64,000 nt of DNA from Methanosalsum zhilinae DSM 4017 (GTDB lineage Archaea; Halobacteriota; Methanosarcinia; Methanosarcinales; Methanosarcinaceae), in the NCBI RefSeq assembly GCF_000217995.1, contig NC_015676.1, positions 1,218,103 to 1,282,102 on the forward strand. Reading direction: 5' to 3'. The position numbers and the translations under genes were made by a program. Under the pieces are notes generated by a model, which was given only the letters and a program-made list of their open reading frames with translations, was not told the origin of the DNA and did no database searches. This document shows, piece by piece, positions 1-64,000 of the stretch (positions are counted from its first letter, which is position 1; the number at the start of each line of letters is the position of its first letter).

Positions 1-582
1 GATTATTATCGCATAAATGATCCAGATAAACAGACCACTGATTAAAAGGTATGCGTTTTCAATGAAAAATAAAGGATCGGCAATAAAAGCTGTAAGATCT
101 CCAATGGCCCTCATTCCCGGTATGATAAAAATGATCCCGGCCAGCATAATCAGTGAAATGAGTACATTTAACAGAAAAAGATTAATCACATGTTCTCTTC
201 CTGACCTTGACATTTCACCAAGACCTGTATTTCCGGTCTCGGCTACCTGCCTTATCATACCAATTGCACCAGCCGTAAAGTAAGCCTGAATAAAATAAAC
301 TATTAAAATGGTAACTACAAGGCCTGCAATGAACAGAAGAAGATAATCCGATAAAAACGTAACAGCCATCTCAAGAAAACTTTCTGGAGACATTGTTGCA
401 ATATATTCAGGACTAAGATGGGTTATAGATGGTATAATGACCAGTAAACTAAACAAAACAAGATAAGTAATTCCAATTACAGCACTTATGAAAGTCATCA
501 GGATGAAAGGTATAGAAATCACTAAGTTTCTGGACCATGCTGAAAAACCTTTGTTGAGAACCGTCACAATATCGTCTGTCAT
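1..582 (-). CDS. Integral membrane protein, C-terminus cut by window edge
   Basis: The frame is open from ATG at 582 to the left edge without a stop, giving 194 codons, so the gene is incomplete here. The product is very hydrophobic. After an N-terminus reading MTDDIVTVLNKGFSAWSRN there are at least four long apolar stretches separated by short loops, so it is a polytopic membrane protein without extracytoplasmic domains in the visible part. It resembles small conserved membrane proteins of unknown function found in methanogens and haloarchaea (DUF4013/DUF7847-like), but that is an impression and not a verified match. A TATA-like run lies about 25 bp upstream, so the transcript probably has a very short leader. 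No function can be assigned. Confidence 0.6.
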   Translation of the reverse strand, partial: MTDDIVTVLNKGFSAWSRNLVISIPFILMTFISAVIGITYLVLFSLLVIIPSITHLSPEYIATMSPESFLEMAVTFLSDYLLLFIAGLVVTILIVYFIQAYFTAGAIGMIRQVAETGNTGLGEMSRSGREHVINLFLLNVLISLIMLAGIIFIIPGMRAIGDLTAFIADPLFFIENAYLLISGLFIWIIYAIII

Positions 583-600
583 CCTAATCCCTTATAAGGT

Positions 601-613
601 TATATTTATAAAT
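601..613 (-). promoter_or_regulatory. TATA box of the truncated membrane protein gene
   Basis: Read on the minus strand this is ATTTATAAATATA, about 20-30 bp upstream of the ATG at 582. That is the spacing expected for an archaeal promoter with a short or absent leader. Confidence 0.35.
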
Positions 614-693
614 AAATTGATAAAATCCATTATGTAGAAAAATTTTATGTTTTTCTTTCTTGAAATTTTTGTTTTTATTTAAAATATAAAAAT

Positions 694-718
694 AATCCGC
701 CAAAAATAAAGGCGGATT
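694..718 (-). terminator. Hairpin terminator after hppA
   Basis: AATCCGCC and GGCGGATT form a perfect 8-bp stem with a 9-nt loop, 11 bp past the hppA stop codon. On the minus strand the stem is followed by the T-rich run ATTTTTATATTTT. The hairpin plus U-tract is a good intrinsic terminator. It separates hppA from the membrane protein gene downstream. Confidence 0.7.
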
Positions 719-728
719 AAAACTTAAT

Positions 729-2747
729 TTACAGCAGTCCTCCCCCTATGAATAGGGATGAGAACAACAATGCCACAACATTGACCACTTTTATAAGTGG
801 ATTGATCGCAGGTCCGGATGTATCCTTGAAAGGGTCACCTACAGTGTCACCAACAACAGCAGCTTTATGAGCTTCAGAGCCTTTACCTCCGTGTGCACCA
901 TCTTCGATCAATTTCTTAGCATTGTCCCATGCACCTCCGCCATTTGCCATTGTTAGAGCAAGCAGAAGACCGGAAGCTATGATACCAATCAGAAGTCCTC
1001 CAAGTGCCAGTGGTCCCAGTATAACTCCCACTAATATCGGAACGGCCACTGCAAGTATTCCTGGAATAGCCATCTCTTTAATTGCTGCAGCTGTAACAAT
1101 GTCTACACAGCGCCCATATTCCGGCTTTGCGGTTCCGTCCATTATTCCGGGAATTTCTCTGAACTGTCGACGTACTTCATTTACCACTTTAAAAGCGGCT
1201 CTGCCAACAGCACGCATTGTGACCGCGCTGAATATGAAAGGAAGCAGAGCACCAATGAAGAGTCCTACAAGCACCAGTGGATTGTCCAGGGCAAGAACTC
1301 CGATGTCAAGATCCACCTTATGTCTGTAATCTGCAAAAAGGGCCAGAGCACCCAGTGCAGCTGAACCTATAGCATATCCCTTTGTCACAGCTTTTGTAGT
1401 ATTGCCAACAGCATCAAGAGCATCGGTAATTTCCCGTACATCTGAGGGCAGACCTGCCATCTCAGCAATGCCTCCTGCATTATCTGTAACCGGACCATAT
1501 GAATCAAGTGCAACAATCATACCGGTTGTAGAAAGCATAGCAGCAGCAGCTATCGCAATACCATAAAGTCCTATTGCCGGAGCAGTTGCACCGCCAACAA
1601 CAAAGAAAGCTGCCAGAATTCCACCTGCAATAACTATCATTGGAAGAGCAGTACTTTCAAATCCAATAGCAAGACCTGAAATTACATTAGTACCGGCTCC
1701 AGTTTCAGAAGATTCGGCTATAGTTTTTACAGGTCTGTAGCTGGTGGATGTATAATATTCGGTAAAAACTACCATCAGAACCATTATCACAACACCAACA
1801 AGTGCAGCGAAATAGAATCTAACATCTCCAAAAAGCCAGACTGTTACAAAATAGAATGCAACCATACATAAGATCGCAGCAACTGCAACTCCTTTATAGA
1901 GAGCTTTCATGATCTTGCCGTCATCACCAACTTTTACAAAAAACATTGCTATGATCGAAGCAAATATGGCAACTGCACCAAGAATCAGTGGATACAGTAT
2001 TGCATTTGGATGTATCTCAATAATAAGTGAACCAAGCAGCATAGCTGCAAGAACTGTAACTACATATGTTTCAAATAGGTCAGCACCCATTCCTGCACAA
2101 TCACCCACATTGTCACCAACATTGTCTGCAATAACACCAGCATTACGTGGATCATCTTCAGGAATTCCGGCTTCAATCTTTCCTACCAGATCAGCACCAA
2201 CATCTGCAGCTTTTGTATATATACCTCCGCCAACCCTGGCAAAAAGACTGATAAGACTTGCACCAAAAGCAAAGCCCAGAATTAGATCAACATCACCATA
2301 CACAATATAAAACCCACTGGTTCCCAGCAATGCAAGGCCGACTACGGCCAGACCTGTCACAGCTCCTCCACGAAATGCAACTGACAGAGCATGTTTAAGG
2401 TTTTTTGAAGCCGCATGTGCAGTACGTACGTTTGCCCTTACTGATACGTTCATTCCAATGTATCCCGCCAGAGCAGAACTTGCAGCTCCTACCAGAAATC
2501 CAATCGCTATTTTAGGGCCCACATCTCCAAGTAAAACCAGTATCAAAACTGCAATAATAATAGCAACAACTGCTATTGTTTTAAACTGGCGGTTAAGGTA
2601 CGCCATTGCACCTTCCTGGATCGCCAGTGAAACCTCTTGCATTTTTTCAGTACCTGTTCCTTCTTTAAGCACACTGCGCGCAAAAAAAGCAGCAAATACC
2701 AAACTGATTATACCTGCTATAGGGGCAAGATATATCAAACCATCCAT
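729..2747 (-). CDS. hppA: Membrane-bound proton-translocating pyrophosphatase
   Basis: The 672-residue protein hydrolyses pyrophosphate and pumps H+ across the cytoplasmic membrane, recovering energy from PPi made in biosynthesis. It is full length for the family and has many membrane segments. The substrate-binding loop reads [11 protein letters not shown] (residues 182-192) and is followed by the acidic motif [12 protein letters not shown] near 208. Another conserved loop is [11 protein letters not shown] near 422. The segment [10 protein letters not shown] starts at 448. Lys452 and Thr455 are the residues known to mark the K+-independent subclass, where the K+-dependent class has Ala. The start is preceded by a GGAG ribosome site. 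The gene is monocistronic, with a long structured leader upstream and a hairpin terminator downstream. Confidence 0.97.
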
Positions 2748-2812
2748 AATGTCACTCCTACAACTTTTTTATTTACATAACATAATTCAGTTTTACAATT
2801 TTTAATCTGAAA

Positions 2813-2915
2813 CTATCTGTAAATTGATCAGTGAAACGACAATTAGTATGTTAATTTTACACCCGATTTTTGTGACGTTCATCGGTAATATCTTCACACA
2901 TAAATTTACAGATAG
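2813..2915 (-). promoter_or_regulatory. Long-range inverted repeat in the hppA leader
   Basis: CTATCTGTAAATT at 2813-2825 and AATTTACAGATAG at 2903-2915 are perfect 13-bp complements 77 bp apart. A smaller CCGAT/ATCGG hairpin is nested between them. The element lies between the likely promoter and the hppA start codon, so the mRNA leader can fold into a closed multi-part structure. It could be a regulatory RNA or an operator pair. No known riboswitch class was recognised. Confidence 0.5.
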
Positions 2916-2961
2916 ATATCGAATCAGATAATTAATGTCACGAGCAGATTGAAATAGAACA

Positions 2962-3002
2962 CAATAAATATGAATCTATCGATTAATTGATCTATCAGAT
3001 TC
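2962..3002 (-). promoter_or_regulatory. Probable hppA promoter with upstream dyad
   Basis: On the minus strand TATTTATTG (2962-2970) is a TATA-like element about 200 bp upstream of hppA. Directly upstream of it, 2972-3002 forms an imperfect dyad bounded by GAATCT and AGATTC, which could bind a regulator next to TBP/TFB. Both assignments are inferred. Together with the inverted repeat at 2813-2915 this accounts for most of the 312-bp gap between hppA and the next gene. Confidence 0.35.
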
Positions 3003-3059
3003 CTTTAGAATATGAAAAATAGTTACAGAATGTTTTCAATACTTATATGAATTACAAGA

Positions 3060-3527
3060 TTACATTCCGCCACCAATCTGCAACAGTTCAAATTCGATAC
3101 TGTCTGGTATACATGCTCTGAATATAAAAACGTTGCATCTCATATTTCTGGCTTCAGATATTGCTCTTTTATGCTCGACACTGAGTTCATCTTTTTCAGA
3201 AGCAATACATAAAGACTTTTTATCTGATTTTACCAGAAAATCAAAGTAACTGCCATAGGCTTTTAGAAAGTCCACAAAATTCTTTAATTCATTCCATGTA
3301 TCACACATATGTATGTTTTTTGTGACAGAATTGGCAACATACCAGTCTCTACTCATATAGGGATATTCAATATACTGCTGGTTAAGTTCTTCATACGCTT
3401 CAATAATCCGATCCATATCACGCCTTAAGTTGACCCATTTCCATTTCTGATCTGAAAAGTATCTGGCAGCCACTATAGTAATAATGGCATCTCGGTCTTC
3501 CTGCTCCAATTTCACAATATCACCCAT
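3060..3527 (-). CDS. Uncharacterised 155-residue protein
   Basis: The product is a soluble 155-residue protein with no signal peptide or membrane segment. It starts MGDIVKLEQEDRDAIITIVA behind a GAGGATGA ribosome site. The N-terminal half is rich in aromatic and charged residues. The C-terminal half alternates beta-like stretches and a helix (SVEHKRAISEARNM, then CNVFIFRA and IEFELLQIGGGM). The order of acidic, Lys and hydrophobic strand residues loosely recalls restriction-endonuclease-like folds, but no catalytic signature is clear. It sits between hppA and the DHPS-like gene, 70 bp from the latter, and may be a single transcription unit. It is probably lineage-specific, and no function is claimed. 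Confidence 0.75.
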   Translation of the reverse strand: MGDIVKLEQEDRDAIITIVAARYFSDQKWKWVNLRRDMDRIIEAYEELNQQYIEYPYMSRDWYVANSVTKNIHMCDTWNELKNFVDFLKAYGSYFDFLVKSDKKSLCIASEKDELSVEHKRAISEARNMRCNVFIFRACIPDSIEFELLQIGGGM

Positions 3528-3597
3528 TATTCATTCATCCTCTAATCTATATACTGTTATATATCTTGTGGAAAAGATCAAAAATCCTGAATGAATA

Positions 3598-5088
3598 TTA
3601 AAAATCATCATCCTGGGCATAACTTCGGTCATATTTGATTGCCAGTTCAGCCCTGGCCAACTCACGACCAAGATACCCGGCATGCTCTAAAGTAGAAACA
3701 AGTCCTTTTTCAATAAGAGTATTGAGTACAGAGCTGGCAGTTTTACCTACAACACATGCCCTTTTATGCTGGGCAATAATTAAACTTCCTTTGAACGAAC
3801 TATCTGAATACCGTGATCTGGAAACAATGCCTATCTTAACGGGACCTTTTGGATCAAGTTCCCATGATTCACTTTCCACAGCAAATAATGGATCTTCACA
3901 TAAATCAGCTTCAATGCGCTTTCTTTTCTCTTTAAGCTTCAGAAGATCTATGCCCAGGTCTTTAGGAGAACTGTTTCTTTCACATGCAACAGTCATCATC
4001 ATAGAAGCAGTAGTTAATTCTTCAATAGATCCATGTGTCTTATCACTATACTCAGGGGTGAATAATATAGCTGCACCTAGCTCAGATGCAATTCCACAAA
4101 GAACAGCATTTACTCCTATAGAATCAGCATCAATTAGTTCTGTTACGTTACCAGACCCAAAAAACAGAGGAATATCAGGAAAATCTTTACTGAATTCATA
4201 GTACCGTACAATGGATCTAGTTATTCCGTGTCCTACAGGATCAAGCACAGGATCAGCTATAATATATTTTATTCCGAAATTTTTTGCTTTTTTGATATTA
4301 TTAGCTAGACTCCCAATATCCCCATCAGAATCAGGAATTATAACTGCTGTAGCAGTGTGAAACGCAACATGCTTTCCAACCTGATCAATATTGCTGCCAT
4401 TTAAGCTCAGTACTATATCAACACCTCCTTCAAGTGCTGTTTTTATCAAATCTGGTTCAAGTGTATCTATACTGATAGGAACACTGGAAACTGAGCGTGC
4501 GGTTTTGACCGTGCTTTTAACCTCTTCTGGAGTAGCATTCATTGATGATCCCAGATCTATTATATCTGCACCTTTTTTTACAAATTCTTCTATTTTGCTG
4601 ATCAGTAATTCTTTAGACATAGAAGTTGAATCAACTATTTCTGCCATTACTTTCATACGTGAACTGCCACCTATTTTCAGATCATTTATCAGCAACTGAG
4701 GGACAGATCTATCTTCAAGATCAGAAACTTTATCTATTGCTAGTTTTTTTCGGATATCAGATAACAGTTCACATGCAGGTACATTTTTAGAAAATTCGAA
4801 ATCTTCAACAAAATCCAGCACATAGCCAAGATCATATGCATGCTTTGGACCAAGGTACACTTTGCAATCCATTTTCTTTTCAACAATGGAAAAATCTCCC
4901 GATGCAAGACCGGGTACAAATAATATATCATATGTATTGGGTTTTTGATCCATTAACGCAACAAGTAATCTAGATGGAGTGATAAACGCTGCAATGTCTG
5001 TATCCACAATCAGGACATCAGCTCTTGACTTAACGGACTTGCGTACTGTTTCTTCTGCTTGGCGACCGGTAGCAACCAATATTTTCAT
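3598..5088 (-). CDS. Dihydropteroate synthase-like protein
   Basis: This 496-residue protein belongs to the archaeal dihydropteroate synthase-related family (TIGR00284-like). An N-terminal domain of about 150 residues starts MKILVATGRQAEE and is absent from bacterial FolP. The TIM-barrel pterin-binding domain follows: IDLGSSMNATPEEV near 180, SIDTLEPDLIKTALEGGVD near 205, ADPVLDPVGHG near 280, and a C-terminal extension. Methanogens make tetrahydromethanopterin rather than folate, so a role in pterin condensation or a related C1-cofactor step is likely. The exact reaction is not proved by sequence. The upstream 100 bp is AT-rich with a TATA-like run near 5125, and there is no strong ribosome site. 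Confidence 0.85.
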   Translation of the reverse strand: MKILVATGRQAEETVRKSVKSRADVLIVDTDIAAFITPSRLLVALMDQKPNTYDILFVPGLASGDFSIVEKKMDCKVYLGPKHAYDLGYVLDFVEDFEFSKNVPACELLSDIRKKLAIDKVSDLEDRSVPQLLINDLKIGGSSRMKVMAEIVDSTSMSKELLISKIEEFVKKGADIIDLGSSMNATPEEVKSTVKTARSVSSVPISIDTLEPDLIKTALEGGVDIVLSLNGSNIDQVGKHVAFHTATAVIIPDSDGDIGSLANNIKKAKNFGIKYIIADPVLDPVGHGITRSIVRYYEFSKDFPDIPLFFGSGNVTELIDADSIGVNAVLCGIASELGAAILFTPEYSDKTHGSIEELTTASMMMTVACERNSSPKDLGIDLLKLKEKRKRIEADLCEDPLFAVESESWELDPKGPVKIGIVSRSRYSDSSFKGSLIIAQHKRACVVGKTASSVLNTLIEKGLVSTLEHAGYLGRELARAELAIKYDRSYAQDDDF

Positions 5089-5174
5089 ACTCAGGAATAA
5101 AACAGGATACTAAAAAAATATATCCATAAAATCTTAACATATGTCATTAATAAGGAAAAATAAAAGCTATTGAA

Positions 5175-5250
5175 GAGAATCCTAATTTACATTCCAATTG
5201 ATAGAGAGTAAAAAGGATTCTCAACCATGTTCTGGTCTCAAAATTGAGAA
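5175..5250 (-). terminator. Tandem hairpins downstream of ftsZ
   Basis: Two inverted repeats follow the ftsZ stop. TCTCA/TGAGA at about 5237-5250 has a 4-nt loop. GAGAATCCT (5175-5183) pairs with AGGATTCTC (5214-5222) as a perfect 9-bp repeat with a 30-nt loop. They probably end the ftsZ transcript. There is no strong U-tract, so confidence is moderate. Confidence 0.4.
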
Positions 5251-5258
5251 TATTCCAA

Positions 5259-6449
5259 TTACTGTATCATATCTATGATCGATCCACCATTCTTACCTGA
5301 TGAAACAGATTCTACTGAAGATGGATTTCTTCTTCTGTTCATGTTGGCATTTGTAGTGCCATACATGTTTTCATACGAACTTGAGGATGCAGATCTTCCA
5401 ACAATGTTTGATTCATAGGGACCACCCAGGATCTGTGGAGACTGAACTCCGGTCATGATCGCCATAACCCTTATTTTTCCTTCATAATCTTCCCTGATTC
5501 TTGCACCCCATATCACATTTGCGTCCGGTGAGAGTTCATAGGTCAAAGATGCGGCCACCTCTTCAGCTTCCTTCAGGCTCAGATCAGTACCACCGGTTAT
5601 GTGCACCAGACTACCGGTTGCGCCCCTGTAATCAACATCCAGCAATGGATGGTTCAGTGCAGCACGGACTACATCATCACTCTTATCCTGATGCTTGCTT
5701 TCACCAACCAGCATAACAGCTACACCACCACATGACATTATAGACTTGATGTCCGCATAGTCAAGATTAATAAGGGACGGCTGTGTGATAGTTTCTGTAA
5801 TTCCTTTTACGGTCTCTGATATGAGCTGATCCATAACTGAAAAAGCCTGTTCGATCGGAAGGTTTGGTACATAATTAAGGAGTCTGTTATTATCAAGGAC
5901 AATTACTGTATCAGCAGCCCTACGAAAATCTTCCAGTCCTTCTTCTGCTTTGAAAGTTCTTGCACGCTCAACTCTAAAAGGACTCGAAACCATACCTACA
6001 ACTATAGCACCCTGTTCTTTAGCAACTTCAGCCACCACAGGAGCAACACCAGTACCGGTTCCACCTCCCATTCCTGCAGTTACAAAAACAAGATCACTGT
6101 TCTTGAATACCTCTTCAAGTGTTCCGCGTGCAAGTTCTGCCGCTTTCTTACCTACTTCCGGATAACCGCCTGCACCCAACCCACGGGTCAGTGTTTTTCC
6201 AACAAGGATCTTTTTATCTGCACGTATATTATCAAGGTGCTGTTTATCAGTGTTGATTGCTACTGTTTCAGCACCTTCTATACCAATATTATATAGTCTG
6301 TTGACGGTATTGTTACCTGCTCCCCCACAACCAACAATCATTATTCGGGGTAATCCGAATTCTTCAAACTGATCATCCATTGTGAGTGATTGTCTATACT
6401 CTTTTTCATTTTCTGTGTGCTTTAAAGCTTCCTGTACTATTGACTGCAA
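5259..6449 (-). CDS. ftsZ: Cell division GTPase FtsZ1
   Basis: This is a 396-residue tubulin-superfamily GTPase that polymerises into the division ring. The GTP-binding motif [13 protein letters not shown] is near residue 40, the tubulin signature GGGTGTG is at 128-134, and [11 protein letters not shown] is near 225. The archaeal N-terminal extension [13 protein letters not shown] matches the FtsZ1 type (as in Haloferax FtsZ1) rather than FtsZ2. A disordered Ser/Asn-rich linker leads to the end IIDMIQ, which may be the partner-binding tail. The start codon is TTG, with an AGGGGATGA ribosome site just upstream. The gene is alone in its unit, with tandem hairpins downstream. Confidence 0.96.
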
Positions 6450-6813
6450 AGTTCATCCCCTCTTTGCTGAATATATTTTTTGTTCGATACGAACTGATTC
6501 TGCTTTGACTGAAACCAAACATAAATGAGTTTAAGATATCCAGACAAAAGACATCGATATATTATAGTTCAGCCCTCTATAAGTATATTGCCAGACAGGT
6601 GACTTTTGAGCTAAAAGCCAGCTGATCAACAATATATAAGTGCCTGAATCATATTTTGATTATATTTATATATATAGTTATCGCAAAAAATTAAATATAT
6701 TTACTTTTGCTACTAAAAATCAACACAGTGCTGATATATCAATCACATAAACATAACATGATATCCGATTCCATTGAACAAATTTTATTATCATTCACTT
6801 CCATTTTAAACAT
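6450..6813. promoter_or_regulatory. Divergent promoter region between ftsZ and HAD gene
   Basis: This 364-bp spacer holds promoters for both flanking genes and no coding sequence. It contains several TATA-like runs (around 6630-6640, 6655-6680 and 6690-6702) in very AT-rich DNA. If the right-hand runs serve ftsZ, its leader is more than 150 nt long. No specific operator was recognised. Confidence 0.4.
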
Positions 6814-7455
6814 ATGTTGAAAGCAATAATTTTTGATATGGATGGAGTACTCATAGATTCAATGCCATATCATGCAGATTCATGGATATCTGCCTTTAAT
6901 AAAGTAGGTATCAGTGCGACCAGAGAAGATATATACAGCATGGAAGGATCGAACAGTAAAGGCATGGTCAAGAAAATCTTTTCAAAAAATAAAAGAATAC
7001 CAGAAGAAAATCACTACAGGGAACTACCAGTTATCAAAAGAGAGATTTTTTTTAAAATAAAAGAAATAAAAACTTTTGATGAGATTTATCCATGTCTTAA
7101 CCTATTGAAAAATAAATATAAGCTAGCTGTTGTCTCAGGGTCAGATCAAAAAACCGTCACAAGTATAATAGACCGGATCTTCCCGGAAATATTTGAAGTG
7201 GTGATTACTGGAAGTGATGTAAATGAAGGTAAACCTTCTGCAGAGCCCTATCTGAATGCTATCAGGAAATTAAACGTTAAGGCAGATGAAAGTATAGTTA
7301 TTGAGAATGCGCCTTTTGGAGTTGAAGCTGCTAAAAATGCAGGAATATATTGTATAGCTATTCCAACATATATTGATTCTAATCAGCTAAAAAAAGCAGA
7401 TCTTATATTGGAAAACCATTCTGCTCTGAAAGAGTATTTTAAAAAGTTGATTTGA
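6814..7455 (+). CDS. HAD-superfamily phosphatase / phosphoglucomutase-like
   Basis: This is a 213-residue HAD hydrolase. Motif I is DMDGVLIDSMPYH, with nucleophile Asp8 and acid/base Asp10. The cap helices follow. Motif II is VVSGSDQKT near 108, motif III is the Lys in GKPSAEPYL near 148, and motif IV is VIENAPFGVEAAKNAGI near 167. This layout is typical of beta-phosphoglucomutase/GPH-like enzymes acting on sugar phosphates. IENA in place of the usual IEDS is a small variation in motif IV. The substrate cannot be deduced. It is the only plus-strand gene in the first 29 kb, starts ATG without an obvious ribosome site, and stands alone. Confidence 0.88.
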   Translation: MLKAIIFDMDGVLIDSMPYHADSWISAFNKVGISATREDIYSMEGSNSKGMVKKIFSKNKRIPEENHYRELPVIKREIFFKIKEIKTFDEIYPCLNLLKNKYKLAVVSGSDQKTVTSIIDRIFPEIFEVVITGSDVNEGKPSAEPYLNAIRKLNVKADESIVIENAPFGVEAAKNAGIYCIAIPTYIDSNQLKKADLILENHSALKEYFKKLI

Positions 7456-7666
7456 AAATAGCAATCTTACCTGGATAGCTGAGATAACGTCCTTTAAGCT
7501 ACATTGGGTCTGGCAAATATATCTAAAAATGAATATGATTGGATTCGGCTATGTCACATAATCTGACACAGAGTATAAATTATTTAGTGTCCAGAAAAGT
7601 ACTTTCCATGATATAACACCAGAGAACACTTTCCTGGAAGGAAACATAGCTTTTTGAATTCTTTTT

Positions 7667-9577
7667 TTAGACAAGTCTTACAGTTTCAAGGTTAGTAAGT
7701 GCACGAGTTTCAAGTCTGTATTTTTTGTACATAGAACTGGCAAGATCTATGCAGGAACTTTCCTCCCCATGCATTGTAAATATTCGCTCTGGCCTTGGTT
7801 TCATCTTCTTTACATAATCCATCAGCTGTTTTCTATCGGAATGGCCTGAAAAGCCATCCACTATTTCAACTTCCATATTCATCTTAACCATATCAGAGCC
7901 ATTTTTGGCGGGAAGTGGAACTTCTTTCCATCCTTTCTGGATACGTCTTCCCATTGTTCCATCTGCCTGATATCCTACAAACACCAGAGTGTTACGTTCA
8001 TCTGGAGCAAATGCTTTAAAGTAATCAAGTATCGGGCCAGCATTCATCATACCAGCAGTTGCAAGGATGACACAGGGATGAGGATCATCAATTATATTGC
8101 GGCGCAATTCATTTGAATCAACTGATCTAAAATTCTCAGAAAGAAATGGATTCTGTCCCTTCTGGAAAATAAGTTTTCTAAGATCATTGTTCAGATACTC
8201 AGGATAGGTCGCATGTATAGCAGTGGCTTCCCATATCATTCCATCAAGGTATACAGGTATATCACTGATGATTCCCTTTCTGATAGCTTCTTCCAGAACA
8301 ATCATAACTTCCTGGCTTCTTCCAACCGCAAATGCGGGGATTAGTACGATACCATTTCTGTCAATAGTTCTTTTGACAATATTCTGAAGATTTTTTTCAG
8401 CTTCCTTCAATGATGGTTGAATAGCATTAGAATTGCCGTATGTGCTTTCAGTAATCACTGTTTCAACCCGGGGAAACTTATTCACTGCAGGATCAAATAA
8501 TCTGGTAGGACCGTATTTATAGTCGCCTGTCATAACAATATTGTGTCGGCCATCGCCAATATGGAAATGCGAGATCGAAGAGCCAAGTATATGACCGGCG
8601 TTATGGAACGTTAGCTTGATATCAGGAGCAATATCTGTGACCTCTTCATAATCCAGTGTTATTGTATGCTTTAGAACTTCACGTATATCTGCAGATTCAT
8701 AGGGGATCTTTCGGGCATCTCTTGCTGCAACATCGATGTAATCAAGCTGTAGAAGGGCCATCAAGTCACGTGTTGGCGGTGTACAGTATATAGGACCTTC
8801 ATACCCATATTTATATAGTAGTGGTACTAGGCCCTGATGGTCCAGATGTGCATGCGTAATCACTACCGCATCCAGCTGGTTGAGTGGATATGCTTCAGGC
8901 ACATACAGATATGGAGTCATGTTTTCATCAGAACCAACATTAACTCCACAGTCAACCATCACCCGGGACTCGGGGGTTGATAGGACAAAACAGCTCCTTC
9001 CAACTTCACGGCATCCACCAAGTGAAGTTATTCGTACCCACTCATCTTTGGAAGTGCACTCCCTATGGATTTTCCTACCAACTGTCTTAAGTATCTCTTT
9101 CCTTTCTTTGAGGTTGGTTCTCATAAATTCACGAATATTATTTACAGTCCTCGATTTAATTGGAGGGGTTCTTACTACTTTTGGAGTCCAGCCAACTTTT
9201 TTAGTTATCTCACGCAAAGTTTCTCCATGTTTACCAATGACCAATCCAGGCTTTTCGGCCTCGATAATCACCTCTCCCACATCTTCATCAAAATAGTAAT
9301 TAGATATAACAGAATCTTCAGGAACAGTAGCTTTTATCTTTTCAATAGATTCTTCCGGTGCCAGTAGCACCTTTGGGTCAGGCCTGACAACTATACGTGT
9401 CCTGAGATTTTTAGCTAAATTTCTTACAAGGTTACCATTGTCTGCAAATTTACGGGGCTCTTCAGTATATACCACAAGTTGAGGACCTTCAAATTCAACA
9501 TTTGATATTGTAGTATCACTGGGCAATGCGTCTTCAATTTTCTTTTTTAATTCTGATAGAATGTCTTCAATCGCCAT
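7667..9577 (-). CDS. aCPSF1/FttA, transcription termination ribonuclease
   Basis: This 636-residue archaeal CPSF73 homologue cleaves nascent RNA and drives factor-dependent transcription termination. An N-terminal KH-like region with [17 protein letters not shown] near residue 111 precedes a metallo-beta-lactamase domain with HAHLDH at 242-247, and a beta-CASP domain. The C-terminus has TMHGEE, matching the final metal-ligand histidine. An upstream in-frame codon at 9607 was rejected. The ATG at 9577 has an ideal AGGAAGG ribosome site, starts [13 protein letters not shown] like its relatives, and gives the usual length. It lies 146 bp downstream of psmB, in a run of transcription and turnover genes. 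Confidence 0.96.
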
Positions 9578-9723
9578 TAACAAGCCTTCCTGTTTCAAAA
9601 AAATCAAAAAATATTAATTTTTAATATTAGGTGTAAACATAATTCCACAATATTTTGGGAATTACGTTTAAAAAATTTTAAAATATAATTTATGGGTTAG
9701 AATTTACTTAAATCCTGAAATAA

Positions 9724-10356
9724 TCAGTTCAATGAATTTATCTTCTCATTAACCAGATCTTCTTCCATATGCATATAGTTTTCATCTGTAATACATACGA
9801 CATCAATTCCATTTCCAGATGCTGAGTCTCTTTTCATAGCGTTGTGCAAGGCACGTATCGCAAGGTCTGCACCTTCTTCAATACTCATATCCGTATGATA
9901 GCGATCTTCAAGGACACCATAAGCTATGGGAGATCCTGAACCCGTTGCAACTGCATTTGTTTCTTCGATCATACCGCCAAGAGCATCCAGAGAATACAGA
10001 TTCGGGCCTTTTTTATCCACTCCTCCAATAAGTAATTGAACCATCAGAGGATAATATCGCTGGCCACTCAATAAATTCGATAGCAAAGTAGTAATTCCTT
10101 TAATTGTCATTGTTTCCTGTCTTCTCATCTTATATAGCCTTGACTCTACACTTATGAGACGAACAATCTGCTGAGCATCTCCTACGGAGCCTGCAGTAGT
10201 CAAACCTACAAGGTCATCAATCTGATAAATCTTCTTTGCGGTTTTACTTGCAATTAAATTACCCATTGTTGCTCTTTTCTCTGTTGCTAGAACAACACCG
10301 TCCCTGCATACTATACCAACAGTAGTTGTGCCCTTTAAATATTTATCATCAACCAT
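9724..10356 (-). CDS. psmB: Proteasome subunit beta
   Basis: This is the catalytic beta subunit of the 20S proteasome. The 210-residue precursor has a short propeptide, MVDDKYLKG, ahead of Thr10 in TTTVGIV, which becomes the N-terminal nucleophile after autocleavage. Further landmarks are the acidic and basic catalytic residues in the first strands ([14 protein letters not shown]), [12 protein letters not shown], and [22 protein letters not shown] ribosome site precedes the ATG. The alpha subunit gene is elsewhere in this window, at 60638-61441. The usual separation of psmA and psmB is therefore kept. Confidence 0.97.
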
Positions 10357-10467
10357 TAAACATACCTCAAATTAAAAATGAGAAAAATTATCAGTGATAA
10401 AAGTACGTGCTGACCATGTCAGTACACTATCTAATTGTTGATTTATATATATAATTCTTTTCCTGCA

Positions 10468-10974
10468 TCAATACACATCAATTTCATCTGCAAGTCTTAA
10501 TACCCTGGAAATACTTTCATTGGATAATCCATTATTTTTCATACTCTCAATTCGTTCATCCAGAGAGATACGGGTTGTACCTTTAATTAAATTATCCGAA
10601 TGTGCAACTATCTTTTCCTCCAATGTCTGTGGCATATAGTTATTTTCAGGAAAGCCAAATTCTTGTGCTTCCTCCTGACTGATACCACCACCTACATGAG
10701 ATCTGATAACTCCTGTTATTTCAGGTCCCAGGGCAAGATCTTCAGCTATCTTTACCCCTTCAACAACATGATCAATATCATGTGTTACAGAGCGTCCAAT
10801 ATCATGTAAAATAGCCCCTGCTATTACTAACTTAAGATCAACCGATCCACCTTTTTCAATAATATCGTAGGTTATCTTTTCAGCCAATTCTGAGACTGAT
10901 CGTGAATGTGCAATTACATATTCTGAGCAGCCGACCTTTCTTAATATTTCTAAACACTGTTTTTCAGATAGCAT
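10468..10974 (-). CDS. HD-domain phosphohydrolase
   Basis: This 168-residue metal-dependent HD protein is of the archaeal TIGR00295 type. Metal ligands are visible as H23 (AHSRSVSEL), the HD pair at 57-58 (ILHDIGRS), a further His in DHVVEGVKIAEDL, and an Asp in AHSDNLIKGTTR. A nucleotide or phosphoester substrate is likely but not specified by the sequence. The start has an AGGATGAT ribosome site. It lies 27 bp downstream of the TFE gene and is probably cotranscribed with it. Confidence 0.85.
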   Translation of the reverse strand: MLSEKQCLEILRKVGCSEYVIAHSRSVSELAEKITYDIIEKGGSVDLKLVIAGAILHDIGRSVTHDIDHVVEGVKIAEDLALGPEITGVIRSHVGGGISQEEAQEFGFPENNYMPQTLEEKIVAHSDNLIKGTTRISLDERIESMKNNGLSNESISRVLRLADEIDVY

Positions 10975-11001
10975 ATATCATCCTGAAATCCGGTTCAGTG
11001 T

Positions 11002-11502
11002 TCAACAGCCACATTTTTCCAGTTCTTCAACTCTTTCACGTATCTTTTCTACCACTTCAGTATTATCTTCAAAAACAAGATCTTCCCCACACATCAAACA
11101 TAAGAACTCACATTCTGCAGCCTGATCAAAGACCATGCGACTACAACCTTCGGGGCAGGAATAAAACACATTGTTCTCTTCAAAATCAAACCTCATACGC
11201 AGATTTCGTATTAGCTTTTTCTTTTCTTTTTCCAGCTGATAATCTATGTCTGATAGATCAAGACGCCAGAGATACGTAAGCCATCCACTACTTGAATCTC
11301 TTTCTCTTCTGCAGACAGCAAGCTTATTTTCATACAATATAAACAACGTCCTTCGGACTATATTTAAAAGGACACCTGTTTCTTCTGCTATTTTTTCATC
11401 TGTCACTTCCCCTTCAGGCATTTTCTCAATCATTTCTAAACCTTCTTCACCCACCAGACGTGATAAGTAACCACGAACAACCGGATCATTTAAATCTACC
11501 AA
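11002..11502 (-). CDS. tfe: Transcription initiation factor E subunit alpha (TFE)
   Basis: TFE alpha helps RNA polymerase open promoters. An N-terminal winged-helix domain contains VRGYLSRLVGEEGLEMIEK and EETGVLLNIVRRTLFILYE. A C-terminal zinc ribbon contains CPEGCSRMVFDQA and FLCLMCGEDL. The reading frame is open further upstream, but the best start is TTG at 11502. It follows a GAGGTGA ribosome site by 5 nt and gives the family N-terminus MVDLNDPVVRGYLS. Length is 166 residues, normal for the family. It is followed at 27 bp by the HD protein gene. Confidence 0.93.
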   Translation of the reverse strand: MVDLNDPVVRGYLSRLVGEEGLEMIEKMPEGEVTDEKIAEETGVLLNIVRRTLFILYENKLAVCRRERDSSSGWLTYLWRLDLSDIDYQLEKEKKKLIRNLRMRFDFEENNVFYSCPEGCSRMVFDQAAECEFLCLMCGEDLVFEDNTEVVEKIRERVEELEKCGC

Positions 11503-11625
11503 AATTATCACCTCGAAATAAAATAAATGGTTTATTTTTAATATTAATGTGTCGAAAATATTCTGCATTAAGCCTTTACGAACTATTTATCATATTTTCA
11601 ATATTATTAAAAACTTAATGAACCA

Positions 11626-12822
11626 TCAGTCACCAACAACCTGCCCCTGGCCGATTTTTTTGGAAAACGGATTATTCAGAAAACTAGCTATACGTTCTGC
11701 ACCTTTTTTTAGATCATTTAGCACATTTTCTCTACTATTTCCAACAGAAAAAATTGATGTTATTGGTTCATTGGCACCTATGATAGCACCCCTACAAGGT
11801 ATATCTTTAGTATTTTCATATTTTATTCTTTCAAATATAGATTGGTTGACAACAAAATTATCATTTGAGTATAATATCGCACGTCCGGAATAGATTCCCG
11901 GATTAGGATTTATTGATGGAAGTTGGGAATTAAATGATTTAACATGTGCATCAAACAGGTTGATCCCTGTTGATGTTTCCACAGTATCTAGACTGCCCTG
12001 AAAACGGCCGTTGATTTCAGTAACAACGGGTCCATTATCAGTTATAATAAAATCTATACCGTTTGATCCTACCAGACCCAGTTCAAGTGAAATATCACAT
12101 GCCATACTGCACATCAGTTCATTATACAGTGAATTAATGGGAGTTATATTTCCACAATATGCATACGGAAGCCTTGTGAGCCATGGAGTACCTATCAATT
12201 GTTCATTAGTAGAAATCACACATGATCCCTCATCAGAACTGATAAGAGATACGCTGGCAGGTGTGCCATCCACAAACTTCTGGACAATCATGTCACCCAT
12301 ATTCAGGCCTGCCTTTTCAGCCTCATATTTAAACTGATAGAATTCATCCAGATCATTTATTTTCCGATTAAGAAAGCCACCACCACCTATAGCCGGTTTG
12401 AGCATTAATGGAAAATCAACAGATTCGATCCTGTTCAATTGTATAATTTCAGGATGTGGGAAACCCAGCAAATTAAGTTTTTTTGCTAATTTTTTTTTAT
12501 CTGAAATTGTTTTCATTAAATTATAGCTGTTGTTTAGAACTGGAACAGAAAAACACGCTTGATCCAGCATTTCAAACCCTGAACCAAGTACTATAAAATC
12601 AAAATCAACATTAAAACTGTTTATTAAATCATATATATCACAGGCTTCAATGTTATCTGGTTGCCCTTTATCTGAATGAACATTTAACTGTCTGGCCTCA
12701 GTTGCATATTGATCAAGGTCAAAGTCACAAAAAGCATCAATAGCGTACACACTGTAACCTGCATTTTTAGCAGAGTTTACAATATGTCTACTACTATATC
12801 CTATAACCAGAATTTTATTCAT
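11626..12822 (-). CDS. ATP-grasp carboligase-like protein
   Basis: This 398-residue ATP-grasp enzyme resembles COG2232 (predicted ATP-dependent carboligase). A pre-ATP-grasp Rossmann-like domain (MNKILVIGYSSRHIV) is followed by the ATP-grasp fold: PLMLKPAIGGGGFLNRK near 140 binds phosphate, and the metal-binding segment is TEINGRFQGSLDTVE near 275. Such enzymes join a carboxylate to an amine or thiol with ATP. The substrate is unknown. The gene is last in a three-gene unit (DUF362 ferredoxin, NMD3, ATP-grasp) with spacers of 21 and 26 bp. That suggests a linked role, but no established pathway explains the set. Confidence 0.85.
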   Translation of the reverse strand: MNKILVIGYSSRHIVNSAKNAGYSVYAIDAFCDFDLDQYATEARQLNVHSDKGQPDNIEACDIYDLINSFNVDFDFIVLGSGFEMLDQACFSVPVLNNSYNLMKTISDKKKLAKKLNLLGFPHPEIIQLNRIESVDFPLMLKPAIGGGGFLNRKINDLDEFYQFKYEAEKAGLNMGDMIVQKFVDGTPASVSLISSDEGSCVISTNEQLIGTPWLTRLPYAYCGNITPINSLYNELMCSMACDISLELGLVGSNGIDFIITDNGPVVTEINGRFQGSLDTVETSTGINLFDAHVKSFNSQLPSINPNPGIYSGRAILYSNDNFVVNQSIFERIKYENTKDIPCRGAIIGANEPITSIFSVGNSRENVLNDLKKGAERIASFLNNPFSKKIGQGQVVGD

Positions 12823-12848
12823 TTTACACTTCCAACTTTAAAGAACAT

Positions 12849-13892
12849 TTAATCAGGTAAAATAAAAAGATCATCCTGTACCTTTATAGTATCTATTTCA
12901 TTTCCAGGACTTGCAGTTAAAAACACAGGTTTTTTTAGTGTAATGGTACGATAAGTCGATGGATCCATCACCATAACCATATTATCTTCTATCGCAACAA
13001 GGATCGCAGGGACAGCATCAGTCCTTTTAGCAGCAATAGCTGCATCTTTGATATCATTTTCATTTATGCTTACCCTATAACCAGTGCTCAGATCAATTCC
13101 ACGAATTTTTTTACCGGTACTTTTGATATCTATGACTTTATTGTTAAATAGTATGATATCTCCGATTGTAAATTCTGGAAGACGCATTGAAAATGTAATT
13201 CTATATAGATCTTTACCATCTTTTTGTCCATACAGAGATGGAGACTCCAGAAAACTGCCGCCCAGTTCATCTTCTATAGCCTTACATACATTTCTGCCAG
13301 ATTTAGAGGAGCCTATGTAAACATCCAGACCTTCTTTTAATTCCTGGACATCAGTAATGAATGAAAAACGATCACCTTTCTTTTCCTGATTTTGCAGGAC
13401 CTCGGACATAATATCCATACAATGATTCTTTTCATCATCTGTAGGAAGTCGATTCTGCGCCCTTATCTGTATAATTCCTTCATAATAGCCGCCTGATATT
13501 CTACTGCATATATCGCAGGACTTATAATTGACTCTTATTTCAGTATTCAAATATTGATTAATGGGTTCATTCATCACAGATGCATCAACCCTTATATAAA
13601 TATGATAATTATTAGCCGAATGTTTATCACTTTCAAAAGATAGTTGTATGTTGTCAGCCATATCGTGTATCAACAATAAATCCTCTATTTTTTTAACGAT
13701 AACATCATCAATAGTTCCACTATATGCCCATTGCCCCCGATCAAAAAAAGATCCGCATTTTGAGCAAATATCAATTTCAATTACTTCTGGCAATTCAGCT
13801 AATCTATATTTTTCAATGTAACAGGTTTTACATACATTTACCATGAGATTTTTAACTTCTTTGCCACACTTTGGGCACAAAATATAATTCAT
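12849..13892 (-). CDS. NMD3-family ribosome biogenesis protein
   Basis: This 347-residue archaeal homologue relates to eukaryotic NMD3, the 60S subunit maturation and export adaptor. The N-terminal zinc region has paired cysteines: CPKCG at 6-10, VCKTCY near 20 and CSKCGSFF near 43, with CDICSR further in. A central domain and a C-terminal OB/SH3-like region (GDIILFNNKVIDIKS, TGYRVSINEND) follow. In archaea it presumably acts on the large ribosomal subunit, since there is no nuclear export. It sits between a DUF362 ferredoxin protein and an ATP-grasp enzyme in one operon. Confidence 0.9.
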   Translation of the reverse strand: MNYILCPKCGKEVKNLMVNVCKTCYIEKYRLAELPEVIEIDICSKCGSFFDRGQWAYSGTIDDVIVKKIEDLLLIHDMADNIQLSFESDKHSANNYHIYIRVDASVMNEPINQYLNTEIRVNYKSCDICSRISGGYYEGIIQIRAQNRLPTDDEKNHCMDIMSEVLQNQEKKGDRFSFITDVQELKEGLDVYIGSSKSGRNVCKAIEDELGGSFLESPSLYGQKDGKDLYRITFSMRLPEFTIGDIILFNNKVIDIKSTGKKIRGIDLSTGYRVSINENDIKDAAIAAKRTDAVPAILVAIEDNMVMVMDPSTYRTITLKKPVFLTASPGNEIDTIKVQDDLFILPD

Positions 13893-13913
13893 AAATATTC
13901 CAGTTCTCCATTT

Positions 13914-14981
13914 TTATCGATCCTTACAGGATAAATTTTTATCGAGCAAATAATCAGCACTTCCAATTCCTATTTTTTCTGCCTGTAATATATGCAGTTT
14001 TGGATCGGTAGCCCATAAATCTGCCAGGCTTGTGTTATCTACCCTTATTTTATTATTAATTAAATCAACGGTTGCGGAATCTATAGCTACTGGATCCTTT
14101 GAAGCAAGAATGCCAACATTTTCTGCAATTACAGGAGATGAAAAATTACAGCAATCACAGAAAGGAGTAATATCATATGCCCAGTTTATATAGCCAATTC
14201 TTTCTTCAAGAACTTTGACCGGTCCAGCTGCAGCTTCCCCAAGCCTGATCTGCATTCTTTCGCTGCAATCTGCAGGAGGTATAATGGCTTTGCTCGGACA
14301 ACAATCTACGCATGAAAGTTCACCCTTACATACCTCACAGTCTAGTGTAACCACATTATCCTCAATTGTAAATGCACCCCATGCACATTCATCAATACAT
14401 ATACCACAACTGCTACATTTATTGTAATCTATAGATGGAATTCCTACTTCATGGATCTTAGTTTTACCAGCCTTATCGAGACATCCCATACCAAGATTTT
14501 TGATTGCACCACCAAATCCCGAGCCTGGATGACCTTTGCAGTGTGATATTACCACCATTGAGTCTGCATTTGCAATCGCAGAAGCTACAGTTGTATGTCT
14601 CAAAAATTCGCCATTTATTTCAACTACTACACTATCATTTCCTGTAAGGCCATCTGCAACAATAAAAGGAGCATTCATGGATGCCTCTGAAAAGCCATTA
14701 GCAGATGCTGTCCATAATAAGTCAACTGCATTAAACCTTCTACCTCTATAAAGAACGGTTGTATCCGTCACAAAAGGTACTCCACCCTGCTCCCTTATCA
14801 GATCAACAACGGTTCTTATAATGACGGGTCTGATATACGTAGTGTTTCCGTATTCACCGGGATGAATCTTTACCGCTACAATATCCCCCTCTTCTACAGG
14901 GGATATTTTTGCATAAATATCTTTTATCTGGTCTATATGAGTATTATCAGAGCAGATATCTTCAGCAGTTCTTAAAAACAC
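13914..14981 (-). CDS. DUF362 protein with ferredoxin domain
   Basis: This 355-residue protein has a DUF362 domain (VAVKIHPGEYGNTTYIRP, SHCKGHPGSGFGGAIKNLGMG) and an inserted cysteine-rich domain near residues 188-235. CSSCGICIDECAWGAF fits one 4Fe-4S site, and CEVCKGELSCVDCCPSKAI suggests a second. A CDCCNFS motif follows near 275. Redox or metal-cofactor handling is likely but unproven. The start is GTG at 14981. A TATA-like run near 15003-15012 lies only about 25 bp upstream, so the mRNA may be leaderless. This is the first gene of the DUF362-NMD3-ATP-grasp operon. Confidence 0.85.
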   Translation of the reverse strand: MFLRTAEDICSDNTHIDQIKDIYAKISPVEEGDIVAVKIHPGEYGNTTYIRPVIIRTVVDLIREQGGVPFVTDTTVLYRGRRFNAVDLLWTASANGFSEASMNAPFIVADGLTGNDSVVVEINGEFLRHTTVASAIANADSMVVISHCKGHPGSGFGGAIKNLGMGCLDKAGKTKIHEVGIPSIDYNKCSSCGICIDECAWGAFTIEDNVVTLDCEVCKGELSCVDCCPSKAIIPPADCSERMQIRLGEAAAGPVKVLEERIGYINWAYDITPFCDCCNFSSPVIAENVGILASKDPVAIDSATVDLINNKIRVDNTSLADLWATDPKLHILQAEKIGIGSADYLLDKNLSCKDR

Positions 14982-15096
14982 CTCACTAATATTAACAAAC
15001 CCCTATAAATTATTGTTATACAAATAATTAGATGATCCTAAATAATAATATATTGATATTAAGGACTAAACTCTCAACTCAAAATTAGTAATTTAG

Positions 15097-15225
15097 GTTG
15101 AACCTGGCAGCGATTCACCGTTCCCGTGGGCTCTCGCACCGCAGTACAGGGTGAAACGCTGGCAATCTTATCTTCTGTGTTCGGGATGGGTACAGGAGTT
15201 ACCCTGCCGCTATGGCCGCCAGATT
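15097..15225 (-). rRNA. rrf: 5S ribosomal RNA
   Basis: The minus strand contains the conserved 5S core CCCAUCCCGAACACAGAAG. A closing helix can be drawn between the 5' end (AAUCUGGCGGC, from 15225) and the 3' end (GCUGCCAGGUU, to 15101), with wobbles. Length is about 129 nt. Ends are approximate by a few bases. It is the last element of the rRNA operon. Confidence 0.95.
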
Positions 15226-15281
15226 CGAACCGGTCAGTGTGTATGTATAAGTTTAGACGAAAGTGGGTGGATGTGTTATAG

Positions 15282-15353
15282 AGCCAAGGTCCGGATTCGA
15301 ACCGGAATGGTATCGCTCTGCAGGCGATTGCGTAGCCGTTCCGCCACCTTGGC
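15282..15353 (-). tRNA. tRNA-Cys (GCA)
   Basis: A 72-nt cloverleaf has acceptor GCCAAGG/CCTTGGC with discriminator T, anticodon arm ATCGC-CTGCAGA-GCGAT with anticodon GCA, and T-arm CCGGTTCGAATCCGG. CCA is not encoded. It lies between 23S and 5S rather than after 5S, so it is excised from the rRNA precursor. Confidence 0.96.
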
Positions 15354-15427
15354 GCACTAGTGTACCGGGTTGGTGTATTGGTACGCAATCGATATAAACT
15401 TTCCTTTCAGTCGTGTAGGGGATTGCG

Positions 15428-15475
15428 GGTATAAATTACTTGAAGCATACCAGATTTCGCCTGGAATGTGCAAGT
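15428..15475 (-). other. 23S processing stem, 3' strand with bulge-helix-bulge half
   Basis: This is the 3' half of the stem that encloses the 23S precursor. GTAATTTATACC (15428-15439) pairs perfectly with 18455-18466. TCTGGTAT pairs with ATACCAGA further in. GGCG (15458-15461) and its 3-nt bulge AAA (15455-15457) form the 3' side of a canonical bulge-helix-bulge site cut by the archaeal splicing endonuclease. CACATTCCA continues the stem. Confidence 0.85.
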
Positions 15476-15477
15476 GT

Positions 15478-18420
<2,943 letters not shown>

Positions 18421-18466
18421 GCTTACACATTCCAGTAAGCGTCTGGTATACTTTGTAATTTATACC
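18421..18466 (-). other. 23S processing stem, 5' strand with bulge-helix-bulge half
   Basis: This is the 5' partner of 15428-15475. The strand GGTATAAATTAC, then ATACCAGA, the 4-bp helix CGCT (18438-18441), a 3-nt bulge TAC (18435-18437), and TGGAATGTG pair in register with the 3' strand. Two 3-nt bulges on opposite strands around a 4-bp helix are the textbook archaeal cut site. Confidence 0.85.
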
Positions 18467-18564
18467 ATACAATCCTATACACGACTTCATCGTGTTCTTA
18501 CAGGTTAGATAAGAACACTTCCGTCCTTCCCGGATAACATCACTTACCCGGTGCACTTAATGAA

Positions 18565-18637
18565 TGGACTTGCTGGGACTCGAACCCAGGGCCTCTGCCT
18601 TGCAAAGGCAGCGATCTTCCAGCTGATCTACAAGCCC
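18565..18637 (-). tRNA. tRNA-Ala (TGC)
   Basis: A 73-nt cloverleaf sits in the 16S-23S spacer, as in most euryarchaea. The acceptor is GGGCTTG/CAAGTCC with discriminator A, the anticodon arm is CTGCC-TTTGCAA-GGCAG with anticodon TGC, and the T-arm is CTGGGTTCGAGTCCCAG. CCA is not encoded. Confidence 0.97.
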
Positions 18638-18675
18638 TCCTGGATCTTTACTGCCCAGCTGTGTGTCCTTTTGTA

Positions 18676-18711
18676 CTGGTCTGGCAGTCATTCAGCTTTC
18701 GGTGGTGGTTT
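18676..18711 (-). other. 16S processing stem, 3' strand
   Basis: This strand pairs with 20341-20379. ACCACC, CCGAAA, CTGA and ACTGCCAG match the 5' strand in order. CTGA (18692-18695) is the middle 4-bp helix, and the AUG at 18689-18691 is the 3-nt bulge on this side. It forms the 3' half of the 16S bulge-helix-bulge site. Confidence 0.75.
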
Positions 18712-18718
18712 TTTTTGC

Positions 18719-20198
<1,480 letters not shown>

Positions 20199-20340
20199 TA
20201 TATGCACACTTTTGTTGCATACCACACTATCTTGAATTTGTTAGAATATTGGTGGGAGAACTCAATCACTTGAGTTCAATGCACAATCCAGTTAACTTCC
20301 ATCGCATAGACGGAAACTGGTAAGTTATATATAAGATAAT

Positions 20341-20379
20341 ACAACCACCAGCCGAAATTAACTGAACTGCCAGATCCAG
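20341..20379 (-). other. 16S processing stem, 5' strand
   Basis: This strand pairs with 18676-18711. CTGGCAGT, the 4-bp helix TCAG (20362-20365), a 3-nt bulge TTA (20359-20361), then TTTCGG and TGGTGGT match the 3' strand in order. One A-G mismatch flanks the bulge, so the motif is near-canonical. The interval 20199-20340 between this and 16S is transcribed 5' spacer with small hairpins and no gene. Confidence 0.75.
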
Positions 20380-20383
20380 CGTC

Positions 20384-20405
20384 AGACAGGAAAAAACTCC
20401 TGTCT
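20384..20405 (-). other. Hairpin at the 5' end of the rRNA precursor
   Basis: AGACAGGA and TCCTGTCT form a perfect 8-bp stem with a 6-nt loop, about 35 nt downstream of the predicted transcription start. It is part of the 5' external spacer. Confidence 0.5.
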
Positions 20406-20463
20406 CCATTACATGATGATAAGGAAATTTGTCCCATTATCAGGATGTTATACATTGACTTAA

Positions 20464-20479
20464 TAATATATATAAGTTT
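20464..20479 (-). promoter_or_regulatory. rRNA operon promoter (BRE + TATA)
   Basis: The minus strand reads AAACTTATATATATT, a very good archaeal BRE/TATA combination. The predicted start is near 20440, upstream of the 5' hairpin and the 16S processing stem. The stretch 20480-20770 towards cdhE shows no gene. Confidence 0.7.
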
Positions 20480-20773
20480 GCATAACTGCTATTTCAGAAC
20501 TTTTTCAGAACAAATGTCTGAACATGCTGAGCATCAAACATGGAAAAATCACCTTCCATATTTGTTTCTTACTTCTGATGTAAGCATAACTACAAATGCA
20601 ACATTATATTTAAACTTTTTGTCATCATATAACTAATTTAATGATACGTAATAAGATGTCAACATTGATCTTTACTCTAACTAAAAAATTATATCTGATG
20701 CTAAAATAAAATAGAAGCAAATCTATGCTCATACACTTATTTTCAGGTTCAAGGAGAGAATAATACTGCCTTT

Positions 20774-20781
20774 AAAAAAAA
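20774..20781 (-). terminator. U-tract terminator after cdhE
   Basis: On the minus strand a run of eight T lies 10-17 bp past the cdhE stop. Archaeal RNA polymerase terminates at U-tracts without a hairpin. Its position between the ACDS operon and the rRNA promoter fits a terminator. Confidence 0.4.
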
Positions 20782-20790
20782 GATAATAGG

Positions 20791-22197
20791 TTACTTTTCA
20801 GGTGGCCAGTATTTATCCATCCATCCAGGTAACCTTCCAGAATCAGCAGAGCCAATAAGAACATTTGACCCTAGCTGATCCTCCACATCACCCTGCAGAC
20901 GAGCAGCTAAACCAGGCAGAATTACCGTATTGTGAGAAGTCTTTTCCTTCAGATCAAAACTAGATTCTTCCAATACCTGCTTTATCTTGGATGCGGTGAG
21001 TTGTCCACCAGCAACAGCAGCTTCCACACCTATTCCATCAGTATCAACAGCTACAAGATAAGAATCAATACCATTTGAAGAAAGATCGCTTTCAACTGTA
21101 TAATATGTCAAAGCAAAGTTGGTGGTTATGATAAGAGGCGAATCAGCTGTTGGTGAACCTACCTCATATACCCCAGGATCAACTGTTACCGGTTTTCTCG
21201 GGTCAGTATAAATCGTGTCCCCTAGCTGTAGCTCAGGGATCATGGCATAAGGTTCTGTACTGTGGAGAATCATTATATCCCCATACTTTATTGTGAACAC
21301 TGATGCAATCACAGTTTCCCAGTAAGAAGCAGTTACCTTTTCTTTGTGTACAAGCCAGGAAGTAAGAGGTACAGCCATTATCGGATAGGCAATATCACGA
21401 TCGCCTTCAATTCCAGCTCGCCTTATTTTAATTATATTATTGAATGTGGTGCTCAGTTCTTTTCCGGTAGGATAGGTACCGGGATCAAGAACAAGGTTAT
21501 CCATACCCATACTGCTGAAAGTTTTTGCCAGAGATTTCAGATTATCCAGGTCATTTGGAGAAAACAGTGCAATAGGTAGATCATATTCCACAGCAATATC
21601 AGCCATTTGCTGCCAGTTTTCCATTGTCGCAGCATAGAGTAAAGGTTTTCTCTCTGCTGCAATTTCAGCACCTGCTTTCAGAACTTCGGGATTGAATGAG
21701 CACAGCACAAGAGGAAGATCTGTAGCCTTCATTACCTTCTCCACTGTGCTGGCAAATTTCTGCGGATCATCGGACACGGATCGTATAGCAACCATATCTG
21801 CAGTAAGAAATTCTCCAACATAGAATTTCTTAAAGTCCGCTATATGATCTACTCTTTCAATGAGTTCATTTTCCGGCATCGTGTCCCAGACATCATAAGC
21901 AAGAGCAGTTCTATTGAAAAAAGTAAGCTTATGGCGGTAAAGTACATCATCACCACCAATCTTTACAACATTATCCCCGGTTCCAATTTCAACTTCCCTT
22001 ATTTCAGGTGCAAGAAGCTTTTCCAGTTTATCAAACTTATCCTTATATTCATCCTTGAGCAAAGGAGTGCATGAGCTTAACTTGGCTGATCGGTTAATCA
22101 GTTTTGAAGCAAATGCCATACAGGTTTCTTCCCCACATACTCCGCAATTATCACCTGGTAAATATTTGTAAACTTCAAGAGGACTATTAACTTTCAT
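20791..22197 (-). CDS. cdhE: ACDS complex gamma subunit (corrinoid Fe-S protein, large)
   Basis: CdhE (468 residues) carries the corrinoid and a 4Fe-4S cluster and moves the methyl group between tetrahydro(sarcina/methano)pterin and acetyl-CoA synthase. The N-terminal cluster motif uses C18, C21, C26 and C43 (GDNCGVCGEETC). A TIM barrel and a C-terminal corrinoid-binding domain follow (DGIGVEAAVAGGQLTASKI near 390). It pairs with CdhD, encoded 3 bp upstream, and its GGAGGTG ribosome site lies inside the end of cdhD. It is the last gene of the ACDS operon. Confidence 0.98.
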   Translation of the reverse strand: MKVNSPLEVYKYLPGDNCGVCGEETCMAFASKLINRSAKLSSCTPLLKDEYKDKFDKLEKLLAPEIREVEIGTGDNVVKIGGDDVLYRHKLTFFNRTALAYDVWDTMPENELIERVDHIADFKKFYVGEFLTADMVAIRSVSDDPQKFASTVEKVMKATDLPLVLCSFNPEVLKAGAEIAAERKPLLYAATMENWQQMADIAVEYDLPIALFSPNDLDNLKSLAKTFSSMGMDNLVLDPGTYPTGKELSTTFNNIIKIRRAGIEGDRDIAYPIMAVPLTSWLVHKEKVTASYWETVIASVFTIKYGDIMILHSTEPYAMIPELQLGDTIYTDPRKPVTVDPGVYEVGSPTADSPLIITTNFALTYYTVESDLSSNGIDSYLVAVDTDGIGVEAAVAGGQLTASKIKQVLEESSFDLKEKTSHNTVILPGLAARLQGDVEDQLGSNVLIGSADSGRLPGWMDKYWPPEK

Positions 22198-22200
22198 ATA

Positions 22201-23538
22201 TCACACCTCCATTCCAACCCAGTTCGTTATATCAGCCGATTCAGCCTCAATTGAGCCATATAATGTCTGAGTAATCTGTTTGAGGACCTGCACAGATGTG
22301 GGATGCATCATCATAAACAAGTCATTTCCAGCAAGTGCCAGGGACAGACCAGTTACAATCTCCCATATAGGCCCACGATACTCTCTTGGACCCCAGTCTG
22401 AATCTTCCTTCATTGGGGATGATTTCATCCATGATTCCCTGGCACCCCATGCATTTGTGGTTCCTGATGACATAGGGAAGGTCAGTTCATCGTCACCCAT
22501 CAATCCTGCAAGCCTTATGCGTTCCATGTTAGTATAGGCATAATCAAGACCATAACCCAGAGCTGCAGTTGTTGGATCCATTACAATACTTTCACGAGGT
22601 ACATTGCATTGTTTCATAAGTTTTCTATTAAGTTCCTTTTGAGCATTTATCTCAAGCTGGGTCCAGGAAAGAACAGCATGACCATAATCATTTGCCGCTT
22701 TGGCTATTCGCTCATAATCAAGATTAAGGCTTGCAGATGCAAGCAGAACCCTCTCACCTTCTGCAACCTCTGCAGCTTTTTCAAGGACTTCCGGATCTTT
22801 CTGAGGATTTCCTGAGCCGCCTATAACAATAGGCACATCTACAGCCTGAAGAACATCCTCAATCACTTTCGAAGCATCTCTTGCAGAAGTATCATTGATC
22901 ATTGGATCAGTTGAAATCAAATGGACGGTTACCATATCAGCATTAAACTCCCTTACCACTTTTTTTGCCCATTCTGCCGGATCCTGCATTACATCTTCAT
23001 AATTGACCTTCACAGCTTTTGCCATACCTATAGGCATATCAAAAACATCCATTGTGATGTAATTCCTGTGAGGCATCGGAGCATCAAAATAATAAGGAAG
23101 GGCATTTTCCCCACCGATTGTTACTGTGCTCTTTCTGCTTCCTCCATCAGAAGATGTTGCTCCAAAAGTTACTTCCTGAATTGGATTAGTCCATTCTTTT
23201 ACTTTTGATACTTCAAACTTTGCAGAAACCAGTTCATTTAACTTCCTTCCTGGCATTGCAGCTCTTTTTTCAGGTTCACCTGAGACACTTTCTCCAGTAG
23301 CTGCAGCAGCAAATGCCTGTTCTACAGGATAACCCAGTATACGGGCAATATTTGCAAGGTGAATGGATAGCTGCGCAGTCTCATGACCCAGAGCATGAGC
23401 AACAGCTGGATTTAAACCACCACCAAAGCCACTTATATCCAGTTCTATATCTCCTTCTATACTGATTCCTTCAAGTGATTCAACATCAAGATCCTGTAAC
23501 ATATCAGTTAATTCGGATAACTTAATTTTTTTTGCCAT
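22201..23538 (-). CDS. cdhD: ACDS complex delta subunit (corrinoid Fe-S protein, small)
   Basis: CdhD (445 residues) is the small partner of the corrinoid Fe-S protein in the ACDS complex. A flexible acidic N-terminal region ([18 protein letters not shown]) leads to a TIM-barrel domain with [34 protein letters not shown] and [15 protein letters not shown]. The family is well conserved, so the call is secure. It has an AAGGTGG ribosome site and lies 47 bp downstream of the cooC-like gene, between that gene and cdhE. Confidence 0.98.
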
Positions 23539-23585
23539 TTAGATTCCACCTTCTGAAGATAAAAATAAAAATGTATGAATCTTAT

Positions 23586-24338
23586 TTATAGACCTAGTCT
23601 TTTTGCAATTGCATTGACTTCTTTTAAAGCAGCTGAATTTTCGGGTAGATCAAACAGTGGAGTACCCACAAGGTCCCGGTTCACAATTTCTTCATCAACA
23701 GGCACAGTACCTATCAGTTCAAGATCAAGATCAATTGCAAGTTCCTTCAGTTTTTCCCTGTTACTGCTATTAACTTTATTTGCTACAACATAAACATTTC
23801 CAACATGCGTATCAAGTTCACTTACCAGATCCCTTATGCGTTCTGCTGTCTGAAGGCCTCTTCGGGATCCATCAGTCACCACTATAAGGTCGTCCACATC
23901 ATGAATAAGTTTTCTGCTAAAATGCTCGAGCCCGGCAGCAGTGTCAAGAATGACAATGTCATAGTTCTCAATCAGTCGCTCCATTATTCCACGAAGCAGG
24001 TTATTCACATAGCAGTAGCATCCTGGGCCTTCAGGCCTGCCCATCACAAGAAGATCATATCCCGGCATTTCATTGATAACTTCATAAATTTTGGATTCAA
24101 GTATTGATTCCTTGTTAATATCGGGGGGAAGATTATCTCTTTCAGAAAGCATGTATTCACGGATATCACCCACTGTCTTCTCTACATCACAACCCAGGGT
24201 TTCCGGAAGATTTGTATCCGGATCAGCGTCAACAGCAAGAACAAGATTGTCTTTATTTGTCAAATAACGGATAAGAAGTGTAGTTATTGCGGTCTTGCCG
24301 GTACCGCCCTTACCCGTTACTGCAATTACCTTTGTCAC
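23586..24338 (-). CDS. cooC: CooC-type nickel-insertion ATPase of the ACDS operon
   Basis: This 250-residue MinD/Mrp-type P-loop ATPase presumably matures the nickel-containing active sites of the neighbouring CO dehydrogenase/acetyl-CoA synthase. The deviant Walker A GKGGTGKT is at 9-16, and the switch region VILDTAAGLEHFSR is near 130. A CxC pair at C107/C109 (GPGCYCYV) is the site where CooC dimers bind Ni or Zn. The start is GTG behind AGAGGA. Its place between cdhC and cdhD, 16 bp after cdhC, supports the role. Confidence 0.94.
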   Translation of the reverse strand: MTKVIAVTGKGGTGKTAITTLLIRYLTNKDNLVLAVDADPDTNLPETLGCDVEKTVGDIREYMLSERDNLPPDINKESILESKIYEVINEMPGYDLLVMGRPEGPGCYCYVNNLLRGIMERLIENYDIVILDTAAGLEHFSRKLIHDVDDLIVVTDGSRRGLQTAERIRDLVSELDTHVGNVYVVANKVNSSNREKLKELAIDLDLELIGTVPVDEEIVNRDLVGTPLFDLPENSAALKEVNAIAKRLGL

Positions 24339-24354
24339 AAAAATCCTCTTAATC

Positions 24355-25791
24355 TTATTCTTTCTTTTTAATAATCAGGCGATCTATACTGATCTTTGCA
24401 TTCTTGAGAGTGATCTTCACACCACTGCCAGATGACTGTGGAATCTGCATCTGAGATGGCTGGATCATTCCTGAAGAGGGAAAACCACCTGTTTGAGGCA
24501 TGGATATACTTTCAGATTCCACCTTTTCTTGTGCCTGGGGTGTGATTTCAGCCTCTTCTTCAGATTCTTCAACCCATCTTTCAGTTATTGGATGATCCTG
24601 GCCCTTCAGGAATGCTTCAAGTGACTGAATATCTGAAGCATCCTCTTCAGTAGCAACCTTGTCTGCAATTTCTTCAGGAATACTATCATAAACCTTATCC
24701 TTGAGATGTTTTGGCATCCATACAACCCGGTCCCATCCACCATCGGCCTGAATGAACTTTGGGGATCTGAAGTAATTAATACCTATTCCCAGGAATCCAA
24801 CAACCTGTTTTCCACCGCCAGTCTGACCTGCCATTGTTGAAAACGGGAGGCCGTTTGGAGCATTTCCGGAATAGTCACGGTCGATCCATCCAATACCATC
24901 AACTTCAGGAATGTAGAAACCAACCACCTCAAAGCAGCCACATGATGTATGTGGATATTCAAAGAATGAGTGCAATTTTATACGATCATATTCTCCACTC
25001 GAAAGGGATTTAGCACGTTCATTGACACCTGTATATTCACCTGAAAAATCATCAATTGCCTCTCCTTTTTCAATTGCAAACTGGGGACCTTCAGGATCAA
25101 CCTTGGCTGCAGCTCGTCCGTCGAACCAGTTGATAGCTCCACAAAGAGAAACCCTGTCAGGAGTAATCACACAGACGTTTGTTGGTGCAAAGGATTGACA
25201 GAGAGTACATCCATAGAATACATCCACATCCTCATCATGCAGATCACGGGTTCGTTCATCTCGTGCTTCATATACCTTAAAGGCGTCTTCCAGCTCTTTT
25301 TCGACCTCTCCCATATCTGTTATATAGATTGCTTCTATATCTTCGATAAAGGGAAGCTCGCTCTTAAAGAGCATCATTGTTGCTCTTGCTATATGCTCAA
25401 AAGAGTCAAGCCCTTTGTTCACAGCTTCCTTACTAACACGAAGCCATATATCGTATCTTTGATTAAGATGCATCACGCCCTGTAAATAATTCTGGAAGTC
25501 ATGATTTCTCCTTTCAACTATTGACTCAATATCCGGTTCGACAAGTTCTCCTGATATACGATAGATCATTGCAAGAGGATATCTTCCACCTTCTTCCATT
25601 TCAGATATGTCAGGACCTATCAAGGTAAATTTTCCGTCTTCCACGGGATTAATACTCTCATCCGGAGGTACCGCCCGAACCAGTTCAAATCCTTTGGATT
25701 TTGGTCCTGCCAGTTCAACATACATATCATCCTTTCTAACCCTTTCACCCTCGAACATAGGTGATATTTCAAACGGGAACTCTTCTGTCAT
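24355..25791 (-). CDS. cdhC: ACDS complex beta subunit (acetyl-CoA synthase)
   Basis: CdhC (478 residues) makes or cleaves the C-C bond of acetyl-CoA at a Ni-Ni-[4Fe-4S] A cluster. A-cluster cysteines are visible in FYGCTLCQSFAPTNVC, RVSLCGAINWF and TSCGCFEVVG. A GQTGGGKQVVGF loop follows. An upstream in-frame ATG would give 14 extra residues, but MTEEFPFEISPMFEGER from 25791 matches the family and has a GGTGA ribosome site. That start also removes any overlap with cdhB. The C-terminus holds a Gln/Ser/Pro-rich linker and a basic tail, seen in methanogen CdhC. Confidence 0.98.
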   Translation of the reverse strand: MTEEFPFEISPMFEGERVRKDDMYVELAGPKSKGFELVRAVPPDESINPVEDGKFTLIGPDISEMEEGGRYPLAMIYRISGELVEPDIESIVERRNHDFQNYLQGVMHLNQRYDIWLRVSKEAVNKGLDSFEHIARATMMLFKSELPFIEDIEAIYITDMGEVEKELEDAFKVYEARDERTRDLHDEDVDVFYGCTLCQSFAPTNVCVITPDRVSLCGAINWFDGRAAAKVDPEGPQFAIEKGEAIDDFSGEYTGVNERAKSLSSGEYDRIKLHSFFEYPHTSCGCFEVVGFYIPEVDGIGWIDRDYSGNAPNGLPFSTMAGQTGGGKQVVGFLGIGINYFRSPKFIQADGGWDRVVWMPKHLKDKVYDSIPEEIADKVATEEDASDIQSLEAFLKGQDHPITERWVEESEEEAEITPQAQEKVESESISMPQTGGFPSSGMIQPSQMQIPQSSGSGVKITLKNAKISIDRLIIKKKE

Positions 25792-25819
25792 ATTGATTTC
25801 ACCATCACATTTGAATAAA

Positions 25820-26329
25820 TCATAAATTTTCAATCAGTTCATCCAGTGCCTTAAGATGAGTCTCTTTATCAAGTTTTCCAAACGACATATCTGCATTTTG
25901 TATGTAGTTTCGATCAATTGAAAGTGTTTTCAGGTCCGTAAAATTTCTGATACCTGAAAGTACCTGATTAATATAATACTTTTTGTGAGCAAGTACAATG
26001 ATCAGGTCATATTGGCCATTTCCATCCAGTCCATGCCACTGAGGATCTCCCAGATATAATCCAAGAGAATGAATGTTTACATATTTTGCATCTACATCTG
26101 CATCCACAAATCCCTTCATTGAATGACCTGTAGCAGCTATAGGAATACCTTTTTTTCCAATCTGGATTGCTCTTTTCAGCAGATCCTCATCAAGCACATC
26201 ACCACCAACTACAAGCAGAGGCCTTTTTGCCTTTGAGATCAATTTGCCGGCAACCTTTGGCTGAACAGGCTTTGCAATCTTTGTACCCCATGTTGTACTT
26301 ATAGCAGTATTTTTAGTTGTTTCTACCAT
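25820..26329 (-). CDS. cdhB: ACDS complex epsilon subunit
   Basis: CdhB (169 residues) binds CdhA in the alpha2-epsilon2 CO dehydrogenase subcomplex and is thought to assist electron transfer to flavin. It has a DHS-like NAD/FAD-binding fold ([40 protein letters not shown]). The start is set at 26329. There [12 protein letters not shown] follows a strong GGAGGTG ribosome site, 2 bp beyond the cdhA stop. A start 24 bp upstream would lie inside cdhA and lacks support. Confidence 0.97.
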
Positions 26330-26331
26330 AA

Positions 26332-28743
26332 TCACACCTCCTGCCCACGACATAGCCTCTCCAGATTCGTAGGCTGTGCAGAGATATCAAATTTCATAGA
26401 TGGACCTGAAAGTATCTTTTTCTTCTTCCAGTCTATTTCCCATCCATGCTCAGATTCCAGTATCTTCAGAAGCTCGTCTCTCTTAGCAAGAGGAAGATCC
26501 TGTTCATTTCTCACAAATATATGCCAGTCATTCGGCAAAACTCCAAGATACTTTTGACTCAGTTCTATATAGTGAGTCAATTTTATCATTCGTCCCATAT
26601 TATTGTCACTTGGGCGAATACAGTTCTTGGCAAGCATAGGCATGACTTCCTCCACACTTCCGGCTGTAGTTATCAGGAATTCAGGCACTGAAGCTATAGG
26701 CATTATCTCTCCGTTTCTTGCATCATATACCGTCCATTTTTCTTCGCTGTAGGGACGGCCAATGAGGGCCCTGCGGTACTTGGATCCATGCGGACCTACT
26801 ATCACAGGAATTCCCAGCCTGTTACATCCTGATGCAATTGCAGACGCTTTCTGAGAGTAAGCACCCCATGCAAGAGCAGTGGCACCTATACGATTCATAA
26901 CATAATCAGCAATTTCCTCATAATTACCGCTTATCTGTCTCTGAGCAAATATAGCAGCTACCTTTATAGCTGTCGCAGCAATATGTGAATTTGAAACGCA
27001 TGATCCAACGTTTATGAGATTACCCTTGCTGAACTTTGCAGGATATTTTTCATATAGAGTATTTCCATCATCATCCTGGTACATACCAAGGTCCATTGCA
27101 GCACATCCTGATACCACAACTATATAATTTCTTCTCAGCATCTCATCTGCTATTTTGTATATATCCTTGGTACCTTCCGGATAATTGGAACAGCCAACCA
27201 TTGCAATAATTCCAGGAGTGGTTCCAAGAACAAGGTTTACTCCTTCTTCCCTGATCTCTGGATCGCTTATCTGACCTCTTCCAACTCTCACACGGCCTCT
27301 TTCTTCACGTATGGCCTTCTTTGATGCTTTTTCGATAACATTCAACACCGGAATGTCTTTCGGACATACTGGTTCACATTTACCACAGCCAATACACAGG
27401 TCATGAAGCTTTTCGAGTTCACCCATATCTTCAGATTCTGCAGCTCTGAATGCATCACTTATAGGAAGGTTGACAGGGCAAGCATTTTCACAGAGCTGGC
27501 AGTGTATACAGCGATTGACCAGTTCCTGGAATTCTGTATCTGATGGAATAGCAGTGAGTCCTTTATCCTTTCTTACAGGAGCTATTTCACGAGCAACTCT
27601 TACTGCTATCTCTCCTACCTTATCAAAGTCAAGAATCAATGCACCGGCCTCTTTTCCGCTTACAAGATCAGAGACAATATCTTCTACATCATCATTTGTA
27701 CGATCCTTTAGACCATACATTATCTTCTCATTGGTTGCAATCACGGGCATTGAAAGTTCCTTTGCTTCTCTGAGAACATCAGCTCTTACACACTGTTCAT
27801 CAACAACGATTACATCTGGTACACCAGATCGTATAAACTTAAGTTCCTTTGATATCGGCCCTATAACTTTTGATATAGGACTCGCACCGCCCTCAGATTT
27901 ATATCGACTCATATCAAGGGCAGTACAGCAGAGGCCACCAAGTTCTATTTCATCGTCAAGACCTTTTTCATCAATATAATCAATTATATGTGTAACTGCC
28001 GCTACATTATGCCCGATTGTCAGGACCATAGGTTTATCGGAATCAATACAGCCCATTCCAAGTTCAGAAAATGAAGTATTTTCTTCAGATTTTGGCATAT
28101 TCAAACATGATATCTGTGCTACATCTGAAACTTCCATTCCCACATGATCTATCATCCCACCATGAAGAGCTTTAGATTCAAAATCAATTGAAGCTCCTTC
28201 CTGACCAACCTGAATAGTTGCAAGTAGTTGTGTCAGCTGCTCTTCAACATAATCAAGAGCTTTTTCCAGGTCTCCCAATGTTTCAGGCTGTGATCCGGTT
28301 ACCAGCTGAATAATCGGTGTTTTCAAATTCGATGCGCCAACATCTATCGGGTGATCTGCACCGTATTTATCTATAAGATAATGAAGCAGATGCCTTCCAT
28401 GTGCCGAATGTGCTGCTGCACCGGTAATTACCCTCAGAAGAAATTCCCTTGCCTGGTGACTTGCTAGATCTATTCCACATGCACCTTCTTTGTTTTTACT
28501 CAGATCACATTTACCAAAGGTACAGTAACAGCACTGATCACATACCGGTGTATATATTGGTTCATACCTGTTAAACAGCTTGAAGTCCCATTCTCTAAGA
28601 TCTTTAATGCCTGGACATGGAGTAGGACCAACATCTTCTTCCACCTCAGCTTCTTTTTCAATGGCACCCACAACACTGCCTATAGTAATATGAACATTTT
28701 CCAGTTCTTCAATGGAAAAATTCCCAGTTTTAATCTGACTCAT
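26332..28743 (-). CDS. cdhA: ACDS complex alpha subunit (Ni-Fe CO dehydrogenase)
   Basis: CdhA (803 residues) interconverts CO and CO2 at the Ni-Fe-S C cluster and passes electrons to ferredoxin. The N-terminal cysteine cluster reads [22 protein letters not shown]. Mid-protein there are two ferredoxin-type sites ([12 protein letters not shown] and [12 protein letters not shown]) that are specific to the archaeal enzyme. C-terminal C-cluster ligands include [16 protein letters not shown] and GSCVSNSH. The ATG at 28743 gives the family N-terminus [16 protein letters not shown] longer frame from 28794 was rejected. It is the first gene of the six-gene operon. Confidence 0.98.
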
Positions 28744-29142
28744 TTTATATATTTCTCCTTCTGATTTACCATAAATTTTTGAAATACTTACCAAGCAAAG
28801 ATGCGCAAAAATTAAAATTCAGTATTTCTTATAATATGATTAAATTTATGCCTAGTGTATAGTAACATCAATATATAACAGTTTCGCTTAATTATCATGA
28901 TTATTACTTATATATTGGTTTGCAGCACTCAGATAATATTATTTAGCGTATGAAATGCCCACACCAGTACACATTATACATATATGTACAAAAAGCACAA
29001 ATGCATGCAGTTTGATATAATACATACCTATAAATGCTTTATCTTTTACGGATGAGATTATCCCTCCATGAGATTATTCTCAGATAAATAATCAAAAACA
29101 ATTTTATCTGATGTAAGCAGTTGAATTAATGCGGAGGATATT
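28744..29142. promoter_or_regulatory. Divergent promoter region, ACDS operon and rhomboid gene
   Basis: This spacer of about 400 bp has no coding sequence. For cdhA (minus) the best TATA element reads AATATATAAG at about 28910-28920, with a second TTATATATTG at 28868-28880. Both imply a leader of roughly 100-140 nt. For the rhomboid gene (plus), CTATAAATGC at 29029-29038 is a likely TATA box. A GATTATT/AATAATC repeat lies at about 29073-29093. The related Methanosarcina cdh operons are known to have long regulated leaders. Confidence 0.5.
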
Positions 29143-29973
29143 GTGAGCAAAGAATGCTGGATATGTGGTAAGAAAGATATATTTCCATATAAGTGCAGAT
29201 ATTGTGGAAAAGAGTTCTGTTCAGACCACAGACTACCTGAAAGACATGCCTGTGAAGGGCTTGAATCTATGAAGAGAGGGTCCTGGAACAAAAAGAAAAG
29301 CCAACCTGAAGACCTATTCAACGATGTGTTAAAGCAGGCATCAGTTCAAGTTGGTAAAAGTGCTATAAAGGGAATTACAATGACAATAAAGAAATCTCTC
29401 ACAAGCAGTCCTTCAATGACAATTATTGCAATCTGCATAATTTCATTTATACTTGGTATAATACCAGGATATTTCGACCTGTTCAAATTTGACCCAACCC
29501 AGATCTTAGCAAAACCATGGGCAATAATCACCTATATGTTTTTGCATGCAGGAGTAGCACATCTGTTTTTCAACATGCTGGTATTATTCTTTTTTGGAAG
29601 AGAACTGGAAAGACGTGTTGGGAACACCATGTTTTTAAAAGTATTCTTCATATCGGGAATCGTTGCAGCTCTTGGTTACTCATTAACGAGCGATATTTCA
29701 ATGGTTGGAGCAAGTGGAGCAATATACGGAGTCTTTGCAGCTGTAGCTCTACTTGCACCGGACCTGCGAATATATATTTACTTTTTCCCTATGAAAATAA
29801 AATACGCTCTTGTGATATTTGCAGCTATAGACTTCCTTTTAATTAGTGCCCCTACAATGATTGCACACAGCGCACACCTGATGGGCCTTTTTACAGGGCT
29901 TTTGATGGGGTATTACATAAAAAAAGCAAATAAAGAGATAAAATACAGGAAAAGGGGATACTACCACAGGTGA
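29143..29973 (+). CDS. Rhomboid protease with N-terminal AN1-type zinc finger
   Basis: This is a 276-residue intramembrane serine protease. Residues 5-37 form a zinc finger with the ligand order C5, C8, C18, C21, C26, H29, H35, C37, like an AN1 finger. A charged linker follows. From about residue 92 there are six hydrophobic segments with the rhomboid marks HAGVAHLFFNM near 135, catalytic Ser191 in GASGAIYG, and catalytic His245 in HSAHLMG. The active site is complete. The start is GTG with a GCGGAGG ribosome site. The zinc finger should face the cytoplasm and may recruit substrates or ubiquitin-like partners, which is inference. Confidence 0.92.
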   Translation: MSKECWICGKKDIFPYKCRYCGKEFCSDHRLPERHACEGLESMKRGSWNKKKSQPEDLFNDVLKQASVQVGKSAIKGITMTIKKSLTSSPSMTIIAICIISFILGIIPGYFDLFKFDPTQILAKPWAIITYMFLHAGVAHLFFNMLVLFFFGRELERRVGNTMFLKVFFISGIVAALGYSLTSDISMVGASGAIYGVFAAVALLAPDLRIYIYFFPMKIKYALVIFAAIDFLLISAPTMIAHSAHLMGLFTGLLMGYYIKKANKEIKYRKRGYYHR

Positions 29974-29979
29974 TTACTT

Positions 29980-30390
29980 TTGGCAGATCAAAAAAGTCAC
30001 CTTAAAAAATACTATCCAAAGCCAGATGAAAATGAAGAAATTCCGATACAGGTTCTTGGACGTGAAAATAAGATCGCAGGGTGGTCTCCAGAACTGAGAA
30101 AGACATTATATTTAGATGATCCAGAAAAAGCGGAAGGATTAAAACGTATTCGTGAGATTACACTCCTTAAAGTTTATAACTGGTATTCAAATCGCGAAAG
30201 TTTAATAGAATTATCCAATAAAGAAAATTCACAGCTTGAACATATACTGGAGAAATTCTCACAGGATGGGGGAGAAATCAGGTATACCCGTAAAAAGATT
30301 AAAAAACGTATGATCAACTATTTCAGACTTGAAAAATCTTCCATACCATACAGAAAAATTGAAAGAAAGATACTTGCAGATAAGTTATAG
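29980..30390 (+). CDS. Uncharacterised basic 136-residue protein
   Basis: The protein is soluble, highly charged and Lys/Glu-rich. It starts at TTG 29980, 6 bp after an AGGTGAT ribosome site that overlaps the end of the rhomboid gene, so the two are cotranscribed. A GWSPELRKTLYLDDPEKAEGLKRI segment suggests a helical N-terminal half. The C-terminal half ends in a strongly basic helix (RKKIKKRMINYFRLEK). No cysteine cluster, membrane segment or catalytic motif is visible. Nucleic-acid binding is possible from charge alone. I do not recognise the family. Confidence 0.75.
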   Translation: MADQKSHLKKYYPKPDENEEIPIQVLGRENKIAGWSPELRKTLYLDDPEKAEGLKRIREITLLKVYNWYSNRESLIELSNKENSQLEHILEKFSQDGGEIRYTRKKIKKRMINYFRLEKSSIPYRKIERKILADKL

Positions 30391-30502
30391 CATTCTCAAA
30401 TAAATTTTTTGAATAAATAAGCAATTTAGATATTATGATAAGTATTTATAGCGTGTTCGATATATTCAATTTTTATATTGCCAAATTACAGGATGTGAAA
30501 TT

Positions 30503-31027
30503 ATAAAACCCGTTAAAACCGGATTTAGTTCCATTGTCAAATACCTGAGCACAAAAAAAGAGCATGGTAGGCGAAGTATAGGGTTGCTTGTGGACGGGCC
30601 TAATGTTCTTAGAAAAGAATTCGATGTCAATCTTGAAGAAATAAGAACTGTGCTTACAGAGTATGGGAATGTGAAAATAGGACGCGTATTCCTGAATCAA
30701 TATGCTTCCAATAAATTGGTTGAAGCAATTGAGAACAATGGCTTTGAACCTATTATTTGTTCCAGTGATGTCGATGTAAGACTTGCGGTTGAAGGAATGG
30801 AACTGGTATTTAATCCCAATATTGACACTCTCGCTCTCGTTACCAGAGACGCTGATTTTAAGCCTCTATTAAATAAAGCAAATGAAAATGGAAAAGAAAC
30901 AATTATTTTCGGAGTGGAACCAGGTTTTTCCTCTGCATTAAGAAACTCTGCGGATTATGTTATAATAATAGGACAGGATCATTCAGCTCAGAATAATGAA
31001 ATTGAAGTTGAAGTCGAGCAGCAGTAA
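30503..31027 (+). CDS. NYN/LabA-like (DUF88, TIGR00288-type) protein
   Basis: The protein has the NYN/PIN-like fold: LLVDGPNVLRKEF with the first catalytic-type Asp, CSSDVDVRLAVEGMEL, and TLALVTRDADFKPLLNKA with the second acidic cluster. Such proteins are predicted metal-dependent RNases. The nearest standard start (TTG, 30584) would cut off the first beta strand. The frame is open back to 30452. Family-like sequence (VKTGFSSIVKYLSTKKEHGR) runs from about 30509, and a GGATGTGA ribosome site ends at 30498. The real start is therefore probably a non-standard ATA or ATT at 30500-30505. The start given here is an estimate. Confidence 0.8.
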   Translation: MKPVKTGFSSIVKYLSTKKEHGRRSIGLLVDGPNVLRKEFDVNLEEIRTVLTEYGNVKIGRVFLNQYASNKLVEAIENNGFEPIICSSDVDVRLAVEGMELVFNPNIDTLALVTRDADFKPLLNKANENGKETIIFGVEPGFSSALRNSADYVIIIGQDHSAQNNEIEVEVEQQ

Positions 31028-31051
31028 CTCATAGAAGTAATCTCCTATAGC

Positions 31052-32221
31052 TTATACTTTCTTGATCCCTTTTATAATATCCTCAAGCCTATTTCTTGAA
31101 ATTCCTTTTTTGGCTTCAGTGCAGTTCTTAACTCTTTCTATTAGAAGATTAAGTTCCTCCTCCTCCAGAGAGTAGCCAATATCTTTCACAATCCCTTTCA
31201 ATGCTTTCATTCCGGTATGTTTGCCAGCAATAAGATTTCTTTTACCACCAACAATCTCAGGTGAGAATAATTCATAGGTTCTTGGATCTTCAAGTATTGC
31301 CATTACATGTATTCCAGATTCATGTGAAAAGGCATTCTTCCCAACAATTGCCTTATTAGCAGCAACCTGAACATTAGAATACTTCTGCACCAGATCAGAT
31401 ATTTTTTTAATATTTCTGGTGTTGTATTTTTCAATACCGTACTGAACCATCAGTGACAGAAGAACCTCTTCAAGAGCAGCGTTTCCCGCCCGTTCCCCGA
31501 TTCCATTTACAGTTGTGTGTAGTTGTTTAGCACCAGCTTCAGCGGCTGCCAGTGTATTTGCAGTTGCCAGTCCCAGGTCATTATGACAGTGGATACAAAC
31601 AGGAGTATGAATTTCTTTTTTTATTTCGGTTACCAGATAATATGCTGTGGATGGATTCAAGATCCCAATCGTGTCTGCTATACTGACATAGTCAACCCCG
31701 TAGTCCTCAGCTGTCAGAAAAGCTTTTTTGAGTACTGAAATATCAGTCCTCGTGGCATCCTCTGCTGCAAACCTTACAGAAAGACCATGATCCTTTGCAT
31801 ATTCAATAGTGTTGAAGGCACAGTCGGTTATTTCTTTGCAGCTCTTGTGGTATTTATGCTTGAGGTGAAGATCAGACATAGCTATAAATATACTCACCAT
31901 ATCCACGTTACAATCAATAGCAGAATCAACATCTGCAATCAGTGCCCGGGACAAGCAACAGGTTCTTGCATCAAGTCCCATACCAGCAATTTCTTTAACA
32001 GTGTCTTTTTCAGCTGCAGAAACAACCGGAAATCCGGCTTCGATAATCTCAACACCAACCTCATCCAGTTCACGTGCAAGAGCAATTTTTTCCTCTCTGG
32101 TGAATACAACACCTGGTGTCTGTTCGCCGTCTCTTAGTGTAACATCACATATTTCAATATCTTTCGGAGTATTGGACACAAATTTTATAAGTTCATTTCG
32201 GGAATAATATTCTTTGAGCAT
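31052..32221 (-). CDS. aksA: Homo(n)citrate synthase AksA
   Basis: This 389-residue enzyme belongs to the isopropylmalate/homocitrate synthase family. It condenses acetyl-CoA with 2-oxo acids in the chain-elongation route to 7-mercaptoheptanoate of coenzyme B. The TIM-barrel signature CDVTLRDGEQTPGV is near residue 25, the metal site is CIHCHNDLGLATANTLAA, and NGIGERAGNAALEE follows. It lacks the long C-terminal regulatory domain of LeuA. The ATG at 32221 is preferred over the longer frame at 32257. LeuA or CimA activity is the main alternative, but the AksA-type N-terminus and length favour this call. Confidence 0.85.
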   Translation of the reverse strand: MLKEYYSRNELIKFVSNTPKDIEICDVTLRDGEQTPGVVFTREEKIALARELDEVGVEIIEAGFPVVSAAEKDTVKEIAGMGLDARTCCLSRALIADVDSAIDCNVDMVSIFIAMSDLHLKHKYHKSCKEITDCAFNTIEYAKDHGLSVRFAAEDATRTDISVLKKAFLTAEDYGVDYVSIADTIGILNPSTAYYLVTEIKKEIHTPVCIHCHNDLGLATANTLAAAEAGAKQLHTTVNGIGERAGNAALEEVLLSLMVQYGIEKYNTRNIKKISDLVQKYSNVQVAANKAIVGKNAFSHESGIHVMAILEDPRTYELFSPEIVGGKRNLIAGKHTGMKALKGIVKDIGYSLEEEELNLLIERVKNCTEAKKGISRNRLEDIIKGIKKV

Positions 32222-32311
32222 TCTACCTGTTCCTTTAAGAGTCAAATGAATAAGCAATAAATAGGTTATGTAAGAAAATAAAATAGGACTATATGTAGTT
32301 TATGAATATAT

Positions 32312-33088
32312 TCAACTATTTTTTTTACTCTCTGCAACCATATTTGCAATCCGTGCCGCAAGAGCACCTGCAACAAAACCAGCATCTATATTAACAACAC
32401 CAATGATCGAACAGGACTGCAACATTGATAAAAGAGCAGCTTCTCCTTTTCCACCCGCACCATAGCCTGTCGATACAGGAACTCCAATTACAGGAACATC
32501 TATTAAACCAGAAACAACAGCCGGAAGCGTACCTTCTCTGCCAGCTGCAACTACCACCGCATTGACCTCCCGGTCCCTGAACTTTGAGATTTCAGGATAG
32601 AGCCGATGGATACCTGCAACACCTACATCATAAGCACTTACAACATCACAACCCATTTCCCGGGCAACAATACAGGCTTCCTCTGCCACTCCAATATCAG
32701 CAGTGCCAGCAGAGATAACGCCGACCACTCCACCTGTTTTTTTTACAGGAGTACCATCATTAATGACAGTGGATCTGGATTTTGGAGACCATTCTATATA
32801 CTGTGAATTAAACGATTCATGGATTTTCTCATAATGTATATCAGATACCCGAGTTACAATCACCCGTCCGGTGTGTTCCAGATGGACCCTGACAATCTCT
32901 ACAACATCCTCCGGAGTTTTTCCTTCTGCAAGGATGGCTTCGGGATAACCTGTCCTGTAAAGCCTGTGAGTATCTGCCTTTGCAATTTCCAAAACTGGTG
33001 TAAAACCCAGAGACTGAATCTGTGATGAAGCACCCTCTATATCCAGTTTCCCGTCCTGTAATTTTTGTAATATTTTTTTCAGTTCCAT
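32312..33088 (-). CDS. larB: LarB-like, nickel-pincer cofactor carboxylase
   Basis: This 258-residue protein resembles LarB, which carboxylates and cleaves nicotinic acid adenine dinucleotide to start nickel-pincer nucleotide synthesis. An N-terminal helical domain (MELKKILQKLQDGKLDIEGA) is followed by a PurE-like domain. GVISAGTADIGVAEEACIVA and VVVAAGREGTLPAVVSGLID are typical, as is the Gly-rich loop STGYGAGGKGEAALLSML. It was formerly annotated as PurE-related. It ends a gap-FBPase-nadK-larB gene string with a 19-bp spacer after nadK. LarC and LarE are not in the window, so the cofactor role is inferred. Confidence 0.88.
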   Translation of the reverse strand: MELKKILQKLQDGKLDIEGASSQIQSLGFTPVLEIAKADTHRLYRTGYPEAILAEGKTPEDVVEIVRVHLEHTGRVIVTRVSDIHYEKIHESFNSQYIEWSPKSRSTVINDGTPVKKTGGVVGVISAGTADIGVAEEACIVAREMGCDVVSAYDVGVAGIHRLYPEISKFRDREVNAVVVAAGREGTLPAVVSGLIDVPVIGVPVSTGYGAGGKGEAALLSMLQSCSIIGVVNIDAGFVAGALAARIANMVAESKKNS

Positions 33089-33107
33089 GGTATTGATCCA
33101 TAGTTAA

Positions 33108-33944
33108 TTATGTTAGTTTATCTTGAACTTTTTCATAGAAGCTGACCACCGAAGACTTAACAAATCGTGCAGGATTCTTTGCTTCTGTAAGTGTTACCAC
33201 ATCATTTTCTGTTATGCTATAAGTGTACTGCCCATCAATCACAATAGCCGCTTTTTTCTCAGGTATTGTAAGTCTTATTTTTAAAATCGAATCTGCAGGA
33301 ACGACCCATGGCCTTGCAGATAATTTAAATGGTGCAAGAGGAACAATTACCGCAGCATCCACCCGGGGATCAATGATCGGACCACCAGCACTCATGGCAT
33401 ATGCAGTCGATCCTGTGGGTGTAGCAAAAACAACACCATCAGCCCGCAGTTCTTCCATTTCACATTCATCCACCATGATCTTGAAAGTTAATATCTTTGC
33501 AGGTCTGGCCGTGATCAATACTGCTTCGTTTGTAGCGGAGGGAAGTTTCTGACCATTGAATGTAACTTCCAGACGTATTCTTTCATGATACGTGAAGCCT
33601 TCAAGTATTTTACCTATTGTCTCAATGGCATCTTCAGGATTTACATCAACAAGAAATCCAAGAGTACCCATATTTATACCAAGAACCGGGAGCGGATCTT
33701 CCATCTTAGAAATACTTCTAAGGACAGTTCCGTCTCCTCCTATAGAGATCAAGAACTCTGCGCCCAGGTCTCTCATATTTTTTATCGGAACTATTTTATA
33801 GTTTTTTAGTCCAAGTGGTTTAGCAGTATCAGGGGATACCAGAATATCCACTTTCATGCCAAAATGATCAATTATATTTTGAGCCATCCAAAGAGCATCT
33901 CTGTTATCACATCTGGCAACAATTCCTATTTTGTTCACTTTCAA
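33108..33944 (-). CDS. nadK: NAD kinase
   Basis: NAD kinase (278 residues) phosphorylates NAD to NADP with ATP or polyphosphate. The signature GGDGT is at 69-73 (ISIGGDGTVLRSI). The conserved TPTGSTAYAMSAGGPII loop is near 175, and VIDGQYTYSI lies in the C-terminal beta domain. The start is TTG, 2 bp after the FBPase stop, with AGGGA upstream. In some methanogens this kinase is fused to the adjacent phosphatase. Here the two are separate but directly adjacent. Confidence 0.95.
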   Translation of the reverse strand: MKVNKIGIVARCDNRDALWMAQNIIDHFGMKVDILVSPDTAKPLGLKNYKIVPIKNMRDLGAEFLISIGGDGTVLRSISKMEDPLPVLGINMGTLGFLVDVNPEDAIETIGKILEGFTYHERIRLEVTFNGQKLPSATNEAVLITARPAKILTFKIMVDECEMEELRADGVVFATPTGSTAYAMSAGGPIIDPRVDAAVIVPLAPFKLSARPWVVPADSILKIRLTIPEKKAAIVIDGQYTYSITENDVVTLTEAKNPARFVKSSVVSFYEKVQDKLT

Positions 33945-33946
33945 GA

Positions 33947-34750
33947 TTATTCCCTTACCGTTAATCTGAGGATATCTCTGTGAATATGGCTATTTGAAGC
34001 TACAATATCAACCTTCTTTGCCACATTGTCTACAAGTTTTAACTGTGCGCCGATGCCATTTGTAACTGTACCCCCAGCTTCTTCAAGTATCAGTTTCCCA
34101 GCCGCCACATCAACCAGCCTCAAAGTTCTTCGAACATCTATAAATGCGTCAGTTCTGCCTGCTGCAACATAGCATATTTCAAGAGCAACACTACCAAATA
34201 TTCTGATACGCCTTACTTTTTTCCATAAGTTTACTGTCCGCCCTACATTCAAGCGGTAGCCATAAAGACTGATGCATGAAAGATTAAGTCTGGTTGTAGA
34301 TGAAGGAGATATTTTAGTTCCATTTAAATATGCACCCTTCCCTTTTTCAGCAAAATACAGATCATTGTTTGCTATATTTTTTACATATCCAAACCATATT
34401 TCAGATATATCAGGAGTACCTATTGCAATTGAAACACTATAAATGGGAATCCCAAAGGCAGCATTATATGTACCGTCCAGTGGATCAACAACCACTGCAA
34501 AATCGGGGTTGTTCCCTATTATTTTTTCTCCATACTCTTCACTTAGAACTCTCATGGACCTGCCATCAGATTCCAGCACATCAAATATGGCTTTTTCAGC
34601 TACATCATCTATCAGTTTAGTTGGTGTTCCATCAGCACCAGTATAAACAGTCTTGTAGCCTTCTGCAGTCCCGACCAGATTTTTAATAGCCTCTGCAGCA
34701 GCTTTTGATGCGCTGTTGCAGAGACTCAAAAAATCATATTTTTCATTCAT
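33947..34750 (-). CDS. suhB: Fructose-1,6-bisphosphatase / inositol monophosphatase
   Basis: This IMPase-family phosphatase of about 267 residues is, in archaea, usually a dual FBPase/IMPase. Metal-binding motifs are LSEEYGE near 72, VVVDPLDGTYN near 88, and VDVAAGKLILEEAGG near 215. It would supply fructose-6-phosphate in gluconeogenesis and/or myo-inositol for lipids and solutes. The start is either ATG 34750 or GTG 34756, and neither has a clear ribosome site. It lies between gap and nadK in one operon, which supports the gluconeogenic role. Confidence 0.92.
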   Translation of the reverse strand: MNEKYDFLSLCNSASKAAAEAIKNLVGTAEGYKTVYTGADGTPTKLIDDVAEKAIFDVLESDGRSMRVLSEEYGEKIIGNNPDFAVVVDPLDGTYNAAFGIPIYSVSIAIGTPDISEIWFGYVKNIANNDLYFAEKGKGAYLNGTKISPSSTTRLNLSCISLYGYRLNVGRTVNLWKKVRRIRIFGSVALEICYVAAGRTDAFIDVRRTLRLVDVAAGKLILEEAGGTVTNGIGAQLKLVDNVAKKVDIVASNSHIHRDILRLTVRE

Positions 34751-34767
34751 GTACACACAGTTTGAAA

Positions 34768-35778
34768 TCAGATCAAACCAATTGCTTTGTCTGTTTTTTC
34801 AATGGATTTTTCACCATCTTTTTCCAGTTCCATCATAGCACGGATTGCATCCACATTTTCGGGAATCACATTTGATTCCTGATGAATTGCCTGGAAGAAG
34901 TACAATTCCTTTTCATACAGGCTGATTGATTCATTCCATACACAGTTTTCCCACATATCATAGCGTGGCCTAAGCATGTCCCTTGAAAGTTCAATTATCT
35001 CAGCTGTAGATGATATTCCCTGGCCAACAAATCTCACCCTTGACTGTCTGGAAAGGACCTCTTCAATATCTTTTTCAGTACAGTCCTTCTCAAAATCAAT
35101 ATTTACAATATGAACATGCATCAGGGTTGTTGGCAGTTTAACTGCAGTTGTAGTGATATTAATATGTGGCATCACAGATTTTACATCGGGCCCATGATGA
35201 GATGGTAGTTTTACAGGATTTGGAACAATTGCATTTATCGGGCCTTTTTTAATGTCACCGGGATCTGCAGATCTTCTGAGTAAAGATACCCTGACTTTTT
35301 TTACTCCAAATTCCTTATCAAGAGGAGATATAACCCTGCACAGACCGGTTGTATTACATGAAACAACCCTCACAAAGTCCCTGCCAAGTGCTTCGCTATA
35401 ATTTGATACTGCATTAAAGGAAAATCCTGCAAGTTCATGATCTTCTCCACCCTGCCAGATAGCTTTTACACCATGTTTTTCATAAAGTGATTTGTTTTCT
35501 GCCCCTACTCCGCCTGGAGTGCAATCAACCACAACATCTGCCACATCAATCATATCCTCAACAGTACCCATTACAGATAAATCTGCCTTCTTCATTGAAT
35601 CCATACGATCTGATGGAGCATAGATATCATATCCTTTATCCCTTGCAATAAAAGCCTCAAAATTTGGCCTGGTCTTGGAAACCCCCACTATCTCCATATC
35701 ATCCTGAAGAGCTACAGCATCTGCAACTCTCTTACCAATTGTACCATATCCATTTATCGCAACTTTAACTTTTGACAT
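34768..35778 (-). CDS. gap: Glyceraldehyde-3-phosphate dehydrogenase, archaeal type
   Basis: This 336-residue class II (archaeal, NAD(P)-dependent) GAPDH has an N-terminal Rossmann fold (VAINGYGTIGKRVADAV), catalytic Cys141 in SCNTTGLCR, and LLRRSADPGDIKKGPINAI for phosphate binding. In methanogens it works mainly in gluconeogenesis. A GGAGGTA ribosome site precedes the ATG. It is the first gene of the gap-FBPase-nadK-larB operon, with two TATA boxes 80-105 bp upstream. Confidence 0.97.
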   Translation of the reverse strand: MSKVKVAINGYGTIGKRVADAVALQDDMEIVGVSKTRPNFEAFIARDKGYDIYAPSDRMDSMKKADLSVMGTVEDMIDVADVVVDCTPGGVGAENKSLYEKHGVKAIWQGGEDHELAGFSFNAVSNYSEALGRDFVRVVSCNTTGLCRVISPLDKEFGVKKVRVSLLRRSADPGDIKKGPINAIVPNPVKLPSHHGPDVKSVMPHINITTTAVKLPTTLMHVHIVNIDFEKDCTEKDIEEVLSRQSRVRFVGQGISSTAEIIELSRDMLRPRYDMWENCVWNESISLYEKELYFFQAIHQESNVIPENVDAIRAMMELEKDGEKSIEKTDKAIGLI

Positions 35779-35856
35779 TTATTTACCTCCAATTATTTAA
35801 AAAATTTAATGCGCTAATGATCTTTTTTTTGTTATTCACCAATGTAGTAATCTAAA

Positions 35857-35884
35857 ATTATATATTCATTCATTCTTATATATT
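35857..35884 (-). promoter_or_regulatory. gap operon promoter, two TATA boxes
   Basis: On the minus strand AATATATAAG (35875-35884) and GAATATATAATT (35855-35866) are both good TATA elements 18 bp apart. They imply leaders of about 55-75 nt for gap. Tandem boxes may allow two start sites. Confidence 0.55.
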
Positions 35885-35943
35885 AACCAATAAAAAAATC
35901 ATCGATCATTGTACCAACCCCACTATTTGATGTAAATTCTTAT

Positions 35944-36132
35944 TCATTTTTTAATAATTATAGTTTCCCCTGTAGAAAAATTTATTTCTTTTATGTGTCC
36001 AGTCACATTTTTCTTATCACCAAATATACCAGTTAGTTCGATAGAATCATCATCAACAGCAATTCGCGTAACCGATTCCATGAACATTTCTTTCTTTCCA
36101 TCAGTGATAACCATAACATTTAGTTCACACAT
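35944..36132 (-). CDS. CooT-like small nickel-binding protein
   Basis: This 62-residue protein is of the CooT family, whose founding member aids nickel insertion into CO dehydrogenase. It starts MCELNVMVITDGKKEMFMES. Cys2 is the conserved nickel ligand. The all-beta pattern VTRIAVDDDSIELTGIFGDKK and GHIKEINFSTGETIIIKK fits the SH3-like fold. It lies 37 bp downstream of a DUF89 gene, and the ACDS operon with its CooC is 7 kb away. It was once listed as a predicted RNA-binding protein, so nickel binding should be treated as the family inference. Confidence 0.85.
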   Translation of the reverse strand: MCELNVMVITDGKKEMFMESVTRIAVDDDSIELTGIFGDKKNVTGHIKEINFSTGETIIIKK

Positions 36133-36169
36133 ATTCTAACCTCATAATATTCTATAGATCTACATTCAA

Positions 36170-37045
36170 TTATTTAATCAGTTTTGCAATTGAGAGATCA
36201 GTATCAACATTCAGATCTTCAGCAACACTCTTACACTTTGTTCTAAGCAGATAAGCAACAGGTTTTACATCAGACTCTGAAATAGTTTCATAGTTGGCCA
36301 TCCCCTTACTGATAACCAAAGATGCCCGATCAAATGATCTCAACAATTCTGGAGGTGCTTCATCAAAACATACGCCTACAGCATTTGATCCAGTAGTCAG
36401 AATCTTATCAACCTTTTTATCGATTTTAAATTCATTTACATCAGTCATTGTAACGTCAGTTAGCATTGGACCGCCCCGGACAACCAGTGTTATATTGCCT
36501 CCTATTTTTTTTATTGTATCAAAAACTATCATATCAAATAAAATCTCCCCACAATTATCAACAACATAAACAACATCATCCAGCATTTCAATCATATGGG
36601 AAGTATCATCTATATCCAGTCCCTTTTCAAAAAGCTGAGAAAATGTACTGTCAAATGTATCAGCAGCTACATCAAAGCCCATGACTCCAAAATCAAAAGT
36701 ATTCCCTATTACCGATGACAGTACAGCTCTTCTGAATAGCTCTTCATTATCAGGATTTCCTCTGTATATATAAGAATTGGCAATTTCCATTACCGACATA
36801 GCAGTTCTGTTACTCAACTCCTTAAGTTTACGGTATGGATCTGTATCTTCAAGAACTTCATATGCCTTCCTGTGGACTGCAGTCGATACATATCCTGCAG
36901 GAACCCCTGGTGCATAAGTACTATTAAGGACTTTAAGGCTCTCTTTTACAGTTCTGTGTATCAGTTCTTTATCATCTGTGGAGAGTTCTGCTTCATACTG
37001 TACTCTGGATAAAAGACATGCAGGACAACGCGAATCAATTTTCAT
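36170..37045 (-). CDS. DUF89 metal-dependent phosphatase-like protein
   Basis: This 291-residue archaeal DUF89 protein (damage-control phosphatase family) starts MKIDSRCPACLLSRVQYEAE, with a CPAC metal-type pair. It contains the conserved DNCGEILFDMIVFD (near 180), RGGPMLTDVTMTD and SKGMANYETISE motifs. Members remove phosphate from damaged metabolites using Mn, Co or Ni. The ATG at 37045 has a GGAAAGGTAG ribosome site. An in-frame ATG at 37084 has none and was rejected. It forms a pair with the CooT-like gene. Confidence 0.9.
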   Translation of the reverse strand: MKIDSRCPACLLSRVQYEAELSTDDKELIHRTVKESLKVLNSTYAPGVPAGYVSTAVHRKAYEVLEDTDPYRKLKELSNRTAMSVMEIANSYIYRGNPDNEELFRRAVLSSVIGNTFDFGVMGFDVAADTFDSTFSQLFEKGLDIDDTSHMIEMLDDVVYVVDNCGEILFDMIVFDTIKKIGGNITLVVRGGPMLTDVTMTDVNEFKIDKKVDKILTTGSNAVGVCFDEAPPELLRSFDRASLVISKGMANYETISESDVKPVAYLLRTKCKSVAEDLNVDTDLSIAKLIK

Positions 37046-37296
37046 ATTTACTACCTTTCCAGAAATTTTTTGTTCAAGCATCATGAGTTATGAGAACGTG
37101 ACACTATTTAGATAGAAGATATATGTATAGTTAATCTATCCTGGAAGATTCAACTTTTTTGAAACACTCTATTTTTAGATCATTTAAAGTCAGAGATCGC
37201 ATAAAGTGCACTTCCTTAAAAAATATAAATTTTATCAGTTTAAAAAAATATTTTAATTTAGTAAATTTTTTATTTAGTTGATCTGATTAAAAGAGT

Positions 37297-38766
37297 ATGA
37301 AATTTCAAATACCGCATTCATTCAGATTGATCTACCTTGCCGTATTGATAATAATTTTTGCATTTGCTATATTTACTCCTTTTTGTGCTGCTACAACAGA
37401 AATTTTGGTCAATCCTGTAAATAATCCATCTGGTGCTGTAATACTGGTAATTGATGGACTGGGATCAAAGTACATTTATCCTGAATTTGTACCATATACG
37501 CTTGAAGGAGAGCCTATTGATAAACCACATATCAAGAACCTATCAGAAATTTATCAAAGATCTGTCCGGGTAATAAATGTCAATGCACCAGAAACTTTCA
37601 CCGAGGCAGGACACTCTGTAATTGTAACAGGAAACTCTGGAGCAGATGGAGAAATGGTCAGTTATGACGGTTCAACTATCTATGATGTACTCAGTGACCG
37701 GAACTACCTCAACCTGGCTATTCTTCAGAAAGGAAGTTTCAAGCAGATGAGAGATCAACAAGATATTCTAGCATATGATAGAAGAAACTCCATTAATAAT
37801 CCTCAAATGAACATTGGAATAGGTGATATTGATACAGGTTCTGGAATAGGTTCGGATATTTTTGACATCCTTACAATACATAGTATTGAGGCTCCTGCTT
37901 ATATTGCCCAATTCCCACAGGGATCTGTTCAAAGATATGATGCCTATAACCGGTGGGCAATAGAAGCAGCCATTGATATTATCGAATATATGGATACAAA
38001 TGCTCCCACGCAGAAATATATGCTGACAATTAATGTGGGTGCGGTAGATTCTGCAGGACACTATCTAAGAGATGGAGGGTACATCCAAACAATAGAGGGA
38101 ATTGACAGGACTATAAACTCAATATACGATATCTGTCATGAAAACAATCTGCTTTTTGTAATCACATCCGACCATGGAATGGCTTTCGAGTTCAGGGATT
38201 CACGTGGAGGTCATAGTTCATCCATCTATTCCAGTGCTCCCGAATCACAGATGGTTCCTCTCATCGTCAGTTTACCAGGTCTTGAGCCAAAGGTAATTAA
38301 AGGTGAGTACGGACAGCAGGATATTGGGCCCACGGTGCTGAGTCTGTTAAACATTCCACAGGAACTTCGTTTTGCAGATGGGGAAATTATTCACCTGAAG
38401 GATCATGCCAATCTTAGAATAACTGCCCCGGAAAAGACAATAATAGAACTTTATAAGAATGACAGCATTATTGCAATTGGTGAAAATGACAGTGATTTTC
38501 ATTTTATCGGACTAAAACCCGGATATAACTATACAATATATATGAAAAATCCTGATAATAGAGATATCAAGATTGCTGAAAAGACACTTTTTTTAGAGGG
38601 CGATAATGCCCTTATGATAGGAAATGCTATAGAAGGTGGTTCACAGCAGGAGTCAATGAAATATTTTCAGAGTCAAAGATATATAGCAGGAAATATCCTA
38701 ATAATTCTCATTAACATAGCAGGTATTTTAAAAATAATAAAAATTTACAGAGATGAGGAAGAATGA
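37297..38766 (+). CDS. Membrane-anchored alkaline-phosphatase-superfamily protein
   Basis: The protein has 489 residues. A signal peptide or anchor (LIYLAVLIIIFAFAIFTPFC) leads to an extracytoplasmic metalloenzyme domain: VILVIDGLGSKYI near 50, FTEAGHSVIVTGNSGADGEM near 105, VGAVDSAGHY near 250, and ITSDHGMAFEF followed by GGHSS near 290. These are the metal-ligand positions of the phosphatase/sulfatase/phosphoglycerate mutase fold. A beta-rich domain and a C-terminal membrane segment (NILIILINIAGILKIIKIY) anchor it to the cell surface. Substrate unknown: a phosphatase, phosphodiesterase or sulfatase is possible. It is divergent from the DUF89 gene. Confidence 0.87.
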   Translation: MKFQIPHSFRLIYLAVLIIIFAFAIFTPFCAATTEILVNPVNNPSGAVILVIDGLGSKYIYPEFVPYTLEGEPIDKPHIKNLSEIYQRSVRVINVNAPETFTEAGHSVIVTGNSGADGEMVSYDGSTIYDVLSDRNYLNLAILQKGSFKQMRDQQDILAYDRRNSINNPQMNIGIGDIDTGSGIGSDIFDILTIHSIEAPAYIAQFPQGSVQRYDAYNRWAIEAAIDIIEYMDTNAPTQKYMLTINVGAVDSAGHYLRDGGYIQTIEGIDRTINSIYDICHENNLLFVITSDHGMAFEFRDSRGGHSSSIYSSAPESQMVPLIVSLPGLEPKVIKGEYGQQDIGPTVLSLLNIPQELRFADGEIIHLKDHANLRITAPEKTIIELYKNDSIIAIGENDSDFHFIGLKPGYNYTIYMKNPDNRDIKIAEKTLFLEGDNALMIGNAIEGGSQQESMKYFQSQRYIAGNILIILINIAGILKIIKIYRDEEE

Positions 38767-39021
38767 TTATCCCGGTTGCTAATTGAGATGCATACAGAGC
38801 TATACCCAAAAATTTATACCATAGTACTATTTTTCATTAATTCTGCAACTTCAGCATAAATTTAATTCCCGGACAAGCATGAATTATTCATATTCATACT
38901 GTAAGGACGTAATTAGATCATAATTAAAACATAATCTACTGAAGTTCAAATTAAAAAAATCAACCATTTTAAGTTATCTGGATGTCATTGAATCATAAAA
39001 TATAGTTAAAGTGGAGAGAAT

Positions 39022-40050
39022 ATGAAAGTCACAGATTTTATTGATATGAATTACAGGCATTTCAATGCTGCCCAATTAAAAGATGCAGCCGCATCATATA
39101 AAGAACATTTGGACAATAATGGTCAGATGCTTTTAACCATGGCTGGTGCAATGAGTACTGCTGAGTTGGGCATATCACTTTCACAAATGATAAGGCAGAA
39201 AAAAGTCCATGCAATTTGCTGCACCGGTGCAAATTTGGAAGAAGATCTGTTCCATCTTGTTGCAGCAAGCAAATACATACGTATCCCGGATCACCGGAAT
39301 CTTAGAAAGGAAGATGACTATAAATTGATGAAGCTTCACCTGAACAGAGTCACAGATTCATGTATACCAGAAAATGAAGCCATGAGAAGGATTGAATCCG
39401 CATTATTGGACCATTGGCAGCAGGTAGAACAGATGGGAATGCGAGAATTCCCTCATGAATCATTGTACAGCCTCATAAGAAGTGGGATACTTGAAGAGTA
39501 TTATGAAAAAAATCCTTCTGAAAGCTGGCTGGTAGCTGCATGCGAGAACAACATTCCTATTTTTGTTCCAGGGTGGGAAGATAGCACACTTGGAAATATG
39601 TTTGCGAGCAGGTGCATAAAGGAGCATTTTGACAGTCCACTTATTGTCAGGGGTGGGATTGAATATATGATCGATCTTGTAGAATGGTATAAAAAAACAA
39701 GTCAGGCCCATAAAGTAGGCTTTTTCCAGATAGGAGGAGGCATTGCAGGAGATTTTCCAATATGTGCAGTGCCCCTGATCAATCAAGATCTGTCATTGCT
39801 AGAAGGTGAAGAGGCAAATATAAAAACTGATATGTATGATCATCCGGATCTGAAAAGATTCCATGCACCATTGTGGAGCTATTTCTGTCAAATAAGTGAC
39901 AGCACAACCTCTTATGGAAGCTACAGTGGTGCGCCACCATCTGAAAAAATATCATGGGGCAAACTGGCGGTTGATACACCTGCATTCATGATCGAAAGTG
40001 ATGCGACAATTGTAGCCCCGTTAATATTCGCTTATGTCATGGAGTGGTAA
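39022..40050 (+). CDS. dys: Deoxyhypusine synthase
   Basis: The 342-residue enzyme transfers the aminobutyl group of spermidine (or a related amine) to a lysine of aIF5A. The NAD-binding parts include MLLTMAGAMSTAELG and CCTGANLEEDLFHLV. QIGGGIAGDFPICAVPL follows. The catalytic lysine is K314 in SWGKLA, preceded by SYSGAPPSEKI. The active lysine is thus present. A deoxyhypusine synthase-like paralogue with a different amine substrate is the alternative. A GGAGAGAAT ribosome site precedes the ATG. The gene stands alone. Confidence 0.92.
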   Translation: MKVTDFIDMNYRHFNAAQLKDAAASYKEHLDNNGQMLLTMAGAMSTAELGISLSQMIRQKKVHAICCTGANLEEDLFHLVAASKYIRIPDHRNLRKEDDYKLMKLHLNRVTDSCIPENEAMRRIESALLDHWQQVEQMGMREFPHESLYSLIRSGILEEYYEKNPSESWLVAACENNIPIFVPGWEDSTLGNMFASRCIKEHFDSPLIVRGGIEYMIDLVEWYKKTSQAHKVGFFQIGGGIAGDFPICAVPLINQDLSLLEGEEANIKTDMYDHPDLKRFHAPLWSYFCQISDSTTSYGSYSGAPPSEKISWGKLAVDTPAFMIESDATIVAPLIFAYVMEW

Positions 40051-40083
40051 AAAAATATTTTTATCGAAATAATTACCCGGCAA

Positions 40084-41007
40084 TCAACTGCGGAAATATA
40101 GATCAATTACTTCTGATACATCATCTAGCGTTATATTTCCGCTGTAATAATCATTGATCGCCATAATTACTTCATTTCGGTCTATTATTCCATTTGAATT
40201 GATATCATATTTCATGGGATCAAATATTTTTTCTTTTTCCGGAACTATAGTCCACTTCCATTTTTTTGAATCAATCCCGTTTTCGTTCCTGACAGTTACC
40301 TCTACAGTATAGACACCTTCTAGCAAATTATTCTCTTCATAGATAGAATTCTTCACATTGTATTCCTGTTTTTTTATGTTACCATTGACTGTCCACGTAA
40401 CATCGCACTTTTCATCTGTAGCTATGCTGAATATCTTAGAGACTCCCTGTATGGAATCGATCTCTTTATCTGGGCTGAAACTTTCAATTGAAATTTTCGA
40501 GTTATTCTGAATCGAACTATTCCATCCAAAGTTCTGAGTATACATTGCAGTATTTTTATACAGTTTTCCATTATGTAAAAAATCGCCAACCCATATGCCA
40601 ATTCCAACTTCATTGAAGTCAGGATTCAAAATATTCTTTCTGTGACCACTTGACGCCATAAGGCTTTGGTGGGCTTTATCCACATTAGGAGGCATTCTCA
40701 TGGCAATATTCTCTGCACATTTGTTTGTAGAATAGCCAGCGTTTTGTAATCTTTTCCAAAAACTGTCCCCATTAAAAGAACTGTGGCTGAAATAGTTCTT
40801 TTCGATCATCTCTTTGCTGTGTTCAGTGGCAACCTCATTGAGAAGAGGATTGAAGACAAGTGGATCCAGACCGTTTTCTGCACGTTCGCTGTTTATGAGA
40901 TCCAACATCTGCTGCTGTTCGAAACTATAGAGGTTCTCCTGGGAGACTGCTGGAGTCAACATAAATACAGCTAAAACAAGTATCAATAATCCTTTTAGCA
41001 TGTTCAT
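40084..41007 (-). CDS. Secreted CAP-domain protein with dockerin-like C-terminus
   Basis: The 307-residue protein has a signal peptide (MLKGLLILVLAVFMLTPAVS), then a CAP/SCP domain at about 30-165 (QQQMLDLINSERAENGL, VATEHSKEMIEKNYFSHSS, CAENIA, SSGHRKNILNPDFNEVGIG). An Ig-like beta domain follows (CDVTWTVNGN, YTVEVTVRNENG). Last is YDINSNGIIDRNEVIMAIND, a Ca-binding EF-hand/dockerin-like repeat. Secreted CAP proteins may be proteases or ligands. The dockerin-like end suggests docking to a surface cohesin partner, which is inference. An AGGTGA ribosome site precedes ATG 41007. Confidence 0.88.
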   Translation of the reverse strand: MNMLKGLLILVLAVFMLTPAVSQENLYSFEQQQMLDLINSERAENGLDPLVFNPLLNEVATEHSKEMIEKNYFSHSSFNGDSFWKRLQNAGYSTNKCAENIAMRMPPNVDKAHQSLMASSGHRKNILNPDFNEVGIGIWVGDFLHNGKLYKNTAMYTQNFGWNSSIQNNSKISIESFSPDKEIDSIQGVSKIFSIATDEKCDVTWTVNGNIKKQEYNVKNSIYEENNLLEGVYTVEVTVRNENGIDSKKWKWTIVPEKEKIFDPMKYDINSNGIIDRNEVIMAINDYYSGNITLDDVSEVIDLYFRS

Positions 41008-41410
41008 TTAATTCACCTTTGAATATCCAGATACTGATCACTTTTTAATTATGAGTGGAAATAACAGTGACAGGATACCAGATAGAACTTAAAAACTATG
41101 TTCATGTATATATGAGATATGTATATGTTACTGGATTTTATGGACACAATAGTTAGGCTTTAAATACTAAAATGTTTTTTATGGAAAGTCCTTTAGCATC
41201 ATAATTGAGACATATAAGGTAAATTATAATTGTAGAAAATATACATTAAACATATGTTAGAATGATGAAAAAAGAGCGAGATATTGAAGGCATTAAATGA
41301 AATTGAAGATCTGTTTAGAAAAACCTATAACAAATTTTATGCTCCTCTGAAACATTGTCCTGGACTATTGTACCCAGAATAGAAAATTAGTTTTTATTAA
41401 AGATTGGAAT

Positions 41411-41524
41411 TCAAGCCAGCAGACCTGAAATATAGAGAGCTGCAATTACAAGAATACCTATGATGTAACCATATATTGCAATCGAGTCGGTTGAATCTGT
41501 TTCGAAATCTGCTTTTTCCTGCAT
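41411..41524 (-). CDS. 37-residue single-pass membrane peptide
   Basis: An ATG frame of 38 codons encodes an acidic N-terminus (MQEKADFETDSTDS) and one membrane helix (IYGYIIGILVIAALYISGLL), then stops. An AGGTG ribosome site lies 9 bp upstream of the start. A strong TATA box bracketed by an inverted repeat lies about 105 bp upstream. The amphipathic layout and the promoter argue that it is a real small gene. Function is unknown; it could be a subunit or regulator of a membrane complex. It is isolated in a 975-bp region that otherwise holds no gene. Confidence 0.6.
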   Translation of the reverse strand: MQEKADFETDSTDSIAIYGYIIGILVIAALYISGLLA

Positions 41525-41606
41525 TTTCTATACACCTATCACCATTTCATTTCTGATAGCCTATCAACGAGGCCTAGATTTAACACAATTATGGACTATA
41601 ATTATA

Positions 41607-41646
41607 ATGATAAATCATTTGATATATAAATATATTGATTTATCAT
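41607..41646 (-). promoter_or_regulatory. Promoter of the 37-residue gene, bracketed by inverted repeat
   Basis: ATGATAAATCA (41607-41617) and TGATTTATCAT (41636-41646) are perfect 11-bp inverted repeats. The 18 bp between them contain ATTTATATATC on the minus strand, a consensus TATA box. A dimeric regulator bound here would block or assist TBP. The gene start is about 83 bp downstream of the near arm. Confidence 0.6.
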
Positions 41647-41807
41647 GAAGAAATGTATTTAACTTTCTTTACCTTCTGTATTCAATAAAAAACTGGTTAA
41701 AATTTGAAGAAATAGGCCTGACATTCATTCTTACATACAGGATGTATAGTCATTTCTCCTTTTAACAAAAAGCAGCCATTTCACCTTTGTATTATTTTAC
41801 TAATTTC

Positions 41808-41826
41808 CTTTCATGATCATGGAAAG
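41808..41826. repeat. Palindromic site in the 41.5-42.0 kb spacer
   Basis: CTTTCATGATCATGGAAAG is a palindrome with one extra central-side base, built around CATGATCATG. It lies in a spacer with no gene and could be a protein-binding site. The rest of 41647-41940 shows nothing recognisable. Confidence 0.3.
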
Positions 41827-41942
41827 CAAACATTACATGCATATTGGAAAAATGATCCCGCCTTTATCCAATTCAATGTTTTTCACAAAAGTGGTAATCA
41901 ATATTTTATAAATTTCCTGGAAAAAATAAGATAGGATGAAGG

Positions 41943-41955
41943 GGACTTTGAGTCC
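41943..41955 (-). terminator. Small hairpin after the SIMPL gene
   Basis: GGACT and AGTCC form a 5-bp stem with a 3-nt loop, 28 bp past the stop of the SIMPL-domain gene. The following U-tract is weak. Confidence 0.3.
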
Positions 41956-41982
41956 AAAATCAAAATCTGTAAATAAAGCCCA

Positions 41983-42726
41983 TCATCCAATGATGTACGT
42001 GACCTGAACTGACATTGAAACCCTGCTTTCTCCGGGTTCAATTGGTGTCGGTTCTGGTGCTGCGTCCCTTGCTACAGCTTCTTCATAAAAGATCCTTGGT
42101 TGAGTACCTTCGGATATAGATGATGTCTTCACACCAATTATCTCAACACCCAGATTTTCAGCAAGAATTTCAGCCTTTGATGATGCATCCGCCACAGCTT
42201 CGCTGATCAGATCTTCACGCAGTTCTTTCTGCTTTTCATCAGATACAGTAAAAGAAATACCTCCAATCTGATTTGCTCCTGCAGCTGCAGACCTGTCAAT
42301 CATCTCTCCCAGACTGTCAAGCATTGTAGTGGTTATCTGTACATTATTGGAAGCTGCATAGCCTTCAATTGTCGGGGTTCTTCCCTCATAGTTGTATACA
42401 GGATACACAGAAACACGTGAGGTCTGGATTTCCCGATCCTGCAAACCAATGTCCCTAAGTTCATCAATTACTGCATTCATTATAGCTGCATTCTCTTGAG
42501 TTGCCTCATCTGCAGTAGGGGCCCTGACTTCTACCCCAATACTCAATGTTGCAGTGTCAGGTACAACCATCATTTCTGCATTTCCACTCATCTGCATAGT
42601 ATTTTCTGAACTTCTATCAGATGCACCAATTGATCCTGCATATAAAGTTGCTGCCATTAGCACCAGAACGATTGAAAGTGCAATAATGACATAATATAGT
42701 TTATCTTTATTATTTTCCTGAGACAA
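41983..42726 (-). CDS. SIMPL (DUF541) domain protein, membrane-anchored
   Basis: This 247-residue protein has one N-terminal membrane anchor (YYVIIALSIVLVLMAATLYA) and an exported SIMPL domain: MQMSGNAEMMVVPDTATLSIGV, TQENAAIMNAVIDELRDIGL, GISFTVSDEKQKELREDLISEAVADA, and a C-terminal VSMSVQVTYIIG. Family members occur at the cell surface in bacteria and archaea, and their role is poorly defined. The start is TTG with an AAGGAGAG ribosome site. No partner gene is adjacent. Confidence 0.9.
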   Translation of the reverse strand: MSQENNKDKLYYVIIALSIVLVLMAATLYAGSIGASDRSSENTMQMSGNAEMMVVPDTATLSIGVEVRAPTADEATQENAAIMNAVIDELRDIGLQDREIQTSRVSVYPVYNYEGRTPTIEGYAASNNVQITTTMLDSLGEMIDRSAAAGANQIGGISFTVSDEKQKELREDLISEAVADASSKAEILAENLGVEIIGVKTSSISEGTQPRIFYEEAVARDAAPEPTPIEPGESRVSMSVQVTYIIG

Positions 42727-42871
42727 TTTTAAACTCTCCTTTATTCCATTAAATAATATAAGTACGGATAAATATTAAAGAATTGTCTAAGCTTCAAAAC
42801 AGTTTGTAGTTATGAAAAATTAAACTTGCTGGAAAATACACTTTCCAATTATTATTAAGATATACAGTAAG

Positions 42872-44737
42872 TCAGCAGTTAATCGGCTCATTCTTAAAAG
42901 TAATAGAATAGCAAGTTCCATTTGAGGTGTCAATTTCTAGATTACCATCAAGCTGGCGAGTTAACATTGTAACAACCTTTAAGCCAGTAGATTTTGGATT
43001 GTTAATCTCATGGTCTTCTGATATTCCAATCCCATTATCCGATACTTTTAAAATATACTCACCATTGAGATATTTGAAACTAACATAAATTAGTCCATTA
43101 TCTTTGTCAGGAAATGCGTGCTTAATCGAATTTGTAAGTAGTTCAGTTAATATCAATCCAATTGGTACTGTTCGTTCAATATCAAGATAGACGGTATCCA
43201 GGTCGTTTCTCAAATCAATATTTCTGCTATCACTGAAGTAAGTGCGCAAGATATAATTTTCTAAATTCCTTATATAATCTGAGATTTCAATTCTTGACAA
43301 ATCCTGTACACCATATATTTTCTCGTGAGCTAGCGACATTGATTTTATTCTACTTTGACTATCCAGAAACGCAGATTTTACGATTTCGTCTTCAAAGTTT
43401 CGAGCCTGCATGTTCAGTAAGCTCGCAATCACCTGGAGATTATTTTTAATCCGGTGATGAATTTCCTGTAATAAAATTTCTTTTCTACGAAGATCTTCAA
43501 GTTCTACTCTATCTGTAATTTCATCAATTAGTATTTGAGCACCGGATAATTTGTTTTGTGAAAATATAGGTGCTATGTGAACTCTTACAATTATCTCTTT
43601 GTTCCATTTTGTTCTATAAACAATCTCTGCAGGACCTATTTTTTTACCCGTACTCAATACTTTAGCAAGATAATTTGAAAAACCTGAATCTACCAGTGGT
43701 TTAAATTTTAGAAGATTTATCTTTTTAGTTTCTTTTTCTCCAGGAGAACCTAATATATCTAAAACACGTGGATTTAAATATTTTATATTTCCATTGATAT
43801 CACAGGTAAGAATTCCTACCATTGATGATTCAACTAGATGTTGATAATTAACTCGCGTTTCACTCAGTTTATATTCAAGATCAAGACGAGTAATTGATAA
43901 GCCTACAAGTGAAGAATATATTTCTAAAAATATTTTATTTTCTAGTAAATCTCCCTCATTCATTATTATGGTAAAGTCACCAATCATCTGGTTATCCCTT
44001 TCAATTTTAACTACATATACCTCCCCAATATTGAACGTTTTTTCCAGTATCTTTACAATTTTATCTGAAATAACACCCCGGGTCAGTTTATGGAGATTAG
44101 AAAACCTTGTGATTTTTTGGCCTGCTATTTTCTGTGCACGATTAATATCGTGAGGCCATTTTTTATTTTTGGGATTAAATGAGAGAATTGAAATTGCTTT
44201 ATCAATGTGATTATTATTCCCAGAAATTGTAACCGTCCTAAAGAAATTCCCATCCTCTTCGTATATGTTTAAAGCAACATACTTTGCCCCGGAGATTGTT
44301 AATGCAGTATCAGATATTTTTTTATAATCGTTCTCTAAAAAAGAGGTTTGCAGCAGATTCTCAGCCATCTTTAGGGTTTCTTTTTCAACTGTAATATCCG
44401 AAAAAAGGGTTACAAAATAATGTTTTTCTGGAGAATATGCAGTAATTTTATACCATTTCCCTAAAATCTCAGAAAAATTCTCCAACTCAAGTTTTTCTCC
44501 AGTTAGTGCGACTTTACCATAAACTCCAATCCAGTCAAAACTTCCATTTCTAATTCCAGGGAAAATTTCAGTTGCATTTTTTCCAATGATTTCAGAAGCA
44601 TTTAGACCAGTCAAAATTTCAAATGCACGGTTGGTTTCCAGAAATTCATAGTCACACGGATTTCCTGAATTATCAAGAATTATTTTATGATATGCGTAAC
44701 CTTCAGATGTATTTTCTAATAAAAGTTTATTAAAATT
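42872..44737 (-). CDS. PAS sensor histidine kinase (HisKA_2), 5' end apparently frameshifted
   Basis: The C-terminus holds a HisKA_2 dimerisation domain (LLQEIHHRIKNNLQVIASLL, phospho-His in EIHHR) and an ATPase domain with VPIGLILTELLTNSIKHAF and VSDNGIGIS. Upstream lie a PAS domain, a GAF-like region and an N-terminal PAS. The family-like PAS sequence continues beyond any usable start (codons from 44737: KLLLENTSEGYAYHK, NRAFEILTGL), where a stop closes the frame. The frame one base away, from GTG 44775, encodes VENYEWIKERLY, which looks like the missing N-terminus. A one-base loss near 44738-44739 would explain this. It may be a pseudogene, a sequencing error or programmed. No response regulator is adjacent. 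Confidence 0.8.
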   Translation of the reverse strand, partial: NFNKLLLENTSEGYAYHKIILDNSGNPCDYEFLETNRAFEILTGLNASEIIGKNATEIFPGIRNGSFDWIGVYGKVALTGEKLELENFSEILGKWYKITAYSPEKHYFVTLFSDITVEKETLKMAENLLQTSFLENDYKKISDTALTISGAKYVALNIYEEDGNFFRTVTISGNNNHIDKAISILSFNPKNKKWPHDINRAQKIAGQKITRFSNLHKLTRGVISDKIVKILEKTFNIGEVYVVKIERDNQMIGDFTIIMNEGDLLENKIFLEIYSSLVGLSITRLDLEYKLSETRVNYQHLVESSMVGILTCDINGNIKYLNPRVLDILGSPGEKETKKINLLKFKPLVDSGFSNYLAKVLSTGKKIGPAEIVYRTKWNKEIIVRVHIAPIFSQNKLSGAQILIDEITDRVELEDLRRKEILLQEIHHRIKNNLQVIASLLNMQARNFEDEIVKSAFLDSQSRIKSMSLAHEKIYGVQDLSRIEISDYIRNLENYILRTYFSDSRNIDLRNDLDTVYLDIERTVPIGLILTELLTNSIKHAFPDKDNGLIYVSFKYLNGEYILKVSDNGIGISEDHEINNPKSTGLKVVTMLTRQLDGNLEIDTSNGTCYSITFKNEPINC

Positions 44738-44873
44738 CTATATAGCCTTTCCTTTATCCATTCATAATTCTCCACATGAATAATGTGAGAATAATCAGAA
44801 ATACTTGTTTTTAAAAGTATATTTTGATATGTATTACTATCCCTGACAATTATTTAAATCTTAAGCATTTGGA

Positions 44874-46247
44874 TCAAAAAATGATAGCATAACTAGTCCC
44901 GTTCGAATTATCTATATTCACGGTTCCCTGCAGTTGCTGTACTAGCATATTGATTAATTTAAGTCCCAGAGATTCAGATCTTTCAATATCAAAATCATCA
45001 GGTATTCCAATACCATCATCAGTTACTTTCAATAGATATTTATCATTTTCAAGTTTTTTAAAGATGATATTAATTGCCCCTTCATTCCCAATAGGAAAAG
45101 CATGCTTGATAGAATTTGTTATAATTTCAGTAATAATTAGTGCTAAGGGAACCAATATATCCATATTCAGATGTGCTGAATCTGAGTTAACATTCAGTTT
45201 AATGTTTTCATTTACATTATACGCCTTGAAAATGGATGTCCCCAGCTTTTCAATATAGTCCGATATTTCAATATTATCCAGATCTCCAGAATCATATAAT
45301 ATTTTATGGGCAATTAGCATCGATTTTACTCGATTTTGACTATCACTAAACGCCGCTTTAACCGATTCATCATCGAATTTTCTGGCCTGCATACTCAATA
45401 AACTTTCAATTACCTGAAGGTTATTTTTTACTCTATGATGAACCTCTTTTAGAAGGATCTCCTTCTTTTCCATTTCCTCTAATAGTTTGTACTCTGTGAT
45501 GTCAATCATAAAGCCCTGTATTTTAGTAGGTTCCCTGGATTTTAAATCAACATCAAAAACATCTTTTATCCATGCAAAAGTTCCATCCTTTTTGAAAAAT
45601 CTATACTCTATAGAACGAGGTTCTCTGCATTCCACGCATTCTGTGAAATATTGTATAACTCTATCATGGTCTGCTGGATGGATACGGTCTTCCCAGAATT
45701 TGAGATCAGTCCATTCATCAGGCAAATAACCTAAAATATCCGTAACCTGTGGGGCAACATAGTTCCAATGATCTTCAAAAATATCATATTCCCACAGAAT
45801 CGCATGTGCTGATTCTGCCAGATTTTTGTATTTCTGCTGACTTGATTTCAGATTCTCTTCATACATTTTGCGATCAGTAATATCTTCATGATATATCACA
45901 ATCAGATCATGATCTGCGAGTATGACTGCATGCATAGTAAACCAACGTTTTTCATCGGGAGAATGACAGGGATACTCCATTTCAAATTCATAACTCTGTC
46001 CTTTTATTAGATCCATAATCCCTTCGAAAGCTTCTTCAGCGACTTTATCGCCTTCAACCATTGCTTTCTTTGTCACGTCCAGATAATTTGAGCCTATGCC
46101 ACTATTTTTCAAAAAACAATTATCATTCTCTTCAGCAAATTTGATCCATTGTTTATTGTAGGAAACAATGGTTCCATCCATATCTAATAATACAATATTT
46201 ATTCTTAAAGTATCTATAACACTTTGATTAAATTTCATCGAACACAT
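44874..46247 (-). CDS. PAS sensor histidine kinase (HisKA_2 type)
   Basis: This 457-residue cytoplasmic kinase without membrane segments starts MCSMKFNQSVIDTLRINIVL behind GGAGGAG. An upstream in-frame start at 46271 was rejected. Two PAS domains (VLLDMDGTIVSYNKQWIKFA; ILWEYDIFEDHWNYVAPQV with its PAC motif) precede HisKA_2 (LLKEVHHRVKNNLQVIESLL) and HATPase_c (PLALIITEIITNSIKHAF; VTDDGIGIPDDF). It is a tandem paralogue of the kinase gene directly downstream, arising by duplication. The signal and output partner are unknown. In methanogens such soluble kinases often sense redox or ligands through PAS. Confidence 0.93.
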   Translation of the reverse strand: MCSMKFNQSVIDTLRINIVLLDMDGTIVSYNKQWIKFAEENDNCFLKNSGIGSNYLDVTKKAMVEGDKVAEEAFEGIMDLIKGQSYEFEMEYPCHSPDEKRWFTMHAVILADHDLIVIYHEDITDRKMYEENLKSSQQKYKNLAESAHAILWEYDIFEDHWNYVAPQVTDILGYLPDEWTDLKFWEDRIHPADHDRVIQYFTECVECREPRSIEYRFFKKDGTFAWIKDVFDVDLKSREPTKIQGFMIDITEYKLLEEMEKKEILLKEVHHRVKNNLQVIESLLSMQARKFDDESVKAAFSDSQNRVKSMLIAHKILYDSGDLDNIEISDYIEKLGTSIFKAYNVNENIKLNVNSDSAHLNMDILVPLALIITEIITNSIKHAFPIGNEGAINIIFKKLENDKYLLKVTDDGIGIPDDFDIERSESLGLKLINMLVQQLQGTVNIDNSNGTSYAIIF

Positions 46248-46406
46248 GCACTCCTCCCCCCGTCCCGCCACAAGGAGAGTTCTTGATACTATTACTATGT
46301 TTTTTCAATAGTTTTTAATGTTTCTAAGATGTGGTAATCAAAAGTTTTATATGAAATCAATTCAAAAATTAAATAATTAAAGTGAGGGATTGATATATTT
46401 TTAGGA

Positions 46407-46480
46407 AGCCGCCGGAGGGATTTGAACCCTCGGCCTGCTGATTACGAATCAGCCGCTATACCGGACTAAGCCACGGCGGC
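46407..46480 (-). tRNA. tRNA-Thr (CGT)
   Basis: A 74-nt cloverleaf has acceptor GCCGCCG/CGGCGGC with discriminator T, anticodon arm GCTGA-TTCGTAA-TCAGC with anticodon CGT, and T-arm GAGGGTTCAAATCCCTC. There is no intron, and CCA is not encoded. It stands alone between trm5 and the kinase gene. Confidence 0.96.
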
Positions 46481-46524
46481 GTTAGAAACAGGATCAAATA
46501 CTTTTTTCTCTATCTTAAATGTTT

Positions 46525-47547
46525 TCATGCAGATGGTTTCTCTGTGCCATGGACCTGGAATTCAATGCATATGTTGTATTGATGTGGAGCATAAGATCTG
46601 ACAATACGATGGTCCCTGATCTGAATGCTTTTATTCGATCTCTTGCATGCCGTTTCAATCTTCCTGAGAGAACCCTCGAACATTTCATCTTCGTGAATTA
46701 TGTCATAGAAATGAACAATACCTCCTTCCTTTGAAATTCGAAGTGCAGGCTCCAGGAATTCATGGGCACTATGTGGAAGATTCATTATGACATGATCAGC
46801 ACTGTTTTTATATTGATCTGCAGCATCGTATGCATCGGATTCGACAACTTCCACGTTATACAGTCGATTCAGATCAACGTTTCTTTGCAGGTATACTACA
46901 GCATCTGGATTCTTGTCAATTGCCACGACTTTTTTAGCTCCACTTTTTTTAGCTATAAGGATACTGTAAGGGCCTATGCCTGCAAACATATCCACAACCA
47001 CATCGCCAGGGCTTATCTGAGAAAGAATCCGATCACGCTCGGTTGAAAGTCTTGGTGTAAAATATGCTTTCGTAATATCCAGGAAATACCTGCAGCCGTG
47101 TTCTTTATGTATCGTTTCTGTTGTAGGCCTTCCTTTGATTATTCTGTATTTTCTGATCCGATATTCTCCTTCCACAGGACTAACACTGGCAATCACAGTT
47201 TTAATGCTGGGGTGCACATCGAGTAATGCTTCAGCAACAGTATTTTCATTTTCAGGATCAGATTCTGTAATAGCAATATCACCCACTATTTCATATTGGG
47301 GTACAAAACCCAGTAGATCTTCAAGAGTTGGTTTTTTATTCAGCTTTTCAAATTCTTGTTCTTTGACCTCTGCACATTCCGGTAGTTGATCAAGTATAAT
47401 TGATGAAGGTTCTTTAATTAGCGGGATATAAAGATATCCATCTGATGAAAATATTCTGTAACCCGGATCCAGGATTTCATGATCAAGTAAAACACATCTG
47501 GATCTCTCACCCATCTTTACAGGAACTCTTATACAGATTTTTCTCAT
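46525..47547 (-). CDS. trm5: tRNA (guanine-37 N1)-methyltransferase Trm5
   Basis: Trm5 (340 residues) methylates G37 next to the anticodon to keep the reading frame. An N-terminal domain leads to EIVGDIAITESD, then TPRLSTERDRI, the SAM-binding motif VVDMFAGIGPYSILIAKK, and the catalytic MNLPHSAHEFL. The C-terminal strand HQYNICIEFQVHG is typical. The GAGGTGA ribosome site overlaps the end of the LysE-type transporter gene 8 bp upstream, so the two are cotranscribed. A tRNA-Thr gene lies 44 bp downstream. Confidence 0.93.
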   Translation of the reverse strand: MRKICIRVPVKMGERSRCVLLDHEILDPGYRIFSSDGYLYIPLIKEPSSIILDQLPECAEVKEQEFEKLNKKPTLEDLLGFVPQYEIVGDIAITESDPENENTVAEALLDVHPSIKTVIASVSPVEGEYRIRKYRIIKGRPTTETIHKEHGCRYFLDITKAYFTPRLSTERDRILSQISPGDVVVDMFAGIGPYSILIAKKSGAKKVVAIDKNPDAVVYLQRNVDLNRLYNVEVVESDAYDAADQYKNSADHVIMNLPHSAHEFLEPALRISKEGGIVHFYDIIHEDEMFEGSLRKIETACKRSNKSIQIRDHRIVRSYAPHQYNICIEFQVHGTEKPSA

Positions 47548-47555
47548 GTTTCACC

Positions 47556-48179
47556 TCACTGGAAAATGAACCATGCTCCAAAAATAACAAGAAACAGTCC
47601 ACAACCAGTAACTATTATTCTATACATAGAGTCTGTCATTAAAGCTTTTCCGCGGCTAAAAGCAATGGATACCATACTGTACCATCCCATATCTGCAAGC
47701 CAGTGACCTATCACAAAAAATACCATTGCAAGCAAGCTGATATCAAGTCCATAAAATAGAAGTGCAGCACCCGCTGTTATCCACCACATCCAGAAATATG
47801 GATTTGAAGCAGAAGTAATTATGCCTGCAATATATGGATTTCCAAGACCAATATTATTCACATCTGAAGTCATAGAAATCCCTTCAATCGAATGATATCC
47901 AGATCTTGCAGTCATCAAGCCAAACAGCACCAGAACAATACCCCCAGTGATAGAAATATATGAAGGAAGAGAATCTCCAGTAAAAGAAAACAAACCAAAA
48001 ACTATCAGAATAATAATTAGCAACTCCAGTATTGAATGACCAGCAACCACTTTTGGACCTGCGATCCACCCATTTCTCAATGATGAATCTATTGTGGCAA
48101 ATAACATAGGTCCCGGTACCAGAGCACCAGATAATCCGACCAGAAAGCCTATAATTAACAGATCGATAATATCAAGCAT
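47556..48179 (-). CDS. LysE-family amino-acid exporter
   Basis: The 207-residue membrane protein has about six hydrophobic segments. The LysE/RhtB fold is indicated by IGFLVGLSGALVPGPMLFATIDSSLRNGW at the N-terminus and by GLGNPYIAGIITSASNPYFWMWW in the middle. Such proteins export amino acids or related metabolites. The substrate cannot be read from sequence. It is translationally linked to trm5 (8-bp gap), although no functional tie between the two is known. Confidence 0.9.
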   Translation of the reverse strand: MLDIIDLLIIGFLVGLSGALVPGPMLFATIDSSLRNGWIAGPKVVAGHSILELLIIILIVFGLFSFTGDSLPSYISITGGIVLVLFGLMTARSGYHSIEGISMTSDVNNIGLGNPYIAGIITSASNPYFWMWWITAGAALLFYGLDISLLAMVFFVIGHWLADMGWYSMVSIAFSRGKALMTDSMYRIIVTGCGLFLVIFGAWFIFQ

Positions 48180-48330
48180 ATTCGATGCAAATGATCTTTA
48201 ACCAAAATAAATGATGCGGAAAGTAAGAAAAGAAATGCCATCAATATATTTTATTTCAAAATGAAAAATAAAAACAGGCAGCAAAATAAAACTGTAAAAT
48301 GGGACTTAAAGAGGATCGAGATCACTCAGT

Positions 48331-49344
48331 TTAAAGAATGATCTCAATATCAAGCTCTTCTGCAAGTTCTTTATATCTATTACGTATGGTTACTTCTGTT
48401 ACACCGGCAACATCTGCAACTTCACGCTGTGTCCTTCGATCACCACACAGAATCGATGCAATATATATTGCAGCTGCAGCAACACCTGTTGGGCCTCTTC
48501 CACTGGTAAGCTCCTTTTCTGATGCTTGACGCAGAATTTCTACGCTTTTTGACTGAACTTCTCCCTTCAACTGAAGTCCGGAACAGAATCTAGGAACATA
48601 GTCTATTGGAGATGTGGGCATTAGCTTAAGAGACAATTCTCTTGAAATGAACCTATATGTTCTTCCAATCTCTTTTCTGCTGACCCTTGAAACTTCTCCG
48701 ATCTCATCGAGTGTCCTTGGAACACTGCATTGGCGACATGCTGCATAAAGTGCAGCTGCAGCAACACCTTCAATACTTCTTCCACGTATCAAATTTTTAT
48801 CTACGGCTTTTCTATAGACAACAGCAGCAGTTTCTCTGACTGTCCTTGGAAGACCAAGGGCTGATGCCATACGATCAAGTTCTGATAATGCAAATGCAAG
48901 GTTTCTTTCAGTGGCATTACTTACACGTATCCTACGCTGCCATTTTCTTAGCCTGTAGAGTTGAGCCCTGTTCTTTGACGAAATTGACTTACCATATGAA
49001 TCACGGTTTCTCCAGTCAATCATTGTAGAAAGACCTTTATCATGTATAGTGTAAGTCATTGGTGCCCCTACTCTGGAGCGTTTCATACGCTGATCATGAT
49101 CAAATGCACGCCATTCAGGCCCTTCATCAACAAACTCCGCGTCCACTACCAGACCACAGTCTGCACACACAAGTTCTGCCCTTTCATAATCATGTTCTAG
49201 ATTCCGGCTGCCACATTCCGGACACATCACCTCAGGCTTTTCAGTATCATCAGATTTCTCTTTTTCCTTACGCGCCTTTATCATAGCACGTATTTTTTCT
49301 CTTTCTGAAGTGTCAGAATACCTGACTCTTTCAACTTCTACCAT
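48331..49344 (-). CDS. tfb: Transcription initiation factor IIB
   Basis: TFB (337 residues) recruits RNA polymerase to TBP-bound promoters. The zinc ribbon uses C41, C44, C60 and C63 ([16 protein letters not shown]). A B-finger/linker follows ([22 protein letters not shown]), then two cyclin-like repeats and the BRE-contacting C-terminal helix ([16 protein letters not shown]). It is full length. A GGAGACATTAA ribosome site precedes the ATG. The gene appears monocistronic. Confidence 0.98.
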
Positions 49345-49494
49345 TTAATGTCTCCTATGTATTTTTATCAATAAAGTTCAAACTTTTTGATTTGTGGTCA
49401 TCATAATATCATCTATTTGTATTATTATACACGTACCAACCACAACGCTTATACGGCAATAAATGAATAAATAACCAAATTCATCTGAAAAATA

Positions 49495-49755
49495 TTATTG
49501 AACATATACCCGTTCATTCACAAGTAATTTCAGCTGAGCAACATTTAATCCTTTGAGTGGTTTTACCGAATAGTAGGGATTATTTATCGGGCCAAAAACA
49601 TTGTTTATTTTTCCAATCTTTTCTACTGATTTGTCCACAACAACTGAATTGATCTTTGGTAAATCGCTTGTTTTGACCGAGTCTTCCTGCGCTTTTCCAC
49701 GAACAATGATGTTCTGCTGGCTTGTAAGATGCAATACTTTTCCAAGTCGTCTCAT
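49495..49755 (-). CDS. gar1: H/ACA RNP protein Gar1
   Basis: This 86-residue Gar1 binds Cbf5 and promotes turnover of H/ACA-guided pseudouridylation. The small beta-barrel pattern is clear: MRRLGKVLHLTSQQNIIVRG, VVDKSVEKIGKINNVFGPI, NPYYSVKPL. Length is right for the archaeal form, which lacks the eukaryotic Gly/Arg tails. A BRE/TATA element (CGAAACTTATATATAG, minus strand, 49812-49828) lies about 60 bp upstream. In some archaea gar1 is near tfb, and here they are 150 bp apart in the same direction. Confidence 0.93.
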   Translation of the reverse strand: MRRLGKVLHLTSQQNIIVRGKAQEDSVKTSDLPKINSVVVDKSVEKIGKINNVFGPINNPYYSVKPLKGLNVAQLKLLVNERVYVQ

Positions 49756-49915
49756 ATTTCTCTTTTAAACTATATATAAATACAACTGTTTAGTATATAA
49801 TAAACCAACTAATTCTATATATAAGTTTCGCAATGGATTTAAAATATAGCACCAAATTTAGTGAAATCTACCTCAATAAGTTCCCTGAAAATATCTGTCA
49901 TCTATTGATCCACAA

Positions 49916-49956
<41 letters not shown>

Positions 49957-50128
49957 AGTATAAAATTTTTTTACTATTTTGGTTGAGCTGAGTTGTACTT
50001 CATATAAATGTACACAATTAGACTATAAACCACAAACTTAAATATTAAATGATGCTTTCTAAAAGCAGATAGTACCATCAATGATTAAAATATTCAAATA
50101 GATTCATCCGCTCCATGGAGGATATCTG

Positions 50129-52798
50129 GTGGCAGAAAACAAATTTGTGTACTTTTTCGGAGACAATCAAACAGACGGTAATGGCAGCATGAAAGATCTG
50201 CTTGGGGGTAAAGGTGCAAACCTCGCAGAAATGGCAAACCTGGGAGTTCCAGTACCACCCGGATTTACAATAACGACTCAGGTTTGTGTCTATTATCTTG
50301 AACATGGAAAGTATCCTTCAGGGCTTCTCCAGCAGATTAACGATGCAATTAAAAAACTGGAAAAAATCAATAACAAAAAGTTTGGAGACTCACATAATCC
50401 ACTATTATTATCTGTACGTTCCGGAGCAAAGGCTTCAATGCCAGGAATGATGGATACCGTTTTGAACCTGGGCCTTAATGATGAATCAGTTAAAGGCCTT
50501 GCCAGAAAAACAGATAACCCGAGATTTGCTTATGATAGCTACAGACGATTCCTGGCAATGTTTGGTGATGTTGTTCTTGGAATCGATCATGATGAATTCG
50601 AAGCAATGATCGAGAGCAAGAAAAAAGAACTTGGGATTAAGCTGGATACTGAACTTGATATAGATGCACTAAAAGAACTGGTTGAAAGCTTTAAGCAGAT
50701 AATTGAAAAAAATATTGGCAAAAAGTTTACACAGGATCCTAGGGAACATCTCCAGATGGCAATAGATGCAGTATTCAGCTCATGGAACAACCAGAGGGCA
50801 ATAACCTACAGAAAACTGCATGACATTCCTCATGACTGGGGTACAGCCGTAAATATACAGACCATGGTATATGGTAATATGGGAGATACCTCAGGTACGG
50901 GAGTCGCTTTTACCCGCGACCCAGGCACAGGTGAAAAAAAATATTTCGGAGAATATCTCATCAATGCTCAGGGTGAAGATGTTGTTGCAGGAATAAGGAC
51001 TCCGCAGTCAATTGAAACATTAGAGGAAGCAATGCCTCATGTTTATGATCAGCTTGTTGAAATTTTCACCAGGTTAGAGCAGCATTTCAAAGATATGCAG
51101 GATATCGAATTTACGATTGAAGAAGGTAAACTCTATATCCTCCAGACAAGAACTGGGAAAAGAACAGCTGCTGCTACAATCAAAATTGCTGTAGATATGG
51201 TTGAGGAAAAGCTCATTGATAAAAGGACAGCCATTTTAAGGGTAGAGCCAAAACATGTTGACCAGATGCTACACCCGATGATAAAACCAGGCTCTGAGTA
51301 TAAAGTGATTGCTAGAGGACTGGCAGCTTCTCCAGGAGCTGCAGTTGGCAAAGTTGTATTTACTGCTGAACATGCTGAAGAAATGAAGAAGAATAGTGAA
51401 AAGGTGATCATGGTACGTACCGAAACATCTCCTGAAGATATAGGAGGAATGCATGCAGCAGAAGGAATACTTACAGTAAGAGGTGGTATGACATCTCATG
51501 CAGCTGTAGTTGCCAGAGGTATGGGTAAGCCATGTGTAGCTGGCTGCGATGATATAACTATTGATATTGATGATGCCTGCTTTATGGCAGGCGAGTATAC
51601 AATAAAAGAAGGAGATTATATTTCCATTGACGGCACCAGCGGTAATGTTATTGCAGGTAAAGTAGAACTTGCAGTTCCCGGTGTAAACAAAGACCTGGAA
51701 ACAATCCTTGAATGGTCTGATGGAATACGCAAGCTCAGGATCCGAACAAATGCAGATACCCCTCAAGATGCAGCTATTGCCTATGAATTTGGTGCTGAAG
51801 GAATAGGACTTTGCAGAACTGAACATATGTTTTTTGGAGAAGACCGGATTCCGGTGGTACGTGAAATGATCATGGCTGAAGATGAAAATGAAAGAAGAGA
51901 AGCATTATCAAAACTTCTCCCAATGCAAAAAGAAGATTTCATTGGAATATTCAAGGCTATGAAAGAATATCCCGTAACGATAAGACTTCTGGATCCACCA
52001 CTGCATGAATTCCTACCAAGGCTGGAAGAACTGGAAGCAAAGCTTGCAAAACTTCAATATGGCAATGATAATAAAAAAGAAATAGAAAAGGTAAAGAAGC
52101 TTATTGAGAGAGTTGAAGCTGTTAAAGAAATAAATCCCATGCTTGGACACAGAGGATGCAGGCTGGGAATCACCTATCCAGAAATATATGAAATGCAGGT
52201 ACAGGCAATATTTGAAGCTGCCTGTGAACTCATGTCAGAGAATGTGACTGTAGTACCTGAGATAATGATTCCTCTGATATCTGATGCTAAAGAACTATCT
52301 CTGATAAGAAATGAGGTGAAAGAGATAGCAGAAAAAACTATGGATAACACCAGCACCCGGATAGATTACCTTATTGGTACAATGATAGAACTTCCCCGTG
52401 CAGCAATAACCGCAGATAAAATTGCCCAGCATGCCGAATTTTTCTCATTTGGTACAAATGACCTGACTCAGACGACATTTGGATTCAGCAGGGATGATGC
52501 AGGCAAGTTTTTACCATTATACATAGATAAAGAAATACTTGAAATGGATCCCTTTGTAGTTCTGGATCAGGAAGGTGTTGGTGAGCTGATCAAAATGGGA
52601 ATAACAAAAGGAAGATCTACAAATCCTGATTTGAAGGTTGGAATCTGTGGAGAACACGGAGGAGAACCAAAATCTATAAAATTTGGGTATGTGAGCGGAT
52701 TGGATTATGTTAGTTGTTCACCATACAGAATACCTATTGCAAGGCTTGCTGCAGCACAGGCAGTTCTGGAAAACGGAGATGACATCAAAAATGATTAA
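50129..52798 (+). CDS. ppdK: Pyruvate, phosphate dikinase
   Basis: PpdK (889 residues) interconverts pyruvate + ATP + Pi and PEP + AMP + PPi, feeding gluconeogenesis from acetyl-CoA-derived pyruvate. The ATP-grasp domain starts YFFGDNQTDGN with LLGGKGANLAEMANLGVPVP. The phosphohistidine is H457 in GGMTSHAAVVARGMGKPC. The PEP domain has GLCRTEHMFF, FSFGTNDLTQTTFGFSRDD, and catalytic C840 in GICGEHGGEP. The start is GTG with a GGAGG ribosome site. The PPi it makes would be a substrate for HppA, encoded elsewhere in this window. A hairpin terminator follows the stop. Confidence 0.98.
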   Translation: MAENKFVYFFGDNQTDGNGSMKDLLGGKGANLAEMANLGVPVPPGFTITTQVCVYYLEHGKYPSGLLQQINDAIKKLEKINNKKFGDSHNPLLLSVRSGAKASMPGMMDTVLNLGLNDESVKGLARKTDNPRFAYDSYRRFLAMFGDVVLGIDHDEFEAMIESKKKELGIKLDTELDIDALKELVESFKQIIEKNIGKKFTQDPREHLQMAIDAVFSSWNNQRAITYRKLHDIPHDWGTAVNIQTMVYGNMGDTSGTGVAFTRDPGTGEKKYFGEYLINAQGEDVVAGIRTPQSIETLEEAMPHVYDQLVEIFTRLEQHFKDMQDIEFTIEEGKLYILQTRTGKRTAAATIKIAVDMVEEKLIDKRTAILRVEPKHVDQMLHPMIKPGSEYKVIARGLAASPGAAVGKVVFTAEHAEEMKKNSEKVIMVRTETSPEDIGGMHAAEGILTVRGGMTSHAAVVARGMGKPCVAGCDDITIDIDDACFMAGEYTIKEGDYISIDGTSGNVIAGKVELAVPGVNKDLETILEWSDGIRKLRIRTNADTPQDAAIAYEFGAEGIGLCRTEHMFFGEDRIPVVREMIMAEDENERREALSKLLPMQKEDFIGIFKAMKEYPVTIRLLDPPLHEFLPRLEELEAKLAKLQYGNDNKKEIEKVKKLIERVEAVKEINPMLGHRGCRLGITYPEIYEMQVQAIFEAACELMSENVTVVPEIMIPLISDAKELSLIRNEVKEIAEKTMDNTSTRIDYLIGTMIELPRAAITADKIAQHAEFFSFGTNDLTQTTFGFSRDDAGKFLPLYIDKEILEMDPFVVLDQEGVGELIKMGITKGRSTNPDLKVGICGEHGGEPKSIKFGYVSGLDYVSCSPYRIPIARLAAAQAVLENGDDIKND

Positions 52799-52799
52799 G

Positions 52800-52822
52800 A
52801 AGCTGGATCTATAATCCAGCTT
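52800..52822 (+). terminator. Hairpin terminator after ppdK
   Basis: AAGCTGGAT (52800-52808) and ATCCAGCTT (52814-52822) form a perfect 9-bp stem with a 5-nt loop. AAATTTTATTT follows. It starts 1 bp after the stop codon. As the next gene is convergent, it may serve both strands. Confidence 0.7.
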
Positions 52823-52893
52823 AAATTTTATTTCAGTTCTCAATATCTGTAATTTATTCAAAAAATATAATTAGAGAAAATTTTATCAGCAGC

Positions 52894-53334
52894 TCACAGA
52901 TTTTTAATATCCTTCATATCTATTAACTTGATATCAGCCTCGTCAAGAACATTCAAAGCACTTTCTATATCATCAACTCTGAGAATAAGGAATGCTTTGT
53001 CGGTTCTGGTAACAAAAGCATACGCATAGTCTATGTTAATGTTATGTTTACTGAGTACATCCGCTATTTTTGCAAGGCTTCCTGGGACATCATCCATTTC
53101 TACACCAAGCACACTGGTTTCTGACACAGTAAATCCGGAGTCGTGGAGAACTCTGTGAGCCTCATCTGGATTATCCACTACCATCCGGATAATCCCAAAA
53201 TCACCAGCTTCAGCTATTGTAAAAGCCCTGATATTAATTCCTGCTCTCTTAAGTTTTGCAGCCGTGTTTGCAAGTCTTCCGGGTCGGTTTTCAGAAAAAA
53301 GTGATATCTGCTTGATTATTTTATCCATCATCAT
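52894..53334 (-). CDS. ACT-domain pair protein
   Basis: This 146-residue protein consists of two ACT domains: KQISLFSENRPGRLANTAAKL at the N-terminus and GVEMDDVPGSLAKIADVLSKH in the middle. The DxPGxL-type ligand loop is visible in both. Such proteins bind amino acids or other small ligands and regulate partners. It lies 39 bp downstream of the PaaK-type ligase gene, an arrangement common in archaea and anaerobic bacteria. It is likely a regulator of that ligase or its pathway. An AGGTGG ribosome site precedes three consecutive ATG codons. Confidence 0.92.
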   Translation of the reverse strand: MMMDKIIKQISLFSENRPGRLANTAAKLKRAGINIRAFTIAEAGDFGIIRMVVDNPDEAHRVLHDSGFTVSETSVLGVEMDDVPGSLAKIADVLSKHNINIDYAYAFVTRTDKAFLILRVDDIESALNVLDEADIKLIDMKDIKNL

Positions 53335-53373
53335 AAATCCACCTAATAATAATTATGATAATTCATCTATATA

Positions 53374-54678
53374 TTATAATACTCTTTTATCTATAACCTT
53401 TTTTGACTTTCCAATTGATCTTGGGAGTGAACCATGCTCAACAAGTTCTACATTAACACTGAGATTCAATATGGATTTCAGAGAAGATGCAACTTTTTTC
53501 TCCAGAGAGATCATATCATTTACTCTGTCACTGAAAGCAGCATCTGTCATTTCAATCTGTACTGTCATAGTATCCATTTCATTGACACGATCAACTATTA
53601 TCATGAAATGTTCACCAACTTCAGGTATCTTCATCAATACAGATTCTACCTGTCCAGGGAATACATTTATACCCCTTACAACCAGCATATCATCTACTCT
53701 GCCCAAAATCCTCATTATTCGAGGGTGAGTACGCCCACACTGGCAGGGTTCACTATTAAGAATAGTTGTATCTCCAACTTTGTAGCGGATCAATGGCAGA
53801 GCTTCTTTTGATAATGTTGTGATAACAAGTTCACCTCTTTCCCCATCAGGAACTGGCTCTCCGGTATCACTGTCAATTACTTCTACCAGAAATTGATCGG
53901 CCCATATATGTATCCCCTCCTGATAAACACATTCCGTGAACAATGGACCGCTTAGTTCGGATGTTCCAAACACATCATAGGCCTTTATCCCTGTTGATTC
54001 TTCAATCCTTTTGCGCATTTCTTCAGACCATGGTTCAGCTCCAAGGATCCCAACCCTTAAATTCGTATCTTTCTGAAAATCTATACCTTCTTTTTTAGCA
54101 GCTTCGTTCAGAAATAAAAAATATGAAGGAGTACATGCAATTGCAGTTGTTCCAAGATCATCCATTAGCTCCATTTGTCTTTCTGTGTTTCCTGCACTTG
54201 TTGGGAGGACTGTTGATCCAATCTCCTCTGCACCATAGTGAAGTCCCAGTCCGCCGGTAAAAAGCCCATATCCATAGCTGACCTGTAGTACATCACCACG
54301 TCCCAGTCCTATAGATGTTAATGCCCTTGCAAGCGACTTGGTCCACTCATTAATATCATTCTTAGTGTATCCAACAACAGTAGGCTTACCTGTAGTACCA
54401 GAAGAAACATGAAATCTAACCAGTCTTTCATTTGGAACACAGAACATTCCTGTCGGATAAGTATCCCTGAGGTCCTGTTTATAAGTGAATGGAAGTTTTC
54501 TCACATCATTCAGTGATTTTATATCTTCAGGCTTTACTCCTGCCTGATCAAATCTTTTTCGATAAAAGGATGAATGACTATACACATATTGCACAATCTT
54601 TTTCAGTTTTTCTTCCTGGAGTTCTCTTAATTCAACAGATGGGAGTCTTTCAATTTGTGGATTCCAGTACTCAATCAT
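53374..54678 (-). CDS. paaK: Phenylacetate-CoA ligase-like aryl-CoA synthetase
   Basis: This 434-residue adenylate-forming enzyme of the PaaK family has the AMP-binding P-loop SSGTTGKPTVVGY near 91, then YGYGLFTGGLGLHYGAE, YDVFGTSELSGP, and a C-terminal domain beginning GRVDDMLVVRGINVFP. It forms acyl-CoA from an aromatic acid such as phenylacetate or indoleacetate. In methanogens these enzymes probably recycle aryl acids for aromatic amino acid synthesis, since no degradation pathway is present. It is paired with the ACT-domain gene. A GGTGA ribosome site precedes the ATG. Confidence 0.93.
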   Translation of the reverse strand: MIEYWNPQIERLPSVELRELQEEKLKKIVQYVYSHSSFYRKRFDQAGVKPEDIKSLNDVRKLPFTYKQDLRDTYPTGMFCVPNERLVRFHVSSGTTGKPTVVGYTKNDINEWTKSLARALTSIGLGRGDVLQVSYGYGLFTGGLGLHYGAEEIGSTVLPTSAGNTERQMELMDDLGTTAIACTPSYFLFLNEAAKKEGIDFQKDTNLRVGILGAEPWSEEMRKRIEESTGIKAYDVFGTSELSGPLFTECVYQEGIHIWADQFLVEVIDSDTGEPVPDGERGELVITTLSKEALPLIRYKVGDTTILNSEPCQCGRTHPRIMRILGRVDDMLVVRGINVFPGQVESVLMKIPEVGEHFMIIVDRVNEMDTMTVQIEMTDAAFSDRVNDMISLEKKVASSLKSILNLSVNVELVEHGSLPRSIGKSKKVIDKRVL

Positions 54679-54708
54679 TTTTATTCACCAATAAAATTAT
54701 ATGAAGAT

Positions 54709-55677
54709 CTATAAATTAGAAGGATTCTCCTGATCTTTGAGAATATCTATTACATGCATTTTACATTCATTCAATATTTCATCCAGATCTGAATTAACAT
54801 CTATTCCTGCAGCGCCGGCATGACCACCACCAGTTCCATCGTAATGCTCACTGACCTCTTCCATGATCTTGCCAAGATTTACTCCTGCATTGACAGCTTC
54901 CCTTTTTGCACGGCCGCTTATCCTTGCTGTAGAATCCTCTCTGGAAGTACCTACAAAAGAAACATCTGCACCAATATTTATTAGCATAGAAGCAGCTGAT
55001 CCTCCAAAAGAACTTACATGAGATGTTGAGATCAGCCAGTCACCGGTACGTTGAGTTTCTGCTCTTGATGCTGCTTTTAGCATTGCTATTCTCATTGAAA
55101 TATCCTGCGGGGTACTGGCCATAAGATCAAGGACCTCTGCATATTCTACACCGCTGGTTTCCACTATTTCACCAACTGCTTTAAAAGTCTCTGAGGTTGC
55201 ATGCTTGAAGTGACCAGTATCAGTAACAATGCCTGTAAGAAGCCCAATGGCAACTCTTGACATAACAGGAGCTTCCATACACTTGAGCACACTGAATACT
55301 ATTTCCGCCGTTGAGGTGGCTTGCCTGTGAAGATAAAAATCTGCCTTTTCAGTTAGTGCAGTAGTAGCATGATGATCAATCACTCCATATCTGGAAAGCT
55401 GTATGTCATTTAGCTGAGCTGATGTTGAAGTATCAACTATCAGTGTGAACTCATAATCATCCGGATTGGGTGATTCAACAACATCTATATTTAATCTATC
55501 TATCAGTATTGAAGCAACTCTGTTATATCCATCAACAAGACCTACAGTACCACCAATTGCTTCAGATAGAGCAAATGCGCTGCTCACTGCATCAGGATCT
55601 GCATTACGATGGCACAAATATAGAATATGACGATAGTTCAATAGCCTGTTGTAAAAGTCGATTTCATCTACTTGCAT
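54709..55677 (-). CDS. DHH-family phosphoesterase
   Basis: This 322-residue DHH/DHHA1 protein is related to RecJ and nanoRNase. Catalytic motifs are LCHRNADPDAVSSAFAL near 25, VDTSTSAQ, the DHH triad in GVIDHHATTAL near 110, LTGIVTDTGHFKHAT, and the DHHA1 signature GGGHAGAAGI near 290. It likely cleaves short oligonucleotides or cyclic dinucleotides, and the substrate is not fixed by the sequence. A GAGGCG ribosome site precedes the ATG. It lies 61 bp downstream of prefoldin beta, at the end of the superoperon. Confidence 0.92.
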   Translation of the reverse strand: MQVDEIDFYNRLLNYRHILYLCHRNADPDAVSSAFALSEAIGGTVGLVDGYNRVASILIDRLNIDVVESPNPDDYEFTLIVDTSTSAQLNDIQLSRYGVIDHHATTALTEKADFYLHRQATSTAEIVFSVLKCMEAPVMSRVAIGLLTGIVTDTGHFKHATSETFKAVGEIVETSGVEYAEVLDLMASTPQDISMRIAMLKAASRAETQRTGDWLISTSHVSSFGGSAASMLINIGADVSFVGTSREDSTARISGRAKREAVNAGVNLGKIMEEVSEHYDGTGGGHAGAAGIDVNSDLDEILNECKMHVIDILKDQENPSNL

Positions 55678-55738
55678 TTACGCCTCTAATCATTACAGGA
55701 TAATATCCTGAATTGATTAATTGTAGAATGATGGATTA

Positions 55739-56089
55739 TTATTGTGCATTGCTCATCGACTGTTTGATCTGCTCCTGGAGCTGAGCAAATCTTTTGGAGA
55801 TTCTCTCTTCCTGTCGGGATATTGATTGCAGTCTTAATGATAGTGACTCTATCTTATCTTTTAATTTAGAAACTGTTTCTTCTTTGCTTGCTTTGATCTG
55901 AAGGTCACCAATTGATCTGTAAATAATTACATCATCCGGCAGGTTTTCAAGCTCTTCCATTGCCATTTCAGATTCTTTTTTCAGAGATTCGGTCTGCATC
56001 TTTTGCATTGCAAGGGATTGAGCCTGTTGCTGGACCTGCTGGAGCTGAGCCAGCTGATTCTGTACCTGTGGGGGGTATTCTCCATTCAT
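55739..56089 (-). CDS. pfdB: Prefoldin subunit beta
   Basis: This 116-residue prefoldin beta chain forms a hexamer with alpha subunits to hand unfolded proteins to the thermosome. Two long coiled-coil helices (QNQLAQLQQVQQQAQSLAMQ; SKLKDKIESLSLRLQSISRQ) flank the central beta hairpin (ENLPDDVIIYRSIGDLQIKA). The ATG at 56089 follows AGGTGA, so the longer frame from 56110 was rejected. It sits at its usual place near the end of the exosome/proteasome superoperon. Confidence 0.96.
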   Translation of the reverse strand: MNGEYPPQVQNQLAQLQQVQQQAQSLAMQKMQTESLKKESEMAMEELENLPDDVIIYRSIGDLQIKASKEETVSKLKDKIESLSLRLQSISRQEERISKRFAQLQEQIKQSMSNAQ

Positions 56090-56151
56090 ATTATTCACCT
56101 GGCATTTCAATTGATCTGAAGTGATTTTAATCTTTCTATTAAGATCATCTT

Positions 56152-56418
56152 TTATATTTCAAGTGCAGAATCTGCTTCCAGCTTATTGAATATTTCATAA
56201 GAGATAGCAATAAGACGAAGCCATGTATTCAGAGCAGAACGCATGGATATTATATCAGAAGACTGAACGGTCATAATTAAGGTATTGTCCTCAAGAAAAA
56301 GCATCACATTTGACCTATCTGATACAGGAGTTTCTATTTCAGGCAACAATGTATCATAAATATATCTTGCAATGCTATTATCTGAAATTTCAAAAATTGA
56401 TCTGGAAGTTAGTTCCAT
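56152..56418 (-). CDS. pcc1: KEOPS complex subunit Pcc1
   Basis: This 88-residue Pcc1 is the dimerisation subunit of KEOPS, which makes the tRNA t6A modification. The fold pattern is ISDNSIARYIYDTLLPEIE, SNVMLFLEDNTLIMTVQSSD and SMRSALNTWLRLIAISYEI. The ATG at 56418 lies 8 bp after GGAG and 2 bp after the stop of the Brix gene. A TTG six bases upstream is too close to the ribosome site. Confidence 0.9.
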   Translation of the reverse strand: MELTSRSIFEISDNSIARYIYDTLLPEIETPVSDRSNVMLFLEDNTLIMTVQSSDIISMRSALNTWLRLIAISYEIFNKLEADSALEI

Positions 56419-56420
56419 TT

Positions 56421-56900
56421 TCAATACTCCTCATCAATTAACTTAAAACTATTGACAGCTAAATTCAAAATTATGCTGCCCGAGTCATAAAAGACCATAT
56501 TTTCATTATCTACCTCCAAAAAACGAGAGTTGTTTTCGGGCACATCTTCAAAGATTCGGTCCTCAAATGGAATAAAATTACATATAAGTTCAGAAAGTTT
56601 TCCTGAACCTACACAGACAGGCAACTTTGATTTTAGTTTAGTATATTTCACAGTATGCAGGTCCCGGACATTAAAATATACAGAAAGGTAGGTAGAATTT
56701 CCACTTCTGTAAATAGTCATACTACCCGGATTTCCATGGTGATCTCCAATAACTAGCATAGGGCTTTCTTTGGAGATATCAAGTAAATAATCAAAACTGG
56801 TTTTACCACGATTGATATATTCAGAATTAAAAAAGTCTGCAAAGTATTTGCAGATAATTCGAGTCTTATCTGAAGGTTTACGAGAAGAAGTAATGATCAT
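56421..56900 (-). CDS. Brix-domain ribosome biogenesis protein
   Basis: This 159-residue archaeal Brix/IMP4-like protein is predicted to bind pre-rRNA. The N-terminus MIITSSRKPSDKTRIICKYF is the conserved start of the Brix domain, followed by MLVIGDHHGNPGSMTIYR and a C-terminal strand region. It lies between rpoP (5-bp gap) and pcc1 (2-bp gap) in the superoperon, its usual place. Sequence conservation in this family is low, so the call rests on both motif and context. Confidence 0.87.
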   Translation of the reverse strand: MIITSSRKPSDKTRIICKYFADFFNSEYINRGKTSFDYLLDISKESPMLVIGDHHGNPGSMTIYRSGNSTYLSVYFNVRDLHTVKYTKLKSKLPVCVGSGKLSELICNFIPFEDRIFEDVPENNSRFLEVDNENMVFYDSGSIILNLAVNSFKLIDEEY

Positions 56901-56905
56901 ACTTC

Positions 56906-57043
56906 TTACTCTGCCTTAATTCTTTTAATAGTAGTGGGCCTTTCTTTTACCAGTATTCGGTGTCCGCAGTAGGGACAACGTATTCCGGTATATTCATAAT
57001 CAATTTCCACAGCCCTCTTACAGCGAGTGCATTTGTAACCCAT
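56906..57043 (-). CDS. rpoP: DNA-directed RNA polymerase subunit P (Rpo12)
   Basis: This 45-residue zinc-ribbon subunit is homologous to Rpb12. Cys5, Cys8, Cys23 and Cys26 ([23 protein letters not shown]) bind zinc, and the basic end [13 protein letters not shown] is typical. A GAGGTAG ribosome site lies in the end of rpl37Ae, 4 bp upstream. Confidence 0.95.
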
Positions 57044-57047
57044 GGAT

Positions 57048-57335
57048 TTACTCTACCTCTTCTATAGCTTTTTTAACAATACGCTGGACTGTTCTTCCAA
57101 CAGGAGTTGTTGGGGAATAGGCTCCACCTGCAAAAGTATGTCCGCACTTATAGCATTTCCACATCCCAGTTCCGGCACGTTTTACTGTAGGCCTTGCACA
57201 TACATTGCAGACATGCTCTTTTCGCATCTTTTCTTCAATATTTGCAACCTGTTTACGATCTCTTCGTCCGTATCTTGTACCAAACCTACCTGCGGATTTG
57301 GTCACATGTCCTTTACTTGTATATTTTTTTGCCAT
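57048..57335 (-). CDS. rpl37ae: 50S ribosomal protein L37Ae (eL43)
   Basis: This 95-residue ribosomal protein has a C4 zinc finger ([22 protein letters not shown]) and the basic N-terminus [26 protein letters not shown] ribosome site precedes the ATG. It is followed closely by rpoP. The gap to rrp42 upstream is 71 bp. Confidence 0.97.
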
Positions 57336-57406
57336 CGAAATTTTCCTCCATCAGTAATCTTATTGTTTAGCGGTCAATTTTTTTATAGCTCAGTGCTATA
57401 AACCGT

Positions 57407-58189
57407 TTAAATGTTCAAAAGATACTGTTCCCTTATCTCAGATGCTTTTTCTGTTGCAGTCTCAACCGCTTCAAATACCTGATCAGTGCTGAGAGCTCCG
57501 TTGCCACTTTTCTGCATTGCACAGATACTTCCATCCTGATTAGAGATTATTGTTAATTTTGTATCACAGATTGTTTCCTCATCTATAGTAGGATCGACCA
57601 TTAACTGCCCTTCTATATCCACAAGACTTACAGCAACCGGCATTTCCCTCACAGGAACTGGTATGTCTTCACCGTAACCTTTTGTTTCACGTGGTATTTT
57701 TGCAGTCATCAGTGCTGCAATAGCACCAAGAGAAGCTGCGTCCAGAATATTTCCACCATCATTTAATACATGTATATCAATGAAAACCATCCAGACTTCT
57801 TCTCCTTCTGTAATACATAACTTCTTTAAATCAATTGTGCCTGATTCACGGATTCCCCTATCTACCACTCTGGACATTTCCACTGCATTTTCATTAGGAG
57901 GTCCTGGTTCAAAAAAAGGGGATGCTATTGGGTTCAATTCCATACTTGTAATAATAACTCCCTCATCTGGAGAATCAGGAAACGGTGTCCCAGTCTGTAG
58001 TTTTATACCTGCTATTAGCTGTGTTTCACCAAATTGCACCTTTGCGGACCCTTCAGCTTTTTCGACAACGTCTGTCTCGACCTTTATGTCTCTTAGCTGA
58101 TCAAATTCACGATGATCCTCTCGCTGTCCTTTAAGCATCAAATTGTAAATATAATCTTTTTTAAGTCTGGCCATTATTTCATTGCTCAT
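57407..58189 (-). CDS. rrp42: Exosome complex protein Rrp42
   Basis: Rrp42 (260 residues) is the non-catalytic RNase PH-type subunit that alternates with Rrp41 in the archaeal exosome ring. Family landmarks are [52 protein letters not shown] and [18 protein letters not shown]-like sequence. The ATG at 58189 ([13 protein letters not shown]) has a GGTGA ribosome site and overlaps the rrp41 stop by 11 bp, so the two are translationally coupled. A longer frame from 58219 was rejected. Confidence 0.97.
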
Positions 58190-59078
58190 CGGATTCACCG
58201 TCCAGCTCTTCTTCCTCATTTATCTTTTTTTCATCAGGATCAATATCTTCAGGCTCATCTATCCCTTCATCATCTTCATTAGCAGGGTTATCTGCATCTT
58301 CATCAATTAGCTGTTCATCAGCCTGTATATCAGATAGATCTTCTTCGGTCAAATCAAAAGAAGAATCATCTCCAAATTTTGTGTACAATGCTTTTTTCTG
58401 GATTTCGAGGATCTCCATACACCCAGCCCTGACCATTTCAATAGCTTCTTTAAACTCTTCCTGTGTCAGATTTCCATCCATCTGGATCAGAGTTATCTCT
58501 CCGTCCTGAGTCATTGCTACCGGAAGGTCTGCAGCTCCAAAATTATCTTCATCTTTATTCAGGTCAAGAACCAGCTGACCATCGACTTTTCCTACTGCAC
58601 ATGCAGATACCAGACCTTTCATAGGAATGCCTGCATCTGCAAGCGCAATTGAAGCTGCATTGATTGCAGCCGTTCTTGTACCGGCATCTGCCTGAATAAT
58701 TTCTGTAAAAATGTCAATTACAGTATTTGGATAAAATTTTGTAAGAACAACGGGTTCGAAAGCCTCTGCACTGACCTTTGATATCTCAACACTTCTCCTG
58801 CTGGGTCCGGGACGGATTCTATCCTCCACTGAAAAGGAGGCCATATTATATCTATATCTTATCAGCGCAGCATCTGGAATCTGCTTTCTTCGAGGATGAA
58901 GAGTCCGCGGTCCATATACAGCAGCCAGAACTTTATTCTTACCCCATTCAAGATAGCATGATCCATCGGCTCTGGAGAGTACACCTATATCAATCTTCAT
59001 TGGCCTTATTTCATCAACACGCCTGCCATCCAGACGTAGACCATTATCATCGATGAATTTATCCGGTTTATCGCTCAT
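58179..59078 (-). CDS. rrp41: Exosome complex protein Rrp41, with acidic tail
   Basis: Rrp41 is the catalytic phosphorolytic subunit of the exosome. The RNase PH fold shows [43 protein letters not shown], and the active-site region [21 protein letters not shown]. The core ends near residue 240. It is followed by about 58 residues that are mostly Asp and Glu, longer than usual and likely disordered. A GGAGAAT ribosome site precedes the ATG. It is coupled to rrp42. Confidence 0.97.
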
Positions 59079-59136
59079 AATAATTCTCCAAATTAATTTA
59101 TAAAAACATATTCTTACGTCTCATTGATAGAACATT

Positions 59137-59910
59137 TCAATCTTCAGATGAATCCAGTAAAGCATCAATTTTGCGATGAATATCATCAGGAATTTCATCA
59201 TCTTCCTGGAATTTAATATCATCTCCAGGAGAAACATAGCTATCCACATCAACATTGCTTTTTTTATCAGTTAAAAATTCATATATTCGGTCAGTAAGTC
59301 CATGGATATGTGACTCTTTGACTATCAATCTTATTGCATCAGTTAGTTGATCCATATTTTCCTCAGGACCGTTTATCCATATCCTTCCGTTCTGACCTAC
59401 GAATATCTCACATTTTGTTTCCTTTTTAAGCATGGAAACCATAGACCCACCATGACCTATTATTCTTGGAACTTTTGACGGAGGGATCTCTATGACCCTT
59501 CCAATTTTGATGCGTTTGAGTCCACGTTCACGCAGTGTAAGTTCAACTTTCATGGATTGGTCCACATCTTTGACGCGCAAAATAGCAGAATCGCCAACAT
59601 CCAATAAATCAGACATCTGAGAAGATTCAACGCGTTTGGGATATTCAGATACGTGTAACATACCTGTATATGGTGCACGGACATCAAAAAACCAGTTCGA
59701 AGATGTTATGTCAACTACAGTTCCAATTACATAGTCCTTTGCACGGGGTATATATTTTCCGGAAAAAGGTATAACATCAACTTTATTCTTTATATTTAAT
59801 ACTCCATATAAGGAAGAGTAAACTTTTCCTTCTTTAACATAAGTACCCAGGCCAGCGTTCTGTTCATTCTCAGACAACAATTCACCGGGTATGACAATTT
59901 TTCTGTCCAT
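59137..59910 (-). CDS. rrp4: Exosome complex RNA-binding protein Rrp4
   Basis: Rrp4 (257 residues) is the cap subunit that feeds RNA to the exosome ring. The N-terminal domain starts MDRKIVIPGELLSE. The S1 domain is about 60-130 (YVIGTVVDITSSNWFFDVR), and the KH domain follows with PRIIGHGGSMVSMLKKET and NGRIWINGPEENM. An acidic C-terminal tail ends the protein. An AGGTGC ribosome site precedes the ATG. It lies between the SBDS gene and rrp41. Confidence 0.96.
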   Translation of the reverse strand: MDRKIVIPGELLSENEQNAGLGTYVKEGKVYSSLYGVLNIKNKVDVIPFSGKYIPRAKDYVIGTVVDITSSNWFFDVRAPYTGMLHVSEYPKRVESSQMSDLLDVGDSAILRVKDVDQSMKVELTLRERGLKRIKIGRVIEIPPSKVPRIIGHGGSMVSMLKKETKCEIFVGQNGRIWINGPEENMDQLTDAIRLIVKESHIHGLTDRIYEFLTDKKSNVDVDSYVSPGDDIKFQEDDEIPDDIHRKIDALLDSSED

Positions 59911-59921
59911 AATATAGCACC

Positions 59922-60614
59922 TTATAATAATTTGGTTTCAGCATCCCCTTTAGTCAGCCGATTGATAAGACTGTAAAAATCGTTCTGGATTCCGGCAGGT
60001 ATCCTTACAACAGCTACCCATGATCCATCATTCTGCCATTCATCTTTTACAAGCTGACCGAACTTTGATATTTCACCATATGACTTTGCTGCATATTCCG
60101 GAGGGATTTTTACAGCCACATCAACCTCTTCAAATCTTATGGGAATAATTGGACGTATCGCTTTCATTACAATATTGACCTGTTCATCTATACTTTTGAA
60201 CAGGTCTATATGCACTTTTGCCTCCTCCATTGCCTTTTCAATTCTTGAAGGAGGATGAGGGGTTTTTGTCTGGGGATTTATCGCGTTTTGCGCAATTGTA
60301 GTTATGACCTGTCTGGTTTTATCCTCCAGCATCTGCTTTCTCTGTTCACTGGTAAGCTGAAGTTCTCCATGTTCAATTATGTTCTTCGCAATTTCAATAA
60401 CATCATTTGTCCCAAACACATTAGCAAGATCTGATTCTGATGAATGATCCCCTTTAGCAGCATCTTCAAAAACAGATTCAACTGCAAGAATTGATTCGAC
60501 CTGCACATCGTCTCCTTTCTTCAGGGAAAGGGCACCTTCCGGATCTACCAGAACTTCAAATTGCTTTCCGCCCTTTTTAAGTCTTGCAGTCACAGCTTCA
60601 TCTAAAGATACCAT
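59922..60614 (-). CDS. sdo1: SBDS homologue, ribosome maturation factor
   Basis: This 230-residue archaeal SBDS/Sdo1 protein acts in late maturation of the large ribosomal subunit. Three domains are visible: FYSH (MVSLDEAVTARLKKGGKQFE), the helical middle (LQLTSEQRKQMLEDKTRQVITTIAQNAI and HPPSRIEKAMEEAK), and the C-terminal ferredoxin-like domain (IRPIIPIRFEEVDVAVKIP). The ATG at 60614 follows AAAGGTG. A GTG nine bases upstream is less well placed. It lies in the superoperon between psmA and rrp4. Confidence 0.96.
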   Translation of the reverse strand: MVSLDEAVTARLKKGGKQFEVLVDPEGALSLKKGDDVQVESILAVESVFEDAAKGDHSSESDLANVFGTNDVIEIAKNIIEHGELQLTSEQRKQMLEDKTRQVITTIAQNAINPQTKTPHPPSRIEKAMEEAKVHIDLFKSIDEQVNIVMKAIRPIIPIRFEEVDVAVKIPPEYAAKSYGEISKFGQLVKDEWQNDGSWVAVVRIPAGIQNDFYSLINRLTKGDAETKLL

Positions 60615-60637
60615 ATTGAACACCTTTCACATCATAA

Positions 60638-61441
60638 TTACTCAGAATCTTCTTCAGTATCTTCTTCTGACGATTCTTCCGATTTTTCTTCAGAACTCTC
60701 CTGTTCATCTTCTTTGTGTTTTTGAAGAATTCGATCCACATAGGATTTGACTTCATCAGATGACAGTTTCCTGAACATTTTGCTTTCTGTATCAACGATT
60801 CCAATCTCAACTGTTGAGGCATTTAACTTTCCTTCAGCTGACTGGTAGATAGCATCCATTCCAAGTTCAATGGCCGCATCCTGATCCATATCATCAGCAT
60901 AGTTTGCTTCAAAAGTTTCCATGAAACTGTTTCTTCCGGCACCAATAGCAGTTGCTTTGTATTCCAGAAGTGCTCCGCTTGGATCAGTTTCGAACAAACG
61001 GGGTCTGTCATCATCAACACCTGCGATCAGTAATGCTGTACCATAAGGCCTTACACCACCAAACTGAGTATATGTCTGTTTATGATCACAGAGCCGCTTG
61101 GAAAGCACCTCTACACCAATTGGTTCATCATATGATACTACGTTGATCTGTGCTTCGATTCTTGCTTTATCTACAAGAGCACGGGCATCAGCAACAAGCC
61201 CGGAGGTGGCTACGCCAATATGTTCATCGATCTGAAATATCTTTTCAATTGACTCCGCCTCAATAAGCTTACTTGTAATTCTCTTGTCAACCAGCAGAGC
61301 AACACCGTCCCTGTACTTTATACCTGCTGCAGTAGTACCCCTTTTTACAGCTTCTCTGGCATACTCTACCTGAAATATACGTCCGTCAGGGCTAAAAACA
61401 GTAATCGCTCTATCATATCCCATTTGTGGTGCCATTTGCAT
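60638..61441 (-). CDS. psmA: Proteasome subunit alpha
   Basis: The 267-residue alpha subunit forms the gated outer rings of the 20S proteasome. The N-terminal gate and H0 helix region is MGYDRAITVFSPDGRIFQVEYAREAVKRG, followed by GVALLVDKRI and QTYTQFGGVRPYGTALLIAGVD. The C-terminus carries about 24 residues, almost all Glu, Ser and Asp, beyond the normal end. The ATG at 61441 follows GGAGATGAT with a 6-nt gap. A TATA box 75 bp upstream gives it its own promoter inside the superoperon. Its partner psmB is 50 kb away. Confidence 0.97.
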   Translation of the reverse strand: MQMAPQMGYDRAITVFSPDGRIFQVEYAREAVKRGTTAAGIKYRDGVALLVDKRITSKLIEAESIEKIFQIDEHIGVATSGLVADARALVDKARIEAQINVVSYDEPIGVEVLSKRLCDHKQTYTQFGGVRPYGTALLIAGVDDDRPRLFETDPSGALLEYKATAIGAGRNSFMETFEANYADDMDQDAAIELGMDAIYQSAEGKLNASTVEIGIVDTESKMFRKLSSDEVKSYVDRILQKHKEDEQESSEEKSEESSEEDTEEDSE

Positions 61442-61512
61442 GCGTTTATCATCTCCTGTGAATATTATATATGTAAAATTGGTTAAATGCCTTGTATAAT
61501 ATAGTCTACACT

Positions 61513-61521
61513 AATTTATAT
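61513..61521 (-). promoter_or_regulatory. Internal TATA box upstream of psmA
   Basis: On the minus strand ATATAAATT lies in the 89-bp gap between rnp2 and psmA. That places a start near 61490 and a leader of about 50 nt. It would allow proteasome and exosome genes to be expressed apart from the RNase P genes upstream. Confidence 0.45.
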
Positions 61522-61530
61522 GTGACTGTA

Positions 61531-61896
61531 TCAATGTTTATCGGGTTTAAATATATTCTCATTTTCTAAATACTTCTCTGTTGCTTTTGCCACAGTTCCA
61601 GATATCCCCATGACATATATTACTACAGGTATTCCAGCAATGGAGTTAACAGTAGCCAGTACCGCACGTACAGTATCAGTCATCAGGTAATTACATCTTA
61701 TTATACCTTTTGAATTTTCATATTTAAGCAGTCTCATATTGCACTCGCTTGACCCTACATCTCCGATTAACAGGTTCGCACATGAGAATATTTCACTTAT
61801 CAGATCTTCCCTCAGAACATTTTTCTCAGATACGAGTTCAAATGCAAGGTAACGTTTTTTTTCTCTTAATGTGGGAGGAAGTATTTTCAAATGCAA
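61531..61896 (-). CDS. rnp2: Ribonuclease P protein component 2 (Pop5)
   Basis: Rnp2 (121 residues) is the Pop5 homologue that pairs with Rpp30 to support the catalytic domain of RNase P RNA. Family sequence: MHLKILPPTLREKKRYLAFEL at the N-terminus, FSCANLLIGDVGSSECNMRLL, and GIIRCNYLMTDTVRAVLATV. A GGAGG ribosome site precedes the ATG. It directly follows rnp3 (13-bp gap), as the two proteins act as a pair. Confidence 0.95.
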   Translation of the reverse strand: MHLKILPPTLREKKRYLAFELVSEKNVLREDLISEIFSCANLLIGDVGSSECNMRLLKYENSKGIIRCNYLMTDTVRAVLATVNSIAGIPVVIYVMGISGTVAKATEKYLENENIFKPDKH

Positions 61897-61909
61897 AGCC
61901 TCCAGGTCA

Positions 61910-62611
61910 TCAATTTATAATCTCAACACCTTCGAAAATAAAGCTACTCTTATTGTTTTTTTCAAGCATTCTCAGTGGAGTATTGGATAATGCATCCATT
62001 GCTTCATCTCGAGTCATTCCAAATAGTTTTGCAAGCGCTATCATTTCCAGTGGAGCACGCATATCATAAATTGAAAATGAATTACTCGTTAAGATTAACG
62101 GAACATTGAACTTACGTGCAAGATTTAGATTGTTCTTAAAGTGTAACAATGAATGTACTCTTTTCCCACCACGTCCCTTTGTTATAAGATCGAGATTAAA
62201 ATCAATAGCAACATTATTGGTGGATGCGGCTTTTGCAAGTACATGATTGAGTCCACTATCTCTTGGAGTAATAGGATGCGCCAGATAATCTATATTTGGA
62301 TTTTCAACTGCTGCCCGATTTATTTTTTCACTCCCGCCATGAACTGAAATAATATCTACCTTATTCCTATATTTTCCAACAAGGCCGTGAAGTTTCGAAG
62401 GAGAATCAGTGACAATTTCTATTCCCCTATAAATGTTAAGTTCATCCTCCTCGTAGTCCATGTCAATGTCAGCTCGTTTATTGTTTGAGTGTGTGGTGAT
62501 AACGATACCTGAATAGCCCAGATGTTTTGCAAAATCTGTAATTTCAGAAACTGAACTGGTCCCGTCTGGATAAGAATGTACATTACATTCATAAAATTTG
62601 TATTTATTCAA
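61910..62611 (-). CDS. rnp3: Ribonuclease P protein component 3 (Rpp30)
   Basis: Rnp3 (233 residues) is the TIM-barrel Rpp30 protein of RNase P. FYECNVHSYPDG at the start, GYSGIVITTHSN, IDIISVHGG-like VDIISVHGGSEKINRAA, DYLAHPI and LTSNSFSIYDMRAPLEMIAL are typical. The best start is TTG at 62611. It lies 6 nt after GGAGG and overlaps the stop of the preceding gene by 8 bp. A frame starting at ATG 62638 would run inside that gene without a ribosome site. Confidence 0.93.
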   Translation of the reverse strand: MNKYKFYECNVHSYPDGTSSVSEITDFAKHLGYSGIVITTHSNNKRADIDMDYEEDELNIYRGIEIVTDSPSKLHGLVGKYRNKVDIISVHGGSEKINRAAVENPNIDYLAHPITPRDSGLNHVLAKAASTNNVAIDFNLDLITKGRGGKRVHSLLHFKNNLNLARKFNVPLILTSNSFSIYDMRAPLEMIALAKLFGMTRDEAMDALSNTPLRMLEKNNKSSFIFEGVEIIN

Positions 62612-63044
62612 GCACTTCCTCCATAAATCTTCTGGCATTGTCCCAGTTTTTTGGGAAAGTGGTGATTTTCATTTTTACGGTAACTGCATCAGATGACGAT
62701 GAGAGTTCAAGTTTTCCCTGATATGCTGTCTGCTTATCAAATTTCATGTAGAAGAACTGATCTTCATCAAGCCTGAGACTTATTTCAGATCTTAACTTTT
62801 CAAGATCATCGGGATTTAATTCCTTTTTTAGAAAGCTGATAAAATATCTGCACTTTGATCTTTGAGTGATCTGGGCATTATAAATGATAATTGGGTTGCC
62901 ATAATGTCCCTCAGCGGATATGGTCTCAACTAACTTTTCTTTGTCAGAATCAATATTTTGCAAAAAAAAATCCAGGGCTTGATCAACCCTGGATCTATCT
63001 TCCGTTGAATGCGCGTTAACTCGCAGAGTAATATACTGAATCAC
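62604..63044 (-). CDS. COG1325 RNA-binding protein (exosome-associated)
   Basis: This 146-residue protein of the archaeal COG1325 family is predicted to bind RNA and is found in the exosome superoperon. It starts [20 protein letters not shown] and contains the conserved [19 protein letters not shown] and [27 protein letters not shown]. It overlaps the rpl15e stop by 4 bp (ATGA) at one end and rnp3 by 8 bp at the other, so three genes are translationally linked. The molecular role is not established. Confidence 0.88.
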
Positions 63045-63640
63045 TTGACCCGACTCAACTTTGAACTTATACTTGGCCTAGTTTTTTCTGTACCTTTACC
63101 ACGGCCCATCATACCTCTGCCTTTCCTTCCAGCACTGGTTTTACCACGGTACGCACGTCCCTTCTGTGAGCTTTTACATATCCAGTTGAGATTCTTATCA
63201 TTCTGAATGACAGGATGTGCAGGATCAACAAGAATTACCTCATACCACTTGGACATACCGTCTTCAGCTACCCAATATGAGTTCAGGACTTCCATGTTAG
63301 GATACTTTCTGCTAGCACGCTCCTCCGCAATTCTCTGTATGCTCTTTCCAGGAGTCATTTTGTTTTTGCCCATACGCTGGGTACGTCTACCACGCACGTA
63401 CCTGGATTTCCTCAAACCACCGCGACGAACCTTTGCCCTTGCGATTATGATCCCCTGTTTTGCTTTGTACCCCAGTGATCTTGCACGATCTATACGTGTT
63501 GGTCTTTCAATCCTGACCAGTGAACCTTCCTTTCTCCATTTCTGAAGACGTTCCCACCTGAGATCCTTCACGTATGTATTATCAGGATCTTTCCATGCGT
63601 CTCTGACATATCCATAAAATGATTTTGACAATTTGGTCAC
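63041..63640 (-). CDS. rpl15e: 50S ribosomal protein L15e
   Basis: This 199-residue basic ribosomal protein has family sequence [54 protein letters not shown] and [20 protein letters not shown]. The C-terminus is Gly/Arg/Lys-rich. The start is GTG at 63640, preceded by AAAGGT. It heads the RNA-processing superoperon that runs to pfdB. Confidence 0.97.
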
Positions 63641-63697
63641 CTTTGTTTCATCTTAGTTTCATGGTTCAATTCATCGGTTTAACGAATCACATCCCTA

Positions 63698-63712
63698 CGG
63701 GAATATATCCCG
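63698..63712 (-). promoter_or_regulatory. Palindrome over the putative superoperon TATA box
   Basis: CGGGA and TCCCG flank an AT core, forming a 15-bp dyad that contains the TATA-like GATATATTC on the minus strand. It is 58-72 bp upstream of the rpl15e start, right for its promoter. A dimeric regulator could compete with TBP here. Confidence 0.4.
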
Positions 63713-63864
63713 ATAATGAAACATCCGCTACTACATACCTGATTGCATTTAAGTTTTTGTGTTTTGTTCAGGTTTCTATGTAATGCAGTAGCATTTGTAG
63801 CATATATTTCTCGCAAAGTACATATAATTATCAACCATATATTATATTGTAGTTTTTTAACCAT

Positions 63865-64000
63865 GCGAAGTTAATGCAGCTTTCAATCATTGCATCTTCA
63901 GGCATAGGTTAGTCCAGTACGAAATGATATGTGCTGGAAGGGAGTACTGATACCCCTGGCATGTCGCTGGTTTGAAAGCAGCCAGCCATGGAACGCCACA
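63865..64000 (+). other. Unassigned structured non-coding stretch at window edge
   Basis: The last 136 bp are clearly richer in G+C than the spacer before them, and no frame has a convincing coding start. On the plus strand CCAGTAC and GTGCTGG can form a 7-bp hairpin. Further on, GCTG-GTTTGAAAG-CAGC resembles a T-arm. A TATA-like run at about 63836-63846 would start a transcript near 63868. A non-coding RNA running off the edge is possible. I could not match it to SRP, RNase P or a tRNA. The interval 63713-63835 is AT-rich spacer. Confidence 0.3.

Follow-up and report, generated by a model that had tools for sequence, protein, structure and literature searches.

Paralogous genes for a predicted 37-residue single-helix membrane peptide in Methanosalsum and the 40-bp TATA-centred promoter element private to them

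We analysed a stretch of 64,000 nucleotides (hereafter the window) of Methanosalsum zhilinae DSM 4017, a halophilic and alkaliphilic methanogenic archaeon; the window covers positions 1218103-1282102 of contig C1; the genome consists of one contig of 2,138,444 bases. On the minus strand, the following features were assigned to a short open reading frame (ORF) and its promoter.

41411..41524, minus strand: 37-codon ORF, predicted single-helix membrane peptide (from the ORF list, homologues, purifying selection, AlphaFold2 and hydropathy)
Within the peptide: N-terminal tail, residues 1-13; hydrophobic helix, residues ~14-36; the protein stops where the helix stops
41533..41537, minus strand: ribosome-binding site AGGTG, 8 nt 5' of the ATG, read from the sequence
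41596..41606, minus strand: conserved TATAATTATAG stretch, putative initiator and transcription start region
41607..41646, minus strand: 40-bp TATA-centred element, kept at all five homologous genes and absent elsewhere in the genome
41607..41617, minus strand: right arm TGATTTATCAT, between the TATA box and the putative transcription start
41623..41630, minus strand: TATA box TTTATATA, at the exact repeat centre; TTANATA in all five copies
41636..41646, minus strand: left arm ATGATAAATCA, gene-distal, adjoining the BRE region

The ORF is translated as MQEKADFETDSTDSIAIYGYIIGILVIAALYISGLLA. Besides AGGTG, a longer ribosome-site match (GGTGAT) was found by script 13 nt 5' of the ATG, and in the homologues the site reads GGTG or GGAG, 7-9 nt 5' of the ATG. 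The element has the form ATGATAAATCA-N18-TGATTTATCAT, a perfect 11-bp inverted repeat centred on TTTATATA, and the 18-bp spacer between its arms reads ATATATTTATATATCAAA on the minus strand. Considering the TATA-to-start distance of archaeal promoters (PMC4158304), transcription probably begins ~25-30 bp past the TATA box, which would leave a 5' leader of roughly 75 nt. The layout is that of an archaeal TATA promoter with conserved flanking arms, the TATA box lying at the right distance from the putative start.

Homologues of the peptide were confined to the genus Methanosalsum in a protein search of 112 family genomes, where five homologous genes occurred in three genomes; the expectation of the sequence-only reading that the peptide would turn up in other Methanosarcinaceae was not borne out. 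A paralogue (MKEQLKFEPDSTDSLAIYLYIFGILLIVILYLSGVLG) lies in the M. zhilinae genome at C1:384373, ~875 kb from the window copy, while M. natronophilum AME2 contains two homologues and the 72%-complete Methanosalsum MAG CSSed162cmB_328 contains one. In all three genomes (M. zhilinae, M. natronophilum and the MAG), msrA follows the paralogue. The named genome collection yielded the same three loci. Profile searches of 238 class and 393 phylum genomes yielded no further full-length relatives; the matches of these class- and phylum-wide profiles outside the genus were partial, lay inside larger ORFs or were noise-level short frames, and were dropped. No relatives were found in the viral contigs searched.

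We found that the substitutions among these copies followed a coding pattern. When the window copy was compared with the nearest M. natronophilum homologue, the differences at codon positions 1, 2 and 3 numbered 14, 2 and 22, and pS was 0.85 against a pN of 0.20. Pairwise dN/dS ranged from 0.13 to 0.26 (diverged copies with unsaturated dS), and the msrA-linked copies of M. zhilinae and the MAG were separated by four synonymous differences and no amino-acid change. Fifteen of the 37 residues (M1, F7, D10, T12, D13, S14, A16, I17, Y18, Y20, G23, I24, Y31, G34 and L36) were invariant across the four distinct sequences. Both the codon-position pattern and dN/dS are those of purifying selection, as sought in a short ORF for a small single-pass membrane protein. 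The earlier proposal had staked itself on a conserved coding pattern in relatives, and such a pattern was present. The ORF list has dozens of equally short spurious frames in the vicinity, as would suit a chance frame in an AT-rich spacer; however, the protein has been kept at five loci despite saturated synonymous sites, and the codon-position pattern refutes this explanation, whose probability we regard as negligible. Judged from these comparisons, the 37-mer ORF is a real protein gene under selection.

The hydrophobic stretch of the peptide starts at about residue 14, is strong over residues 14-33 and runs to the C-terminal end, with no charges after residue 14. Hydropathy was 1.9-2.7 over 19 residues in all four distinct sequences, a length sufficient to span a membrane, and AlphaFold2 (single sequence) predicted a helix over residues 11-36, with a pLDDT of ~95 over residues 21-30. 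Depending on the copy, the N-terminal tail had a net charge (K/R minus D/E) of between -4 and +1, and the motif FxxDxTDSxAIYxYxxGI, which joins tail and helix, was conserved together with Y31 and G34. We infer that the 37-mer inserts into the membrane through its one predicted helix. The sequence-only reading had described a 37-residue single-helix peptide with its own ribosome site and promoter, and this description is upheld by the ORF, the AGGTG site, the purifying selection and the predicted helix. No above-noise match to the peptide was found in Pfam, NCBIfam, PHROGs or the PDB. Membership in CrgA (PF06781) was rejected, with the paralogue alone matching at 12.3 bits against a Pfam cut-off of 24.8.

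A very short, hydrophobic, stand-alone and genus-restricted peptide with two paralogues and a regulated promoter might be a tightly repressed, growth-arresting membrane toxin with a role like that of TisB and other bacterial type I toxins; an unrelated membrane sORF is known to slow the growth of M. mazei when overexpressed (PMC11456600). However, no conserved antisense promoter or RNA structure was found, the leader and trailer were unconserved between copies, and Rfam identified no RNA family in the leader. The only conserved blocks were the ORF, the Shine-Dalgarno site and the 40-bp element, a comparison that sees a conserved antisense RNA and may miss a non-conserved one. Moreover, the strongly conserved polar DxTDS and the tyrosines suggest specific contacts over pore formation, and dN/dS is low. 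A toxin is thus an improbable identity for the peptide.

When spacers of 8-30 bp were allowed, the 11-bp repeat of the element was the only perfect one in the 64-kb window. Shuffles of the whole window (n=12) contained 0-2 such repeats each, none with a TATA box in the spacer, and in shuffles of the AT-rich intergenic region (n=400) any such repeat appeared in 1.25% and one with a TATA box in none. Chance is excluded mainly because the element recurs at five homologous genes and the ORF is under purifying selection.

In an anchored, ungapped alignment of the five gene copies, the 40-bp block was 72-90% identical in all pairs. The flanks, compared over all pairs other than the near-identical msrA copies of M. 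zhilinae and the MAG, reached 35-44% just upstream and 18-42% at 16-60 bp downstream. The 15 bp 3' of the element were 53-80% identical across the diverged copies, so conservation extends into the putative start region. Among the four diverged copies, 27 of 40 columns were invariant in the element, compared with 6 of 55 in the upstream flank and 3 of 45 in the downstream one. The TATA box was near consensus in four of the five copies, and both arms were kept at fixed spacing in all of them, the left arm being the better conserved. That the TATA box is centred in a perfect 11-bp repeat, as the sequence-only reading had stated, is exactly true of the window copy and of no other: inter-arm symmetry was 11/11 in this copy and 10, 10, 9 and 8 of 11 in the remaining four, with the decay mostly at the inner end of the right arm. 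Across the aligned copies, the conserved property is the TATA-centred 40-bp block rather than perfect symmetry.

The loss of symmetry in the other copies makes it less than certain that a single dimer reads the two arms. Taken alone, each arm comes close to a palindrome (TGAT-WW-ATCA); in the decayed arms the change falls in the first half (TGAT), and ATCA is retained in 10 of 10 arms. These near-palindromes and the decay pattern would fit either a single long dimer site or a pair of short ones whose centres lie 28 bp apart. The two short sites seem to fit the decay somewhat better than one long site, which among related copies is suggestive only.

Since the genes are paralogous, shared promoter sequence is to be expected by descent, and the TATA box and start region are core elements regardless. 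The block might thus be a strong core promoter inherited by duplication, its arms mere core context without a dedicated regulator. However, synonymous sites and flanks are saturated while the arms have been kept, on one side 11 bp beyond TATA/BRE, and no other promoter of the genome shares them, which argues that they are not general core context. We consider such simple inheritance hardly probable. An element so nearly symmetric in the window copy, TATA box included, could also fire both ways, and the paralogue does have a divergent gene, for a threonyl-tRNA editing domain (PF08915), that starts ~240 bp away. In contrast, the window has no divergent gene, the upstream gene (41983-42726) lying on the same strand, and only the gene side shows a conserved start-region extension (TTATAATT). 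A bidirectional promoter is thus very improbable.

The sequence-only reading had expected a regulon to emerge from a genome scan for the repeat; what emerged was the two paralogous genes. With ≤3 mismatches, in a scan that scored the arms only, the 40-bp repeat was found in its own genome at the two paralogous promoters alone, and the control gave no matches. A pattern of arms plus TATA box, which matches all five genes at zero mismatches by construction because it was derived from them, found no additional sites in the own genome; outside the genus, its match count was about that of the reversed-pattern control. Half-element scans gave control-level counts apart from the five genes, and a wide regulon was rejected since the full element occurs at two genes only and half elements at control level. 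Other TGATWWATCA words examined in the genome lay nearly all within long open frames. A half-site before an M. natronophilum response-regulator gene (L144) was also discarded, because no left arm accompanies it and the corresponding promoter in M. zhilinae is without the half-site; the M. zhilinae counterpart of that gene adjoins msrA. Given no other own-genome sites and control-level counts elsewhere, the element is private to the gene pair.

The position of the arms bears on the direction of control. With one arm placed after the TATA box but before the start, and the other directly against the BRE, a protein bound there should get in the way of TBP/TFB and polymerase, which favours repression. 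Archaeal sites downstream of BRE/TATA usually repress, and those upstream of the BRE often activate (PMC4158304); the layout has an arm on each side, and activation therefore keeps a real share. A regulator on the left arm or on both could recruit TBP/TFB to genes that are off by default because of a weak core promoter, as would suit the placement of the left arm, taken alone, upstream of BRE/TATA, where archaeal activators sit (PMC4158304), and its better conservation. On the other hand, four of the five TATA boxes are near consensus, the right arm occupies the stretch from TATA box to start, where archaeal regulators usually repress (PMC4158304), and the arms are retained together at fixed spacing in all copies. 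Activation is thus unlikely, if worth keeping in view, and repression is the likelier action of the element.

By analogy, the closest regulatory precedent is YtrASa, a GntR-family repressor of two membrane-protein loci in Sulfolobus acidocaldarius (PMC6746942). In both cases, one palindromic core-promoter element serves two membrane-protein loci, identity is confined to the element and the regulon is very restricted. Unlike the Methanosalsum arms, which straddle the TATA box, the site of YtrASa, with a core of 14 bp in a 32-bp repeat, covers the transcription start; YtrASa also controls its own operon, whereas no regulator gene in Methanosalsum carries the element, and the sequences are unrelated. 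TrmB of the Thermococcales (PMC4158304) likewise has a palindromic BRE/TATA operator, where it blocks polymerase recruitment as is proposed for Methanosalsum, but its sites (TACT-N3-AGTA or TATCAC-N5-GTGATA) differ from ATGATAAATCA-N18-TGATTTATCAT and belong to other genes.

The neighbourhoods of the copies were also investigated. The paralogue and msrA are probably separate transcripts, judging from the T-runs between them, and beyond msrA, M. zhilinae and M. natronophilum both have a KamA-type aminomutase and a glutamine synthetase. On one side of the window copy lies a gene for a CAP-domain protein and on the other a gene for a SIMPL/DUF541 protein; the best NCBIfam model for the latter, 'oxidative stress defense protein', matches below cut-off. 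Together, msrA and the SIMPL neighbour may hint, weakly, at oxidative stress. The M. natronophilum counterpart of the window copy has unrelated surroundings, which suggests that the gene pair travels with its promoter rather than with an operon. Among the genes examined, no regulator was linked in a conserved way, and no conserved neighbour of the window copy pointing to a partner was found.

Several other features of these loci were recorded. In the three msrA-linked copies (L006 and L005, and L007 of M. natronophilum), an ORF of 16 codons that has a GGTG site of its own (MKQKVHGKIVCIWGGM / MKNKITVNYVYCVGCM) terminates with a TAA immediately 5' of the 37-mer ATG; it is equally long in the three copies, identical at 6 of 16 residues and absent at the window copy, and is possibly a coupled leader peptide. 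The paralogue region (L064:4616-12373) encodes two type I glutamine synthetases and the KamA-type aminomutase, which the arginine, lysine and glutamate 2,3-aminomutase models all match below cut-off. One glutamine synthetase adjoins the aminomutase in both species, and the region could serve the synthesis of beta-glutamine or a beta-amino-acid osmolyte. The stand-alone archaeal threonyl-tRNA editing domain divergent from the paralogue lies at L064:7022-7465. In the window, two consecutive PAS histidine kinases, assigned by reading, lie upstream of the SIMPL gene (42872-46271), and a response regulator with a further domain lies beside msrA in M. zhilinae; no link of these kinases or this response regulator to the 40-bp element was found. 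A deoxyhypusine synthase-family protein (PF01916; window 39022-40050), below all NCBIfam subfamily cut-offs, is possibly a divergent homospermidine-synthase-like enzyme.

Small proteins of M. mazei offer a comparison. sORF_05 has a membrane helix and lies within a methylamine-permease operon (PMC11456600). In Methanosarcina genomes we observed 49-aa single-helix ORFs beside a putative trimethylamine permease (L132:5803-5952, L133:11241-11390 and L134:11311-11460), which from this place are probably relatives of sORF_05. Like the 37-mer, they are short single-helix membrane proteins of Methanosarcinaceae with two genomic copies, unannotated until recently; unlike it, they have 49 aa and lie in the methylamine-permease operon. 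Membership was rejected because the 37-mer did not align with the 49-aa ORFs and its genes lie elsewhere. At both Methanosalsum mttB loci, neither such a small ORF nor the permease was seen. MtrI (68 aa, with an N-terminal zinc ribbon and four cysteines), MtrR (49 aa) and sP36 of M. mazei act on membrane complexes without a membrane helix (PMC12774963, PMC13370731, PMC10714827). They share with the 37-mer a stand-alone, small and lineage-restricted nature, and their modulation of membrane complexes is for the 37-mer a proposal only; in contrast to them, the 37-mer is one hydrophobic helix and cysteine-free. With 37 aa, one helix and no cysteine, it was rejected as an MtrI, and it had no detectable relationship to MtrI, MtrR, sP36 or the methylamine-permease-linked small protein of Methanosarcina.

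We propose, at a probability of about one half, that the genes encode a genus-specific pair of micro-membrane-peptides, each an accessory or modulator of a membrane complex, and that a dedicated dimeric regulator masks their BRE/TATA. The 37-aa peptide would insert through its one helix, preceded by a short polar tail at the N terminus, and its conserved helix face and tail would most likely bind a larger membrane protein or complex, in the manner of small accessory subunits. The promoter would hold a dimeric-regulator site with arms on both sides of BRE/TATA, where a bound dimer, or two dimers (conceivable because each arm is near-palindromic), would block TBP, TFB and polymerase; release of the regulator would permit a short monocistronic mRNA. 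Because the same element stands before the msrA-side paralogue, both versions would respond to one signal. A bolder and doubtful extension is a dedicated two-gene regulon of soda-lake methanogens, in which a sensor-regulator would read redox, salt or sodium/pH stress through the TATA-straddling double palindrome and bring about the production of two alternative one-helix subunits that re-tune an energy-conserving complex (e.g., Mtr, HdrDE, Fpo or a sodium antiporter).

To our knowledge, few archaeal membrane microproteins have been found along with their control element. In Methanosalsum, a gene, its paralogue and a clear cis-element private to the two can be tested together, with the 40-bp DNA usable as bait for the regulator and the peptide as bait for the membrane partner. 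If this partner is a methanogenesis or ion-pumping complex, the peptide would be a membrane-embedded counterpart to MtrI and MtrR in soda-lake organisms.
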